Shown in pieces: positions 1-48,973 of a stretch of 48,973 nucleotides of DNA. The position numbers and the translations under genes are program-made. How positions within the stretch are numbered: the first letter of the stretch is position 1; every line of letters begins with the position of its first letter. The notes beneath the pieces were generated by a model. It was given only the letters and a program-made list of their open reading frames with translations, searched no databases and was not told the origin of the DNA. The DNA comes from Bacteroides sp. (GTDB lineage: Bacteria > Bacteroidota > Bacteroidia > Bacteroidales > Muribaculaceae): the NCBI GenBank assembly GCA_014802435.1, contig JAAVCG010000040.1:1-48973 (forward strand). Direction: 5' to 3'.

Positions 1-113
1 ATGAGGAGCTCAAAGTCCGTGAACGTTTGCGCCAGGATGCTGTCAATGCACTCGCGCAGATAGCGCGAGGCATTAAACATTGGCATGCAAACAGAGATTT
101 TGGGCGTAGTCAT
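1..113 (-). CDS. Family 2 glycosyltransferase, N-terminal fragment
   Basis: Only the first 37 codons are present; the gene runs off the left edge. The ATG at 113 opens a peptide starting MTTPKISVCMPMFNASRYL, followed by RECIDSILAQTFTDFELL. This is the N-terminal strand and helix of a GT-A fold glycosyltransferase family 2 (pattern V-x-MP-x-(Y/F)N, then a conserved S(I/V)LxQTF-(T/S)-DFE-(L/I)). Such enzymes transfer a sugar from a nucleotide sugar at the inner face of the membrane, usually for capsule, LPS or exopolysaccharide. The donor and acceptor cannot be told. It has its own promoter at 145-152 and shares the upstream palindrome found before the next two genes. Confidence 0.85.
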   Translation of the reverse strand, partial: MTTPKISVCMPMFNASRYLRECIDSILAQTFTDFELL

Positions 114-144
114 GATTGGCTGTTTTTGGTGGATGATTTTGCTG

Positions 145-152
145 CAAAGTTA
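145..152 (-). promoter_or_regulatory. -7 element of glycosyltransferase promoter
   Basis: On the minus strand this reads TAACTTTG, a full match to the Bacteroidota -7 consensus TAnnTTTG, 31 nt before the ATG at 113. No well-spaced -33 TTTG is visible; a TTG lies 22 bp upstream. Confidence 0.7.
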
Positions 153-220
153 GGAATATTTTTTTGGATATACAGCAATAAATGGCGATTTTCACTCTCT
201 CAAAATTAGAGCTAATACAT

Positions 221-256
221 TGATTATCAATGTGTGCTGGAATCCAAATCTATCAA
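221..256 (-). promoter_or_regulatory. Shared upstream palindrome, copy 1
   Basis: On the minus strand TTGATAGATT (256-247), 16 bp, then TTGATAATCA (230-221), then exactly 68 bp to the TAACTTTG box at 152. The core extends to a perfect 13-bp palindrome, ATTGATAATCAAT. The same core at the same 68-bp distance precedes the genes starting at 640 and 2385. The natural reading is a binding site for a common regulator; which one is not known. Confidence 0.7.
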
Positions 257-274
257 TGCGATTTTACCCCGTTT

Positions 275-640
275 TTAGAGCACTTCTCCGGCATAACTTA
301 CGCCGGCGTCAGTGGAAAGTTCAATCTCAAACGGAGCCGATATGCTGACCTCATATCCGGCATTAAGCTCCGAGCCGGAGAGTGACACACTTTCGATTTC
401 AAGATTATCCTTGGAGATAGTCAGGGTGTAGACGCTCTCCTTCGAGTCAGCAACAAACACCCGAACCACCGGATTGACATACTCACCATAAATAGGTCTT
501 CCTGGAGCATGCTTGCCGTCGACAGGACGTCTCACCGGACGAAGAATGATCGACTTTGGAGAGGTTTGATCATCAGAGGAGTCTGCGAGCGCGGGCAATG
601 TCAGTAGTCCCAAAAGGGAAAGGATTGTTAAATTTTTCAT
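275..640 (-). CDS. Small secreted DUF3244-like protein
   Basis: A 121-aa protein with a cleavable signal peptide (MKNLTILSLLGLLTLPALAD, cleavage near residue 20). The mature part is about 100 residues of predicted beta strand: PKSIILRPV near residue 28, NPVVRVFVAD, VYTLTISKDN, then an acidic end with YEVSISAPFEIELS. The size, signal peptide and strand pattern resemble the Bacteroidales DUF3244 family, which adopts a small immunoglobulin-like sandwich of unknown role. It has its own TAnnTTTG promoter and the shared palindrome, and lies between the TPR regulator gene and the glycosyltransferase. The family call is from pattern memory, not a search. It might be a surface or periplasmic partner of the neighbouring TPR membrane protein; that is inference. 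Confidence 0.65.
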   Translation of the reverse strand: MKNLTILSLLGLLTLPALADSSDDQTSPKSIILRPVRRPVDGKHAPGRPIYGEYVNPVVRVFVADSKESVYTLTISKDNLEIESVSLSGSELNAGYEVSISAPFEIELSTDAGVSYAGEVL

Positions 641-669
641 GTGATGGTTATTTAAGGATTATTTGACTG

Positions 670-677
670 CAAAGTTA
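670..677 (-). promoter_or_regulatory. -7 element of DUF3244-like gene
   Basis: TAACTTTG on the minus strand, 29 nt before the ATG at 640. No TTTG lies at the normal 19-20 bp upstream, which suggests the promoter may need an activator. Confidence 0.65.
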
Positions 678-745
678 GGCATAATTATTCATATAAGCCC
701 TCTCAAATGCAATATTCATTCTCTCAACTCACACACGTAACATGC

Positions 746-781
746 TGATTATCAACAGTGGGCAAAATTTCAATCTATCAA
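746..781 (-). promoter_or_regulatory. Shared upstream palindrome, copy 2
   Basis: TTGATAGATT (781-772), 16 bp, TTGATAATCA (755-746), then 68 bp to TAACTTTG at 677. Both half-motifs and both spacings are identical to copy 1, although the intervening sequence is unrelated. Confidence 0.7.
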
Positions 782-828
782 ACTATCTACCGGGCGAAAT
801 TCTGCGTCCAATTATAGGGACAACAGCG

Positions 829-2385
829 CTAAAAATTATCAAGAATCTTGTTTATGATTGGAGAATCAACACTCTTGAGTTTCGCCTTTGCGCGTGACTT
901 AATATTATATATCGCGGAGGGTGATTTACCGATAATGAGAGAAATTACTCGAGTTGACACATTGATTATCGAGAGATAAACAACGGCCTTTTCAATATCC
1001 TTTAGGTCGATTTGATTCAACTCTTTCCAAAGTGTTTCATCACTCTCAGCAATTGTTTGTTCAATATTGTTGGTTAATTCCTGAGGCGAATTAAATTGAA
1101 GGCGCGTTCTAATTTGCTCAATCACTCGCTTATGATTTACTTTTGCCGATAGTTCAGCGTCAATAAAGACATTGCCGATATGTTCAATCCAGGCGAATTG
1201 ATTCAGGAATGCAGCAGATGCTCGTTGTTTAAGCTGATTAATGTTTGAGTTCAAATCTTGGATATACTCCGAATTACGGGAATCGATCTCTTTAAGTGCT
1301 TCATATTCTTTGCGTAGCGCATAGATCTGACTCTCTTTTTCCAAGATATTTTTACTCTCACTTAACCTATGGTTTCTGATCAGCAAAATTATCAGGATAA
1401 TCAAAAGGATTATTCCGATTGCGGAGACCGTCAGCAATCGGCGTGAGTTTTGAAGTTTGAGGTTCAGTTGTTGAGTCTTGGCGGCTTCATGACGCTGAAA
1501 TACTGACGCCATATTAGCCCGCGACATTTTAAATATAAGCTCGTTTTGTTCTGTAATAACGGAGCTATAGTAGTCAATGATTTCTTGCTGAGATTCCGGA
1601 TTATTCAAAACTTGTCCCTCTTTAATATTAGGCGACATTTCATAATCTAATCCGCTAAGAATTTCAAAAATTGAGTCTGCCTTTTGATACTCGCCAATAT
1701 TGAAGTACGACATATATTTTATCTCTTCAGCTCGCGTATTTTGCTGAAGACTCAATGAAATTGCCGAATCAGCATATTGGATAGCCTCTTGATGTCTACC
1801 TAATGTAATAAGCTCCTCTCCAATGTTTTCATATGCATTTTTTATCCATGCATCTTTACCCTCACACCTTTTGGCCAGTTCCAAAGATAGGCAGTGCCAT
1901 TTAAGAGACTCGATGTCATCATAATTCATTGAAAAAAGTACGGCAATATTAGATGCCGTTCTTGAAAGATTGAGAGTGTCTTTCAATTCAGTGGCAATAT
2001 CATAGGCCTCCAGCGCGTGCTCAAAAGCCGGAGTATAATCCTCAGCATAAAGATGAGTTGCTCCAAAATAATGATGAGCAAGCATCCGATGATAATTATC
2101 TCCGGAATCCTGATAATAACTGAGGGCTATTGAAATCAACGAATCATTCGTCACGAAAACTCTGTTTCTGTCCAACGCCTGCGAGAGCAGAAGTGCATGG
2201 CGCGCCTGAGGCTCCCCGCTGAGGGCGGAGCCGTCAATCTCCCGGAGGATGGCTAACGCCGAATCCGGGCGCTCTTCCATGATTGTCTCGGCCAGGTCAA
2301 GCTGCTGACCGACCTGCGATTTTTGGCAACCGCATAGCATCGCGGCCAAAAACATCAAGAAGGTGATAACCTTATACTGTATCAT
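829..2385 (-). CDS. TPR lipoprotein/transmembrane regulator with C-terminal HTH
   Basis: A 518-aa protein of a Bacteroidales-type architecture. Residues 1-20 are a lipoprotein signal with lipobox LCGC (Cys20). Residues about 25-280 form helical TPR-like repeats (for example LAILREIDGSAL, YHRMLAHHYFGATHLYAE, and NIGEELITLGRHQEAIQYAD). A single strong membrane span, ILLIILIILLI, lies near residues 323-336, followed by a coiled coil (about 342-390). The last about 60 residues look like a helix-turn-helix (VSTRVISLIIGKSPSAIYNI) similar in shape to LuxR or sigma region 4. This places the TPR part outside and the HTH inside the cytoplasm, as in a one-component membrane-bound regulator. DNA binding is inferred from the helix pattern only. 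It is preceded by its own promoter and the third copy of the palindrome, so it may regulate itself and the two downstream genes. Confidence 0.7.
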   Translation of the reverse strand: MIQYKVITFLMFLAAMLCGCQKSQVGQQLDLAETIMEERPDSALAILREIDGSALSGEPQARHALLLSQALDRNRVFVTNDSLISIALSYYQDSGDNYHRMLAHHYFGATHLYAEDYTPAFEHALEAYDIATELKDTLNLSRTASNIAVLFSMNYDDIESLKWHCLSLELAKRCEGKDAWIKNAYENIGEELITLGRHQEAIQYADSAISLSLQQNTRAEEIKYMSYFNIGEYQKADSIFEILSGLDYEMSPNIKEGQVLNNPESQQEIIDYYSSVITEQNELIFKMSRANMASVFQRHEAAKTQQLNLKLQNSRRLLTVSAIGIILLIILIILLIRNHRLSESKNILEKESQIYALRKEYEALKEIDSRNSEYIQDLNSNINQLKQRASAAFLNQFAWIEHIGNVFIDAELSAKVNHKRVIEQIRTRLQFNSPQELTNNIEQTIAESDETLWKELNQIDLKDIEKAVVYLSIINVSTRVISLIIGKSPSAIYNIKSRAKAKLKSVDSPIINKILDNF

Positions 2386-2416
2386 TATTTATCTATAGTT
2401 TTTATATCTAAGAATG

Positions 2417-2424
2417 CAAAGTTA
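2417..2424 (-). promoter_or_regulatory. -7 element of TPR regulator gene
   Basis: TAACTTTG on the minus strand, 31 nt before the ATG at 2385, the same leader length as for the gene starting at 113. A TTG lies 18 bp upstream. Confidence 0.65.
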
Positions 2425-2492
2425 CGGATAAAATTTGGATTTCAAGCAAATTCGAGCAAATTAAATTTTCTACAAAATAGGGCTTAACTTAT

Positions 2493-2502
2493 TGATTATC
2501 AA
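2493..2502 (-). promoter_or_regulatory. Shared upstream palindrome, copy 3
   Basis: TTGATAATCA on the minus strand, within a perfect 13-bp palindrome ATTGATAATCAAT at 2491-2503, again exactly 68 bp before TAACTTTG at 2424. The second upstream half-motif is degenerate here, but a TTGATTTT lies at 2518-2511. Confidence 0.7.
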
Positions 2503-2584
2503 TATGCGTTAAAATCAATTTTTCTTCACCCCGATTTTTCGAGCAATTTTCAGGCATAAATGAGGCCCTCATTCCGGTTAGCGC

Positions 2585-2708
2585 GGCTGCGCAGCCTATG
2601 GAAAGGCGGATTCCGATCCGCCGCCACATCCGGCCATGTCGCAAAACCATGAATTATGCAACACCCTCCAAAACACATGGCGGCGGATCGGAATCCGCCT
2701 CTCCATAG
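2585..2708. repeat. Inverted pair of palindromic repeat A
   Basis: A 12-bp perfect palindrome (GGCTGCGCAGCC, 2585-2596) abuts repeat A at 2596-2625: CTATGGAAA followed by the hairpin GGCGGAT-TCCG-ATCCGCC. A second copy lies inverted at 2679-2708, about 53 bp away. Single copies recur at 9722, 44122 and 48840. All are intergenic, and their translations are spurious small reading frames. Confidence 0.85.
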
Positions 2709-2712
2709 AGTA

Positions 2713-2833
2713 CATGACCGGGCTTCGTGGCGCCCTCGCCACGATGGAGCGCAGCTCCACAATTACACAAATAGTAGCGAAGTTGATGGCGCTGACGCAC
2801 CACCGTGGCGAGGGCGCCACGGTGCCCGGTCAT
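2713..2833. repeat. Inverted pair of palindromic repeat B
   Basis: Repeat B (2713-2764) starts CATGACCGGGC and holds two hairpins: CGTGGCG-CCCT-CGCCACG and TGGAGC-GCA-GCTCCA. A second copy lies inverted at 2787-2833, with stem CCGTGGCG-AGGG-CGCCACGG. The changes between copies keep the stems paired, which points to selection on structure. Further copies are at 5143, 5230 and 48909. Confidence 0.85.
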
Positions 2834-2912
2834 CTACCCACCCAAAGTTCTGCAAACACCCTCAAACGGATTATTTAGGGAGGGATTGGGGCAGATTTTG
2901 GGGAATTTTTAT

Positions 2913-2920
2913 TAACTTTG
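2913..2920 (+). promoter_or_regulatory. -7 element of GH95 gene
   Basis: TAACTTTG, with only four bases between it and the ATG at 2925. If this box is used, transcription would start at or just inside the start codon, giving a leaderless or nearly leaderless mRNA. An alternative start would be the ATG at 2955. Confidence 0.55.
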
Positions 2921-2924
2921 CGGT

Positions 2925-5108
2925 ATGAAGCGGATTGTTTTGAGAATTATCGCGATGGGATGCGCCATGATGGCGTGTCCGGACGTAAGCGCAGGCGAGG
3001 AGCTGATGCTCTGGTATCGTCAGCCGGCACATAACTGGGTAACCGAGGCTCTTCCGATAGGTAATGGCGACATGGGAGCGATGATTTTCGGCGACCCCGT
3101 GGCCGACCATATTCAGTTCAACGAGAAAACCCTCTGGAGGGGTTCGGACGGGGCTAACGACCTGGGAACGTATCTCAACTTTGGCGACCTATACATCACG
3201 TTTACAGACTCCCTCGACGAAAAGTCGGACTATATTCGCCGCCTTGACCTGAGCCATGCGCTGGCAACTGTTGACTATACTACGGCGGCAGGAGGCTATT
3301 CTCATGAATATTTTGCGTCGAATCCTGACGGGGTCATCGCCATAAGGTATACCGCGCCGGGGGGCTCCGGACGCACCGCAGAAATCCGCCTCAGCAGTGG
3401 CCAGGGGGCTGCGACAGCCTATTCTCCCGCAGGCAACGCTTCATTTTCCGGCCAACTGGACAACGGAATGAAATATCATTGCGGAGCGATGGTCCTGGCC
3501 CCAGATGGACAGATTGAGGCCTCAGACCGGGGCCTGACAGTCAACGGAGCCGAAGACATTATCATCTTCCTTAGTTGCGCAACGGATTTTGACCCTCTCC
3601 AAGCCGGTCATTTAAGCGGCGAAGACCCTTCAGCGGGCGTTAACCACCGACTTCACAACGCAATCAGCAAGGGTTATGAGCGGGTCAAGGCTGACCATAT
3701 CGCTGACCATTCCCGGCTATTCAGTCGGATTGACTTCGCGCTGAGCGGCGCAAGAAATGACCTCCCGACGGACTCGCTTCTTCGCTCCGACAGCGCCGCC
3801 CACCGGGCCATGACAGACATGCTCATTTTCCAATATGGGCGCTATCTGACTATTGCCTCCTCACGCGGCGGCGCCGTGCCCTCTAATCTCCAGGGCATCT
3901 GGAACAAGGATGGCTCAGCCACCAAGTCAGCCGTCTGGGCCTCGGATATTCATTCCAATATCAATGTGCAGATGAACTATTGGCCCGTGGAATCGGCCAA
4001 CCTGAGCGAATGTCATATGCCTCTGCTCAATTATCTGCGCAATGAGGCTCTGCGCCCCGGAGGAGCATGGCAACGCAATGCGGCAGACTTAGGCGCCGAC
4101 GAAGGATGGGTGGTCAACACCGCGGGAAATATTTTTGGCGGCTCAAGCGCCTACAAAGCCGGAAAATATTCCGTCGCCGGGGCCTGGCTATGTGACCATT
4201 TATGGCAACATTATGTCTACACTCTTGACCGGGCTTTTCTCCGGGAACATGCATGGCCGCTGATGCAATCCGCGGCCCGATTCTGGCTCAAACGGTTGGT
4301 CCGGGCCAACGACGGCTCTCTTGAATGTCCAAACGAGTATTCGCCGGAGCATGGACACATTCAAAACGCCACGGCCCATTCTCAGCAAATCGTCACCATG
4401 CTTTTCAGCAACACCCTCGCGGCGATTGACTCCCTCGGATTGACGGAGAATCAGGCGCTTAGAGACTCCGTTTCTACAGCCCTGGAGCATCTCGACCGCG
4501 GATTGAGAGTAGACTCCTGCGGCTTGCTGCGGGAATGGAAATATCAGGCTAACACGCCGAATTTGCCCGCCGACACGCTCTATTGGGCCAACGACGAGGC
4601 AAACGTCTGGCAGGGTCATCGACATCTCTCCCATCTGATAGGCCTCTATCCGGGATTCCTGATTTCACCCGACGGCGATCAAGAGCTATTCAACGCTGCC
4701 CGGGCGACGCTCAATGACCGGGGACTGACCTCTACGGGCTGGGGCCGCGCCTGGCGCATCGCCCTGAGAGCGCGCACTCGCGACGGCAAAGCGGCCTACG
4801 AGGCCCTTCGCGGGTTTGCCCACCCTACCCGCTCGTTAAAATATGACTGGCACGGCGGACTTTACGACAATCTGCTTGACGCCCACGCTACATCCGTCTT
4901 TCAGATTGACGGCAACTTCGGGGCGACGGCCGCCATTGCCGAGATGCTGCTATTCAGCGGCCCGGACGGGATGATTGCCCTGCCTGCCCTACCCTCCGAA
5001 TGGCCCGACGGGCACATCCGGGGACTCAAGGCCCGGGGAAACATTGAGGTCAACATAACCTGGGCCGACGGAAAAGTGACCTCAATGGAAACCATCAGGC
5101 AAAAATAA
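2925..5108 (+). CDS. GH95 family alpha-L-fucosidase, secreted
   Basis: A 727-aa glycoside hydrolase of family 95, which removes alpha-1,2-linked L-fucose (some members L-galactose) by inversion. Residues 1-23 are a signal peptide; the MMAC within it could be a weak lipobox. The mature N-terminus shows the family hallmark LWYRQPAHNWVTEALPIGNG, then GAMIFGD and FNEKTLWRG. The catalytic (alpha/alpha)6 barrel contains NLQGIWN, INVQMNYWPVESANL, NEYSPEHG (general acid Glu region) and FQIDGNFG (Asp that helps activate water through the Asn pair). The C-terminus has the usual beta domain (LPALPSEWPDGHIRGLKARG). The length is slightly below the family's usual 750-800. It converges with the GH18 protein gene, which suggests a joint role in host or milk fucosylated glycan use. 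The substrate linkage is family knowledge, not seen. Confidence 0.93.
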   Translation: MKRIVLRIIAMGCAMMACPDVSAGEELMLWYRQPAHNWVTEALPIGNGDMGAMIFGDPVADHIQFNEKTLWRGSDGANDLGTYLNFGDLYITFTDSLDEKSDYIRRLDLSHALATVDYTTAAGGYSHEYFASNPDGVIAIRYTAPGGSGRTAEIRLSSGQGAATAYSPAGNASFSGQLDNGMKYHCGAMVLAPDGQIEASDRGLTVNGAEDIIIFLSCATDFDPLQAGHLSGEDPSAGVNHRLHNAISKGYERVKADHIADHSRLFSRIDFALSGARNDLPTDSLLRSDSAAHRAMTDMLIFQYGRYLTIASSRGGAVPSNLQGIWNKDGSATKSAVWASDIHSNINVQMNYWPVESANLSECHMPLLNYLRNEALRPGGAWQRNAADLGADEGWVVNTAGNIFGGSSAYKAGKYSVAGAWLCDHLWQHYVYTLDRAFLREHAWPLMQSAARFWLKRLVRANDGSLECPNEYSPEHGHIQNATAHSQQIVTMLFSNTLAAIDSLGLTENQALRDSVSTALEHLDRGLRVDSCGLLREWKYQANTPNLPADTLYWANDEANVWQGHRHLSHLIGLYPGFLISPDGDQELFNAARATLNDRGLTSTGWGRAWRIALRARTRDGKAAYEALRGFAHPTRSLKYDWHGGLYDNLLDAHATSVFQIDGNFGATAAIAEMLLFSGPDGMIALPALPSEWPDGHIRGLKARGNIEVNITWADGKVTSMETIRQK

Positions 5109-5142
5109 AGAAGATGTTGCAAAATTATGATTTAGAGAAAGC

Positions 5143-5285
5143 CACTGGGCTCCGTGGCGCCCTCGCCACGGTGGCGCGTCAGCGCCATAATTTCCGCATT
5201 AAGATTGAGGACTAATTCATTGAGACGTAAATTGTGGAGCTTGCGCTCCATCGTGGCGAGGGCGCCACGATGCCCAGTCATGTAC
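5143..5285. repeat. Inverted pair of palindromic repeat B between convergent genes
   Basis: Copy at 5143-5192 (stem CCGTGGCG-CCCT-CGCCACGG plus TGGCGC-GTCA-GCGCCA) and an inverted copy at 5230-5285 (TGGAGC-TTGC-GCTCCA plus CGTGGCG-AGGG-CGCCACG). They fill the space between the 3' ends of the GH95 and GH18 genes, where such hairpins could also end transcription from either side. Confidence 0.85.
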
Positions 5286-5333
5286 TCTCCCTATGTTTTG
5301 CAACAGCCTCCAGTTAAAAGTTATAACCTCAGC

Positions 5334-8300
5334 TTAGAAGACCACTTTGCGGCCATTGACAATGTAAATTCCGCGCTTGGGGGAAGTTACCTTGCGGCCT
5401 TGCAGGTCGTAAATTGTGCCTGAGTTGTCAGTGTCAGTGGTGATTTCGCTGATAGCGTCCACTTCATCTGTAATCTTCAGCCATGAGGAATTGCTCCGCG
5501 AGGATTCCACATAGGCGCGGTTGCGTCCCTCGGAGGGGCGATTGGCAATAAAGGCGGGAGTGCCGTTATGGTCGCCGAGCCGGAAGGCCGCGGCGGGCGC
5601 ATCGCCGGCAAAGAAATAGCCTTTCAGATGATTGGTGACATCGCGGGGCGCCTCAGCTTCTTCGGCGGCAAAGCGCAGGGTCACGCTTTCGGCGTCGGCC
5701 TTAATCAGCACCGGAAGTCCGGCGGGAATGATTGAGCCTTCAAGTGCGGTCAGGTAGAGTTTCTCTTCGCGGGCATGTGCCGTATAGACCTTATCGGGCG
5801 CTTCCATGGCAAAGGGAAGAGCCACGGCGGCATAATACTCGTTGCCGGCGGCAACAGCCGGGACGGTGACTTCGTCAACTTCCTCGGCGGTCCACCATGC
5901 AGAGCCGGCCTCAGAATCGCCGGTCTGGACCTTAGCATTAGTCTGCGCGCTGAGTGTGCGCGAGCCCAAATCCCATGAGCCGCCATAGGGACGACCGCCG
6001 TCAAAGGCAAACGTGCCGTCAGGGCTCATCAGCACATAGTAAACCGCCGGAGTCGAGGAAGTTCCGTTCTGCTGACCGGTGCGATTGGCCGGTTCGTCCA
6101 AATAGACGCCCTGCGCCGTGAGGACAAACTTGTTGGCGCCGACGCGCGCAATCTTAAACATCTGCTGAGGATTGTCTGAATCCATGGAGGCTACGACGAG
6201 CTTCTTGTCTTCATCGATGGTCAGATATTTTGAGCCCTGCTCTTTATTCGAGAAGCGATAAACGCGGTTGAGCTGAAGTCCGGAGGGCGTGAGCGAGATG
6301 GTATGGTTCTTCTCATCGATAGCGACCGAGGCATTGGTGGAGTTTTCGCAGTAAGTTGTCACTCCGATATTGCCGTCGTAATAAATCGTAGACCCGTTGC
6401 CGACAATGTCACCATCGCCGATAACAAGTCCCGTTGAGCCGCCATCGGTCAAAACGGTATATTCCACAAGGGAGGAAACCGGTTCTTCGACGGGCTCAAA
6501 GACCCATTGTGAGGACCAAAGCTTGGGATTATTGCCTTCGGCATTGGCATCGGTGGTGATGTCTACGGCCATATTGACGCGAGTGGTTTCCTCATAATGA
6601 GAAACGAGGTAATCGGTGTCAGACATTTGAAGTTGGAGCTGACCCATGCTATTACCGGCCACAACCGGGAAGACGCGCGCCTTAGCCGCATCAGCGGTCA
6701 TCGAACCGTCGGCGGCCAGATATTCACCATTGTTATTGCAGAGGGTAAAGCCATTTCCGGCGTCCGTGACTGTCCACTGATAATCCGCGCTAAGATTAGC
6801 GGGGCGAGTAGCGGTGATGGTCAGTCCGTTGGCATCGGCCGCGAGGAAGCGCGCCGCATTTTCTTCATAGCGGTTCACACCATAGACATAGTAGCGCACT
6901 CCGTCAAGCGGCGCACCGACAGCAGAGGGTGAAGACGCCAGATAGGCCTCAACAGCCTTATTGAGCGAGGCGGCATCCGAGAGGCCCAATTTTGCAATAT
7001 TGATGGCATTGAGCAGGTTGGCGCGCTCGGTTGAGCCCTCGCCGGGATAGCCGGGAGTGTTGGCATAAACTTGCAGAGCGGCAAGGATGGCTTCTTCATT
7101 GAGCGAGGTGTCAAATCCGCCCTGGTCGGCGGGGTCATCGGTCGCCTCGGGGCCGTTGGGGTCATTTTCCGGAGCCGGAGCGGCAGAGTCAACCTCAGTC
7201 ACAAGCAGTTCGACATTAGAGTTGAGGGCATATGAGGCGCCGCGAGCAAGCGAATATTTATGGGTTGAGGCAAGGTCATTGCCCAGGTCCCAATACATGA
7301 TGCCGCCCAGGTCGTTTTCAACTGTATATTGCGTGCGCTCAATGGTTTGGTCAAATCCGGTCAGATAGTAATAACAGTCATTGGCAGAGTTATAGATAAC
7401 ATCGTCAGAGGGTCGAACCGTGCTGTTATATATGCCCTTATAGCCGGCGGGATAGAAGCCGGGGTGAGAACTGCCCACTCGCGAGCCGCCGGTGGCAGAG
7501 GTCCAGCCGCCGGAAGTGGTGGTGGCATAGCTCATCACGATTTTATCCTTCGGATAGCCATGGTTCACAAAGTCTTCGGCGCGCGCCGTATAGTAAGGCA
7601 TGGTGAAGATGGGGGTCTGACCCGGTCCGTAAATCTGGAAATAGAAGCGGTCCACGCAGTCCATCTTGTCGACGGGAAAAGCGTAAGTGACGGCATGAGG
7701 AGTAACCGTCAGTTCCTTGCCTTCTTGAAGGAGTTTGCGAGTTTCCTGACAAATCAGGGCAATATTGTTCCATCCCCCGGCGGAATAGGTCCATTCGAAG
7801 TCAAAGTCAATGCCATCAAAGTCCGGGTCATTGCCAATCTCGGCCAAGGCCTTGGCCAGCTTAGTGCGGTTTGATGCATTGCTGAAACAGTTGTCGAAGC
7901 TGCCGGCACTGATGGTCACCACATATTTCACGCCGCGCATGCCCGCGTTATATTCGCGCATGGTGCGGTAAATGCGGTTGAGCGAGAAGGAGTCAAATCC
8001 GGGTTCCTCGGCATTGTCAAACAGATAGCAGGCATCCATTGAATTCCACAGGTTACCGGCCACTGTCACTTTATTGTCGGCCAAGGGGAGCTGAGAGGCG
8101 TCGCTCTTCATTTGGTCAGTTGTGCGCGCGCCTTTCCAAATCATGATTTCTTCAAACTTACCCTTAAAGCCGGTGCCAATCACGGGCTTCACGCTCGAGG
8201 AGGTGAGGGTATGAGTATCAACGCTGACCGAAGTAACCTTGCTGCCCACAAGCACATCAAAGCCGCTGGAAGTATTGCAGATGCCAATGTGGACCCACTT

Positions 8301-9398
8301 GCCCACAGGCACGCTGGTCTTGGCTTCAACACCATTGATAACGAGGATGCCTTCCGCACCCAAAGTAACGTTGAATTTCGCATTTTTCTTGAAGAGAGTG
8401 GCCCCCTCAACCCATTCGTCAACGTAGACCCATGATTCGAAGGCGAAGTTTTCAGGCGCGGAGCCAAGCACCCCTTTCGGGAGGGTCAGCTGAGTTGTTC
8501 CGTCAAGAACCACAACGCCTTTTTTCGTGCCGAAGTCAGTCACCTTGGCGTCGCCAAGGTCGGCATCATAGCGCGTCAGGCGCGGCGAAATTGTCGCGTC
8601 TGAGGTGTTGATTGCGCCGCCAATCAAGGCTATGCGGTTTGAGAGGCTGTAATGACGCTTATCAACCGCGCGGTCAAAGAAACGCTCTACATTACCGTAG
8701 GCCAGGTTAATCAGATAGCGGAACTTATCGTTGTCTGTAACCTTCGATTTTTCTACGCCTGAGGCCGAAAAAGTGCCGTGAGCATCGCCGCGATAGTCCA
8801 CGAGGTTGGCACACTGTTCCTGGTCCATCTTCCAATAAGCGGCCAGTGATTTCCACGAGGGGTTGAGGTCATTGAGGGTTGTGCGCGTAAATGAGTTATA
8901 ATCAGCGGGAAGCTCACCATTCCAAAGACGCACTTCGTCAACGCGACCAATGAAGTCACCGCCCAACCAAAGGCTTTTGGTGTCGGCCGGAAGTTCAAGC
9001 ACGGAGCCGAGAGTATATTCGGCCTCGCCGTTGACGGTTACGCGGGTACCGGCGGCAGAACTCCTGACAGTGAGATGTGTCCATTTGCCGGCGGCAATCT
9101 CGCTGCTGGTAATGGCAAGATGATTCGTGCCGTCATTGAGGACTATGGCGTGATTCACACCTAATTTGATACTGAATCGGCCGCTGCGGATGATTGATGC
9201 ACCCTGAGTCCATGATTCCGGGCAGAACCATAGCTGCAATGTATAATCATCGGCCGACTGAAACGCACTGACATTGCCAAGATTGACTATGCCTTCGCCG
9301 GAAGTAAACCGAACGGCGTAATTATCAACTTGGGCCGAAACACTCATGGCAGAGGATGCCGCCACGAGCACGCCCAACAAATTTCCAAGTTTTTTCAT
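5334..9398 (-). CDS. Large secreted LamG-GH18 glycan hydrolase
   Basis: A 1354-aa multidomain secreted enzyme. The start is set at the ATG at 9398 (MKKLGNLLGVLVAASSAM, signal peptide to about residue 22); the in-frame ATG at 9422 lies before the likely transcription start. Two LamG/concanavalin-like domains (about 24-160 and 290-420) are followed by a GH18 barrel (about 455-740) with the catalytic D-x-x-D-x-D-x-E motif as DGIDFDFE (D528, D531, D533, E535) and a terminal MYWDLG. After that come a FIVAR-like helical stretch (about 765-825), beta-rich binding modules, and a C-terminal end with IYDLQGRKV and GIYIVNGRKVVF, typical of Bacteroidales cell-surface or type IX-like sorting tails. GH18 includes chitinases and endo-beta-N-acetylglucosaminidases; the gut setting and the GH95 neighbour favour the latter, acting on N-glycans. 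That choice is inference. Confidence 0.85.
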   Translation of the reverse strand: MKKLGNLLGVLVAASSAMSVSAQVDNYAVRFTSGEGIVNLGNVSAFQSADDYTLQLWFCPESWTQGASIIRSGRFSIKLGVNHAIVLNDGTNHLAITSSEIAAGKWTHLTVRSSAAGTRVTVNGEAEYTLGSVLELPADTKSLWLGGDFIGRVDEVRLWNGELPADYNSFTRTTLNDLNPSWKSLAAYWKMDQEQCANLVDYRGDAHGTFSASGVEKSKVTDNDKFRYLINLAYGNVERFFDRAVDKRHYSLSNRIALIGGAINTSDATISPRLTRYDADLGDAKVTDFGTKKGVVVLDGTTQLTLPKGVLGSAPENFAFESWVYVDEWVEGATLFKKNAKFNVTLGAEGILVINGVEAKTSVPVGKWVHIGICNTSSGFDVLVGSKVTSVSVDTHTLTSSSVKPVIGTGFKGKFEEIMIWKGARTTDQMKSDASQLPLADNKVTVAGNLWNSMDACYLFDNAEEPGFDSFSLNRIYRTMREYNAGMRGVKYVVTISAGSFDNCFSNASNRTKLAKALAEIGNDPDFDGIDFDFEWTYSAGGWNNIALICQETRKLLQEGKELTVTPHAVTYAFPVDKMDCVDRFYFQIYGPGQTPIFTMPYYTARAEDFVNHGYPKDKIVMSYATTTSGGWTSATGGSRVGSSHPGFYPAGYKGIYNSTVRPSDDVIYNSANDCYYYLTGFDQTIERTQYTVENDLGGIMYWDLGNDLASTHKYSLARGASYALNSNVELLVTEVDSAAPAPENDPNGPEATDDPADQGGFDTSLNEEAILAALQVYANTPGYPGEGSTERANLLNAINIAKLGLSDAASLNKAVEAYLASSPSAVGAPLDGVRYYVYGVNRYEENAARFLAADANGLTITATRPANLSADYQWTVTDAGNGFTLCNNNGEYLAADGSMTADAAKARVFPVVAGNSMGQLQLQMSDTDYLVSHYEETTRVNMAVDITTDANAEGNNPKLWSSQWVFEPVEEPVSSLVEYTVLTDGGSTGLVIGDGDIVGNGSTIYYDGNIGVTTYCENSTNASVAIDEKNHTISLTPSGLQLNRVYRFSNKEQGSKYLTIDEDKKLVVASMDSDNPQQMFKIARVGANKFVLTAQGVYLDEPANRTGQQNGTSSTPAVYYVLMSPDGTFAFDGGRPYGGSWDLGSRTLSAQTNAKVQTGDSEAGSAWWTAEEVDEVTVPAVAAGNEYYAAVALPFAMEAPDKVYTAHAREEKLYLTALEGSIIPAGLPVLIKADAESVTLRFAAEEAEAPRDVTNHLKGYFFAGDAPAAAFRLGDHNGTPAFIANRPSEGRNRAYVESSRSNSSWLKITDEVDAISEITTDTDNSGTIYDLQGRKVTSPKRGIYIVNGRKVVF

Positions 9399-9423
9399 GA
9401 ATATATGATTGGTTTTAATCATA

Positions 9424-9455
9424 CAAATTTAGTGAAATGAATTGAAATCACCAAA
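9424..9455 (-). promoter_or_regulatory. Promoter of GH18 gene
   Basis: On the minus strand TTTG (9455-9452), exactly 20 bp, TAAATTTG (9431-9424). It fully matches the Bacteroidota -33/-7 pattern and places the transcript start near 9417, supporting the ATG at 9398 rather than 9422. Confidence 0.75.
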
Positions 9456-9603
9456 TTTAGCCCCCATTTTATATTCCCCCACACCTCTCCCCGCAAAAAC
9501 CTAACCCGCAAAACAGTGTAGTGAGTTGAATAACTCAAAGAAGCGATAATGCACCGGGGCGGCTTCTTTTCGCTACCCGGCACAATATCCACAACACCCA
9601 TCG

Positions 9604-9708
9604 TAGGGACGCGACATGTCGCGTCCGCATTGTCAAATGTGCGGGTATGAGGATAAATTATTGTATAGCAATCGTTTATTGGCGCGGACGCGACATATCG
9701 CGTCCCTA
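9604..9708. repeat. Inverted pair of palindromic repeat C
   Basis: A 25-bp unit at 9604-9628 containing the perfect 20-bp palindrome GGACGCGACATGTCGCGTCC, and an inverted unit at 9684-9708 with one change at the centre (CATATC). The pair is 55 bp apart and could form one long cruciform. It is unlike repeats A and B in sequence but has the same plan. Confidence 0.85.
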
Positions 9709-9721
9709 CTTTCCTCGGGTT

Positions 9722-9750
9722 GGCGGCGGATTGGAATCCGCCTCTCCATA
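9722..9750. repeat. Palindromic repeat A, single copy
   Basis: Stem GGCGGATT-GG-AATCCGCC followed by CTCTCCATA, matching the inverted copy at 2679-2708 with a base change that keeps the stem. It lies just past the stop codon of the gene at 9773-10441 and could serve as its terminator hairpin. Confidence 0.8.
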
Positions 9751-9772
9751 AGTGAGGGTGTTGCTGTTTTTG

Positions 9773-10441
9773 TTATTGTTTGCGGGAGGCGAGTTCTGCG
9801 TCGATGAGCGGGAGAACGATTGAGGGATTTTCGCGGAAATCCGAGGGGTCAAGGACTCCGTCGTCAATGAGCTTGACTATGCCGGGAAATTCTCTGAAAT
9901 AGAATTTCATGACCTTGCGCATTCCAAAAATCAGGTCTCTCGTATCAAACCAATAGGCCTTGGCTATATCTTCGTCATTCAGCTTGTAATAATAGATCCA
10001 GGAGTAGTTATTAACCGACATTGAGGGGGTATTAGTCGTGTCAAGAGCCGGGCGAACGTATCCCTTGACATTCTCGCCATTATAAATCATGCGGAGAAAT
10101 ATCGGTTTCTTATACGTCTTGGGGGATTTTTTCCACGCGTTAGGCATATATTTTTGCGCCCTGACGGGATGATAGACGGCAAAGATTGAGTCGCCTTCAG
10201 AAGGCGGAAAGACGAGTTCGGCAACTTGTTCGGAAGTGTATTCGGTCTCATTGCCTCCCTCTTCGCGGCTGATGTTGATCTTTGAAACATCGGGCCTTAA
10301 ATAGTTAATCAGATGAGTTGAGGTGTAGCCCTCAAACTTTGTGCTGTCGGCCAGGGTAACGTAGACCTTCTCGCTGAATTTCGTGGCGCTTGCGGCCATG
10401 GCTATCATGCAGCAAGCCAAAAATAAAATCGCTTTTTTCAT
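9773..10441 (-). CDS. Secreted hypothetical protein, 222 aa
   Basis: Not recognised as a named family. A signal peptide (MKKAILFLACCMIAMAASAT, cleavage near residue 19) is followed by about 200 residues. The N-terminal half has a beta-rich pattern (KVYVTLADSTKFEGYTS, EYTSEQVAELVFPP) that recalls the small barrel of proteins taking their cue from 'response to a property change' repeats in Bacteroidales hypothetical proteins. The C-terminal half (FDTRDLIFGMRKVMKFYFRE onward) is helical and charged. A promoter lies at 10461-10468 with a palindrome just upstream. The gene sits directly downstream of the Crp-like regulator on the same strand but has its own promoter, so it could be a target of that regulator. 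No function is assigned. Confidence 0.75.
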   Translation of the reverse strand: MKKAILFLACCMIAMAASATKFSEKVYVTLADSTKFEGYTSTHLINYLRPDVSKINISREEGGNETEYTSEQVAELVFPPSEGDSIFAVYHPVRAQKYMPNAWKKSPKTYKKPIFLRMIYNGENVKGYVRPALDTTNTPSMSVNNYSWIYYYKLNDEDIAKAYWFDTRDLIFGMRKVMKFYFREFPGIVKLIDDGVLDPSDFRENPSIVLPLIDAELASRKQ

Positions 10442-10460
10442 ATTTCCTTAAAATTTTCTG

Positions 10461-10504
10461 CAAAATTAGGGAAGATTTTTGACTCCGGGTGGGACAAATG
10501 TCCC
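10461..10504 (-). promoter_or_regulatory. Promoter and candidate operator of the 222-aa gene
   Basis: The -7 box TAATTTTG is at 10468-10461. No TTTG is found 19-20 bp upstream; instead the perfect palindrome GGGACA-AA-TGTCCC (10491-10504) starts 22 bp from the box, at the place of a -33 element. This would suit an activator or repressor. The Crp-like gene ends at 10511, so its product is one candidate. Confidence 0.5.
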
Positions 10505-10510
10505 AAACGG

Positions 10511-11068
10511 TCAAATTTGGGCGCGGATTCTTTGAAACTGGCGTCGCGAAATGGAAAGGTAAGAGGCTATTTCCTGATAAGGGATGCGGTCAATGACGTC
10601 AGCAAAGCGCGGAAACAGGCTTCGATAACGCTCAATGGGAGTCAGCCGATGGATTGAGAGGTAACGTTCATAGGCCTCAAGCATCAGAATTGATGAAGCC
10701 TCGGTAATAATTTCGGGATTGTGTTTCTTGATAAAATTTCTAATGTCAGACATGCGGACTTGAAGCACTTCCGAGTCACATCCGGCAATGATTGAAACCA
10801 GCGATGGCTGACTGAAAAGAAATGACCTGACATAATCGGCCACCACCTCCCCCTCAAATGAAAATCCGGTAACACATTCGTTACCCTCAGAGTCCTGAAC
10901 GGTGTACTTGAAATATCCAGAGCGGACAAAGCCGAAATACCGGCAGAGATAGCCTTCATCAACCATCGATTCGCCCTTGTGATAGGCAACGACTCGCCCA
11001 TGCTCCCTGCAGAAATCAAGGAGCGGGGCAACGTTAAATCGCGTCATGAAATCATTGAGGCGGGGCAT
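10511..11068 (-). CDS. Crp/Fnr family transcriptional regulator
   Basis: A 185-aa protein. Residues about 10-110 form a cyclic-nucleotide-binding-like beta roll (VVAYHKGESMVDEGYLCRYF, GFVRSGYFKYTV, GFSFEGEVVADYVRSFLF), which in this Bacteroidota subgroup usually lacks the cAMP-binding Arg-Ser motif; none is seen. A long dimerisation helix (ILMLEAYERYLSIHRLTP) follows, and the C-terminus is a short winged-helix HTH (IPYQEIASYLSISRRQFQRI) with recognition helix SRRQFQRIR. The ligand is unknown. The gene lies between the nuo-atp operon end and a secreted protein gene on the same strand. A hairpin at 11093-11127 separates it from nuoN, so it is probably transcribed alone. Confidence 0.85.
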   Translation of the reverse strand: MPRLNDFMTRFNVAPLLDFCREHGRVVAYHKGESMVDEGYLCRYFGFVRSGYFKYTVQDSEGNECVTGFSFEGEVVADYVRSFLFSQPSLVSIIAGCDSEVLQVRMSDIRNFIKKHNPEIITEASSILMLEAYERYLSIHRLTPIERYRSLFPRFADVIDRIPYQEIASYLSISRRQFQRIRAQI

Positions 11069-11092
11069 CTGTTTTTACGATTAATAAGTTAA

Positions 11093-11127
11093 CGGCAGCC
11101 GATAAGTTTGATGCTAATCGGCTGCCG
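11093..11127 (-). terminator. Hairpin after nuoN, likely end of nuo-atp operon
   Basis: A perfect 11-bp stem (CGGCAGCCGAT, 11093-11103, with ATCGGCTGCCG, 11117-11127) and a 13-nt loop. It lies 64 bp beyond the nuoN stop. No strong T run follows on the minus strand, so it may end transcription weakly, protect the 3' end, or be an operator for the Crp-like gene starting at 11068. Confidence 0.6.
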
Positions 11128-11190
11128 CGAATCTTGGCATGAGGGAGGAGGGAATTTTAATGTTGAAACGTTATAGTGATGGGGAGGGTT

Positions 11191-12639
11191 TTATCTGCAA
11201 AGGAGCAGGATTTCATTATAGAAGCAGGAAACGAGGCCGAGGGCGATGATTCCGGCAACGGTAATCCACATTGCGATGCGCTCGGAGCAGGATGACTTGA
11301 AAGTCGGGATGACCGGCTCATCAGAGCTGAGGAACATGGCCTTAACCACGAGCAGATAGTAGAACAGAGAGATGATGGTGTTAATCAAGGCGATGAGCAC
11401 CAGGACATAGAGCGCTACGGATGTGGTTCCATTCAGTGCGCCGGCAAAGATGAAGAACTTTGAGAAGAATCCGGCGAAGGGAGGAATACCGGCCAGAGAG
11501 AACATTGCCAGCATCATGACGAAGCTGAGCTTGGGGTTGCTCTTGTAGAGGCCGCGATAGTCGGTCATATCGAGCTTGCCGGTAGCGTTTTCAATTGATT
11601 GGATAACGCCGAAAGCGGCAAGGTTAGAGAAGATGTAGACCAGGATATAGAACATCAGCGAGGCCATGCCCATAGCGTTATTGCCGACAATACCAAGCAT
11701 GATGTAACCGGCCTGAGAGATTGAGGAGAAGGCCAGGAAACGCTTCATGTTAGTCTGGCGCAGGGCAAAGAGGTTACCGACGGTGATGGTCAGGATAATC
11801 AGTGCATAGAGCATCCATTCCCATACCTGAGAATAGACAGCGCCGAAGACCTGAGTGAGAATCACGAGGAAGGCAAACGCGGCTGAGCCCTTGGAGATAA
11901 CGCTCAGATAAGAGGTAACGGAAGTAGGTGCGCCCTGATAAACGTCGGCAGTCCAGAGATGGAAGGGGACGAGCGAGAGCTTGAAACCAACGCCGGCAAT
12001 GACAAAGGCCAGAGCGACAATCAGGAGGGCTGAAACCTGCTGAGTGGCAACCGATGCGGCGATGTCGCCAAAGTAGAGCGAGCCGGAGAGCATGTAGATG
12101 TAGCTCAGGCCCATCATGAAGATGGCAGAGGAGAAGACGGCGGTCAGGATATACTTGATGGCCGCTTCATGGCTTTCATACTTGTTCTTTTCAAAGGCGA
12201 CGAGAGCGGCAAGGGGGAGCGAAGCAGCCTCCAGGCCGATGATGAAGAGGAGGAAGTGGCGGGCGGAAATCATCAGATACATGCCAAAGAGCGTCACCAG
12301 GATGAGTTCGAGGAATTCGCCGCGGCGCACTACTTGATTTTCAGAGTTATTCCAGGTAATGGACTGCACGAGGACAATCAGAACGCCAACGTTGAGAATA
12401 TTCTTGATGCAGGCAATTACGGGCGAGGTTTCATACATTCCGGCAAATGCGGTCTGCACTCCGGAGGGAGCGGCGCAGCAGAAGCCGCAAACCGTCAGCA
12501 GGCCGAAAAGAATGATTGAAATACCTTGGATGGAGTTGAGAGCCCGCTTTGACATGAAGGTGTCATAGAGGAAGACCAGCAGGAACACGACCAGGAGGCC
12601 GATTTCCTGTTTCATTACTAAAAACTGTGAGTAATCCAT
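11191..12639 (-). CDS. nuoN: NADH-quinone oxidoreductase subunit N
   Basis: A 482-aa antiporter-like membrane subunit of complex I, which helps convert quinone reduction into proton pumping. It has about 14 hydrophobic spans and the conserved family signatures: a glutamate in FIIGLEAASLPLAALVAFEK, the half-channel lysine helix HEAAIKYILTAVFSSAIFMM, GVGFKLSLVPFHLWTADVYQ (with PFHxWxxDVY), and KGSAAFAFLVI. The length is normal. It is the last gene of the locus, 26 bp after nuoM, and a hairpin follows at 11093. Confidence 0.96.
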   Translation of the reverse strand: MDYSQFLVMKQEIGLLVVFLLVFLYDTFMSKRALNSIQGISIILFGLLTVCGFCCAAPSGVQTAFAGMYETSPVIACIKNILNVGVLIVLVQSITWNNSENQVVRRGEFLELILVTLFGMYLMISARHFLLFIIGLEAASLPLAALVAFEKNKYESHEAAIKYILTAVFSSAIFMMGLSYIYMLSGSLYFGDIAASVATQQVSALLIVALAFVIAGVGFKLSLVPFHLWTADVYQGAPTSVTSYLSVISKGSAAFAFLVILTQVFGAVYSQVWEWMLYALIILTITVGNLFALRQTNMKRFLAFSSISQAGYIMLGIVGNNAMGMASLMFYILVYIFSNLAAFGVIQSIENATGKLDMTDYRGLYKSNPKLSFVMMLAMFSLAGIPPFAGFFSKFFIFAGALNGTTSVALYVLVLIALINTIISLFYYLLVVKAMFLSSDEPVIPTFKSSCSERIAMWITVAGIIALGLVSCFYNEILLLCR

Positions 12640-12664
12640 TGGTTGAAATTAGTTTTTACAGTAA

Positions 12665-14158
12665 TTACATTCCGAGCACCTTGAAAATCTCGGGCGAGAA
12701 TGTTGTGCGAATCAAGTTAGCAAAGAAATTGGGGAAGCAACCGATAGCGGCAACGCAGATAATGAGCGTTACGGTAGAGGTGCGTTCCCACCATGTTGCG
12801 TCAGTGAGCTCTTCATGGTGTTTATCATAAACGGGGCCAAGGAGGAGCTTGCCGACCACTCGGAGGATATAAACCGCCGTGATAACGATTGAGCAGCAGG
12901 CAATAATCGTGAAGACGCGATTGAGAGTATGAGTATTTTCAAACGAGCCGACGAAGATTGTCATTTCAGCAACGAAGCCTGAGAGACCGGGAAGGCCGAG
13001 AGAGGCGAAACCGGCAATCATATAGCAGACGGCGAGGAAGGGCATAATCTTCATCAGGCCTCCCATCTGGCGGATGTCGCGAGTATGTGTGCGGCCATAA
13101 ATCATACCGATGAGTGCGAAGAAGAGGGCGGTCATGAGGCCGTGAGAGAGCATCTGCATGATTGCGCCGGTCATAGCCGTAGTGTTCAGCATCAGGATTG
13201 CGAAGAGTACCAGACCGCAGTGGCTCACTGAGGAGTAAGCGTTGATATACTTAAGGTCAGTCTGCACGCAAGCGGAGAATGCACCGTAGACGACGGAGAT
13301 ACCCGTAAGAATCAGGAAAATCCAGGCGAGCTCGTTAGCGGCATAAGGCATCAGGAAGATGGCCACACGGAAGCAACCGTAGCCGCCGAGCTTCATCAGG
13401 ACGCCGGCATGGAGCATGGAGACGGCTGTAGGCGCACAGGCGTGACCGTCAGGGCTCCAGGTATGGAAGGGGAACATAGCGCCGAGGACACCGAAACCGA
13501 CGAAGGCCATCGGGAAGAGGAACATCTGCCATGAATGATCAATCGTGTCAGCCTGAGCAATCTCAAGGATATTCCATGAGTTGAGGCCGGCGTTATAATA
13601 GATGCCGATGATTGAGAGCATCAGGAAAGCGGAGCCGCCCATGAGCATCAGGGTGAGCTTCATGGCTGAATACTCCTTGCGTCCGGTGCCCCAGATACCG
13701 ATGAGGAGATACATCGGGATAAGAGCGACTTCATAGAACATAAACATCGTGAAGAGGTCAATGCTGATGAAGAATCCGAAGACGCCGATAGAGAGCAGAA
13801 TCAGCCAGAGGAAGAATTCCTTGGGGAGGGGATTGATTTTCCAGGAGGCGAAAGAGCCGGTCAGCAGAATGATGCTTGAGAGCAGAAGCATTGCGATAGA
13901 GATGCCGTCGACTCCGACACTCAGCTTAATATTCAGCGCGGAAAACCAAGTCCAGTCGCCGCGATAGAGCATGGCGGCATTATCGCCGGCAGCGCGCAGA
14001 CCGAGATAGTCAACGAGGAGCCAGACGCTCAGGCCCAGGAGGCAGAGCGAGCCCGCAACGGCTACAGTGCGAATCTGAGCCATGTTGCGACAGAGGTAAA
14101 TACCCAGGAGCATAATCACCGGGATTACCACGAAATATATCAGAGGATTTGAAAACAT
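12665..14158 (-). CDS. nuoM: NADH-quinone oxidoreductase subunit M
   Basis: A 497-aa antiporter-like proton-pumping subunit of complex I, with about 14 membrane spans. Signatures include DLFTMFMFYEVALIPMYLLI (conserved Glu in TM5), PFHTWSPDGHACAPTAVSML (the PFHxWLPDAHxxAPT pattern; here Ser-Pro-Asp-Gly, a local variation), MLHAGVLMKLGGYG with the conserved lysine, and SHGLMTALFFALIGMIYGRT. It lies 39 bp after nuoL and 25 bp before nuoN in the same operon. Confidence 0.96.
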   Translation of the reverse strand: MFSNPLIYFVVIPVIMLLGIYLCRNMAQIRTVAVAGSLCLLGLSVWLLVDYLGLRAAGDNAAMLYRGDWTWFSALNIKLSVGVDGISIAMLLLSSIILLTGSFASWKINPLPKEFFLWLILLSIGVFGFFISIDLFTMFMFYEVALIPMYLLIGIWGTGRKEYSAMKLTLMLMGGSAFLMLSIIGIYYNAGLNSWNILEIAQADTIDHSWQMFLFPMAFVGFGVLGAMFPFHTWSPDGHACAPTAVSMLHAGVLMKLGGYGCFRVAIFLMPYAANELAWIFLILTGISVVYGAFSACVQTDLKYINAYSSVSHCGLVLFAILMLNTTAMTGAIMQMLSHGLMTALFFALIGMIYGRTHTRDIRQMGGLMKIMPFLAVCYMIAGFASLGLPGLSGFVAEMTIFVGSFENTHTLNRVFTIIACCSIVITAVYILRVVGKLLLGPVYDKHHEELTDATWWERTSTVTLIICVAAIGCFPNFFANLIRTTFSPEIFKVLGM

Positions 14159-14197
14159 AATTTGGATAATGTTTGATTGGTTCGGTGATTAGGGGGA

Positions 14198-16168
14198 TTA
14201 GAGCATAATGACTGCTGCGGTTACGCCTCCAAGGAGCAGAGCGCCGAAGAGGTAGACATAAACATAGCTCTGCACATTGCCGCTCTGGAGCGGGCGAATC
14301 GTGATGCTCAGACGCTGGGCACACCATGCGAGACCATCCATGGTGCCGTCAATGATGTGGCGGTCAAACCAGGCGATAGGCTTACAGATGAGGTTGAAAA
14401 TAATCTTATGAGTGATGAAGAGATAGATTTCATCCCAGTAGAAGCGATGGTGAGCAGCGGTCCAGAGGGCGCCGGTAGCCTTGGCAACCTTGTCAGGCAT
14501 CGGGTTTTTCTTGCGATACATAACAGTTGCGAGGGCAATTGCGAGCACTGCGATAATGATTGAGGGCATAGCGACGCCAATCCAGTCAATATGGATATGG
14601 TAAGGTTCGCCATTCCAGGTCACCAGTTCGCCGAAGGGGATAAATCCGGCAACACAGCTAACCAGGGCCAGGAAAATCAGGGGCAGCGACATGGGCCAGG
14701 GAGCGTCATGAGGCTTGTGATGGCCATAATCGGGTTCGTCCCACCAGAATATCAGATAATAGAGGCGGAACATATAGAATGCCGTCAGACCGGCAACCAT
14801 GCTCATCCAAGCGCCCCAGATGAAGCTGTTTTCATAACAAGCGGAGAGGATTTCGTCCTTAGAAAAGAATCCGCTGAAGGGAGGGATACCGGCAATGGCA
14901 AGACAGCCAATCAGGAAGGTGATATGAGTGATGGGCATGTACTTGCGCAGGCCGCCCATTGCGGTATAATCATTAGAGTGAACGGCATGAATCAGGGCAC
15001 CGGCACCGAGGAAGAGCAGAGCCTTGAACATTGCGTGAGTGAACAGATGGAACATGGAGGCCATATAGCCGAGGCCTTCATGGATTTCAGGACGGGCCAC
15101 ACCGAGCGACACCATCATGAAAGCGATCTGAGAGATGGTAGAGAAGGCGAGCACGCGCTTGATATCGATCTGAGTGCAGGCCACTACGGCGGCATAGAAA
15201 GCCGTGATAGCGCCAACGACGGTGATGAACGTCAGTGCGGCTTCTTCCATCAGATAGAGCGGGAAGAGGCGGGCGACGAGATACACGCCGGCGACAACCA
15301 TCGTCGCAGCATGGATAAGGGCCGAAACGGGAGTCGGGCCTTCCATAGCGTCAGGGAGCCAGATATGCAGCGGAAGCATTGCTGATTTACCCATACCGCC
15401 CATGAAGATGAGCACGAGGGCCCAGGTCAGCAGGGAGCAGCCCATGAAAGTTGCGCCGCCGAAGCTTGCCAAAACGTTGAGCGGAGTAACGAGGTCATTA
15501 ACTGAAGAGCCGTTAGCGAGAACGGAGCCGGTCAGTTCGGTGAAGTTGAAAGTGCCGGTATAGAAGCTGAGAATCAGGATACCGATGAGGAAACCGAGGT
15601 CAGCAAAGCGAGTAACGATAAACGCCTTTTTAGAAGCGGAGACGGCTGAGGGGCGCTGATAATAGAATCCGATGAGCAGATAAGAAGAAGCGCCGACGAG
15701 CTCCCAGAAGATATACATCTGGAAGATGTTGGTAGCAACGACCAGGCCGAGCATTGAGAAGCTGAAGAGCTGCAGGAATGCATAGTAACGTTGGAAGCCT
15801 TTTTCGCCCTCCATGTAACCGAGAGAATAGAGGTGGACACAGAAGCTGATCGTAGTGATAACGACGAGCATCAGGGCCGAAATCGGGTCAAGGAGGAAAC
15901 CGATACGGATGGTCAAATCCTTATAGAAATTGAGCCAGTCCTGGTTGAAGACTACGTATTGCAGGCGAGTACCGTCGAGAATAAACTCTGAGGCGCCGCT
16001 AAAGAAGTAAGTGAAGGCCGTGATGTAGGCGAGCACCATGACTGTGCCAATGCTGAGGATTCCATACCATCCGGCAGCTTTATGGCTCATCTTGGGTCCG
16101 AGCAGACCGAGCACTAAGAAGCCCAGCAGCGGCAGACACAGAATAAGAATGGGAATTACAGGTTCCAT
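14198..16168 (-). CDS. nuoL: NADH-quinone oxidoreductase subunit L
   Basis: A 656-aa subunit, the distal proton pump of complex I, with the long C-terminal lateral helix expected of NuoL. Motifs: FMGGMGKSAMLPLHIWLPDA then MEGPTPVSALIHAATMVVAG, SNDYTAMGGLRKYMP, and FSGFFSKDEILSACYE. The C-terminal region from about 500 carries an amphipathic stretch and a last span (YVYVYLFGALLLGGVTAAVI). The length is typical (610-680). It starts 16 bp after the nuoK stop. Confidence 0.97.
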   Translation of the reverse strand: MEPVIPILILCLPLLGFLVLGLLGPKMSHKAAGWYGILSIGTVMVLAYITAFTYFFSGASEFILDGTRLQYVVFNQDWLNFYKDLTIRIGFLLDPISALMLVVITTISFCVHLYSLGYMEGEKGFQRYYAFLQLFSFSMLGLVVATNIFQMYIFWELVGASSYLLIGFYYQRPSAVSASKKAFIVTRFADLGFLIGILILSFYTGTFNFTELTGSVLANGSSVNDLVTPLNVLASFGGATFMGCSLLTWALVLIFMGGMGKSAMLPLHIWLPDAMEGPTPVSALIHAATMVVAGVYLVARLFPLYLMEEAALTFITVVGAITAFYAAVVACTQIDIKRVLAFSTISQIAFMMVSLGVARPEIHEGLGYMASMFHLFTHAMFKALLFLGAGALIHAVHSNDYTAMGGLRKYMPITHITFLIGCLAIAGIPPFSGFFSKDEILSACYENSFIWGAWMSMVAGLTAFYMFRLYYLIFWWDEPDYGHHKPHDAPWPMSLPLIFLALVSCVAGFIPFGELVTWNGEPYHIHIDWIGVAMPSIIIAVLAIALATVMYRKKNPMPDKVAKATGALWTAAHHRFYWDEIYLFITHKIIFNLICKPIAWFDRHIIDGTMDGLAWCAQRLSITIRPLQSGNVQSYVYVYLFGALLLGGVTAAVIML

Positions 16169-16184
16169 ATTTCAGTTGGGGGGA

Positions 16185-16496
16185 TTATCCTTTAAGTTGA
16201 CTTGCTTCGTCGGTCTCCACTTTTTTGGTGACACGATAGAGATTAATAATGATTGCGATTGCGAGGGCGGTTTCGGCGGCCGCAATAGCGATAGCGAAGA
16301 GCGTGAAAATCATGCCTTCCTGTGATTCCGGGAAGAGGTAACGATTGATAACGGTGAAGTTGATATCAACCGCATTGAGCATGAGTTCCAGCGAAATGAG
16401 CATTGCAATCATGTTTTTGCGCGTGAGGAATCCGTAGACTCCGCAGCAGAACATGATGAGGCTCGGCACCAGATAATATAACAGTTTGATTTCCAT
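16185..16496 (-). CDS. nuoK: NADH-quinone oxidoreductase subunit K
   Basis: A 103-aa three-span membrane subunit homologous to MrpC. The two conserved membrane glutamates are present (ISLELMLNAVDINF and AIAAAETALAIAIIINLYR), with the family's GVYGFLTRKNMIAMLISLEL start. It lies between nuoJ (19 bp) and nuoL (16 bp). Confidence 0.96.
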   Translation of the reverse strand: MEIKLLYYLVPSLIMFCCGVYGFLTRKNMIAMLISLELMLNAVDINFTVINRYLFPESQEGMIFTLFAIAIAAAETALAIAIIINLYRVTKKVETDEASQLKG

Positions 16497-16515
16497 TGCT
16501 GAAAGATAATGAATA

Positions 16516-17016
16516 TTAACGTTTACGGGCCACTGCTACGGCGCCGATGATACATGCGAGCAGAAGCACTGAGATAGCCTCAAAGGGAAGGAGGTATCCG
16601 CCGCGAGAAGTTGAGAGCATAGCCTCGCCGAGGTTTTGCATCGTATACTCTGCCATTTCCGGTTTGGGGGCAAACAGAGCGCTGCAGCGGCTCAGCAGAG
16701 CCCAGCCGGTAACGCCGGCAGTGCAGACGGCGGCGAGAATACCCCACCATACGCGGCGATTGGTCAATTTCTCGCTATTGCTGCCCGGGGAAGTGGTCAA
16801 CAGGATTGAGAACACGAACAGGACGACGATACCGCCGGCATAAACTGCAATCTGAACGCCTCCGAGGAATTCATAATCCATCATGAAATAGATTATGGCG
16901 GCGGCGAAGAGAGTAAAGAGCAGATAAGTTGCCGAGCGCAGGATTTTGCGCGTGGTAACGGTCAGGATTGAGAAGATGATGATGGCCAGAGCCACAATCG
17001 TATACATTATTTCCAT
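16516..17016 (-). CDS. nuoJ: NADH-quinone oxidoreductase subunit J
   Basis: A 166-aa five-span membrane subunit of complex I. It contains the family region NLGEAMLS near 130 and the TM3 segment (YFMMDYEFLGGVQIAVYAGG) with the pi-bulge Tyr/Gly pattern and the glutamine/valine core that couples to the quinone site. It begins seven bases after the nuoI stop codon, indicating translational coupling. Confidence 0.95.
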   Translation of the reverse strand: MEIMYTIVALAIIIFSILTVTTRKILRSATYLLFTLFAAAIIYFMMDYEFLGGVQIAVYAGGIVVLFVFSILLTTSPGSNSEKLTNRRVWWGILAAVCTAGVTGWALLSRCSALFAPKPEMAEYTMQNLGEAMLSTSRGGYLLPFEAISVLLLACIIGAVAVARKR

Positions 17017-17023
17017 AACTTAC

Positions 17024-17545
17024 TTAAGAATTAGCGGCAGTAGAATCAGGATTTTCAGGAGCCTTGGGAGCGGGTGCAGGTGCGGGGTCCGGGGCTTCAG
17101 GGAGATAGTTGAGTTTCTTGACGAGCATTTCGCGGGTAAACACGGCCTGTTCAAAGTCATTAGAGAACTCAATGGCTCCGGTGGGGCAATTAGTCACACA
17201 CAGCTGACAGAAGGTGCAGGAACCGAGGTCATAGATCCAGTTTACGAGCTTTTTCTTCTTCTTGCCGTCAGGCATATCGGCCATACGGCTTTCAATGGTA
17301 ATCGTACCATTAGGACATGAGCGCTGGCAGATACCGCAGCTGATACACTTATGGCGACCTTCGGCGTCATACTTAAGAGTAAGGATTGCGCGGAAGCGAT
17401 CAGGGACATGAACCGTTGAACGGTTTTCCGGATAACGCTCCGTAACCTTCTTGGTCACGAACTCCTTGCCGGTCACCTGCATACCCTTGATCAGGGAGCT
17501 GAGTCCGGCGCCGAAGTCCTTGAAATAATCTTTTACACTACCCAT
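17024..17545 (-). CDS. nuoI: NADH-quinone oxidoreductase subunit I (two 4Fe-4S)
   Basis: A 173-aa peripheral-arm subunit that carries two 4Fe-4S clusters (N6a and N6b) leading electrons to N2 in NuoB. The Cys motifs are C67-x2-C70-x2-C73-x3-C77P and C110-x2-C113-x2-C116-x3-C120P. The end (from about 150) is a Pro/Ala-rich tail. It is the first nuo gene after the inserted ATP synthase block: the atpG stop is at 17608, leaving a 62-bp AT-rich gap without any TAnnTTTG box, so it presumably relies on the upstream promoter. Confidence 0.96.
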   Translation of the reverse strand: MGSVKDYFKDFGAGLSSLIKGMQVTGKEFVTKKVTERYPENRSTVHVPDRFRAILTLKYDAEGRHKCISCGICQRSCPNGTITIESRMADMPDGKKKKKLVNWIYDLGSCTFCQLCVTNCPTGAIEFSNDFEQAVFTREMLVKKLNYLPEAPDPAPAPAPKAPENPDSTAANS

Positions 17546-17607
17546 AGTCGGTTTGTGAATTGGAGTTTTATGCTGATTGTTTTATTATTCTCGTTAAAAA
17601 AATTCTC

Positions 17608-18480
17608 TTATTTAACCTGTCCGCCAAGAATGTCGAGCAGTTCGTTGGTAATGCTCTGCTGTCGGAGCTTGTTATATTCCAGTTGGAGCTGCTCAAGGAG
17701 CTTCGAGGCATTATCATTGGCGCTCTGCATGGCCATCACGCGGGCGGCCTGTTCGGAGGCGCGGTTTTCGCTGAATCCTTCCTGAACCCGGCTCAGGAGC
17801 ATCAGCGGAAGGGCCTGGGCGAAAATCTCATCAGCGCTCGGCTCGAAGAGATAAGGCTGACTGCCCTGAGCGGATGCATCTCCCTCAACGGCCGATACCG
17901 GAAGCAGTTGCTCACACTTTATTCGCTGGCGGGCCGGGCTGATAAAGCCCATATAGATAAAGTCGACTCTATCTGTTTCGCCGGCAAGGAAGGAGCGCTG
18001 CAAATCCTGAGTGAAACGCTTGATTTCATCGGCAGTGCTCTTGGAGTTAACCGGCGCATCCGTGATGACTTCAACGCGGTCCATTGACAGTTTGCCGACG
18101 GCCTTAACCATCTTTGACCCGACGGGAATCAACCGGATGGAAGCTGAGGGCAGGGATTCACGGATGCTGTTGACATGAGCCAGGAGTTCCTTGAAGATGT
18201 TCAGGTTATAAGCTCCACAAAGGCCATCGTCACTTCCGGCAACAACGACCGTCAAATGGCTGACCTCGCGCTCCTCAGTCAGGGGGGAGACACACTGAGC
18301 GTCGGCCTCCAGCAGATGGGCAATGATAGCCTCCAGCTGATTGCGGAACGGGAGCAGGCGTTTGATGTCGCGCACGGCCTTGTTCATCTTGGCCGACGAA
18401 ATCATCTTCATGGCGCCGGTAATCTTCTCTGAGGAGCTTACCGAGCCGATTCTGCCTTTAAGATCGCGTAAGGTTGCCAT
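17608..18480 (-). CDS. atpG: ATP synthase F1 gamma subunit
   Basis: A 290-aa central stalk subunit that rotates inside the alpha3beta3 head. The N-terminal coiled-coil helix (MATLRDLKGRIGSVSSSEKI then TGAMKMISSAKMNKA) and the C-terminal helix (AMQSANDNASKLLEQLQLEY, NKLRQQSITNELLDILGG) are the family signatures. The middle is a Rossmann-like part (VVVAGSDDGLCGAYNLNIFK). It starts 10 bp after atpA and is the last atp gene before nuoI. Confidence 0.97.
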   Translation of the reverse strand: MATLRDLKGRIGSVSSSEKITGAMKMISSAKMNKAVRDIKRLLPFRNQLEAIIAHLLEADAQCVSPLTEEREVSHLTVVVAGSDDGLCGAYNLNIFKELLAHVNSIRESLPSASIRLIPVGSKMVKAVGKLSMDRVEVITDAPVNSKSTADEIKRFTQDLQRSFLAGETDRVDFIYMGFISPARQRIKCEQLLPVSAVEGDASAQGSQPYLFEPSADEIFAQALPLMLLSRVQEGFSENRASEQAARVMAMQSANDNASKLLEQLQLEYNKLRQQSITNELLDILGGQVK

Positions 18481-18489
18481 TGGTTAGAG

Positions 18490-20067
18490 TTATTTTTGGT
18501 ACTGAGCAGCCGTTTCCTGTGCTACTTTAGTCAAAATTTCAGTAATTTCATCTGTGAGCTGACCGGCGCGGATTGCATCAAGCACCTGTGACTGATAAGA
18601 CGAACGAAGCACCATCAGGAAGCGGTCCTGGAATTCATTGATCTTATCCATCGGAACGTTTTCAAGCAGACCCTTGGTGCCGCAGTAAATAACGGCAACC
18701 TGCTCCTCAACGGGCCAGGGCTTATATTGCGGCTGAATCAGGAGACGCTCGTTTTTGCGTCCCTTGTCAATCACGCGGGCGGTCACGGCGTCCATGTCGC
18801 CGCCAAACTTGGTGAATGATTCAAGTTCGCGGAACTGTGCCTGGTCAATTTTCAGCGTACCGGCCACCTTCTTCATAGACTTGATTTGAGCGTTACCGCC
18901 GACACGGCTCACTGAGATGCCGACATTGATTGCCGGGCGGATACCGCGGTTAAAGAGGGCCGTTTCAAGGAAGATCTGGCCGTCAGTGATGGAGATAACG
19001 TTAGTGGGGATATACGCGGAGACGTCGCCGGCCTGAGTTTCGATGATGGGGAGGGCCGTCAGAGAGCCGCCACCCTTAACCATGGGCTTCAAGGCCTCGG
19101 GGAGGTCATTCATCTTCTCGGCAACTTCCTGAGCGTCGATAATGCGGGCTGCGCGTTCAAGCAGACGGCTATGGAGATAGAAAATATCGCCGGGATAAGC
19201 CTCACGACCGGAAGGACGCTTAAGAATCAGAGAGATTTCACGATAAGCGACGGCCTGCTTTGACAGGTCATCATAAACGATGAGGGCGTCGCGGCCCGTA
19301 TCGCGGAAATATTCGCCGATGGCCACTCCGGCAAACGGTGAATAGTAACGCATGGCGGCGGAATCAGAGGCCGAAGCGCTCACGATGACGGTATAGTCCA
19401 ATGCGCCATGTTTGCGCAGGGTTTCAACCGTAGCGGCGATGCTTGAGGCCTTCTGACCGATGGCTACGTAGATACAGTAAACGGGTTTGCCCTCTTCGTA
19501 GTTCTTACGCTGGTTGATAATAGTGTCAATGGCGATGGCGGTTTTGCCAATCTGGCGGTCGCCGATAATCAGCTCACGCTGTCCGCGGCCGATGGGCACC
19601 ATGGAGTCAACGGCCTTGATGCCGGTTTGGAGCGGAGTCTTTACGGGCTGACGATAGATAACGCCGGGGGCCTTACGTTCCAGGGGCAGATGAATCAGGT
19701 TTCCCTCGATGGGTCCGCGGCCATCAATAGGCTCGCCCAGGACGTTGATGACGCGCCCGAGCAAACCCTCGCCAACGGGGATTGAAGCGATTTCGCCGGT
19801 ACGGGTAACCTTCATTCCTTCGGTTACACGGTTAACGTTGTCAAGCAGAATCACGCCGACATTGCTTTCCTCAAGGTTGAGGGCGACGCCTTTGACGCCG
19901 TTTTCAAACTCAACGAGTTCGTTGGCGCAGACGTTGTCAAGGCCGTAAACATGGGCCACACCGTCGCCAACTTCAAGCACTGAGCCGGTTTCCTCAAAAG
20001 AGACCTTGCGGTTAACGCTTTCGAGCTGCTGTTTCAATATCTGGGAAATCTCGCTGGGGTTAGTCAT
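18490..20067 (-). CDS. atpA: ATP synthase F1 alpha subunit
   Basis: A 525-aa regulatory nucleotide-binding subunit of the F1 head. P-loop GDRQIGKT at residues 169-176, the family pattern [35 protein letters not shown], and the arginine-finger region [20 protein letters not shown]. The N-terminal beta barrel ([18 protein letters not shown]) is intact. Spacing to atpH is nine bases and to atpG nine bases, consistent with a single mRNA. Confidence 0.98.
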
Positions 20068-20076
20068 TGCAGAGAA

Positions 20077-20628
20077 TTAATGGCTTAAAAGTTTTATTCG
20101 AAGTTGTTTGAGTTCATTGGCAACGGAGGCATCAAGGAGCTCATTGTCAATGCTGACGGTAAAACCGCCGATAAGGTCAGGATTGACCGCCTCTGAGAAG
20201 TCGGCAGTTGAATCAGCCGGGAGCTGACGCTCAACTATTGACTTGATGCGGCCCATTTCTTCGGCCGACAGTGGAGCGGCAGAGGTTACATTGACCTTAA
20301 AAATATGATTTTGGGCACGATAGAGGGCAATGAATGCCAATGCCGACTGATAAAGGCTGTCAAGGCGTCGATTCTGACACAGGAGCTTGACATAACCGGA
20401 AAGCTCCTCAGCGGCTACTCCCTGAGCGCCTGCGGCAGCGAGGACGAGAGAGAGTTTCTCATCATTGCTGATGGCGGGATTGGACAGAGTGTGGCGCAAC
20501 TGAGGCTCGGCGGCAAAGGAGTCAGCGAGCCGAATCATAGCCTCATAAACAGCCGGTGCGGACTGATGTTCAGAAGCGAGCATCAGCAGGGCTTTGGCAT
20601 ATCGGCGAGGTATTAGTCCCTGGTCCAT
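20077..20628 (-). CDS. atpH: ATP synthase delta subunit
   Basis: A 183-aa peripheral-stalk subunit that joins the b dimer to the top of F1 (OSCP in mitochondria). It begins with MDQGLIPRRYAKALLMLASE, the RYAxAL signature, and ends with VNPDLIGGFTVSIDNELLDA then SVANELKQLRIKL, the conserved C-terminal block. Only two bases separate it from atpF. Confidence 0.96.
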   Translation of the reverse strand: MDQGLIPRRYAKALLMLASEHQSAPAVYEAMIRLADSFAAEPQLRHTLSNPAISNDEKLSLVLAAAGAQGVAAEELSGYVKLLCQNRRLDSLYQSALAFIALYRAQNHIFKVNVTSAAPLSAEEMGRIKSIVERQLPADSTADFSEAVNPDLIGGFTVSIDNELLDASVANELKQLRIKLLSH

Positions 20629-20630
20629 TA

Positions 20631-21128
20631 TCAGTTAGCGGTTTCTATTTGGTCAAGAATATTGTCGACGAGTTTTTGCTGTGCCTGAGGATTGGAGAGC
20701 TGACCGCGCACAACCTGAGTTGCAATCTCAAGGGCTGCGGCAGAGACTTCATCGCGAAACGACTGTTGAGCCTCCTTGCGGGCCTGCTCGATGGCAGACT
20801 TGGCGGCTTCCATCTCCTTTTTGGCCTCCTTAGCGGCCTCAGTGCGTGCCTGGTCAATAATCTGCGACTTCATCTTGTCAGCTTCACGGAGAATCTCGGC
20901 CTGACGCGTACGCGCCTCTGCTTCAAATTCCTCGGCCTGCTGCTTGGCTGAGTCCAGTTGAGCCTTGGCCTCGCGGGCATACAGCACCCCCTTGTCGATC
21001 AAATCGGCGCGACTGTCAACTCCTTTCATGATGGCCGGCCATGCAAACTTCCATAACAGCAGGAAGAGCACGGCAAAGGCCAGAAACATCCAGAAGATGA
21101 GGCCGAAATCCGGGGTGAACAGTTCCAT
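20631..21128 (-). CDS. atpF: ATP synthase F0 b subunit
   Basis: A 165-aa peripheral stalk subunit. One N-terminal membrane span (LIFWMFLAFAVLFLLLWKFA) is followed by a long charged coiled coil (residues about 35-160, rich in Ala, Glu, Lys, Gln) that forms the stator. It lies 30 bp after atpE and 2 bp before atpH. Confidence 0.96.
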   Translation of the reverse strand: MELFTPDFGLIFWMFLAFAVLFLLLWKFAWPAIMKGVDSRADLIDKGVLYAREAKAQLDSAKQQAEEFEAEARTRQAEILREADKMKSQIIDQARTEAAKEAKKEMEAAKSAIEQARKEAQQSFRDEVSAAALEIATQVVRGQLSNPQAQQKLVDNILDQIETAN

Positions 21129-21158
21129 TAGAGGTTACCGGGGGGATTGGATGTCAAA

Positions 21159-21413
<255 letters not shown>

Positions 21414-21436
21414 TTATGAGTTTATTATTTGATTTT

Positions 21437-22567
21437 TCAATTTGCTGAGGCGAGAGAGGCATCCGTGGCCGGATGTGATTCACTATGATGTTCTTCATGA
21501 CCCTTTTCACGCGCCATACCAATGAAAGTGGTGGAGAGCATCGTGAAGACAAAAGCCTGGATGAAGCTTACGAGGACGTCAAGAAGCAACATGAAGATGC
21601 TGAAGAAGACACTGACCACTGAAGTTGCGCCGGCAACGGCCGTTCCGGCAACATCACCCATGATAAAGATAATCAGCGTCAGCACGATTACTATCATATG
21701 TCCGCCCATCATATTGGCAAAGAGACGCACCGTAAGTGAGGCCGGCTTGGTCAAGGCTCCGAAGAGCTCGATGACCTGCATGATGGGGATAGGACACTTA
21801 AGAAACATCGGCACGTCGGGCCAGAAGATTTCTTTCCAGTAGTGTTTGCGGGCAAAGAGGTTAGTGCAGAAGAAGGTAATCAGTGAAAGAACCAGAGTCA
21901 CGGCAATGTTACCCGTAAGATTCGCTCCGCCGGGGAAGATTACCACCAGACCCATAAGGTTCATGATGAAGATAAACATGAAGACGGTCAGCAGATAAGG
22001 AGCGAACTTGCGGGAATCCTCGCCCAACGTAGGCTTGATGACTCCTTTATAGATAAACTCTATCAGTGACTCAATAGCTCCGACAAAACCGCGCGGAGCA
22101 AGATAGCCATGTTTTTTATGCCAACGGGCAACGGGCAAGCACACTGCCAAAGTAACGAGCACGGCAATCCAGAGGGCGCAGACATTCTTGGTAATCGAAA
22201 TGTCAAATGCCGGCTTAACCAGTTGGCCGTCAGGCATCAGCTGGCATACCTTGCCCTTATTATCGCCCTCGGCGGGAACCTGCCATGAATAATCTCCATC
22301 AACGTAGACGGCATGATTATTGACATGAGAGGAGCTGAAGCAATGGAAAGAACCATCCTGAGCCCAAACCATCACGGGCAGCGGAATCCTGTGATGATGG
22401 TCAAAGGGAACCTCCCATCCGTAGCCGTCGCCCAGATGTTCGAAAATAATTTCCTTGGGATTGAAACCACCCTCGCCTTCAGATGAGGCGGACGCAAGAG
22501 CCCGCGCCGGCAGCAGAAGCGCAACCAGCATTGAGGCAAGAGCAAGAATCAGTTTCAAGTTTTTCAT
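21437..22567 (-). CDS. atpB: ATP synthase F0 a subunit
   Basis: A 376-aa membrane subunit with the two proton half-channels. The ATG at 22567 is chosen; five codons upstream a TTG would also fit, but would overlap atpC. Residues 1-26 are a signal peptide (MKNLKLILALASMLVALLLP), followed by a long extra-membrane N-terminal region (about 27-125) that is typical of Bacteroidota and absent from E. coli. The channel helix has TVRLFANMMGGHMIV with the essential arginine, and PASLTVRLF. The C-terminus has a His/Glu-rich tail (EKGHEEHHSESHPATD). The gap to the atpC stop is two bases. Confidence 0.95.
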   Translation of the reverse strand: MKNLKLILALASMLVALLLPARALASASSEGEGGFNPKEIIFEHLGDGYGWEVPFDHHHRIPLPVMVWAQDGSFHCFSSSHVNNHAVYVDGDYSWQVPAEGDNKGKVCQLMPDGQLVKPAFDISITKNVCALWIAVLVTLAVCLPVARWHKKHGYLAPRGFVGAIESLIEFIYKGVIKPTLGEDSRKFAPYLLTVFMFIFIMNLMGLVVIFPGGANLTGNIAVTLVLSLITFFCTNLFARKHYWKEIFWPDVPMFLKCPIPIMQVIELFGALTKPASLTVRLFANMMGGHMIVIVLTLIIFIMGDVAGTAVAGATSVVSVFFSIFMLLLDVLVSFIQAFVFTMLSTTFIGMAREKGHEEHHSESHPATDASLASAN

Positions 22568-22569
22568 TT

Positions 22570-22806
22570 TTAATATATGCAAACGGAGATAACATCACGG
22601 TTAACATCAACAAGACCGCCCTCAGTGGCTACGGAGTGTTCCTCGCCCGAAGGAAGGCGATAAACAATCTGTCCGGCAACGAGCGACGCTATGAGCGACG
22701 CATGGTGAGGCAACACAGTGAAGCTGCCTGAGGCTCCGGGAAGAGTAACCATTGAGGTTTCGCCCTCAAAGAGGATATCGTCGGTTGAAATGATACGTAA
22801 TGTCAT
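22570..22806 (-). CDS. atpC: ATP synthase F1 epsilon subunit, short form
   Basis: A 78-aa protein corresponding only to the N-terminal beta-sandwich domain of epsilon (LPGASGSFTVLPHHASLIAS, then EEHSVATEGGLVDVNRDVIS). The usual C-terminal helical hairpin, which inhibits ATP hydrolysis in E. coli and Bacillus, is absent. The short form is known from Bacteroidota, so it is not a truncation, but epsilon-type autoinhibition cannot operate. It lies 23 bp after atpD and 2 bp before atpB. Confidence 0.94.
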   Translation of the reverse strand: MTLRIISTDDILFEGETSMVTLPGASGSFTVLPHHASLIASLVAGQIVYRLPSGEEHSVATEGGLVDVNRDVISVCIY

Positions 22807-22829
22807 TGCTCAGTCCGTTGATGGGTTAA

Positions 22830-24335
<1,506 letters not shown>

Positions 24336-24356
24336 TTAGGGATTGAATTCGTGTGA

Positions 24357-25439
24357 TTAAAAATAGAGACCGAAAACGACTACGAGAGTCATCAGGACGA
24401 GGTTTACGAGGCTGACAGGCATCAGATACTTCCATTCAAAAGAGAGAAGCTGGTCAATACGCAGACGGGGGAAGGTCCACTTAAACCAGATCATCACGAA
24501 AGTAATGACTACGGCCTTGCCGAGGAACCAGATTACAGAGGGGATATAATCCATAATATGGTTGAAGCCGTCCCATCCGGGGATGTGGAAGGGCATCCAG
24601 CCGCCGAAGAAGAGCAGCGAGGCAACTCCACCGACGATGAACAAGTTAAGATATTCAGCCAGATAGAAGAAGCCGAAGTGCATACCGGAATATTCAGTAT
24701 GGTAACCGGCGGTCAACTCACTTTCTGCCTCGGGGAGGTCAAACGGGCCACGGTTGGTTTCAGCAGTGCCGGCAATCACGTAGACGAGGAAAGCGATGAT
24801 GGCGGGAATATGGCCGGAGAAAATGAACCAGCAATGTTCCTGAGCCTGCACGATTCCCTGCACGCTCATGGTGCCGGCGAGGACAACCATGGCGATGACC
24901 GACAGAGAGATGGAGATTTCATACGATACCATCTGAGCGCCGGAACGGAGTGCGCCGATAAGAGTAAACTTATTGTTAGACGACCAACCGGCAAGAAGAA
25001 TACCGAGCACACCGATGGAGCTAACGGCCAGAAGGAAGAAGATGCCGATATTGAAATCAATAGCCTGCAGACCGTTACCCCAGGGAAGGACGGCAAAGGC
25101 CAGCATGGAAGCGACGATTACCAGGAACGGAGCAAGGGCAAAGAGGAATTTATCAACATGATTCAGGGAGATAAGCTCCTTGATCAGCATCTTAAACATA
25201 TCAGCAAACGGCTGAAGAACACCGAAGGGACCTACGCGGTTCGGGCCGAGACGACACTGGAAAGCCGCACAAACTTTACGTTCAAACCAGATATAGAACA
25301 GGGCGAGCACGGCATAAACCAGCAGGAGAACTAATCCAAGGAGCACGCACTCCAGGGTTACGGTCAGCCAATCAGGACAGCCGAGAACTACTCGAAACAG
25401 ATTGTCAATCCAGTGAGTGATGAATGAAAGATCTTGCAT
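24357..25439 (-). CDS. nuoH: NADH-quinone oxidoreductase subunit H
   Basis: A 360-aa membrane subunit at the junction of the two arms of complex I, forming part of the quinone cavity. Signatures: YIWFERKVCAAFQCRLGPNR then VGPFGVLQPFADMFKMLIKE, GWSSNNKFTLIGALRSGAQM, YEISISLSVIAM, TNRGPFDLPEAESELTAGYH and FKWTFPRLRIDQLL. It is followed by atpD rather than by nuoI, which is the odd point of this locus. Confidence 0.97.
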   Translation of the reverse strand: MQDLSFITHWIDNLFRVVLGCPDWLTVTLECVLLGLVLLLVYAVLALFYIWFERKVCAAFQCRLGPNRVGPFGVLQPFADMFKMLIKELISLNHVDKFLFALAPFLVIVASMLAFAVLPWGNGLQAIDFNIGIFFLLAVSSIGVLGILLAGWSSNNKFTLIGALRSGAQMVSYEISISLSVIAMVVLAGTMSVQGIVQAQEHCWFIFSGHIPAIIAFLVYVIAGTAETNRGPFDLPEAESELTAGYHTEYSGMHFGFFYLAEYLNLFIVGGVASLLFFGGWMPFHIPGWDGFNHIMDYIPSVIWFLGKAVVITFVMIWFKWTFPRLRIDQLLSFEWKYLMPVSLVNLVLMTLVVVFGLYF

Positions 25440-25475
25440 AATAATCTATTGTGAAATGAATGGAGGAGAAGCGGA

Positions 25476-27098
25476 TTAACGGTCAATATCAGGGACAATA
25501 TAGTCAAGAGTGCCGCCGATGGTAATCAAGTCGGCAATCTTCTGACCACGGCAGAGATGGTCAACGACACCGGCCAGACAGAAGCAGGGTGAGTTGAACT
25601 TCATGCGCCAGGGAGAGGTGGTGCCGGTGCTCTCAATGTAGCAACCAAACGCGCCCTTACCCGTTTCAACTTCCTGGAACCAGTGGCCTTCCGGCAGTTT
25701 GATTACCTTGGGAACCTTGGCGCAGATTTCGCCTTCGGGGATATTGTCAATCAGCTGGGCAATGATGCGGCAGCTCTGTTCCATTTCGGTGATGCGGGCC
25801 TTGAAGCGAGCCATGGAGTCGCCCTCAGTGCGAGTAACAACGTCGAATTCCAGCTCGGGATAAATGCCGTAAGGCTGAGCGCGGCGAACGTCATAATTCC
25901 ATCCGGCAGAACGGCCGGCCGGGCCGGTAACGTTATAATCAACAGCGGCTTCCGGAGTGAGCACGCCGACGCCTTCCATACGGTTTTTAGCGATGATGTT
26001 GCCGGTGAACACCTTGTTGTATTCCTTGATGGCCTCGGGCATGATTTCAAGGAGCTTCTTGACGTCAGAAACGAAATCATCAGCCAAATCCTGGCGTACA
26101 CCGCCAATGGTGTTATAGTTAAAGGTCATGCGCGCGCCGGTGGTCTTCTCGAAGATGTCAAGAATAGTTTCGCGCTCGCGCAGGGCATAGAAGAGCATCG
26201 TCGTGGCGCCAAGGTCCATACAGAAAGTACCCATAGCCAGGAGGTGAGAGTTCAGACGCATCAGCTCGTCCATGATGCAGCGGATAACCTGAGCGCGGCG
26301 GGGCACTTCAACCTGCATCGCCTTCTCGATACACATGCAGAGACAGTGGCTGTTCATCAGTGCGCCAAGGTAGTCAAGACGGTCAGTGAAGTGGATTGTC
26401 TGCGGATAGGTCAGTCCTTCACAAAGTTTTTCAATGCCGCGGTGGATATATCCCAGATAGAGGTCAATCTTCTTGATTTCCTCGCCGTCAACGGCAGTGC
26501 GGAGGCGGAGCACACCGTGAGTTGCGGGGTGCTGCGGGCCAATGTTGACAACGAAATCCTCCGGCTGGAAAATCACGTGTTCCTCAGTATGAATCTTGCC
26601 GTCAGGACCTTCAACGTATTCAACCGTAGTGTCCTGCGTTTCCTCATGGTCAAGGCGCACGGGGTTGAGCGCCGGATTCGTGTCATAATCCTTGCGGAAG
26701 GGATAGCCAACCCAGTCATTGCGCAGGAAAAGATGACGCATGTCCGGATTGCCGATAAACTTAATTCCATAGAAATCAAAAACTTCGCGTTCATAGATTC
26801 CGGCTACGGCAAAAAGGTCCGTAACGGAATGGAGGAACGGATTTTCGCGTCCGTCGGACTCAACCTTGACGCGAACCATTTCATAAGTCTTTGAGTTAAC
26901 CAGATAGCAGACAATACCGAGCTGTTCGCCCCAGTCCATACCGATGAGGGCGCGCAGATTGTCAAAGCCGAAGTCATTTTTGAGAGCGGCGGCGACGTCA
27001 TGCCATTTGGCGTCGGGAACATTAAGCTCAAGCGTTTCTCCCTGAGCGAATTCTACTTCGGGAAATTGCTTGGCTATGGTTTCCTGAATGTTTGCCAT
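25476..27098 (-). CDS. nuoCD: Fused NADH-quinone oxidoreductase subunit C/D
   Basis: A 540-aa fusion. Residues about 1-155 are NuoC (YEREVFDFYGIKFIGNPDMR, LFLRNDWVGYPFRKDY). Residues about 160-540 are NuoD, the quinone-binding 49-kDa subunit (NIGPQHPATHGVLRLRTAVD with the conserved His pair, GYIHRGIEKLCEGLTYPQ, SHCLCMCIEKAMQVEVPRRA, and the C-terminal VVDHLCRGQKIADLITIGGT-LDYIVPDIDR end). The fusion is normal in Bacteroidota. It lies 36 bp after nuoB. Confidence 0.97.
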   Translation of the reverse strand: MANIQETIAKQFPEVEFAQGETLELNVPDAKWHDVAAALKNDFGFDNLRALIGMDWGEQLGIVCYLVNSKTYEMVRVKVESDGRENPFLHSVTDLFAVAGIYEREVFDFYGIKFIGNPDMRHLFLRNDWVGYPFRKDYDTNPALNPVRLDHEETQDTTVEYVEGPDGKIHTEEHVIFQPEDFVVNIGPQHPATHGVLRLRTAVDGEEIKKIDLYLGYIHRGIEKLCEGLTYPQTIHFTDRLDYLGALMNSHCLCMCIEKAMQVEVPRRAQVIRCIMDELMRLNSHLLAMGTFCMDLGATTMLFYALRERETILDIFEKTTGARMTFNYNTIGGVRQDLADDFVSDVKKLLEIMPEAIKEYNKVFTGNIIAKNRMEGVGVLTPEAAVDYNVTGPAGRSAGWNYDVRRAQPYGIYPELEFDVVTRTEGDSMARFKARITEMEQSCRIIAQLIDNIPEGEICAKVPKVIKLPEGHWFQEVETGKGAFGCYIESTGTTSPWRMKFNSPCFCLAGVVDHLCRGQKIADLITIGGTLDYIVPDIDR

Positions 27099-27134
27099 AT
27101 ACTTTAATATATAATGGAGTGTGATGAATCTTAA

Positions 27135-27743
27135 TTAATTGGTGGTCTCTGAGATGGGATGATTCTTGAGGAATTCCTTTTGGCTTTCCTTGCGGTTGAC
27201 GCCACCAAAGAATTTTTCAACCTTGACCTTGCGGCTGAGCTGCATGATTGCATAAATCATGGCTTCCGGACGGGGAGGACAGCCGGGACAGTAGACGTCG
27301 ACGGGAATAATCTCCCCTACCCCCTTGAGGACATGGTAAGAATTCTTGAACGGACCGCCGGAAATAGCGCAACCGCCGCAGGCAATCACATATTTAGGCT
27401 CGGCCAGCTGGTCATATAGACGGCGAACCACGGGAGCCATGCGGTGCACGATAGTGCCGGCAACCATCATAAAGTCAGCCTGACGGGGCGACGAACGGGC
27501 AACTTCCCATCCAAAGCGGGCCATATCATAACGGGCGGCGCCGAGGGCGATAAATTCAATGCCGCAACATGAGGTTGCAAACGTCAGAGGCCACAGAGAG
27601 TTGGAGCGGCCCCAGTTAATGAGCTTATCAAGCGAACCTACGATTACGTTGGTGCCGGAGGCCTTGAGTTCATTAACGAGTGATTCGATATATTCGTTGT
27701 CCTTCCAGTCCTCGTAGGGCATGGACTTGGTTGTTACTTCCAT
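27135..27743 (-). CDS. nuoB: NADH-quinone oxidoreductase subunit B (cluster N2)
   Basis: A 202-aa subunit that holds cluster N2, the last iron-sulfur centre before quinone. The ligands are Cys59-Cys60 (TSCCGIEFIALGA), Cys125 (ACGGCAISGGPF) and Cys155 (YCPGCPPRPEA). It overlaps the nuoA end by ten bases, so the two are translationally coupled. Confidence 0.97.
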   Translation of the reverse strand: MEVTTKSMPYEDWKDNEYIESLVNELKASGTNVIVGSLDKLINWGRSNSLWPLTFATSCCGIEFIALGAARYDMARFGWEVARSSPRQADFMMVAGTIVHRMAPVVRRLYDQLAEPKYVIACGGCAISGGPFKNSYHVLKGVGEIIPVDVYCPGCPPRPEAMIYAIMQLSRKVKVEKFFGGVNRKESQKEFLKNHPISETTN

Positions 27744-28102
27744 TGCAAAGCTCCTTTCCGCCAGGCATATACGAGACCCAGCACGAGAATGATGAAAAAT
27801 ACGGCGATGCAGGTCAAACCTTCAACGCCGAGCGCCTTGGCGCGTACTGCCCAAGGAAATAAGAAGACACACTCCACATCAAACATCAGAAACAAGATGG
27901 CATAAAGATAATAGCCAATCTTAAACTGAGCCATGGAGACGCCTCGGGTAGGAATACCACATTCATATGCCTCACCCTTCTGCTCATTATAAGAGCGCGG
28001 AGACATCAAACCGGCCACCAACAAGGCAAGCGCCACCAGGGCGATACCCGTAAGTGCCGCTGTAACAGCCAGAACGCCGTTAGAAATGGATAACGTGATC
28101 AT
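27734..28102 (-). CDS. nuoA: NADH-quinone oxidoreductase subunit A
   Basis: A 122-aa three-span membrane subunit and the first gene of the 17-kb nuo-atp locus. The loop with the conserved YECGIPTRGVSMAQFKIGYY (YECG plus RF(x)Y-type) and DVECVFLFPWAV is present. A promoter box lies 33 bases upstream. Confidence 0.95.
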   Translation of the reverse strand: MITLSISNGVLAVTAALTGIALVALALLVAGLMSPRSYNEQKGEAYECGIPTRGVSMAQFKIGYYLYAILFLMFDVECVFLFPWAVRAKALGVEGLTCIAVFFIILVLGLVYAWRKGALQWK

Positions 28103-28135
28103 GTTTTATTTAATACGTTTTTGTCTATTTAGGTG

Positions 28136-28143
28136 CAAATTTA
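28136..28143 (-). promoter_or_regulatory. -7 element of nuo-atp operon promoter
   Basis: TAAATTTG on the minus strand, a full TAnnTTTG match, giving a leader of about 27 nt before the nuoA ATG at 28102. No TTTG is visible 19-20 bp upstream. It is the only convincing promoter box seen in the gaps of the 17-kb gene run. Confidence 0.65.
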
Positions 28144-28184
28144 CGAAAAAAATCTTAAACACGCCCTATCTTCGCAAAAAATTG

Positions 28185-29489
28185 TTAATATTTTTTTGTT
28201 TCTATGATTCCGGAGGCCAGTTGAGTAACGACAATATCGCCGGGGGCAACGTCGGCCGCCGAGCGCACTGTCTTGCCGTTGACGCGGGTTATGGAGAAGC
28301 CGCGATTGAGCACCGCCTGAGGCGAAAGCGCTCCCAAAAGTGCCTCTGCCGACTGCAATTTCTGCCCGGCAAGCGCAATTTTATTGGCCGAAACGGATTT
28401 CAGCATATCCGCCGCACGATCAAGGCGCGAAAACATCGGCATAATCTTATTTCTTCCCATCTGACCTAAAATCATCGTCGCATTATCAAGTCGGCGCCCG
28501 GCGCGCTCAACCGCCTGCAGCGGGAGGTTCCTCACCTGGCCGTCAAGATAAGCCAACTGCTGGCGCGAATCGCCGACAATATCAGTCACCAACTGGAGCA
28601 TCCCCCCGGCGGCCATGCGCAAATCGTCAAGGAGCGCTTCCGCACGTGAGGCAAGGAGTTCAGCCGCCGCAGTAGGAGTCTTAACCCGCTCGGCGCAAAT
28701 AAAGTCAAGGACCGTCGTATCGCGCTCATGCCCGATACCGACGATAACCGGAAGCGGAAATTGGGCCACATTGGCCGCAAGTTCGTAGTCATCAAACCCA
28801 TCCAGGTCCGTTGAAGCGCCGCCGCCGCGAATAATGCAGACACAATCAAATTCATCCTGGCGCGCCGCAATCCGGTCAAGCTGACCCCTAACCGAGGCCG
28901 AGACTCCGCTCCCCTGCATCAGTGCCGGAAAGAGCTCCGGGCGGAAGGCTATCCGCCGGGGATTATTCAGCAACAGCTGATTGATAAAGTCGCCGAATCC
29001 GGCCGCGCCGGGGGCACTGATAACGGCAATGCGCAGGCAGGGCTCAGGGAGCTCGAGTTCCTTGTTGAGATCCAATACGCCCTCCTTTTCCAGGCGTTTC
29101 AGAATCTCCTGACGCCGACGCTCGCGCTCGCCCATAGTGTAGGCCGGGTCAACGTCTATAATATTGAGATTCATGCCATAAAGGGGATGATACTCGGCAT
29201 TCAGACAGACCATTACGGTCAATCCTGATGCAAACTGCTGACCAGTAGCCCGCAGGAAGTTATATTTCAAGCCCTTCCAGACGTTCGCCCAGATGGTAGC
29301 GCGCGCCTTGGCTACGGTCTGACCCGTTTGCACGTCTTTTTGAATCAGCTCCATGTAACAGTGCGGGCCGCGCTCGCGCACATCGCTAAGCTCCGCCGTA
29401 ACCCAGATTCCGCGACCAAATTGCGAAATCATGGCCTGCAGCTCCTGCTGCAGTTCAAGTAGTGTCAGTGACTGCCGCTGTCCGTTCAT
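28185..29489 (-). CDS. xseA: Exodeoxyribonuclease VII large subunit
   Basis: A 434-aa large subunit of ExoVII, which degrades single-stranded DNA in both directions. N-terminal OB fold (LLELQQELQAMISQ, GIWVTAELSDVRERGPHCYM) and the catalytic domain with GDFINQLLLNNPR, IIRGGGASTDLDGFDDYEL, PVIVGIGHERDTTVLDF and KTPTAAAELL. The coiled coil and C-terminal barrel (RGFSITRVNGKTV) are intact. No xseB small-subunit gene is visible next to it, although the usual order is xseA-xseB. It overlaps the DUF3256 gene by four bases. Confidence 0.93.
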   Translation of the reverse strand: MNGQRQSLTLLELQQELQAMISQFGRGIWVTAELSDVRERGPHCYMELIQKDVQTGQTVAKARATIWANVWKGLKYNFLRATGQQFASGLTVMVCLNAEYHPLYGMNLNIIDVDPAYTMGERERRRQEILKRLEKEGVLDLNKELELPEPCLRIAVISAPGAAGFGDFINQLLLNNPRRIAFRPELFPALMQGSGVSASVRGQLDRIAARQDEFDCVCIIRGGGASTDLDGFDDYELAANVAQFPLPVIVGIGHERDTTVLDFICAERVKTPTAAAELLASRAEALLDDLRMAAGGMLQLVTDIVGDSRQQLAYLDGQVRNLPLQAVERAGRRLDNATMILGQMGRNKIMPMFSRLDRAADMLKSVSANKIALAGQKLQSAEALLGALSPQAVLNRGFSITRVNGKTVRSAADVAPGDIVVTQLASGIIETKKY

Positions 29490-30052
29490 TTCAAGCGCTT
29501 GAATTTTACTGATTTAGGTTGCCAGACATACTTCAGCTGCTTCACCGCCGGGGCTACCTGCTCATCCCATTGAGCCGTATTATCAATCAAAGTCAGAGTG
29601 TCGCCCTCCAGGTGATATTCCGTCAGCAAGAACGATGCTTCATGCTTACCCCATTCTTTATCCGCGGGGGCATTCCAGGCCTTGGGGATCGGTTTCCACT
29701 CCTTATTATATATAGTAAGCTTGGAATCAAGCGCCGGAGTCGCCATGGTTTCTATCACGGCAATAACAGTGTCTGCCTTGGCCGGAAGAAGGCGCAGACT
29801 GATTGTCTGCACATCGCCGGCTTTCAGAGTCATCGTCGTGTCAGTCAGTTCCGTAAGTTTCACTCGCAGATTGCGGCTTGACATCGGAGCGCGGTCAGTC
29901 TGCCCCGCATTAAAATAATCTATCATATCAAGACGCGCCGTCTCATCGACATAGCCGACAAGTTCCATCGGCGCCGCAAGAAAATACTCACGAACCGAGC
30001 GCGCCACCGCCATCAGCGGCAAAAACATAAGCAGAATTGCTATTTTTTTCAT
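29486..30052 (-). CDS. Secreted DUF3256-like protein
   Basis: A 188-aa protein. The ATG at 30052 is chosen (MKKIAILLMFLPLMAVARSV, signal peptide to about residue 18) because the promoter box overlaps the longer TTG-started reading frame. The mature part is predicted beta-rich with two motifs repeated in this Bacteroidota family: LVGYVDETARLDMIDYFNAG near residue 31 and KYVWQPKSVKFKR at the end. The four-base overlap with xseA (ATGA) shows co-transcription, and this pairing is, to my memory, common in Bacteroidales. The function is unknown; a periplasmic location is inferred. Confidence 0.8.
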   Translation of the reverse strand: MKKIAILLMFLPLMAVARSVREYFLAAPMELVGYVDETARLDMIDYFNAGQTDRAPMSSRNLRVKLTELTDTTMTLKAGDVQTISLRLLPAKADTVIAVIETMATPALDSKLTIYNKEWKPIPKAWNAPADKEWGKHEASFLLTEYHLEGDTLTLIDNTAQWDEQVAPAVKQLKYVWQPKSVKFKRLK

Positions 30053-30076
30053 TTCTTCAAAATCTGATTTACCCTG

Positions 30077-30084
30077 CAAATTTA
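30077..30084 (-). promoter_or_regulatory. -7 element of DUF3256-xseA operon
   Basis: TAAATTTG on the minus strand, 24 nt before the ATG at 30052; it decides against a start upstream of 30052. Confidence 0.6.
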
Positions 30085-30179
30085 CGAAAAAATAAGTGAA
30101 TTGTCAGTGTTCAGACCATAATATACTCAATTTTACATTATTTAACAAAACCGGGCACCGTTACCGCCCGACATCCCGC

Positions 30180-30187
30180 TAATTTTG
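30180..30187 (+). promoter_or_regulatory. -7 element of small membrane protein gene
   Basis: TAATTTTG, 31 nt before the ATG at 30219. A GC-rich hairpin (CGGGC at 30152-30156 with GCCCG at 30166-30170) lies just upstream in place of a -33 TTTG and could be an operator. The promoter is divergent from that at 30077. Confidence 0.55.
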
Positions 30188-30218
30188 CAGCGTGAAAACC
30201 AACAAAACACATAAGACT

Positions 30219-30443
30219 ATGCAATCAACCATCTCACTCCGCAGCGCCTCCGAGCGCGAATCTCGCCTGCGCCGGTCAGCAATCCTGACAGCTCTCTATG
30301 GACTCGGCATAATTGCCGCCCTAATCGCCGGACTCTGGCTGATGCTCGCCTTCACTCTCCCCGAAGCCTTCTATGGCTCAATAGCCATCGCCGCACTCCT
30401 CTCCGCCCCCCTGCGGCGAAACCTCCACCACATCATCGACTAA
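30219..30443 (+). CDS. Small two-span membrane protein, 74 aa
   Basis: The ATG at 30219 is chosen over a GTG at 30192 because the promoter box ends at 30187. The N-terminus is polar and basic (SERESRLRRSA), then come two hydrophobic spans (about residues 22-46, LYGLGIIAALIAGLWLMLAF, and about 49-64, FYGSIAIAALLSAP), then a basic end (LRRNLHHIID). It is followed by an excellent terminator at 30467, so it is a single-gene unit. I do not recognise the family. Clear promoter, codon use and terminator support a real gene. Confidence 0.7.
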   Translation: MQSTISLRSASERESRLRRSAILTALYGLGIIAALIAGLWLMLAFTLPEAFYGSIAIAALLSAPLRRNLHHIID

Positions 30444-30466
30444 AGCACACACAGGCATATCTAACA

Positions 30467-30507
30467 GAGGTCGCGCCAACCCCATCTCTCCGCGCGACCT
30501 CCTTTTT
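30467..30507 (+). terminator. Intrinsic terminator of the 74-aa gene
   Basis: A perfect 10-bp stem, GAGGTCGCGC (30467-30476) with GCGCGACCTC (30492-30501), a 15-nt loop, and a T run at 30503-30507. This is the clearest intrinsic terminator in the window. Confidence 0.9.
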
Positions 30508-30727
30508 CATCCCCCAGTTTACAAACCGCCTGACAGAAAAATTTTGGAAATTCGGAAAACCTGACAATCTATAATTCTCAATACTTCCGATGAAGCGAAA
30601 AGGCCATACACAACAACCCCCCTCGGAAAATCCCGAAAGGTTTTACTATACGAGTCAGCAACTGAAACCGCATAGCGGCGACCTTAGGCGCCCTTCAATA
30701 AAGCTCGTTGGCAACGCCGCAACACCA

Positions 30728-32077
30728 TTACTTATGAGGCGAAGCCCCGTACGCAACTTTTTCCTCACACACCATACCCTCAAAAATACCATGAAGTTTG
30801 AGATAGTGGCGAGTTGAACTTAAATCAGAATCTTCGATTGTGAAATCTAATTTAGATATATCATTGAAAAGTCTAATAAGTGAACGCCCGATTGCCCACG
30901 CAAGATTTACGGGAACAGCATTACCAATTTGTTTGTATTGCGCGGTTAAATTTCCACAAAACTTCCAGTCGTCCGGGAAGGTTTGAATACGCGCATATTC
31001 CCTAACAGTGAGTGGCCGTGTTTCAAGAGGATGACAGCGCTCAGTTTGCTTTTGGGCAGGAGCACAAGTTAGGGTCAAACTGGGTTCATCCATAGCAAGG
31101 CGGCGAGCCATTCCTGTTTTACCGCCTCCAAGATTATAACTACCCTTCATATACTCGCGTGCTACATCCTCAGGAAGATTTCTCCAATCGCCGCCTTCTG
31201 GGACAAGTTGCATCACTTTAAATTTGGAGTCCGGGTATTTTTGTCCTTCTGATTCTGGAACATCAGTATCAAACAGTTCACCTGCAAAAAAAGCATCCCT
31301 AAGGGTTCTTACGGAAGTACAAACATCCGGCCATTTGAATTCCACATGAGGCGCTATGTCATTTCTAATGGCAATTAGAATAAGGCGCTCTCTTTTTTGC
31401 GGGACATCATACTGTATCGCACGAAGAACTCGCGGTTCGATAAGCGTATAGCCTAATTCAATAATAACGTCTTTAATAGTTTGTAAAGTGCGTCCGTTGT
31501 CGTGTTCGAATAGTCCACGGACATTCTCGCCCATAAAAACTTTAGGCTGAATCTCTTTCACTGCACGTGCCAGTTCAAAGAATAGGGTGCCTCGGGTTTC
31601 TTCGAAACCAAGTCGTTTTCCAGCATAAGAGAAAGCCTGACAAGGAAATCCACCAGATAGGAAATCAATTTTTCCTCTATATGGAGTAAAGTCAATGTCG
31701 TGTACATCCCCCTCTATAACATTCCATTCAGGACGATTTAAGCGGAGTGTTTCGCAAGCACTATGGTCAAATTCATTGAGAAGGACATGATGGAATCCGG
31801 CCTTTTCCATACCGAGCGCCAATCCGCCGCCACCAGCGAAAAGTTCAGCAGAGGAAAAATTGTTAACCGGGGATACTATTTTTTCATCATTCCAAGTTGA
31901 AGATAACATTGCTGCTACTTCCGGTGCAGCCTTGACATCGTCAAGATAAAAATAACGTCTACCATCTGATTGAGTATGGGCATGGTACTTACCACTGGTA
32001 ATCCAGGCTTCAACAGTAGCTCTTGATACTCCGAGGAGATCAGCAAAATTATTTATAGAAATTGTTCTACCTTGCAT
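30728..32077 (-). CDS. C5-cytosine DNA methyltransferase of a type II R-M system
   Basis: A 449-aa methyltransferase. The ATG at 32077 is chosen; a TTG eight codons upstream would overlap the restriction gene. Residues about 1-60 are an HTH of the MerR/excisionase kind (NNFADLLGVSRATVEAWITS, ending in GRRYFYLDDVK). The catalytic part has motif I FAGGGGLALGMEKAG (about 80), motif IV GGFPCQAFSYAG with catalytic Cys146, motif VI GENVRG and motif VIII QKRERLILIAIRND, then motifs IX-X (RLAMDEPSLTL, IGNAVPVNLAWAIG). It modifies the site cut by the neighbouring nuclease, presumably a GGNCC-like sequence if the nuclease call holds. The start lies one base after the nuclease stop. Codon use is more AT-rich than neighbours, a sign of transfer. 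The N-terminal HTH suggests self-regulation. Confidence 0.92.
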   Translation of the reverse strand: MQGRTISINNFADLLGVSRATVEAWITSGKYHAHTQSDGRRYFYLDDVKAAPEVAAMLSSTWNDEKIVSPVNNFSSAELFAGGGGLALGMEKAGFHHVLLNEFDHSACETLRLNRPEWNVIEGDVHDIDFTPYRGKIDFLSGGFPCQAFSYAGKRLGFEETRGTLFFELARAVKEIQPKVFMGENVRGLFEHDNGRTLQTIKDVIIELGYTLIEPRVLRAIQYDVPQKRERLILIAIRNDIAPHVEFKWPDVCTSVRTLRDAFFAGELFDTDVPESEGQKYPDSKFKVMQLVPEGGDWRNLPEDVAREYMKGSYNLGGGKTGMARRLAMDEPSLTLTCAPAQKQTERCHPLETRPLTVREYARIQTFPDDWKFCGNLTAQYKQIGNAVPVNLAWAIGRSLIRLFNDISKLDFTIEDSDLSSTRHYLKLHGIFEGMVCEEKVAYGASPHK

Positions 32078-32078
32078 T

Positions 32079-32828
32079 TTATTTTGAGACGATTTGTTCA
32101 AAGCCTTCGTATGTGGAGAAAGCTAATAGATAGAGCGCAGTAAGAAGGTCAGCATGTTCTTTGGTAAGTTCTTCGTATACGGTATTATTGAGAGCAAGAG
32201 ATTTGTTCTCATTAACTACATCTTCAATTATTTGTGGTAGTGCTATACAAAGTTTGTAAAAGGCCTTACTATCACCGAAGACAAGTTCGTAAAACTTATC
32301 CATTGACATACGACGGATACGATTATGAGAGCGTGGTTTCTTGTCTAAAGTAATTCGCCAAGTATCATCTTTAGATTTTGTAGAAATAGCCTCAACGAGA
32401 TAGCAAGTTGCTTGATCATCATCAAGTAACTTGGCTTGCATCTTCATATAAGTTTTCTGAGAAGATGCGGAGTTCATTGTGTTATGCTTATTCTTTAATT
32501 CAACATAAATATGACGCTCGTCGTTTTCAACATCAAAACCTTGAGCAGGTACTACCCAACCATTACCAGCGTAACGAAAGAGATTCTGATGGAAGTAACC
32601 TATGCGGTTTGCATTACTTTTATCGATTTGACGGAAACATTCATCTTCAATCGCTTGTTGGATAGTCTTACCATAGACTTTTGAGTCAAATGTAAGTTTA
32701 ATTGGGTCTACGATATTTTCATTGAACTGAAGCAGTGTTATTTCTCGCCGATAAGATTCTACTGTGAGTTTAACATGCTCAAATATGTCTTCATTAGAAA
32801 TGAAACCAAGATTATAGTTACCTCTCAT
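32079..32828 (-). CDS. Type II restriction endonuclease, Eco47II-like
   Basis: A 249-aa nuclease (ATG at 32828; the longer TTG-started frame is less likely). Conserved stretches are LGFISNEDIFEHVKLTVESY, IVDPIKLTFDSKVYGK, RQIDKSNANRIGYFHQNLFR, and the active-site block GFDVEN...IYVELKNKHNTMNSAS, in which D99, E110 and K112 form a PD-(D/E)xK centre. This matches my memory of the Eco47II/Sau96I-type family, whose members cut GGWCC or GGNCC. The exact site needs testing. It is followed after one base by its methyltransferase, nuclease first, and has its own promoter with a leader of about 130 nt. The low-GC codon use is unlike the nuo-atp genes, which suggests horizontal transfer. Confidence 0.8.
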   Translation of the reverse strand: MRGNYNLGFISNEDIFEHVKLTVESYRREITLLQFNENIVDPIKLTFDSKVYGKTIQQAIEDECFRQIDKSNANRIGYFHQNLFRYAGNGWVVPAQGFDVENDERHIYVELKNKHNTMNSASSQKTYMKMQAKLLDDDQATCYLVEAISTKSKDDTWRITLDKKPRSHNRIRRMSMDKFYELVFGDSKAFYKLCIALPQIIEDVVNENKSLALNNTVYEELTKEHADLLTALYLLAFSTYEGFEQIVSK

Positions 32829-32964
32829 GTAAACCAAAGGAACTTCGGGGTAGTGCTGACAGGTGACCAAACCTTTGTGCGACTACACGGAAGTTCCGTT
32901 ATTATGTTGTATAAGAAATGTTTCTTAAATGATGGTCTTTGTCAGCGCGTGCGCGATTAGGGTA

Positions 32965-32972
32965 CAAAGGTA
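32965..32972 (-). promoter_or_regulatory. -7 element of R-M operon
   Basis: TACCTTTG on the minus strand, a TAnnTTTG match, about 136 bases before the ATG at 32828. No -33 TTTG is found at the normal distance. Two more TAATTTTG boxes follow upstream (33011-33004 and 33032-33025). Confidence 0.5.
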
Positions 32973-33011
32973 CGAAAAAAATCCGAGATTTGGAACCCGG
33001 ATGCAAAATTA

Positions 33012-33040
33012 GTGCGCAATGGGGCAAAATTATTGCACAC
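33012..33040 (-). promoter_or_regulatory. Near-perfect inverted repeat upstream of the R-M operon
   Basis: GTGCGCAAT (33012-33020) and ATTGCACAC (33032-33040) pair over nine positions with one mismatch around an 11-nt loop. It is flanked and entered by CAAAATTA at 33004-33011 and 33025-33032, a 21-bp direct repeat. It may be the terminator of the 88-aa gene (stop at 33065) or an operator for the R-M genes. Confidence 0.4.
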
Positions 33041-33064
33041 TGAGGTTAAATATTGTTTACGGTG

Positions 33065-33331
33065 TCAATAATTCTCGATGGCTTCAATGAAGGGTAGGTC
33101 AGCTTCTTCGCACGAACGGAGCGGATAGCGTTCGGGGGTGACGCTTTCGTTTGCGCCATAGCCCAGGCCGGCGCAGAAAGCGAGAGCCCGCTGTTCGTTC
33201 TCAAACACTTCGGGCATTCCGAAGTCGAGATATTCGTCAGATTCAAGGTATTCCTTGAAGCCGTCGATGTCATCGTCAACGAGAAAATTTATTGCGAGAG
33301 GGTCAGAAATTACATATACTTTTACTGCCAT
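33065..33331 (-). CDS. Small acidic hypothetical protein, 88 aa
   Basis: Starts MAVKVYVISDPLAINFLVDD and is strongly acidic (IDGFKEYLESDEYLDFGMPE) with a short conserved-looking cysteine-containing block (FCAGLGYGANESV). No signal peptide or membrane span is seen, so it should be cytoplasmic. It has a well-formed promoter of its own 33 nt upstream. The family is not recognised. It lies just upstream of the R-M pair on the same strand and could be part of the same acquired island, but its GC-richer codons argue against a shared origin. Confidence 0.7.
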   Translation of the reverse strand: MAVKVYVISDPLAINFLVDDDIDGFKEYLESDEYLDFGMPEVFENEQRALAFCAGLGYGANESVTPERYPLRSCEEADLPFIEAIENY

Positions 33332-33364
33332 AGTCAGAGAGTTTTGAAGTTGTTTTTATAGGTA

Positions 33365-33395
33365 CAAAGTTACGAAAAATCCGCGAGAAAAACAA
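33365..33395 (-). promoter_or_regulatory. Promoter of the 88-aa gene
   Basis: On the minus strand TTG (33395-33393), exactly 20 bp, TAACTTTG (33372-33365), 33 nt before the ATG at 33331. Confidence 0.7.
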
Positions 33396-33447
33396 CTATT
33401 TTCAGCAAAGTATTTATCTGAAAAATAGCGGTTTTTCGGCAGTAAAA

Positions 33448-33592
33448 TCATCGCTTCCAGATATTCTTCCAGTAGGTATATTCAGGCATACCGAGATTGT
33501 GGATAATCCAATTTATGATTACCACAATCAGAGCGAACAGTAACAGTGGTGATACTGCAACCCATTGCCATATTTTTTTTGAGCCTTTGCAT
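33448..33592 (-). pseudogene. 47-codon membrane protein gene interrupted at an A8 tract
   Basis: From the ATG at 33592 the frame reads MQRLKK and then hits a run of eight As (33580-33573, minus strand). Continuing in the same frame gives no sensible protein. If the run had seven As, the frame would continue as IWQWVAVSPLLLFALIV, VIINWIIHNLGMPEYTY and WKNIWKR, then stop at 33448. That is a clean single-span membrane protein with an aromatic tail, 47 aa long. The good downstream frame has no usable start of its own. A TAACTTCG box (one mismatch to TAnnTTTG) lies five bases before the ATG. This could be an inactivated gene, a phase-variable one, one expressed by slippage, or a sequencing error. 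Confidence 0.55.
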
Positions 33593-33609
33593 ATCTGCGA
33601 AGTTAGTGA

Positions 33610-33890
33610 AAAATTTTCAGTTGTGGTGATTTTCCCCTCTACTGAAATTAGATTACGCTTGACATTGACAGGGCGAAAGAGTCGCGGTAAGGGAACGTCT
33701 CGGCAGCCGATGTAGAGGGGATTGAAAGCGCCGGTGCCATCGGTGCGGCTTCAAGCAGGTATTTTCATCGTGTCACATCGAGTTTCCGAGATTCACGGCT
33801 TCAGCGCACCAATACCATGCGCTAAAACTTGCGGACTATCCGCCAACGTTAATCCTGTTCGCTGACGGCGTAGTGACGCCAACGCGGAAA
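33610..33890. other. Intergenic stretch without a recognised gene
   Basis: Nothing codes convincingly here on either strand. It holds two small hairpins: GCGGA-CTA-TCCGC near 33830 and GGCGT-AGTG-ACGCC near 33866. The minus strand keeps one open frame of about 55 codons joined to the broken membrane protein gene, but it lacks any start codon. Confidence 0.5.
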
Positions 33891-33893
33891 AAT

Positions 33894-33925
33894 TTTGGAG
33901 GTTCGGGAAATTTTTCGTAATTTTG
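33894..33925 (+). promoter_or_regulatory. Promoter of the methyltransferase-to-beta-lactamase operon
   Basis: TTTG (33894-33897), exactly 20 bp, TAATTTTG (33918-33925), 11 nt before the ATG at 33937, so the leader would be only about five nt. It excludes a TTG start at 33895. Confidence 0.75.
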
Positions 33926-33936
33926 TAGGCATATTT

Positions 33937-34650
33937 ATGGAAGAATTGCGCCCGGCATTATATCTGTTTCCGGTTGGGCTAAGTGATGTTGGCTTAACCG
34001 AGGTTCTTCCGCAGCGAAACCTTGATTTGCTGCGGGGCATCAGGCATTTTGTCGTTGAAAACCTGCGCAGTGCGCGGCGATTTCTGCGCGCCGCCCATCG
34101 TGACTTCCCCATTGACGAGTGTCAATTCACGGAGCTAAATGAGCATACCCCCGCCGGCGCCGTCGAGTCAATGCTTGCGCCGCTCCTCAAGGGCCAACCC
34201 ATTGGAGTCATCTCCGAGGCCGGATGTCCGGCCGTGGCCGACCCCGGAGCCGACCTCGTTGCCGCTGCCCAGCGGCGCGGACTGGAGGTCATTCCCTTAG
34301 TTGGGCCTAACAGCCTGCTTTTAGGGCTGATGGCCAGCGGGTTTAACGGCCAGCGCTTTGCCTTCGAGGGGTATCTGCCCATTGATGAAGGCGAACGCCG
34401 CAAGAGACTCAACGAAATGACGCGCCGCATTGACCGCGAGCGCCAGACTCAGATTTTCATCGAGACTCCGTATCGTAACAATAAGCTCATCAGCGAGTTG
34501 GCCTCCCTCCTGCCCGCCCGCATGCTCCTCTGCGTGGCCTCTGACCTTACCGGGCCGCGACAGTCAGTCAAGACTCTCCCCCTGGAGCGCTGGCGAAAAG
34601 AGAAATATGACTATAACAAGATTCCAACGATTTTTCTCCTTTACTCATGA
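33937..34650 (+). CDS. RsmI-like SAM-dependent methyltransferase
   Basis: A 237-aa member of the tetrapyrrole-methylase fold. Motifs: ALYLFPVGLSDVG at the N-terminus (in place of the LYIVPTPIGNL of RsmI), ENLRSARRFLRAA near 41-53, SEAGCPAVADPGADLV (93-108, the (D/E)AGxPxxxDPG signature) and PLVGPNSLLLGLMASG. RsmI proper 2'-O-methylates C1402 of 16S rRNA. This one differs in the N-terminal loop, so it may be the shorter Bacteroidota paralogue with an unknown target. It overlaps the MBL gene by four bases (ATGA) and leads the operon. Confidence 0.85.
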   Translation: MEELRPALYLFPVGLSDVGLTEVLPQRNLDLLRGIRHFVVENLRSARRFLRAAHRDFPIDECQFTELNEHTPAGAVESMLAPLLKGQPIGVISEAGCPAVADPGADLVAAAQRRGLEVIPLVGPNSLLLGLMASGFNGQRFAFEGYLPIDEGERRKRLNEMTRRIDRERQTQIFIETPYRNNKLISELASLLPARMLLCVASDLTGPRQSVKTLPLERWRKEKYDYNKIPTIFLLYS

Positions 34651-35630
34651 CGACGAAAAAGAGCAAAAATTCGTTGACCCATCCTGATTCGGGTCATCCC
34701 GAGCTTTTCTCGGCCGAACAGTTAGGCGAAACGCCGCTGATTCGTGCCCAAAAGGCCGCGGAAGAGCAAGCCCTGCGCGGACGGATGGAGACGCTCCGCT
34801 TCATGAGCTTCGGCTCCGGAAGCTCCGGCAATTGTTCCTACATAGGCGATGACCGCAGCGGCTTCCTGATTGATGCCGGAGTGGAGGGCGCAGTCGTTGA
34901 AAACGCACTGAAAGCCCAGGGAATCCCGATGACCCACGTTAAGGGTATCCTCCTGACCCATGACCATGGCGACCACGTGCGCTATGTCTATTCCCTTCTG
35001 CGCAATCATCGCCACCTGCTGGTTTACTGTACCCCCAGAGTGCTCAACGGAATGCTCCGACGCCACTCCATGAGCCGCCGCGTAAAGGACTATCACCGCG
35101 CAATATATAAGGAGTTTGAGTTCACCATCGGCAACTTCACGATAACTCCCTTCGAAGTGATGCACGATGGCTCCGACAATTGCGGATTCCATATCCGCCA
35201 TGGCGAAACGACTATGGCCGTCGCTACTGACTTGGGCTGCATCTCCGATCGCGTGGACCACTATTTCACCGATGTCAACTTCATGGTCATCGAAAGCAAT
35301 TATGACCGGCAGATGCTCCTGACCGGGCCCTATCCTGACTATCTGAAAGCCCGGATTGAGCATGACAACGGACACCTTGACAATCAGGTCAGCGCCGACT
35401 TCGTCGCCCGCAAATGGCACCCCGGGCTCCGCTACGTGTTTCTCTGCCATCTGAGCAACGATAATAACACTCCCGCAAAATCAGTCGAGGCCCATCGCAA
35501 AAGCCTTGCGGCCATTAACCCCGGCCTCCGTTTCGGCTCCGGCGAACAGGAAAACCTCACTGACATTGAAATAATTGCCCTCCCCAGATTTGAGCCCACT
35601 CCGCTCTATTTCTTACGAAAAAAAATCTAA
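34647..35630 (+). CDS. MBL-fold metallohydrolase, YycJ/WalJ-like
   Basis: A 327-aa protein. Residues about 1-50 are a polar extension without known domain; from 51 it follows the YycJ/WalJ pattern: RFMSFGSGSSGNCSYI, LIDAGVEG, and the metal-binding THDHGDH at 104-110, VMHDGSDNCGFHI, VATDLGCISD, and a late FLCHLSNDNN. Such proteins are putative metal-dependent exonucleases or hydrolases active in DNA repair or cell-wall homeostasis. It sits between the methyltransferase (four-base overlap) and rfbD (eight-base gap). Confidence 0.9.
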   Translation: MTTKKSKNSLTHPDSGHPELFSAEQLGETPLIRAQKAAEEQALRGRMETLRFMSFGSGSSGNCSYIGDDRSGFLIDAGVEGAVVENALKAQGIPMTHVKGILLTHDHGDHVRYVYSLLRNHRHLLVYCTPRVLNGMLRRHSMSRRVKDYHRAIYKEFEFTIGNFTITPFEVMHDGSDNCGFHIRHGETTMAVATDLGCISDRVDHYFTDVNFMVIESNYDRQMLLTGPYPDYLKARIEHDNGHLDNQVSADFVARKWHPGLRYVFLCHLSNDNNTPAKSVEAHRKSLAAINPGLRFGSGEQENLTDIEIIALPRFEPTPLYFLRKKI

Positions 35631-35638
35631 CCTGAAGG

Positions 35639-36514
35639 ATGAAAATACTCATAACAGGCGCAAACGGACAGTTAGGCAAAGCCCTGCGCAAAGTGCTGAA
35701 TGATTCCCCCCTGGCGTCATCAGCCGTCTATGCTGACCATGCCGACCTCGACATTACTAACAGCGAGCAACTTAACCGCATGATTGAAGATGAGGGAATT
35801 ACCCACATTGTCAATTGCGCGGCTTTCACTGATGTTGACCGCGCGGAGGAAGACAAGGCCGCATGCACCGCCGTCAATAATGACGCCGCAAAAAAATTAG
35901 CCCTCGCCGCTGATAGTTTCGGCGCGAAAATCATTCATATATCAACGGACTTCGTCTTTGACGGCCTCACCCATTGCGCCTACTCTGAAAGCGCCAAGGT
36001 CAACCCCATTAACCATTACGGCACCTCCAAGCGTGCCGGCGAAACGGCCCTGCTCGCCCTCGCCCCGGAGAGCATCATTATCCGCACATCCTGGCTCTAC
36101 AATCTCGAAACAGAAAATAACTTCCCCGCAAGAATCATTCGCAAGGCCCGCGAGGAAAAGTCACTCAATGTGGTCGACGACCAAATCGGCTCGCCCACAA
36201 ACGCCCATGACCTGGCCCGCGCCATCCTGAAGATTCTATCCACTCCCCAGTGGTTTCCCGGAATCTATCATTACTGCAATTCCGGGCTCTGCTCCCGCTA
36301 TGACTTCGCAAAGGCCGTTCTGCGTCTGGCCGGGCTAAACGGGCAGGTGGACCTCCGCCCCGTCAGCTCTGACAGTTTTGCCGCCGGAGCCGGAACCAAA
36401 CGCCCCCCGTTTTCAGCACTTAACACTTCTAAAATCAGACTCACCTATGGAGTTGAAACCCCTCACTGGGTTGACTCCCTGAATAACGCAATTACTTATG
36501 GCAACATTAACTGA
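35639..36514 (+). CDS. rfbD: dTDP-4-dehydrorhamnose reductase
   Basis: A 291-aa NADPH-dependent short-chain dehydrogenase that makes dTDP-L-rhamnose, the last step of the pathway. Rossmann motif G7-x2-G10-x2-G13 ([12 protein letters not shown]), [24 protein letters not shown], and the catalytic Y127-x3-K131 ([10 protein letters not shown]). The [10 protein letters not shown] block is typical. The rest of the rml set (rfbA, rfbB, rfbC) is not in the window. It overlaps prfC by 17 bases. Confidence 0.93.
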
Positions 36515-38078
36515 CGAAATAGCTCGCCGACGCACATTCGCCATCATCTCTCACCCTGACGCCGGCAAAACAACTCTGACCGAAAAGCTCCTCCTCTTTG
36601 GCGGCGCTATCCACATTGCCGGTGCCGTCAAGAGCAACAAAATCAAGAAAACGGCCACTTCCGACTGGATGGAAATTGAAAAACAGAGAGGAATCTCCGT
36701 CGCTACTTCCGTCATGGGTTTCAACTATGGTGACTACAAAATCAACATCCTTGATACTCCAGGCCACCAGGACTTTGCCGAAGATACTTACCGCACTCTG
36801 ACCGCCGTTGACTCCGTAATCATCGTGGTCGACGTTGCAAAAGGCGTCGAACAGCAAACACGCCGACTCATGGAAGTTTGCCGCATGCGTAACACTCCCG
36901 TGATTATCTTTGTCAATAAACTTGACCGCGAGGGTCGCGACCCCTTTGAGATTCTCGATGAACTCGAAGCAGAGCTGAAAATCTCCGTCCGCCCCCTCTC
37001 ATGGCCAATCAACATAGGCGCTAAGTTCAAGGGGGTCTATAACATCTATGAACACTCCCTTGACCTCTTCACTCCTAACAAGCAGAAAGTCAGCGAGCGA
37101 GTTGAAATTTCCGATATCAATGACCCCGCCATCGATGAAGCCGTAGGCGCCGCCGATGCCGCCAAACTCCGTGATGACCTTGAACTCATTGAGGGCGTCT
37201 ATCCCGAGTTCAACGTTGAGGAATATCGTGAAGGCCTCGTCGCCCCGGTCTTCTTCGGCTCCGCGCTCAACACCTTCGGAGTCAAGGAACTGCTTGACTG
37301 CTTCGTTAAAATTGCCCCGGCGCCCAAACCCGTGCAGGCCGAGGAGCGCACGGTCAACCCCGCCGAGGAGGCTTTCAGCGGCTTCGTATTCAAGATTCAC
37401 GCTAACATGGACCCCAACCATCGCTCTTGTATCGCCTTCGTCAAGGTCTGCTCCGGAAAATTCGAGCGAAACGCCCCCTATAAGCATATCCGCTCCGGAA
37501 AAACCCTCCGATTTGCAGCCCCCACGGCCTTCATGGCTCAGAAAAAAAACATTGTCGACGAAGCATTCCCCGGCGATATTGTCGGCATTCCTGACACCGG
37601 AACATTCAAAATCGGCGATACCCTGACCGCCGGCGAGGACCTCCACTTCAAGGGGCTCCCCTCATTCTCGCCCGAACTCTTCAAATATATTGAAAATGAG
37701 GACCCCATGAAGTCAAAACAGCTCGAAAAAGGCATTCAGCAACTCATGGACGAGGGCGTCGCCCAGCTCTTTGTCAATCAGTTCAATGGCCGCAAAATTA
37801 TCGGCACTGTCGGCCAGCTCCAGTTTGAGGTTATCCAGTATCGTCTGCTCCATGAATATGGTGCACAATGCCGCTGGGAACCAATCTCGCTCTATAAAGC
37901 CTGCTGGATTGAAAGTGACAATCCCGAAGCCCTCGCTGCTTTCAAGAAACGCAAACACCAGTTCATGGCCATTGACCGCGAAGGGCGCGACGTCTTCCTC
38001 GCTGATTCCGGCTATGTGCTCACCATGGCACGCCAGGACTTCCCCGAAATAAACTTCCATTTCTCCTCTGAATTCTGA
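36498..38078 (+). CDS. prfC: Peptide chain release factor 3
   Basis: A 526-aa GTPase that recycles RF1 and RF2 from the ribosome. G1 is SHPDAGKT (18-25), G3 is DTPGH (86-90), G4 is NKLD (140-143); switch I has [13 protein letters not shown]. The length is right (E. coli 529). The start lies inside the end of rfbD. It ends with TGA sharing its last A with the next ATG. Confidence 0.97.
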
Positions 38079-39496
38079 TGAAAAAAAGAGTCTGCATCAC
38101 CGGAGCCACCGGAACAATGGGCATGGCCACTCTGCGCGAATTCCTCGACCGCACGGACCGTTTTGACATCGTCATCCTCGCCCGCCCCGGAAAGAAAAAT
38201 GAACGCAAACTCGCCCCGTTTCTCGCCCGCAAGGGATTTGAAGTCGTCTGGGGCGACCTGACGAATCTTGACGACGTCAAGCGCGCTGTCAAGGGGGCCG
38301 ACTTCGTTCTCCATATTGGCGGAATGGTCTCTCCGGCTGCTGACTATTTCCCCGAAAAGACCCTGAAAGTCAACGTTCTGGCCGCTGAAAACGTGGCCCG
38401 CGCCGTCCTTGAAGGCGATAATGCCGATAATTGCGGAGTGGTCTATATCGGCTCCGTGGCCCAAAGCGGCGACCGGCGCCCGCCCCTCCACTGGGGAAGA
38501 ACCGGCGACCCTCTCGCCGCATCCGAGGGCGATGCCTACGCCCTGTCAAAAATTCGCGCCGAACTCGCAATAGTTGACTCCGGTCTGAAAAAATGGACCT
38601 GCCTGCGCCAAACCGGTATCCTCTATCCCGGTCTGCTCTTCAAGGGCTCTGACCCAATCACATTCCATGTCCCCCTGCGCGGAGTCCTTGAATGGGCCAC
38701 TGACGAAGACTCCGGCCGACTCATGGCCAATATCTGTGAGGAGTCAACTCCCGCCGAGTTCTGGAACGGCTTCTATAACATCGGCTCCGGAAAATCTTAC
38801 CGACTCACTAACTATGAGTTTGAAAAACTCCTCCTCAAAGCCCTTGGCTGTCCCCCGCCTCATAAATCATTCCGCGCTGAATGGTTTGCCACTCAGAACT
38901 TCCATGGCCAATGGTGGCAAGACTCTGACCGCCTTGAAGAACTCGTCCCCTTCCGCAGCGGCGAAAGTTGCGACGATTATTTCCGCCGTCTGGCCCGGAT
39001 GGTCCCCTGGTACTTCAAACTCGCGCCCCTGGCCCCGGCGCCTCTGGTCCGAATGGGCATGAAATGGGTTGCCGGACGCAATGCACTTGGCCCTCTCCAC
39101 TGGCGCAAACACAATAATCAGCACCGAATCCACATCCATTTCGGCTCGCTCCAAGAATGGGACGCAATCCCCTCGTGGGCCGACCAACTCCCTGAGCTTG
39201 AGCAATATCCGGCAAATGAACCCCGCGACCGACGCAATCCCCCCTACGAGCCCGTTCTTGACCATGGGTTCGACGAATCAAAGCCCCGCAACGAGCTGAA
39301 TATCACCGATATGCAAGCAAAAGCCGCCCACGAAGGCGGAAAATGCCTCTCAACGGAAATGCCCCCCGGCAACCTCGCCGATAAACTCCGCTGGCAATGC
39401 TCATGCGGCCACGAATTCGACGCCTCCCCCCTCGCCGTCCTCTTCGGCGGCCACTGGTGCCCAACCTGCCTAACCGCCCGCATCCTCACCAAATGA
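38078..39496 (+). CDS. NAD-dependent epimerase/dehydratase with C-terminal zinc ribbon
   Basis: A 472-aa extended SDR protein. GxxGxxG at G9-x2-G12-x2-G15 (ITGATGTMGM) and the catalytic Y154-x3-K158 (GDAYALSKIRAE). Beyond the SDR core (about 1-300) is an extra region of about 140 residues that ends in a four-cysteine zinc-ribbon: C441-x-C443 and C461-x2-C464, with CGHEFDASPLAVLFGGHWCP between. Fused ribbons of this kind are not part of the usual epimerase family. The substrate is unknown. It overlaps prfC by one base and the next gene by four. The coding strand is extremely rich in C. Confidence 0.8.
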   Translation: MKKRVCITGATGTMGMATLREFLDRTDRFDIVILARPGKKNERKLAPFLARKGFEVVWGDLTNLDDVKRAVKGADFVLHIGGMVSPAADYFPEKTLKVNVLAAENVARAVLEGDNADNCGVVYIGSVAQSGDRRPPLHWGRTGDPLAASEGDAYALSKIRAELAIVDSGLKKWTCLRQTGILYPGLLFKGSDPITFHVPLRGVLEWATDEDSGRLMANICEESTPAEFWNGFYNIGSGKSYRLTNYEFEKLLLKALGCPPPHKSFRAEWFATQNFHGQWWQDSDRLEELVPFRSGESCDDYFRRLARMVPWYFKLAPLAPAPLVRMGMKWVAGRNALGPLHWRKHNNQHRIHIHFGSLQEWDAIPSWADQLPELEQYPANEPRDRRNPPYEPVLDHGFDESKPRNELNITDMQAKAAHEGGKCLSTEMPPGNLADKLRWQCSCGHEFDASPLAVLFGGHWCPTCLTARILTK

Positions 39497-40329
39497 AACC
39501 TCTCATCATATTCCTATTATCGCTCCTTTTCTCAGGCTTAGCTCGCGCTGAGGTCGGGTATGCTATGATTGCGGAGGAGGGTGATTCTCTGGCGGTGAAT
39601 GATGAGGAGAAGTTCCCGATGATGAGCGTCTTTAAGCTCCATCAGGCGGTGGCTTTGCTTCATCTTTTTGAGCAGACGGGGCAGTCTATTGACAGCATCG
39701 TTGAGATTCCACGCGCGGAATTGAATCCGCTGACGTGGTCGCCGATGTTGAAAGAGAATCCCGACTCGATTATCCGCCTGCCTATTCGCCGGCTGCTAAC
39801 TTATACGCTCACTCAGAGCGACAACAATGCGAGCAATTACCTTTTTGACCACATCCAGTCGGTCAACGACGCTGACAGCTATATAGCCTCCCTGATTCCC
39901 AGGAGCAGTTTCCGGATGGAGGTCACTGAAAATCAGATGTTTGAGAATCATGCGTTGGCCGGCCGGAATTATTCATCGCCCTCCGGCGCGGCTTTGCTGA
40001 TTAAGACCCTCTTCACCGACTCCATTCTCAATCCTCAGCATAGCGAATTTCTGCAATCAACCCTGCGCGAATGTCAAACCGGCTCTGACCGCATCTCCGA
40101 GGCCTTTGCCGACATTCCCGGAGTCAAAATCGCCCATAAAACAGGCTCCGGATTCCGCGATGAAAATGGTCTCCTCACCGCTCATAACGACGTCGCTCTC
40201 ATTGAGTTACCCAATGGCCGAAGGATAGCAATCGCCATCTTCGTCAAGGACTTTGACGGATGCGACGAGGAGGCCTCAGGACTCATCCGACGAATCGCCG
40301 CCGAGATGAGATTGAGGGCGCGGATTTGA
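39493..40329 (+). CDS. CfxA-like class A (subclass A2) beta-lactamase, short N-terminus
   Basis: A 278-aa serine beta-lactamase homologue exported by a signal peptide (MKPLIIFLLSLLFSGLARA). The active-site motifs are complete: S45-V-F-K48, S109-D-N111, E146 in TENQMF, and K216-T-G218. The text matches CfxA closely (FPMMSVFKLHQAVAL, TWSPMLK, YTLTQSDNNASN, SLIPRSSF, LTAHNDVALIELPN). After the signal peptide only about 26 residues precede the active Ser, against about 60 in CfxA, so the N-terminal helix is missing. The ATG at 39493 overlaps the epimerase end by four bases and is the only sound start. The first half uses G-rich codons, unlike the C-rich gene before it, a possible sign of transfer. 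Activity may be on beta-lactams or other peptides; it is not shown by sequence alone. Confidence 0.85.
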   Translation: MKPLIIFLLSLLFSGLARAEVGYAMIAEEGDSLAVNDEEKFPMMSVFKLHQAVALLHLFEQTGQSIDSIVEIPRAELNPLTWSPMLKENPDSIIRLPIRRLLTYTLTQSDNNASNYLFDHIQSVNDADSYIASLIPRSSFRMEVTENQMFENHALAGRNYSSPSGAALLIKTLFTDSILNPQHSEFLQSTLRECQTGSDRISEAFADIPGVKIAHKTGSGFRDENGLLTAHNDVALIELPNGRRIAIAIFVKDFDGCDEEASGLIRRIAAEMRLRARI

Positions 40330-41385
40330 GATATAGCGCTCATAATAAGCCATAATCAGCGATGTCACAGGCAACGCTATAATCATGCCGATAATCCCTA
40401 AGAGCGAACCCCAGACGGAAAGCGACAACAGTATAACCGCCGGATTCAGACCCATTTCCTTGCCCATGATGTGAGGCGTCAGAACATAGTCACAAACGCT
40501 CTGGCTGCAAACGTAGACCAACAGCGACTTGCCGAAAAGGCTCATGAAACTAACCCCGCCCCCAAGGGAATAAATAAAGCAAATAACTGCCACGGGAACC
40601 AACGTAACATACTGGAAATAAGGAATCATATAAAGCAAGCCGACAAGAACTCCCATAGGGATGGCCAACGGTAGCCCGACGATGGAGAACCCTATGCAGT
40701 AAAACACCATGGCACACAGGGCCACGCAGCCCTGACCGCGAAAATAGTGATTCATACTCTCCTGAACCTCACGAACTATCCCCATAACTCCCGGCCGATA
40801 CTTATAAGGGATAATCAGCTTGAACCCGCGTACAATCTGAGGGTAATCAATCAGAATAAACAGCACATAAATCAGCGTCAATGCCCACGACAGAGCCTGG
40901 AAAATCACTCCTAACGATTCATCAAGGAGCGATGAACCGCGGCTGATAAGTGTTGACAGATGGAATTCCGAGAGCATTGATTTAAGCTCCTCCGGGCTGA
41001 ATTTGCGCTCTACGAAGTCAACTACTCCCGCAAACTCCGCCGGCAACGGCCGCTGACCGGTGCGAATCTCGCGGAGAATCGCGCCCAGGGAATCCAGTTC
41101 CTTGACCACCTGAGGCATGAATATCCAAACGACGGCAACCACAACTATCAGAACCTCCAAAACAGTCATAATCGAGGCCAATATTCGCCCCTTACGCCTG
41201 ATCAGTCGGCGGTTACGTTCAACCAGCGGTTGAAGCAGATAAGCAACAAAGCAGGCCACGAAAAACGGCAGCAAGACATCGCTCAGATAGACAAGGAGCC
41301 AAACAAGCACCCCGCCTATGGCGAGACCGATAATCAGCTGCATAATCCGGTCAGCAGTCCAAAAGGTCATTCCCTGAGTCTTCAT
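40276..41385 (-). CDS. AI-2E family transporter
   Basis: A 369-aa UPF0118/PerM-type membrane protein. The ATG at 41385 is chosen over a TTG 12 codons upstream. About eight spans: the N-terminal pair (MQLIIGLAIGGVLVWLLVYL, LLPFFVACFVAYLLQPLV), the soluble helical insert (VDFVERKFSPEELKSML), and the C-terminal spans with the LGLNPAVI-like motif (MGLNPAVILLSLSVWGSLLG). Family members are proposed to export AI-2 or act as Na+/H+ antiporters; the substrate here is unknown. Its last 54 bases overlap the 3' end of the convergent beta-lactamase gene. Confidence 0.85.
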   Translation of the reverse strand: MKTQGMTFWTADRIMQLIIGLAIGGVLVWLLVYLSDVLLPFFVACFVAYLLQPLVERNRRLIRRKGRILASIMTVLEVLIVVVAVVWIFMPQVVKELDSLGAILREIRTGQRPLPAEFAGVVDFVERKFSPEELKSMLSEFHLSTLISRGSSLLDESLGVIFQALSWALTLIYVLFILIDYPQIVRGFKLIIPYKYRPGVMGIVREVQESMNHYFRGQGCVALCAMVFYCIGFSIVGLPLAIPMGVLVGLLYMIPYFQYVTLVPVAVICFIYSLGGGVSFMSLFGKSLLVYVCSQSVCDYVLTPHIMGKEMGLNPAVILLSLSVWGSLLGIIGMIIALPVTSLIMAYYERYISNPRPQSHLGGDSSDES

Positions 41386-41449
41386 AAATAAATAGGTTTT
41401 TAACTTCCTAACGCTCGGCAATCCTCATTGGTTCAGCCCCGGAAATAAG

Positions 41450-41478
41450 TCAGGGAGGCCCGCAATGGACCTCCCTGA
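41450..41478 (-). terminator. Terminator of gapA
   Basis: A perfect 9-bp stem TCAGGGAGG (41450-41458) with CCTCCCTGA (41470-41478), 41 bases past the gapA stop. The downstream T stretch on the minus strand is short. Confidence 0.7.
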
Positions 41479-41518
41479 GGGGAATATTTCTGTTTAAGAA
41501 AGTGTTGCGGCAGAGAAA

Positions 41519-42532
<1,014 letters not shown>

Positions 42533-42588
42533 TTACTTAATGTTTTATTAGTATTGGGTTTTAAAAATTTGCTTGAATTTCAGCACTG

Positions 42589-42619
42589 CAAATTTACAAA
42601 AACTTTTTGCAACGCGCAA
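42589..42619 (-). promoter_or_regulatory. Promoter of gapA
   Basis: On the minus strand TTG (42619-42617), exactly 20 bp, TAAATTTG (42596-42589), 62 bases before the ATG at 42526. Confidence 0.75.
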
Positions 42620-42660
42620 TAATTGAACCGTTTTTTTAGCATTTATTAAACGATTTTTTA

Positions 42661-44037
42661 TCAAACCGTCAATCCAAACGCGCTCAGATGGCTGAGAAAC
42701 CACGATGATATACCCATATAGATGACCATACCGATAATATCGTTGGTGATGGAGATAAACGGCCCCGTGGCAAGCGCCGGGTCTATTTTCAGCTTTTCAA
42801 GCGTCAGCGGAACAAACGTGCCAAACACCGAGGCGAATATCACCACGGCAAACAAACTCAGCGCGACGGCTATCGTCGTTACCTGACTGGCGCCCAGCCG
42901 GAAACAGTTATAGATAAACACGAGCAGCGCTATGATCGACGCATTGAGCAGCCCGACGCCTATTTCCTTAAAAACCTGCTTCGAAGCATGCGCAATGTTC
43001 AATGAGCCGTTGGCAAGACCTTGAACAACGATTGCGCTCGACTGAATGCCGACGTTACCGCCCGTGCCGCCAATCAACGGAATGAAGAGAGCCATGGCCG
43101 GATTTGTGGCGAAACCCGCCTCAAAGTTCCCCAGAATCATAGAGTTACCGATGCCACCCGCAATCCCTATCAGAAGCCACGGAAGGCGTGCCTTGGTCTG
43201 CGCAAACCAGGAGTCGTCAGTCTCAACGTCTGATGACAGACCTGACGCCAACTGATAATCGCGCTCGGCGCTTTCGCGGACCGTATCCATCACGTCGTCA
43301 AACGTAATCTGACCGACGAGCCTGCCAACGGCATCGATTACCGGCATCGCAACGATGTCATATTTCTCAAAATCCTGCGCGACGTCGTCAACCGGAGTGT
43401 CCGTCTTGACGCTCACCGGATCTTCCTCCATCACGTGTTTAATCTTGCTGACCGAGGGATGGGTAAGCATCTTTTTCAGCGGCAAAACCCCGCGCAGACG
43501 CTCGTCATTATCAACAACATAGACATAATATATCTCATCTAATTCCTCGGCCTGAAGACGCATTTCCTTAATGCACTCAGGCATTGACCAGTTTTCATTG
43601 ACGACTATCATCTCCGTGCCCATCAAGGCGCCGGCAGTCCCTTCGTCATACTTCATCAGGTCAATGATATCGCCCGCCTGCTCAACGTCGTCGAGCTTCG
43701 AGAGCACCTCCTCCTGGTCTTCCTTGTCCATCTCGGCAAGCACGTCAGCAGCATCGTCCGTATCCATATGGTCAATCTGCTTGGCAATCACCTCATTGGG
43801 AAGCGCATCAAGGAGCTTGCGCCTATCATCCTCATCAAGCTCAAGAAGAACGTCGGCAGCCGTTTCCTCGTCAAGAAGCTTATAGAGGAACTCGGCCTGA
43901 CGGAGGTCAAGATCCTGATAGAGTTCAGCAATATCTGCCGGATGGAGCGACTCCAATTCCTTGCGAGCCGCCTCCGTATCGCCGCGAGATATTATCTCGC
44001 GAATCTTCTCCAAATATTCAGGGCTATATTCCTTCAT
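42661..44037 (-). CDS. mgtE: Magnesium transporter MgtE
   Basis: A 458-aa Mg2+ channel. The ATG at 44037 is chosen because the promoter box at 44049-44056 excludes the upstream 24 codons. The cytoplasmic N domain (about 1-125, LHPADIAELYQDLD, LLELDEDDRRKLLDALPNE, MDTDDAADVLAEM) and tandem CBS domains (about 130-255) sense Mg2+. The membrane part (from about 285) has five spans with the channel-lining PLIGGTGGNVGIQSSAIVVQ and SITNDIIGMVIYMGISSW. The length is typical (about 450). Confidence 0.95.
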   Translation of the reverse strand: MKEYSPEYLEKIREIISRGDTEAARKELESLHPADIAELYQDLDLRQAEFLYKLLDEETAADVLLELDEDDRRKLLDALPNEVIAKQIDHMDTDDAADVLAEMDKEDQEEVLSKLDDVEQAGDIIDLMKYDEGTAGALMGTEMIVVNENWSMPECIKEMRLQAEELDEIYYVYVVDNDERLRGVLPLKKMLTHPSVSKIKHVMEEDPVSVKTDTPVDDVAQDFEKYDIVAMPVIDAVGRLVGQITFDDVMDTVRESAERDYQLASGLSSDVETDDSWFAQTKARLPWLLIGIAGGIGNSMILGNFEAGFATNPAMALFIPLIGGTGGNVGIQSSAIVVQGLANGSLNIAHASKQVFKEIGVGLLNASIIALLVFIYNCFRLGASQVTTIAVALSLFAVVIFASVFGTFVPLTLEKLKIDPALATGPFISITNDIIGMVIYMGISSWFLSHLSAFGLTV

Positions 44038-44048
44038 AAAAAACGCCG

Positions 44049-44079
44049 CAAAGGTACAAAAAATATATGAAAAAACAAA
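44049..44079 (-). promoter_or_regulatory. Promoter of mgtE
   Basis: On the minus strand TTTG (44079-44076), 19 bp, TACCTTTG (44056-44049), only 11 nt before the ATG at 44037. The leader would be about five nt, so a long Mg2+ riboswitch leader is excluded if this is the promoter used. Confidence 0.7.
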
Positions 44080-44121
44080 ACCCGCAAAGCCCGATTCCCC
44101 CTCCCCCACCCCACAACACCC

Positions 44122-44151
44122 CTATGGAAAGGCGGATTCCGATCCGCCGCC
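44122..44151. repeat. Palindromic repeat A, single copy
   Basis: CTATGGAAA followed by GGCGGAT-TCCG-ATCCGCC-GCC, identical to the copy at 2596. It lies between the divergent mgtE and ATPase genes. Confidence 0.85.
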
Positions 44152-44174
44152 CCCGCCAAACCCAGACTCCGATA

Positions 44175-44262
44175 CACGTTTTTCGTCCCTAAAATGTGCA
44201 TCCACTCACATTTTTCGTCCCTAAAATGTGTAAACCCTCACGTTTTTCGTCCCTAAAATGTG
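44175..44262 (+). repeat. Three 24-bp iterons at 32-bp spacing
   Basis: Copies at 44175-44198, 44207-44230 and 44239-44262, separated by 8-bp spacers of unlike sequence, so the period is exactly 32 bp, close to three helix turns. Each unit has the 8-bp arm CAC(G/A)TTTT, the centre TCGTCCCT and the arm AAAATGTG. In copy 2 the arms are a perfect inverted repeat; copies 1 and 3 share one G-for-A change. The array ends 10 bp before the -33 element of the next gene. The arrangement suggests cooperative protein binding on one face of the DNA. Confidence 0.85.
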
Positions 44263-44272
44263 ATTACAGCCC

Positions 44273-44303
44273 TTGATTTTGTCTATTTTTATGCGTAACT
44301 TTG
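44273..44303 (+). promoter_or_regulatory. Promoter of the DUF4143 ATPase gene
   Basis: TTG (44273-44275), 20 bp, TAACTTTG (44296-44303), giving a leader of about 38 nt before the ATG at 44348. It rules out the earlier in-frame TTG start at 44273. Confidence 0.7.
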
Positions 44304-44347
44304 CAGATGATTTCTTTTCTTACACACCCGATAAAACCGCTGTAAAC

Positions 44348-45631
44348 ATGAACAGATTTGCGATTCAAGACCTCATAAAATGGAAGGATTCCGCCCGACG
44401 TAAGCCCCTGATTATTGAAGGAGCGCGCCAAGTTGGAAAGACTTGGCTCGTCATGGATTTTGCCGCAAAACACTATAAGAGCCTCGCTTACATTAATTTT
44501 GAAAACCAAAAAAATCTCCGCGATATCTTCGCTGATAATTTCAATATTGAGCGAATACTGCAAACCATCAGCATTGCAACCGGAAAAATTATTTCACCCG
44601 GTGAAACGCTCATCTTCCTTGATGAGATTCAGGAAGCCGACAACGGAGTAACAGCCCTCAAATATTTTAGCGAAAATGCTCCCGAACATCACGTAATCGC
44701 CGCCGGCAGCCTCCTCGGCATTTCCCTTCATAAACATACGTCATTTCCGGTTGGCAAAGTGCAATTTCTTACCCTCAGGCCAATGTCATTCTTTGAATTC
44801 CTTGACGCCATTGGCGAGGAAATGTTGCGCAAGGCCATTGAGGCGAAAAACCTTGATATAGCTAACTCGTTTGCATCTAAGCTAACCGAATTACTGAAAA
44901 AGTATTACTACATAGGAGGAATGCCGGAAGCCGTGCTTTCATATGTTCAGCGCCAAGACAGCAAGGAGGTACGTGCCATCCAACAAGACATTTTAAGAAG
45001 CTATGATTTAGACTTCTCCAAGCATGCACCAACGGAAATCGTGCCGCGAATCAGACAACTCTGGAACTCAATCCCCACTCAGCTTAGCCGAGAAAACCGT
45101 AAATTCATTTTCGGACTCATCAAGGAAGGGGCTCGCGCTCGCGAATATGAAGTAGCGCTTCAATGGCTCATTGACGCCGGATTAATATATAAGGTGTCAA
45201 ACGTTACTGCTCCAAGAATTCCCCTCAAAGCATATGAAGACCCTAAAGCATTTAAAATCTATGCCCTTGACTTGGGATTACTCGGGGCCATGACTGAGCT
45301 CGACGAAAAAACAATCATTGACGGCAACAGGATTTTCGTTGAATTTAAAGGCGCGCTAACCGAACAATATGTGCTGCAGGAATTAATCCTCCATCATGCC
45401 CCTTATTATTTTTCAAAAAGCAATTCAAAACTGGAAATTGACTTCTTAATTCAAATGAATGGTGAGATTGTTCCCCTGGAGGTTAAAGCGGAAGAGAACT
45501 TGAAAGCCAAGAGTTTGAGCCAATTTGTGGCCGACAATCATTCTCCCGAGGCTTACAGGCTGTCAATGTCTTCCTACCGCCGGGAATCTTGGATGACGAA
45601 TATCCCGCTTTATGCGGCTGAAACAATTTGA
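44348..45631 (+). CDS. AAA-type ATPase with DUF4143 nuclease-like domain
   Basis: A 427-aa protein starting MNRFAIQDLIKWKDSARRKP. Walker A GARQVGKT at residues 25-32, Walker B LIFLDEIQ at 88-95 with D92-E93, then the winged-helix region, YYIGGMPEAVLSY, and the C-terminal DUF4143 domain. The C-terminus has ExD (E363-I-D365) and E378-V-K380 (KLEIDFLIQMN, IVPLEVKAEEN), the PD-(D/E)xK layout of restriction-like nucleases. Multi-copy ATPases of this type are common in Bacteroidales and their role is unknown; roles in mobile DNA, defence or toxin-antitoxin-like systems have been suggested. Three iterons sit directly upstream of its promoter, making self-regulation likely. It stands between divergent mgtE and cstA on the same strand, 43 bp before cstA. 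Confidence 0.88.
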   Translation: MNRFAIQDLIKWKDSARRKPLIIEGARQVGKTWLVMDFAAKHYKSLAYINFENQKNLRDIFADNFNIERILQTISIATGKIISPGETLIFLDEIQEADNGVTALKYFSENAPEHHVIAAGSLLGISLHKHTSFPVGKVQFLTLRPMSFFEFLDAIGEEMLRKAIEAKNLDIANSFASKLTELLKKYYYIGGMPEAVLSYVQRQDSKEVRAIQQDILRSYDLDFSKHAPTEIVPRIRQLWNSIPTQLSRENRKFIFGLIKEGARAREYEVALQWLIDAGLIYKVSNVTAPRIPLKAYEDPKAFKIYALDLGLLGAMTELDEKTIIDGNRIFVEFKGALTEQYVLQELILHHAPYYFSKSNSKLEIDFLIQMNGEIVPLEVKAEENLKAKSLSQFVADNHSPEAYRLSMSSYRRESWMTNIPLYAAETI

Positions 45632-45659
45632 TTCTACCCTTGGTTTCGAAAAAAATGAT

Positions 45660-45667
45660 TAACTTTG
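45660..45667 (+). promoter_or_regulatory. -7 element of cstA-like gene
   Basis: TAACTTTG, seven nt before the ATG at 45675, which again gives a nearly leaderless mRNA. A TTG lies 17 bp upstream, a tighter spacing than usual. Confidence 0.6.
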
Positions 45668-45674
45668 CGATGTT

Positions 45675-47114
45675 ATGACTACGTTTATCATTTCTCTCGT
45701 ATTGCTTATTGTCGGCTATGCCGTCTACGGTCTGATTGTTGAAAAAATCTTCGGGGTCGACCCCAAGCGGCTGACTCCCGCCATGGAGCGCCCGGACGGA
45801 GTGGACTTCGTGCCGATGCCCGTTTGGAAAGTGTTCATGATTCAGTTTCTGAACATTGCCGGCGTGGGGCCGATTTTTGGCGCAATCATGGGCATCATGT
45901 TCGGCCCCGCGGCCTTTCTCTGGATAGTCTTCGGGACGATTTTTGCCGGCGCCGTCCATGACTTTACCGCCGCCATGATTTCGCTGCGCCAGGGCGGAGT
46001 GTCGCTCCCCGAATCCGTCGGCAATGAATTGGGCTCGGGCATGCGCCATGTCATGCGCGTCTTTTCCGTAATCCTGCTGATTTTAGTGGGCGCCGTCTTC
46101 GTGTTGACCCCGTCCGGACTCCTTGCATCGATGACTCCGGCGAAGCTCGACGTGACCTTCTGGACCATAGCAATTTTCCTCTATTATCTGCTGGCCACGA
46201 TGCTCCCTATTGATAAACTCATCGGCAAACTCTATCCCGTCTTTGGCGGCGCGCTCCTTTTCATGGCGCTGGCGCTCATGGGGGTGATGATTTTTGGCGA
46301 TGTGCAGATTCCCGACGGCATGGCCCGGGGACTCCATAACCGCCACCCGCAGGCGGCCTCTCACGCCATCTTCCCGATGCTTTTCATCTCGATTGCCTGC
46401 GGAGCAATCTCGGGCTTTCATGCAACTCAGTCGCCGATGATGGCGCGATGTCTGACCAACGAGCGGCTGGCGCGCCCGGTGTTTTACGGCGCCATGGTGG
46501 CCGAAGGGATTGTCGCGCTCATATGGGCCGCGGCCGCTATTGCCTTCACCGGCGGCTATCCCCAATTGGCCGACTATATGGCTCAGGAGGGCCACACTCC
46601 AGGCACGCTGGTCCACGACGTCTCCATCGGTTGGCTCGGGGCCTTCGGCGGCCTCCTGGCCATCGTCGGGGTGATTGCCGCCCCAATCACTTCGGGCGAC
46701 ACCGCCCTCCGCTCCGTGCGCCTCATCATTGCCGACGCTTTCCGGATTGACCAGAAATCTTTTTGGAAGCGGCTGATGATTTGCGTGCCGCTCTTTGCCC
46801 TGACGTTTGCCATCATGATGGTTGATTTCCAGGTGCTTTGGCGTTATTTTGCGTGGAGCAATCAAACCCTGGCCATGATTACCCTCTGGGCCGTCACGGC
46901 ATATCTGGCCCGCAAAGGCCGATGGTATTGGGTGTCGCTCGTCCCGGCGCTGTTCATGACTGTGGTCACCGTGAGCTATATCCTCCTGGCGCCTGAGGGA
47001 CTGAGACTTGACCCGACGTTCTCGATTATCTGCGGATGCGTCGTGGCCGCCGTTTTGGCCGTGCTATTCTTTATTTTGCGCAAAAAGCCGGAAGTCAAAA
47101 CGGACGGCGAGTGA
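45675..47114 (+). CDS. CstA family carbon-starvation/pyruvate transporter
   Basis: A 479-aa membrane protein with about 13 spans, of the short CstA form (E. coli CstA has 701). Typical blocks are FMIQFLNIAGVGPIFGAIMG, HDFTAAMISLRQGG, GFHATQSPMMARCLTNERLA, APITSGDTALRSVRLIIADA and LWRYFAWSNQTLAMITLWAV. Family members take up pyruvate or peptides in the cytoplasmic membrane. No regulator such as CRP is seen. The end overlaps by 20 bases the convergent hypothetical gene. Confidence 0.92.
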   Translation: MTTFIISLVLLIVGYAVYGLIVEKIFGVDPKRLTPAMERPDGVDFVPMPVWKVFMIQFLNIAGVGPIFGAIMGIMFGPAAFLWIVFGTIFAGAVHDFTAAMISLRQGGVSLPESVGNELGSGMRHVMRVFSVILLILVGAVFVLTPSGLLASMTPAKLDVTFWTIAIFLYYLLATMLPIDKLIGKLYPVFGGALLFMALALMGVMIFGDVQIPDGMARGLHNRHPQAASHAIFPMLFISIACGAISGFHATQSPMMARCLTNERLARPVFYGAMVAEGIVALIWAAAAIAFTGGYPQLADYMAQEGHTPGTLVHDVSIGWLGAFGGLLAIVGVIAAPITSGDTALRSVRLIIADAFRIDQKSFWKRLMICVPLFALTFAIMMVDFQVLWRYFAWSNQTLAMITLWAVTAYLARKGRWYWVSLVPALFMTVVTVSYILLAPEGLRLDPTFSIICGCVVAAVLAVLFFILRKKPEVKTDGE

Positions 47115-48756
47115 ATTTCCTAATCCCGGCGGCGGCCAAGAGCTCCATGTCAAGCCCTATCGAGCTCCCATAGGTGGGAAACGTCAGGCGCGGAAACGGA
47201 ATCTGAGCCGAATGGATTATATAAGCCTCCGTGATGTTAGCCGCATCGGTCATTATCGCGGCCAGACGGTCAAGTTCGGGATTACCGAATTTCCGCCCGG
47301 CCATATCGACGGGAATCACATAAAGAGGATGCTCCTCCGTGATGTCAAGCTCGAAAAGCCCCCGCTCGGTTTCATAATGTGGCGTGTTCCCTTCATAGAC
47401 GAACACTCCCGGCTGCCTTTCGCGAATCAGGAAACGCCCGGGCCGCCAATCGTAGACGTAGAGATAGCGATTGTCGCGGCCCACGAGATTATTCACATTA
47501 TCTGAAAGCTCCGGCGCCGAATTGCGGAAAATCACCGAATGGGGGCTCTGAGGGTCATAGACCGCCGTCAGGGCCCCACGAAATTCCTTATATCGCGCAT
47601 CGTCGGGCGCAAGTTGCTCCCAGGTCCGCCAATCAAGCCATTGAGGAAAGCGAAGCGACTCCTCGCCGAGCTCCACTCGCGTAATCTCGCCGCTCGCCTC
47701 GTCGCGCTCGGGGTCACAGCTCCCCGTGGCCATCTGCGCGCCGTCTAAAATCCGTTCGGGCGAAAGCGTATAGTTGAGATTCCCCCGAGGAGTCATCAGC
47801 ATAAACGAGTCAGAATAACTTGCGTGCATCGACAGCCGAACCCGCAGTTCATACGAATCCAATTCCCACCCCACTCCGTTGCGCCGATAGCAAAACGCCG
47901 CCAGCAGATTGTCAGGAAACACCCAAAAGCGAGTCCGCCCCGCGTCGGCATCGTCAATCCATATTCCATGCATATAAAGCCCTTGAAGCCGCTCGCCTTC
48001 AAGGCGTTGCTCTTCAGAAACCACCAACGACCGACAGGCCCGCGCAATGTCCGTAACCACCCTCAGCATCATCAGCGGAGTGCAGTCCTCAAGGTCGTCT
48101 TCCCCGCGAAGATAACCCGCAAGCATCTCGCCCCACTGGTCAAAAGCCAGCGGCTTTTCCGTCGAGCCCAGGCGCGGAGTGTCTTCTTTGAGCAGACTTA
48201 TCAGGTCGGCCAACTTTTTCAGTGCGTCAAGGGTCTCCTTATCCCGGAAATCGCGCCCGCGGGAATTATCCCCGCTCCACGGGCGAATGACGCCAAACGC
48301 AAACAGCACTATGAAGCAGATGATGACCATCGGCGCCTCTTCCTTCCCGTCGGGAAAAAACAGCTCAAGCAGACCTCCGTCGGCCTCCTTCGTCTTAAAC
48401 CGAAACATCTCGTCGCTCGAAAGAGGACGCCCCGCCGTGGCCGCCAGGCGAAACAACATCCGGCAAAACTTCCGCCGCGAAACAATCTGCGTGCGGTCGC
48501 CCCAATCAAGCGTCAAATAAAGCCGCGACGCTATCAGATAATCATCAATGATATCATCAAGCGGACGATCCATCTCCTCATCGGCCCGGCGCGCAAGAAT
48601 GCCATAATAAACCTCCATGTCGCGCGCCGAATCGCGCTTGCCCACGATGGTTTCAAACGATGCACCAAGAGCCCGACGATAATCAGCCTCCGTGCGAAAC
48701 ACAAACCGCGACTTATAAGCCACAGCAACAACCTCATATTTATTCCTCTGCTCCAT
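47095..48756 (-). CDS. Unrecognised 553-aa single-span membrane protein
   Basis: I do not recognise the family. Residues about 1-145 are helical and charged (ADEEMDRPLDDIIDDYLIAS, SRRKFCRMLFRLAATAGRPL). A single membrane span (MVIICFIVLFAFGVI, about 151-165) is followed by a basic segment. Residues about 190-553 form a large domain with alternating helix and beta (TPLMMLRVVTDIARACRSLV, MHASYSDSFMLMTPRGNLNY, RYLYVYDWRPGRFLIRERQP). The N-terminal half recalls the sizes of Bacteroidales inner-membrane proteins with a cytoplasmic sensor, but no motif supports a function. Well-formed promoter at 48782; no neighbour on the same strand. The end overlaps the cstA end by 20 bases. Confidence 0.75.
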   Translation of the reverse strand: MEQRNKYEVVAVAYKSRFVFRTEADYRRALGASFETIVGKRDSARDMEVYYGILARRADEEMDRPLDDIIDDYLIASRLYLTLDWGDRTQIVSRRKFCRMLFRLAATAGRPLSSDEMFRFKTKEADGGLLELFFPDGKEEAPMVIICFIVLFAFGVIRPWSGDNSRGRDFRDKETLDALKKLADLISLLKEDTPRLGSTEKPLAFDQWGEMLAGYLRGEDDLEDCTPLMMLRVVTDIARACRSLVVSEEQRLEGERLQGLYMHGIWIDDADAGRTRFWVFPDNLLAAFCYRRNGVGWELDSYELRVRLSMHASYSDSFMLMTPRGNLNYTLSPERILDGAQMATGSCDPERDEASGEITRVELGEESLRFPQWLDWRTWEQLAPDDARYKEFRGALTAVYDPQSPHSVIFRNSAPELSDNVNNLVGRDNRYLYVYDWRPGRFLIRERQPGVFVYEGNTPHYETERGLFELDITEEHPLYVIPVDMAGRKFGNPELDRLAAIMTDAANITEAYIIHSAQIPFPRLTFPTYGSSIGLDMELLAAAGIRKFTRRPF

Positions 48757-48781
48757 AAAAAAAATCCTTTATTTATCGCCA

Positions 48782-48813
48782 CAAATATAACAACAAACCC
48801 CCAATCCACCAAA
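48782..48813 (-). promoter_or_regulatory. Promoter of the 553-aa gene
   Basis: On the minus strand TTTG (48813-48810), exactly 20 bp, TATATTTG (48789-48782), 25 nt before the ATG at 48756. Confidence 0.7.
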
Positions 48814-48839
48814 AAAAAAACGAACTCAAATCCGCCGCC

Positions 48840-48973
48840 CTATGGAAAGGCGGATTCCGATCCGCCGCCACAGCAAAACCCAATCCCAAACAAAAGCGCC
48901 GCCACAGCAAATGACCGGGCCCCGTGGCGCCCCCGCCACGGTGGCGCGACAGCGCCACAATCCCTATGGAAAG
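48840..48973. repeat. Palindromic repeats A and B at the right edge
   Basis: Repeat A at 48840-48869, repeat B at 48909-48961 (stem CCGTGGCG with CGCCACGG and TGGCGC with GCGCCA), and the start of another A copy (CCTATGGAAAG, 48963-48973) cut by the window end. The order A-B-A repeats the plan seen at 2585-2833. Confidence 0.85.

Follow-up and report, generated by a model that had tools for sequence, protein, structure and literature searches.

A complete F-type ATP synthase operon nested within the complex I operon of Muribaculaceae and their relatives

Gene content of the locus

The window analysed here is a stretch of 48,973 nucleotides from Bacteroides sp. (GTDB family Muribaculaceae; assembly GCA_014802435.1, contig JAAVCG010000040.1, positions 1 to 48,973). 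On its minus strand, 18 ORFs form a row in the order nuoA-B-CD-H, atpD-C-B-E-F-H-A-G and nuoI-J-K-L-M-N. NCBIfam models name all 18, and where the best matches fall below the curated cut-offs (NuoA, NuoI, NuoJ and AtpC), they nevertheless indicate one family each. The genes (ORF and NCBIfam), the two joins between the operons (box, hairpin and folding analyses) and the flanking signals (pattern and hairpin scans) are as follows, in the direction of transcription:

28136..28143, minus: TAAATTTG, match to the -7 box TAnnTTTG upstream of nuoA, at a position enriched in relatives
27734..28102, minus: nuoA
27135..27743, minus: nuoB
25476..27098, minus: nuoCD fusion
24357..25439, minus: nuoH
24333..24356, minus: nuoH-atpD entry join of 24 bp, free of boxes and hairpins
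22830..24332, minus: atpD (beta)
22570..22806, minus: atpC (epsilon, short, 78 aa)
21437..22582, minus: atpB (a), listed start TTG, ATG five codons later
21159..21398, minus: atpE (c)
20631..21128, minus: atpF (b)
20077..20628, minus: atpH (delta)
18490..20067, minus: atpA (alpha), sole copy in the assembly
17608..18480, minus: atpG (gamma)
17546..17607, minus: atpG-nuoI exit join of 62 bp, without structure in the window
17024..17545, minus: nuoI
16516..17016, minus: nuoJ
16185..16496, minus: nuoK
14198..16168, minus: nuoL
12665..14158, minus: nuoM
11191..12639, minus: nuoN
11093..11127, minus: 11-bp stem with a 13-nt loop 3′ of nuoN, where the unit probably ends, lacking a strong T run at the threshold used

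The placement of the atp genes between nuoH and nuoI, first noticed in the initial annotation, is borne out by ORF order and model matches, as are the gap lengths given there for the two joins. That annotation also had all genes from nuoA to nuoN running in one direction; the common strand holds, but the set is incomplete, since nuoE, nuoF and nuoG are missing from the row and nuoC and nuoD are a single fused gene. What the row does encode is all eight subunits of the bacterial F-type ATP synthase and the full 11-subunit-type complex I (NuoA, B, CD, H, I, J, K, L, M and N). The NADH-input module NuoEFG of the 14-subunit NADH:quinone oxidoreductase is absent from the row and, for NuoF, from the whole source assembly, in which PF01512 had no match. 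With one strand, short gaps and two joins free of box or terminator, the row looks like a single operon.

Distribution among relatives and origin of the order

Many of the relatives sharing this order are metagenome assemblies, which might invite the suspicion of an assembly artefact. Yet 73 related loci share the nuoH-atpD join, 62 of them also the atpG-nuoI join (the others end earlier), and the identical order is found in the isolates Coprobacter secundus 177, Barnesiella sp. An22 and Muribaculaceae Isolate-110 as well as in dozens of further assemblies. Because both joins recur across so many loci, isolates included, a mis-assembly is ruled out, and we regard it as virtually inconceivable.

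In a tree of 140 tips, all 73 nested loci fall into one clade with a support of 1.0, comprising Muribaculaceae, Barnesiella, Coprobacter and their kin. The other 67 tips, including Bacteroides, Phocaeicola, Alistipes, Odoribacter and Butyricimonas, are non-nested. The synteny search that the initial annotation had suggested thus supports a nesting confined to one clade within the loci sampled, with a single origin in the sampled tree. Within Muribaculaceae, atpD is the next gene in 56 of 58 NuoH loci and the remaining two stop at contig edges; among the named loci, 38 of 80 are nested. Barnesiella and Coprobacter are the family's closest relatives in the 120-marker genome tree of Ormerod et al. 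(2016, Microbiome 4:36; PMC4936053), according to the accessible part of that study.

Two observations would suit an order-wide ancestral nesting that was subsequently lost many times: in the unrelated lineage L128, the atp genes lie 313 bp downstream of nuoN on the same strand, and in family f96 the two operons are ~11 kb apart, facing each other. However, in all 68 non-nested loci read (67 of them in the tree), the first of the searched genes to follow nuoH is nuoI, and among 20 nuoH loci sampled beyond the order, nuoI comes next in 16, none of the searched genes in four and atp genes in none. We have rejected ancestral nesting on these grounds and consider it very improbable.

All 136 family genomes that are ≥95% complete contain a NuoH match along with a second match to a joined NuoH+AtpG query (AtpG in at least 14), compared with a strong NuoH match in 42 of 119 genomes across the order, which fits, without proving, the idea that complex I becomes costly to lose or to silence once ATP synthase relies on its promoter. 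A phylum-wide search with the same joined query listed only NuoH matches besides the source assembly and has no bearing on linkage. The sole genome of its set without NuoH, G039, also lacks AtpD at 1e-60; in the part inspected there for an empty site (first 20 kb of 38 of ~110 contigs), the genes around the locus do not retain their order. H5 of Ormerod et al. is a further genome that lacks both machines.

Promoter signals

We take TAnnTTTG to be the consensus of the Bacteroidetes -7 promoter box. In the window, the nearest box is TAAATTTG, 33 bp upstream of the nuoA ATG. Over the 17 kb from 11191 to 28102, the coding strand has none and the opposite strand a single one at 18491, so that the claim of the initial annotation that neither join carries a box stands. 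The absence of a box from a single genome is only weakly informative, because the pattern is strict and is missing upstream of nuoA in 27 of 67 nested loci and, outside the clade, upstream of atpD in four of 14 loci (L215, L217, L218, L225).

Across relatives, boxes were counted in the 200 nt preceding each start codon and compared with shuffled sequence. Upstream of nuoA, 40 of 67 nested loci have a box (shuffled 7.7), and so do 10 of 14 non-nested relatives upstream of atpD (shuffled 2.4). Upstream of nested atpD, by contrast, the count is below chance (4/73, shuffled 8.2), and upstream of nested nuoI it is 4/62 (shuffled 2.6). Within the gaps alone, boxes slightly exceed the shuffled mean, with 3/73 for nuoH-atpD (shuffled 0.9) and 4/62 for atpG-nuoI (shuffled 1.6-1.9, up to 6). 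In loci L047 and L050, TAGATTTG is located shortly upstream of nuoI.

Structure of the two joins

Across nested loci, the nuoH-atpD gap has a median of 46 bp and a maximum of 91 bp (n=73), and the atpG-nuoI gap a median of 70.5 bp and a maximum of 177 bp (n=62). The latter reaches 183-341 bp in genus g23, represented by the further relatives L250, L253, L255, L257 and L261. At the atpG-nuoI gap, 23 of 62 loci have a hairpin of -9 kcal/mol or stronger (shuffled 5), compared with none of 73 at the nuoH-atpD join, although the shorter nuoH-atpD gaps have a lower chance of a hairpin from length alone. Terminator-like stems are found at 12 of 62 atpG-nuoI joins (shuffled 2), at 0 of 73 nuoH-atpD joins (shuffled 0) and 3′ of nuoN in 27 of 31 nested loci (shuffled 6). 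Given these structures in many relatives and a gap of up to 341 bp in g23, some transcripts may stop or be cut at the atpG-nuoI join, and the hairpins and terminator-like stems argue against full read-through in the relatives that bear them.

In part of the Muribaculaceae, the atpG-nuoI join contains a candidate pseudoknot RNA, which is not present in the join of the window or in its lineage. Rfam models gave no match at the gathering score in seven loci. As the alignment shifts the first stem among rows, pair counts were replaced by a swap test. A scan of 13 genomes by the two 6-mers alone was not discriminating, with the reversed control at least as frequent in most genomes (less in G025 and G021).

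A probable shared transcription unit for pump and ATP synthase

The scenario that we consider probable is one insertion in a common ancestor, after which the atp genes had no detectable promoter of their own and the row was read mainly from the nuoA promoter. A complete F-type ATP synthase operon would have been placed once between nuoH and nuoI in the ancestor that Muribaculaceae share with Barnesiella, Coprobacter and relatives, and been kept there, its own start signal seemingly lost. With transcription mainly from upstream of nuoA, the proton pump, which as an 11-subunit-type complex I lacks the NADH-input module, would share with the ATP synthase one transcription unit ending 3′ of nuoN. 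Judging from the sequence comparisons, one promoter for both machines is likely, and coupled expression of the pump and its consumer can reasonably be expected. The hairpin that many relatives have at the atpG-nuoI join probably lowers or processes the nuoI-N message, while in the window this join appears open. Of the one-transcript reading in the initial annotation, expression of atp from the nuo promoter is thus favoured by comparative signals, and an uninterrupted transcript is less likely in those relatives that have hairpins or long gaps at the atpG-nuoI join.

Cells usually require more ATP synthase than complex I. This would suit an arrangement in which the atp genes are nested by position only, with a weak or non-consensus promoter of their own and another for nuoI-N, resulting in two or three units. 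The atpG-nuoI hairpins, the long gaps of g23, the slight excess of boxes within both gaps and the TAGATTTG element before nuoI all point in the same direction. Set against them are nuoH-atpD gaps that exceed 91 bp in none of 73 loci and the depletion of the box before nested atpD but its frequency before atpD outside the clade, and we deem separate units unlikely.

A single fusion of two large operons has been retained throughout a multi-family gut clade. If the row is indeed read mainly from the nuoA promoter, complex I may have become costly to lose or switch off once ATP synthase depended on its promoter. The open, hairpin-bearing and pseudoknot-bearing joins would constitute natural variants for studying how protein amounts are set from one transcript.

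Comparison with known systems

Bacteroides, Phocaeicola, Odoribacter, Butyricimonas and Tannerella have the same nuo set as the window but separate nuo and atp operons; the Bacteroides loci examined, all from records other than B. thetaiotaomicron, have the two apart. In these records, unlike in the window, nuoI follows nuoH, atp lies elsewhere and TAnnTTTG precedes atpD in 10 of 14 loci. The atp order D-C-B-E-F-H-A-G is complete in nine of the 14, cut at the stretch end in one, without a detected atpF in two (one of them Bacteroides) and reduced to D and C together in two. A beta-epsilon-a-c-b-delta-alpha-gamma transcription unit has been described for Bacteroides and Prevotella (PMC5709465); its eight atp genes have the same order as in the window, and the available portion of that account gives no placement within complex I.

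The nesting itself is not new but already known for Muribaculaceae, which we take to be the family formerly called S24-7 or Ca. Homeothermaceae. It has been in print since 2016, when Ormerod et al. reported for S24-7 a locus that, like the window, has F-type ATP synthase genes within complex I and likewise lacks NuoEFG (in the window, from the row and, for NuoF, genome-wide) (PMC4936053). No further report was found among the literature matches listed (for Coprobacter, the best 10 of 3,874). Relative to the accessible part of that study (PMC4936053), the present analysis adds the positions of the joins, the nesting in Barnesiella and Coprobacter, its single origin and the promoter and hairpin signals.

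The nuo–atp gene row

In the window, the genes for complex I and ATP synthase lie in a single row, with nuoC and nuoD fused into one gene:

28102 to 11191, minus strand: nuoA, nuoB, nuoCD, nuoH, atpD-C-B-E-F-H-A-G, nuoI-J-K-L-M-N
28136 to 28143: TAnnTTTG box nearest to the row, before nuoA

The gene order, the strand and the gaps of 24 bp between nuoH and atpD (the entry join) and 62 bp between atpG and nuoI (the exit join), as described in the initial annotation, are all borne out by the ORFs. Its sole error in the account of the row was to imply a full nuoA–N set: the row lacks nuoE, nuoF and nuoG, and a search of the window's own assembly (G000; 2.48 Mb, 98.6% complete) for NuoF (PF01512) gave no match. 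This assembly carries a single copy of atpA, two further search matches being weak, partial hits to related ATPases, including atpD.

Spread and origin of the nesting

NuoH is present in 58 of 59 sampled genomes of the window's family, f1, which was taken as Muribaculaceae (named Muribaculaceae records fall among its genomes in the tree). atpD directly follows nuoH in 56 of these 58 loci, and the other two end at a contig edge. An order-wide sample of 119 genomes (family numbers up to 108) gave NuoH matches of any strength in 66 and strong matches in 42 (E up to 1.8e-122). Inspection of 34 of the 42 strong loci revealed 8 nested rows (two from f1, one each from f99, f18, f80, f54, f24 and f61) and 26 in which nuoI follows nuoH. 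Among named genomes, the best 80 of 589 confirmed loci comprised 38 nested cases, in records of Barnesiella, Coprobacter secundus, Ca. Caccoplasma, Ca. Gallibacteroides, Ca. Amulumruptor, Ca. Limisoma, Paramuribaculum and Muribaculaceae, and 42 that were not nested, in Bacteroides, Phocaeicola, Butyricimonas, Odoribacter, Alistipes and Tannerella; certain records are loosely named, two 'Bacteroides sp. Mgla' entries grouping among Muribaculaceae. The synteny search suggested initially finds the order recurring in Muribaculaceae, Barnesiella, Coprobacter and their kin, with Bacteroides records not nested. In a selected set of 20 nuoH loci from other orders, nuoI came next in 16, four had none of the searched genes nearby, and atp genes lay near nuoH in none.

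In a 140-tip tree (73 nested loci, 66 that are not, one with atp after nuoN) built from NuoA, B, CD, H, I, J, K and L, all 73 nested loci form one clade with support 1.0, free of other tips; the 35 nested loci of a smaller tree from six Nuo proteins likewise form one clade. One insertion, in the ancestor of the nested clade, accounts for all observations. In the available parts of Ormerod et al. (2016; PMC4936053), a 120-marker genome tree has the same closest relatives of Muribaculaceae, Barnesiella and Coprobacter, so that descent, not transfer, accounts for the spread.

The tip with atp after nuoN (L128 / L224; G176 contig 40, Bacteroidales SIG115), where a complete atp operon begins 313 bp downstream on the same strand, is a separate case, seen once and far from the nested clade. 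Also outside this clade, a genome of f96 (G153 contig 8, ~22–56 kb; L215, L229) has atp and nuo facing each other ~11 kb apart.

Transcription signals at the joins

TAnnTTTG, which we take to be the Bacteroidetes -7 box, is enriched over the whole window (46 found vs 20.8 expected). The coding strand has none anywhere in 11191–28102, in keeping with the earlier claim that both joins are free of it. In relatives, counted over 200 nt before start codons assigned by a simple rule and against shuffles preserving base composition alone, the box precedes nested nuoA in 40/67 cases (shuffled 7.7) and atpD in 10/14 not-nested loci (shuffled 2.4; without box, L215, L217, L218 and L225). Before nested atpD it occurs in 4/73 (shuffled 8.2), before nested nuoI in 4/62 (shuffled 2.6) and before atpA, an internal control, in 1/63 (shuffled 2.9). 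Together, these sequence patterns make it probable that nuo and atp are co-transcribed.

The gaps of nested loci have a median of 46 bp (maximum 91) at the entry join and 70.5 bp (maximum 177) at the exit join; five further relatives from genus g23 have exit gaps of 183–341 bp. Within the gaps alone, the box was found in 3/73 entry joins (shuffled 0.9) and 4/62 exit joins (shuffled 1.6–1.9, up to 6), one exit join combining it with TTG at promoter spacing. Single lineages may therefore have weak internal starts.

With one shuffle per sequence, terminator-like stems follow nuoN in 27/31 nested (shuffled 6) and 14/31 not-nested loci (shuffled 2), and atpG in 8/11 not-nested loci (shuffled 1). 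Such stems occur in 12/62 exit joins (shuffled 2) and 0/73 entry joins (shuffled 0), and hairpins of -9 kcal/mol or stronger in 23/62 (shuffled 5) and 0/73 (shuffled 0), respectively. The entry join, which has three weaker hairpins, is poorer in them in part because its gaps are shorter. No structure was found in either of the window's own joins. The atp block may have brought along its terminator but not its promoter, and the terminator would later have been worn down or reshaped.

A candidate RNA in the exit join

Screening 92 exit gaps, 77 of them distinct, revealed ATACCG followed 20–60 nt on by its complement CGGTAT in 17 distinct gaps (shuffled 0.01, at most 1); the commonest other non-overlapping 6-mer pair occurs only twice in the same gaps. 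In L065, the two motifs pair to form a simple hairpin. The remaining 16 gaps have ATACCG in a hairpin loop closed by a stem of 5–11 pairs, the sequence of which varies by lineage with pairing kept (e.g. GGAAGT/ACTTCC, AAAGGTGAG/TTCACCTTT, AAAAGGAGAG/CTCTCCTTTT). When stem partners were swapped among 12 distinct cases, the true mean of 7.9 pairs vs 4.7 permuted was reached in 0/5000 permutations, and, when each of 7 genera contributed a single case (two choices of case), in 1/5000 and 0/5000, counts that are not strict probabilities as the rows are related to one another. A hairpin loop pairing with a downstream complement has H-type pseudoknot topology. L034 differs on both sides of the downstream pairing, with ATACCGAT opposite ATCGGTAT.

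Pseudoknot candidates in the atpG–nuoI gap
L034, L037, L039, L047, L050, L051, L052, L053
L056, L239, L250, L253, L255, L257, L259, L261

A scan for the whole architecture across 319 loci (3.97 Mb) returned 18 distinct cases (0–4 for 20 same-letter control 6-mers): 15 at the exit join, one after nuoN (L051) and two in loci preselected for the 6-mers. The architecture occurs in none of 11 atpG ends and 52 nuoN ends of not-nested loci, in none of 73 entry joins and not in the window's own exit join, and seven candidate loci gave no Rfam match at gathering score. The L051 copy after nuoN hints that the element belongs to 3′ ends and was not made for nuoI. Pseudoknot-free folding yields one or the other pairing depending on sequence, and the candidate could therefore also be a switch between the two.

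Retention and energy metabolism

All 136 family genomes at least 95% complete gave two matches to a joined NuoH+AtpG query, one being NuoH and the second, in the 14 genomes among the matches listed, AtpG. The exception in the first sample was G039 (94% complete), in which neither NuoH nor AtpD was found, suggesting a possible joint loss of complex I and ATP synthase; it resembles genome H5 as described in the accessible parts of Ormerod et al. (PMC4936053), which lacks both machines. AtpD had no match at 1e-100 in 6 of 27 genomes searched (G110, G083, G160, G181, G191 and G192), two of them Alistipes records; these six may use another ATPase type.

The Rnf/Nqr membrane subunit (PF02508) has no match in G000. 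It is absent from 8/11 genomes of the window's genus, g1 (G000 counted), or 4/6 of those at least 90% complete, and present in the three other family genomes tested.

A C-terminal inhibitory part of the epsilon subunit is known elsewhere. The window's epsilon subunit (22570–22806) is short, at 78 aa, and aligns with no more than the beginning of its profiles, so this inhibitory part is missing.

Comparison with earlier work

The nesting in Barnesiella and Coprobacter, its single origin, and the signal pattern and pseudoknot candidate at the joins have no earlier account in the available parts of PMC4936053 or among the literature matches listed, and we consider the history of the nesting to be new and well-supported. 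The nested arrangement itself was already reported for Muribaculaceae in the genome study of this family (S24-7), in the parts available (Ormerod et al. 2016, PMC4936053); the observation in the initial annotation is thus correct and its central point already known.
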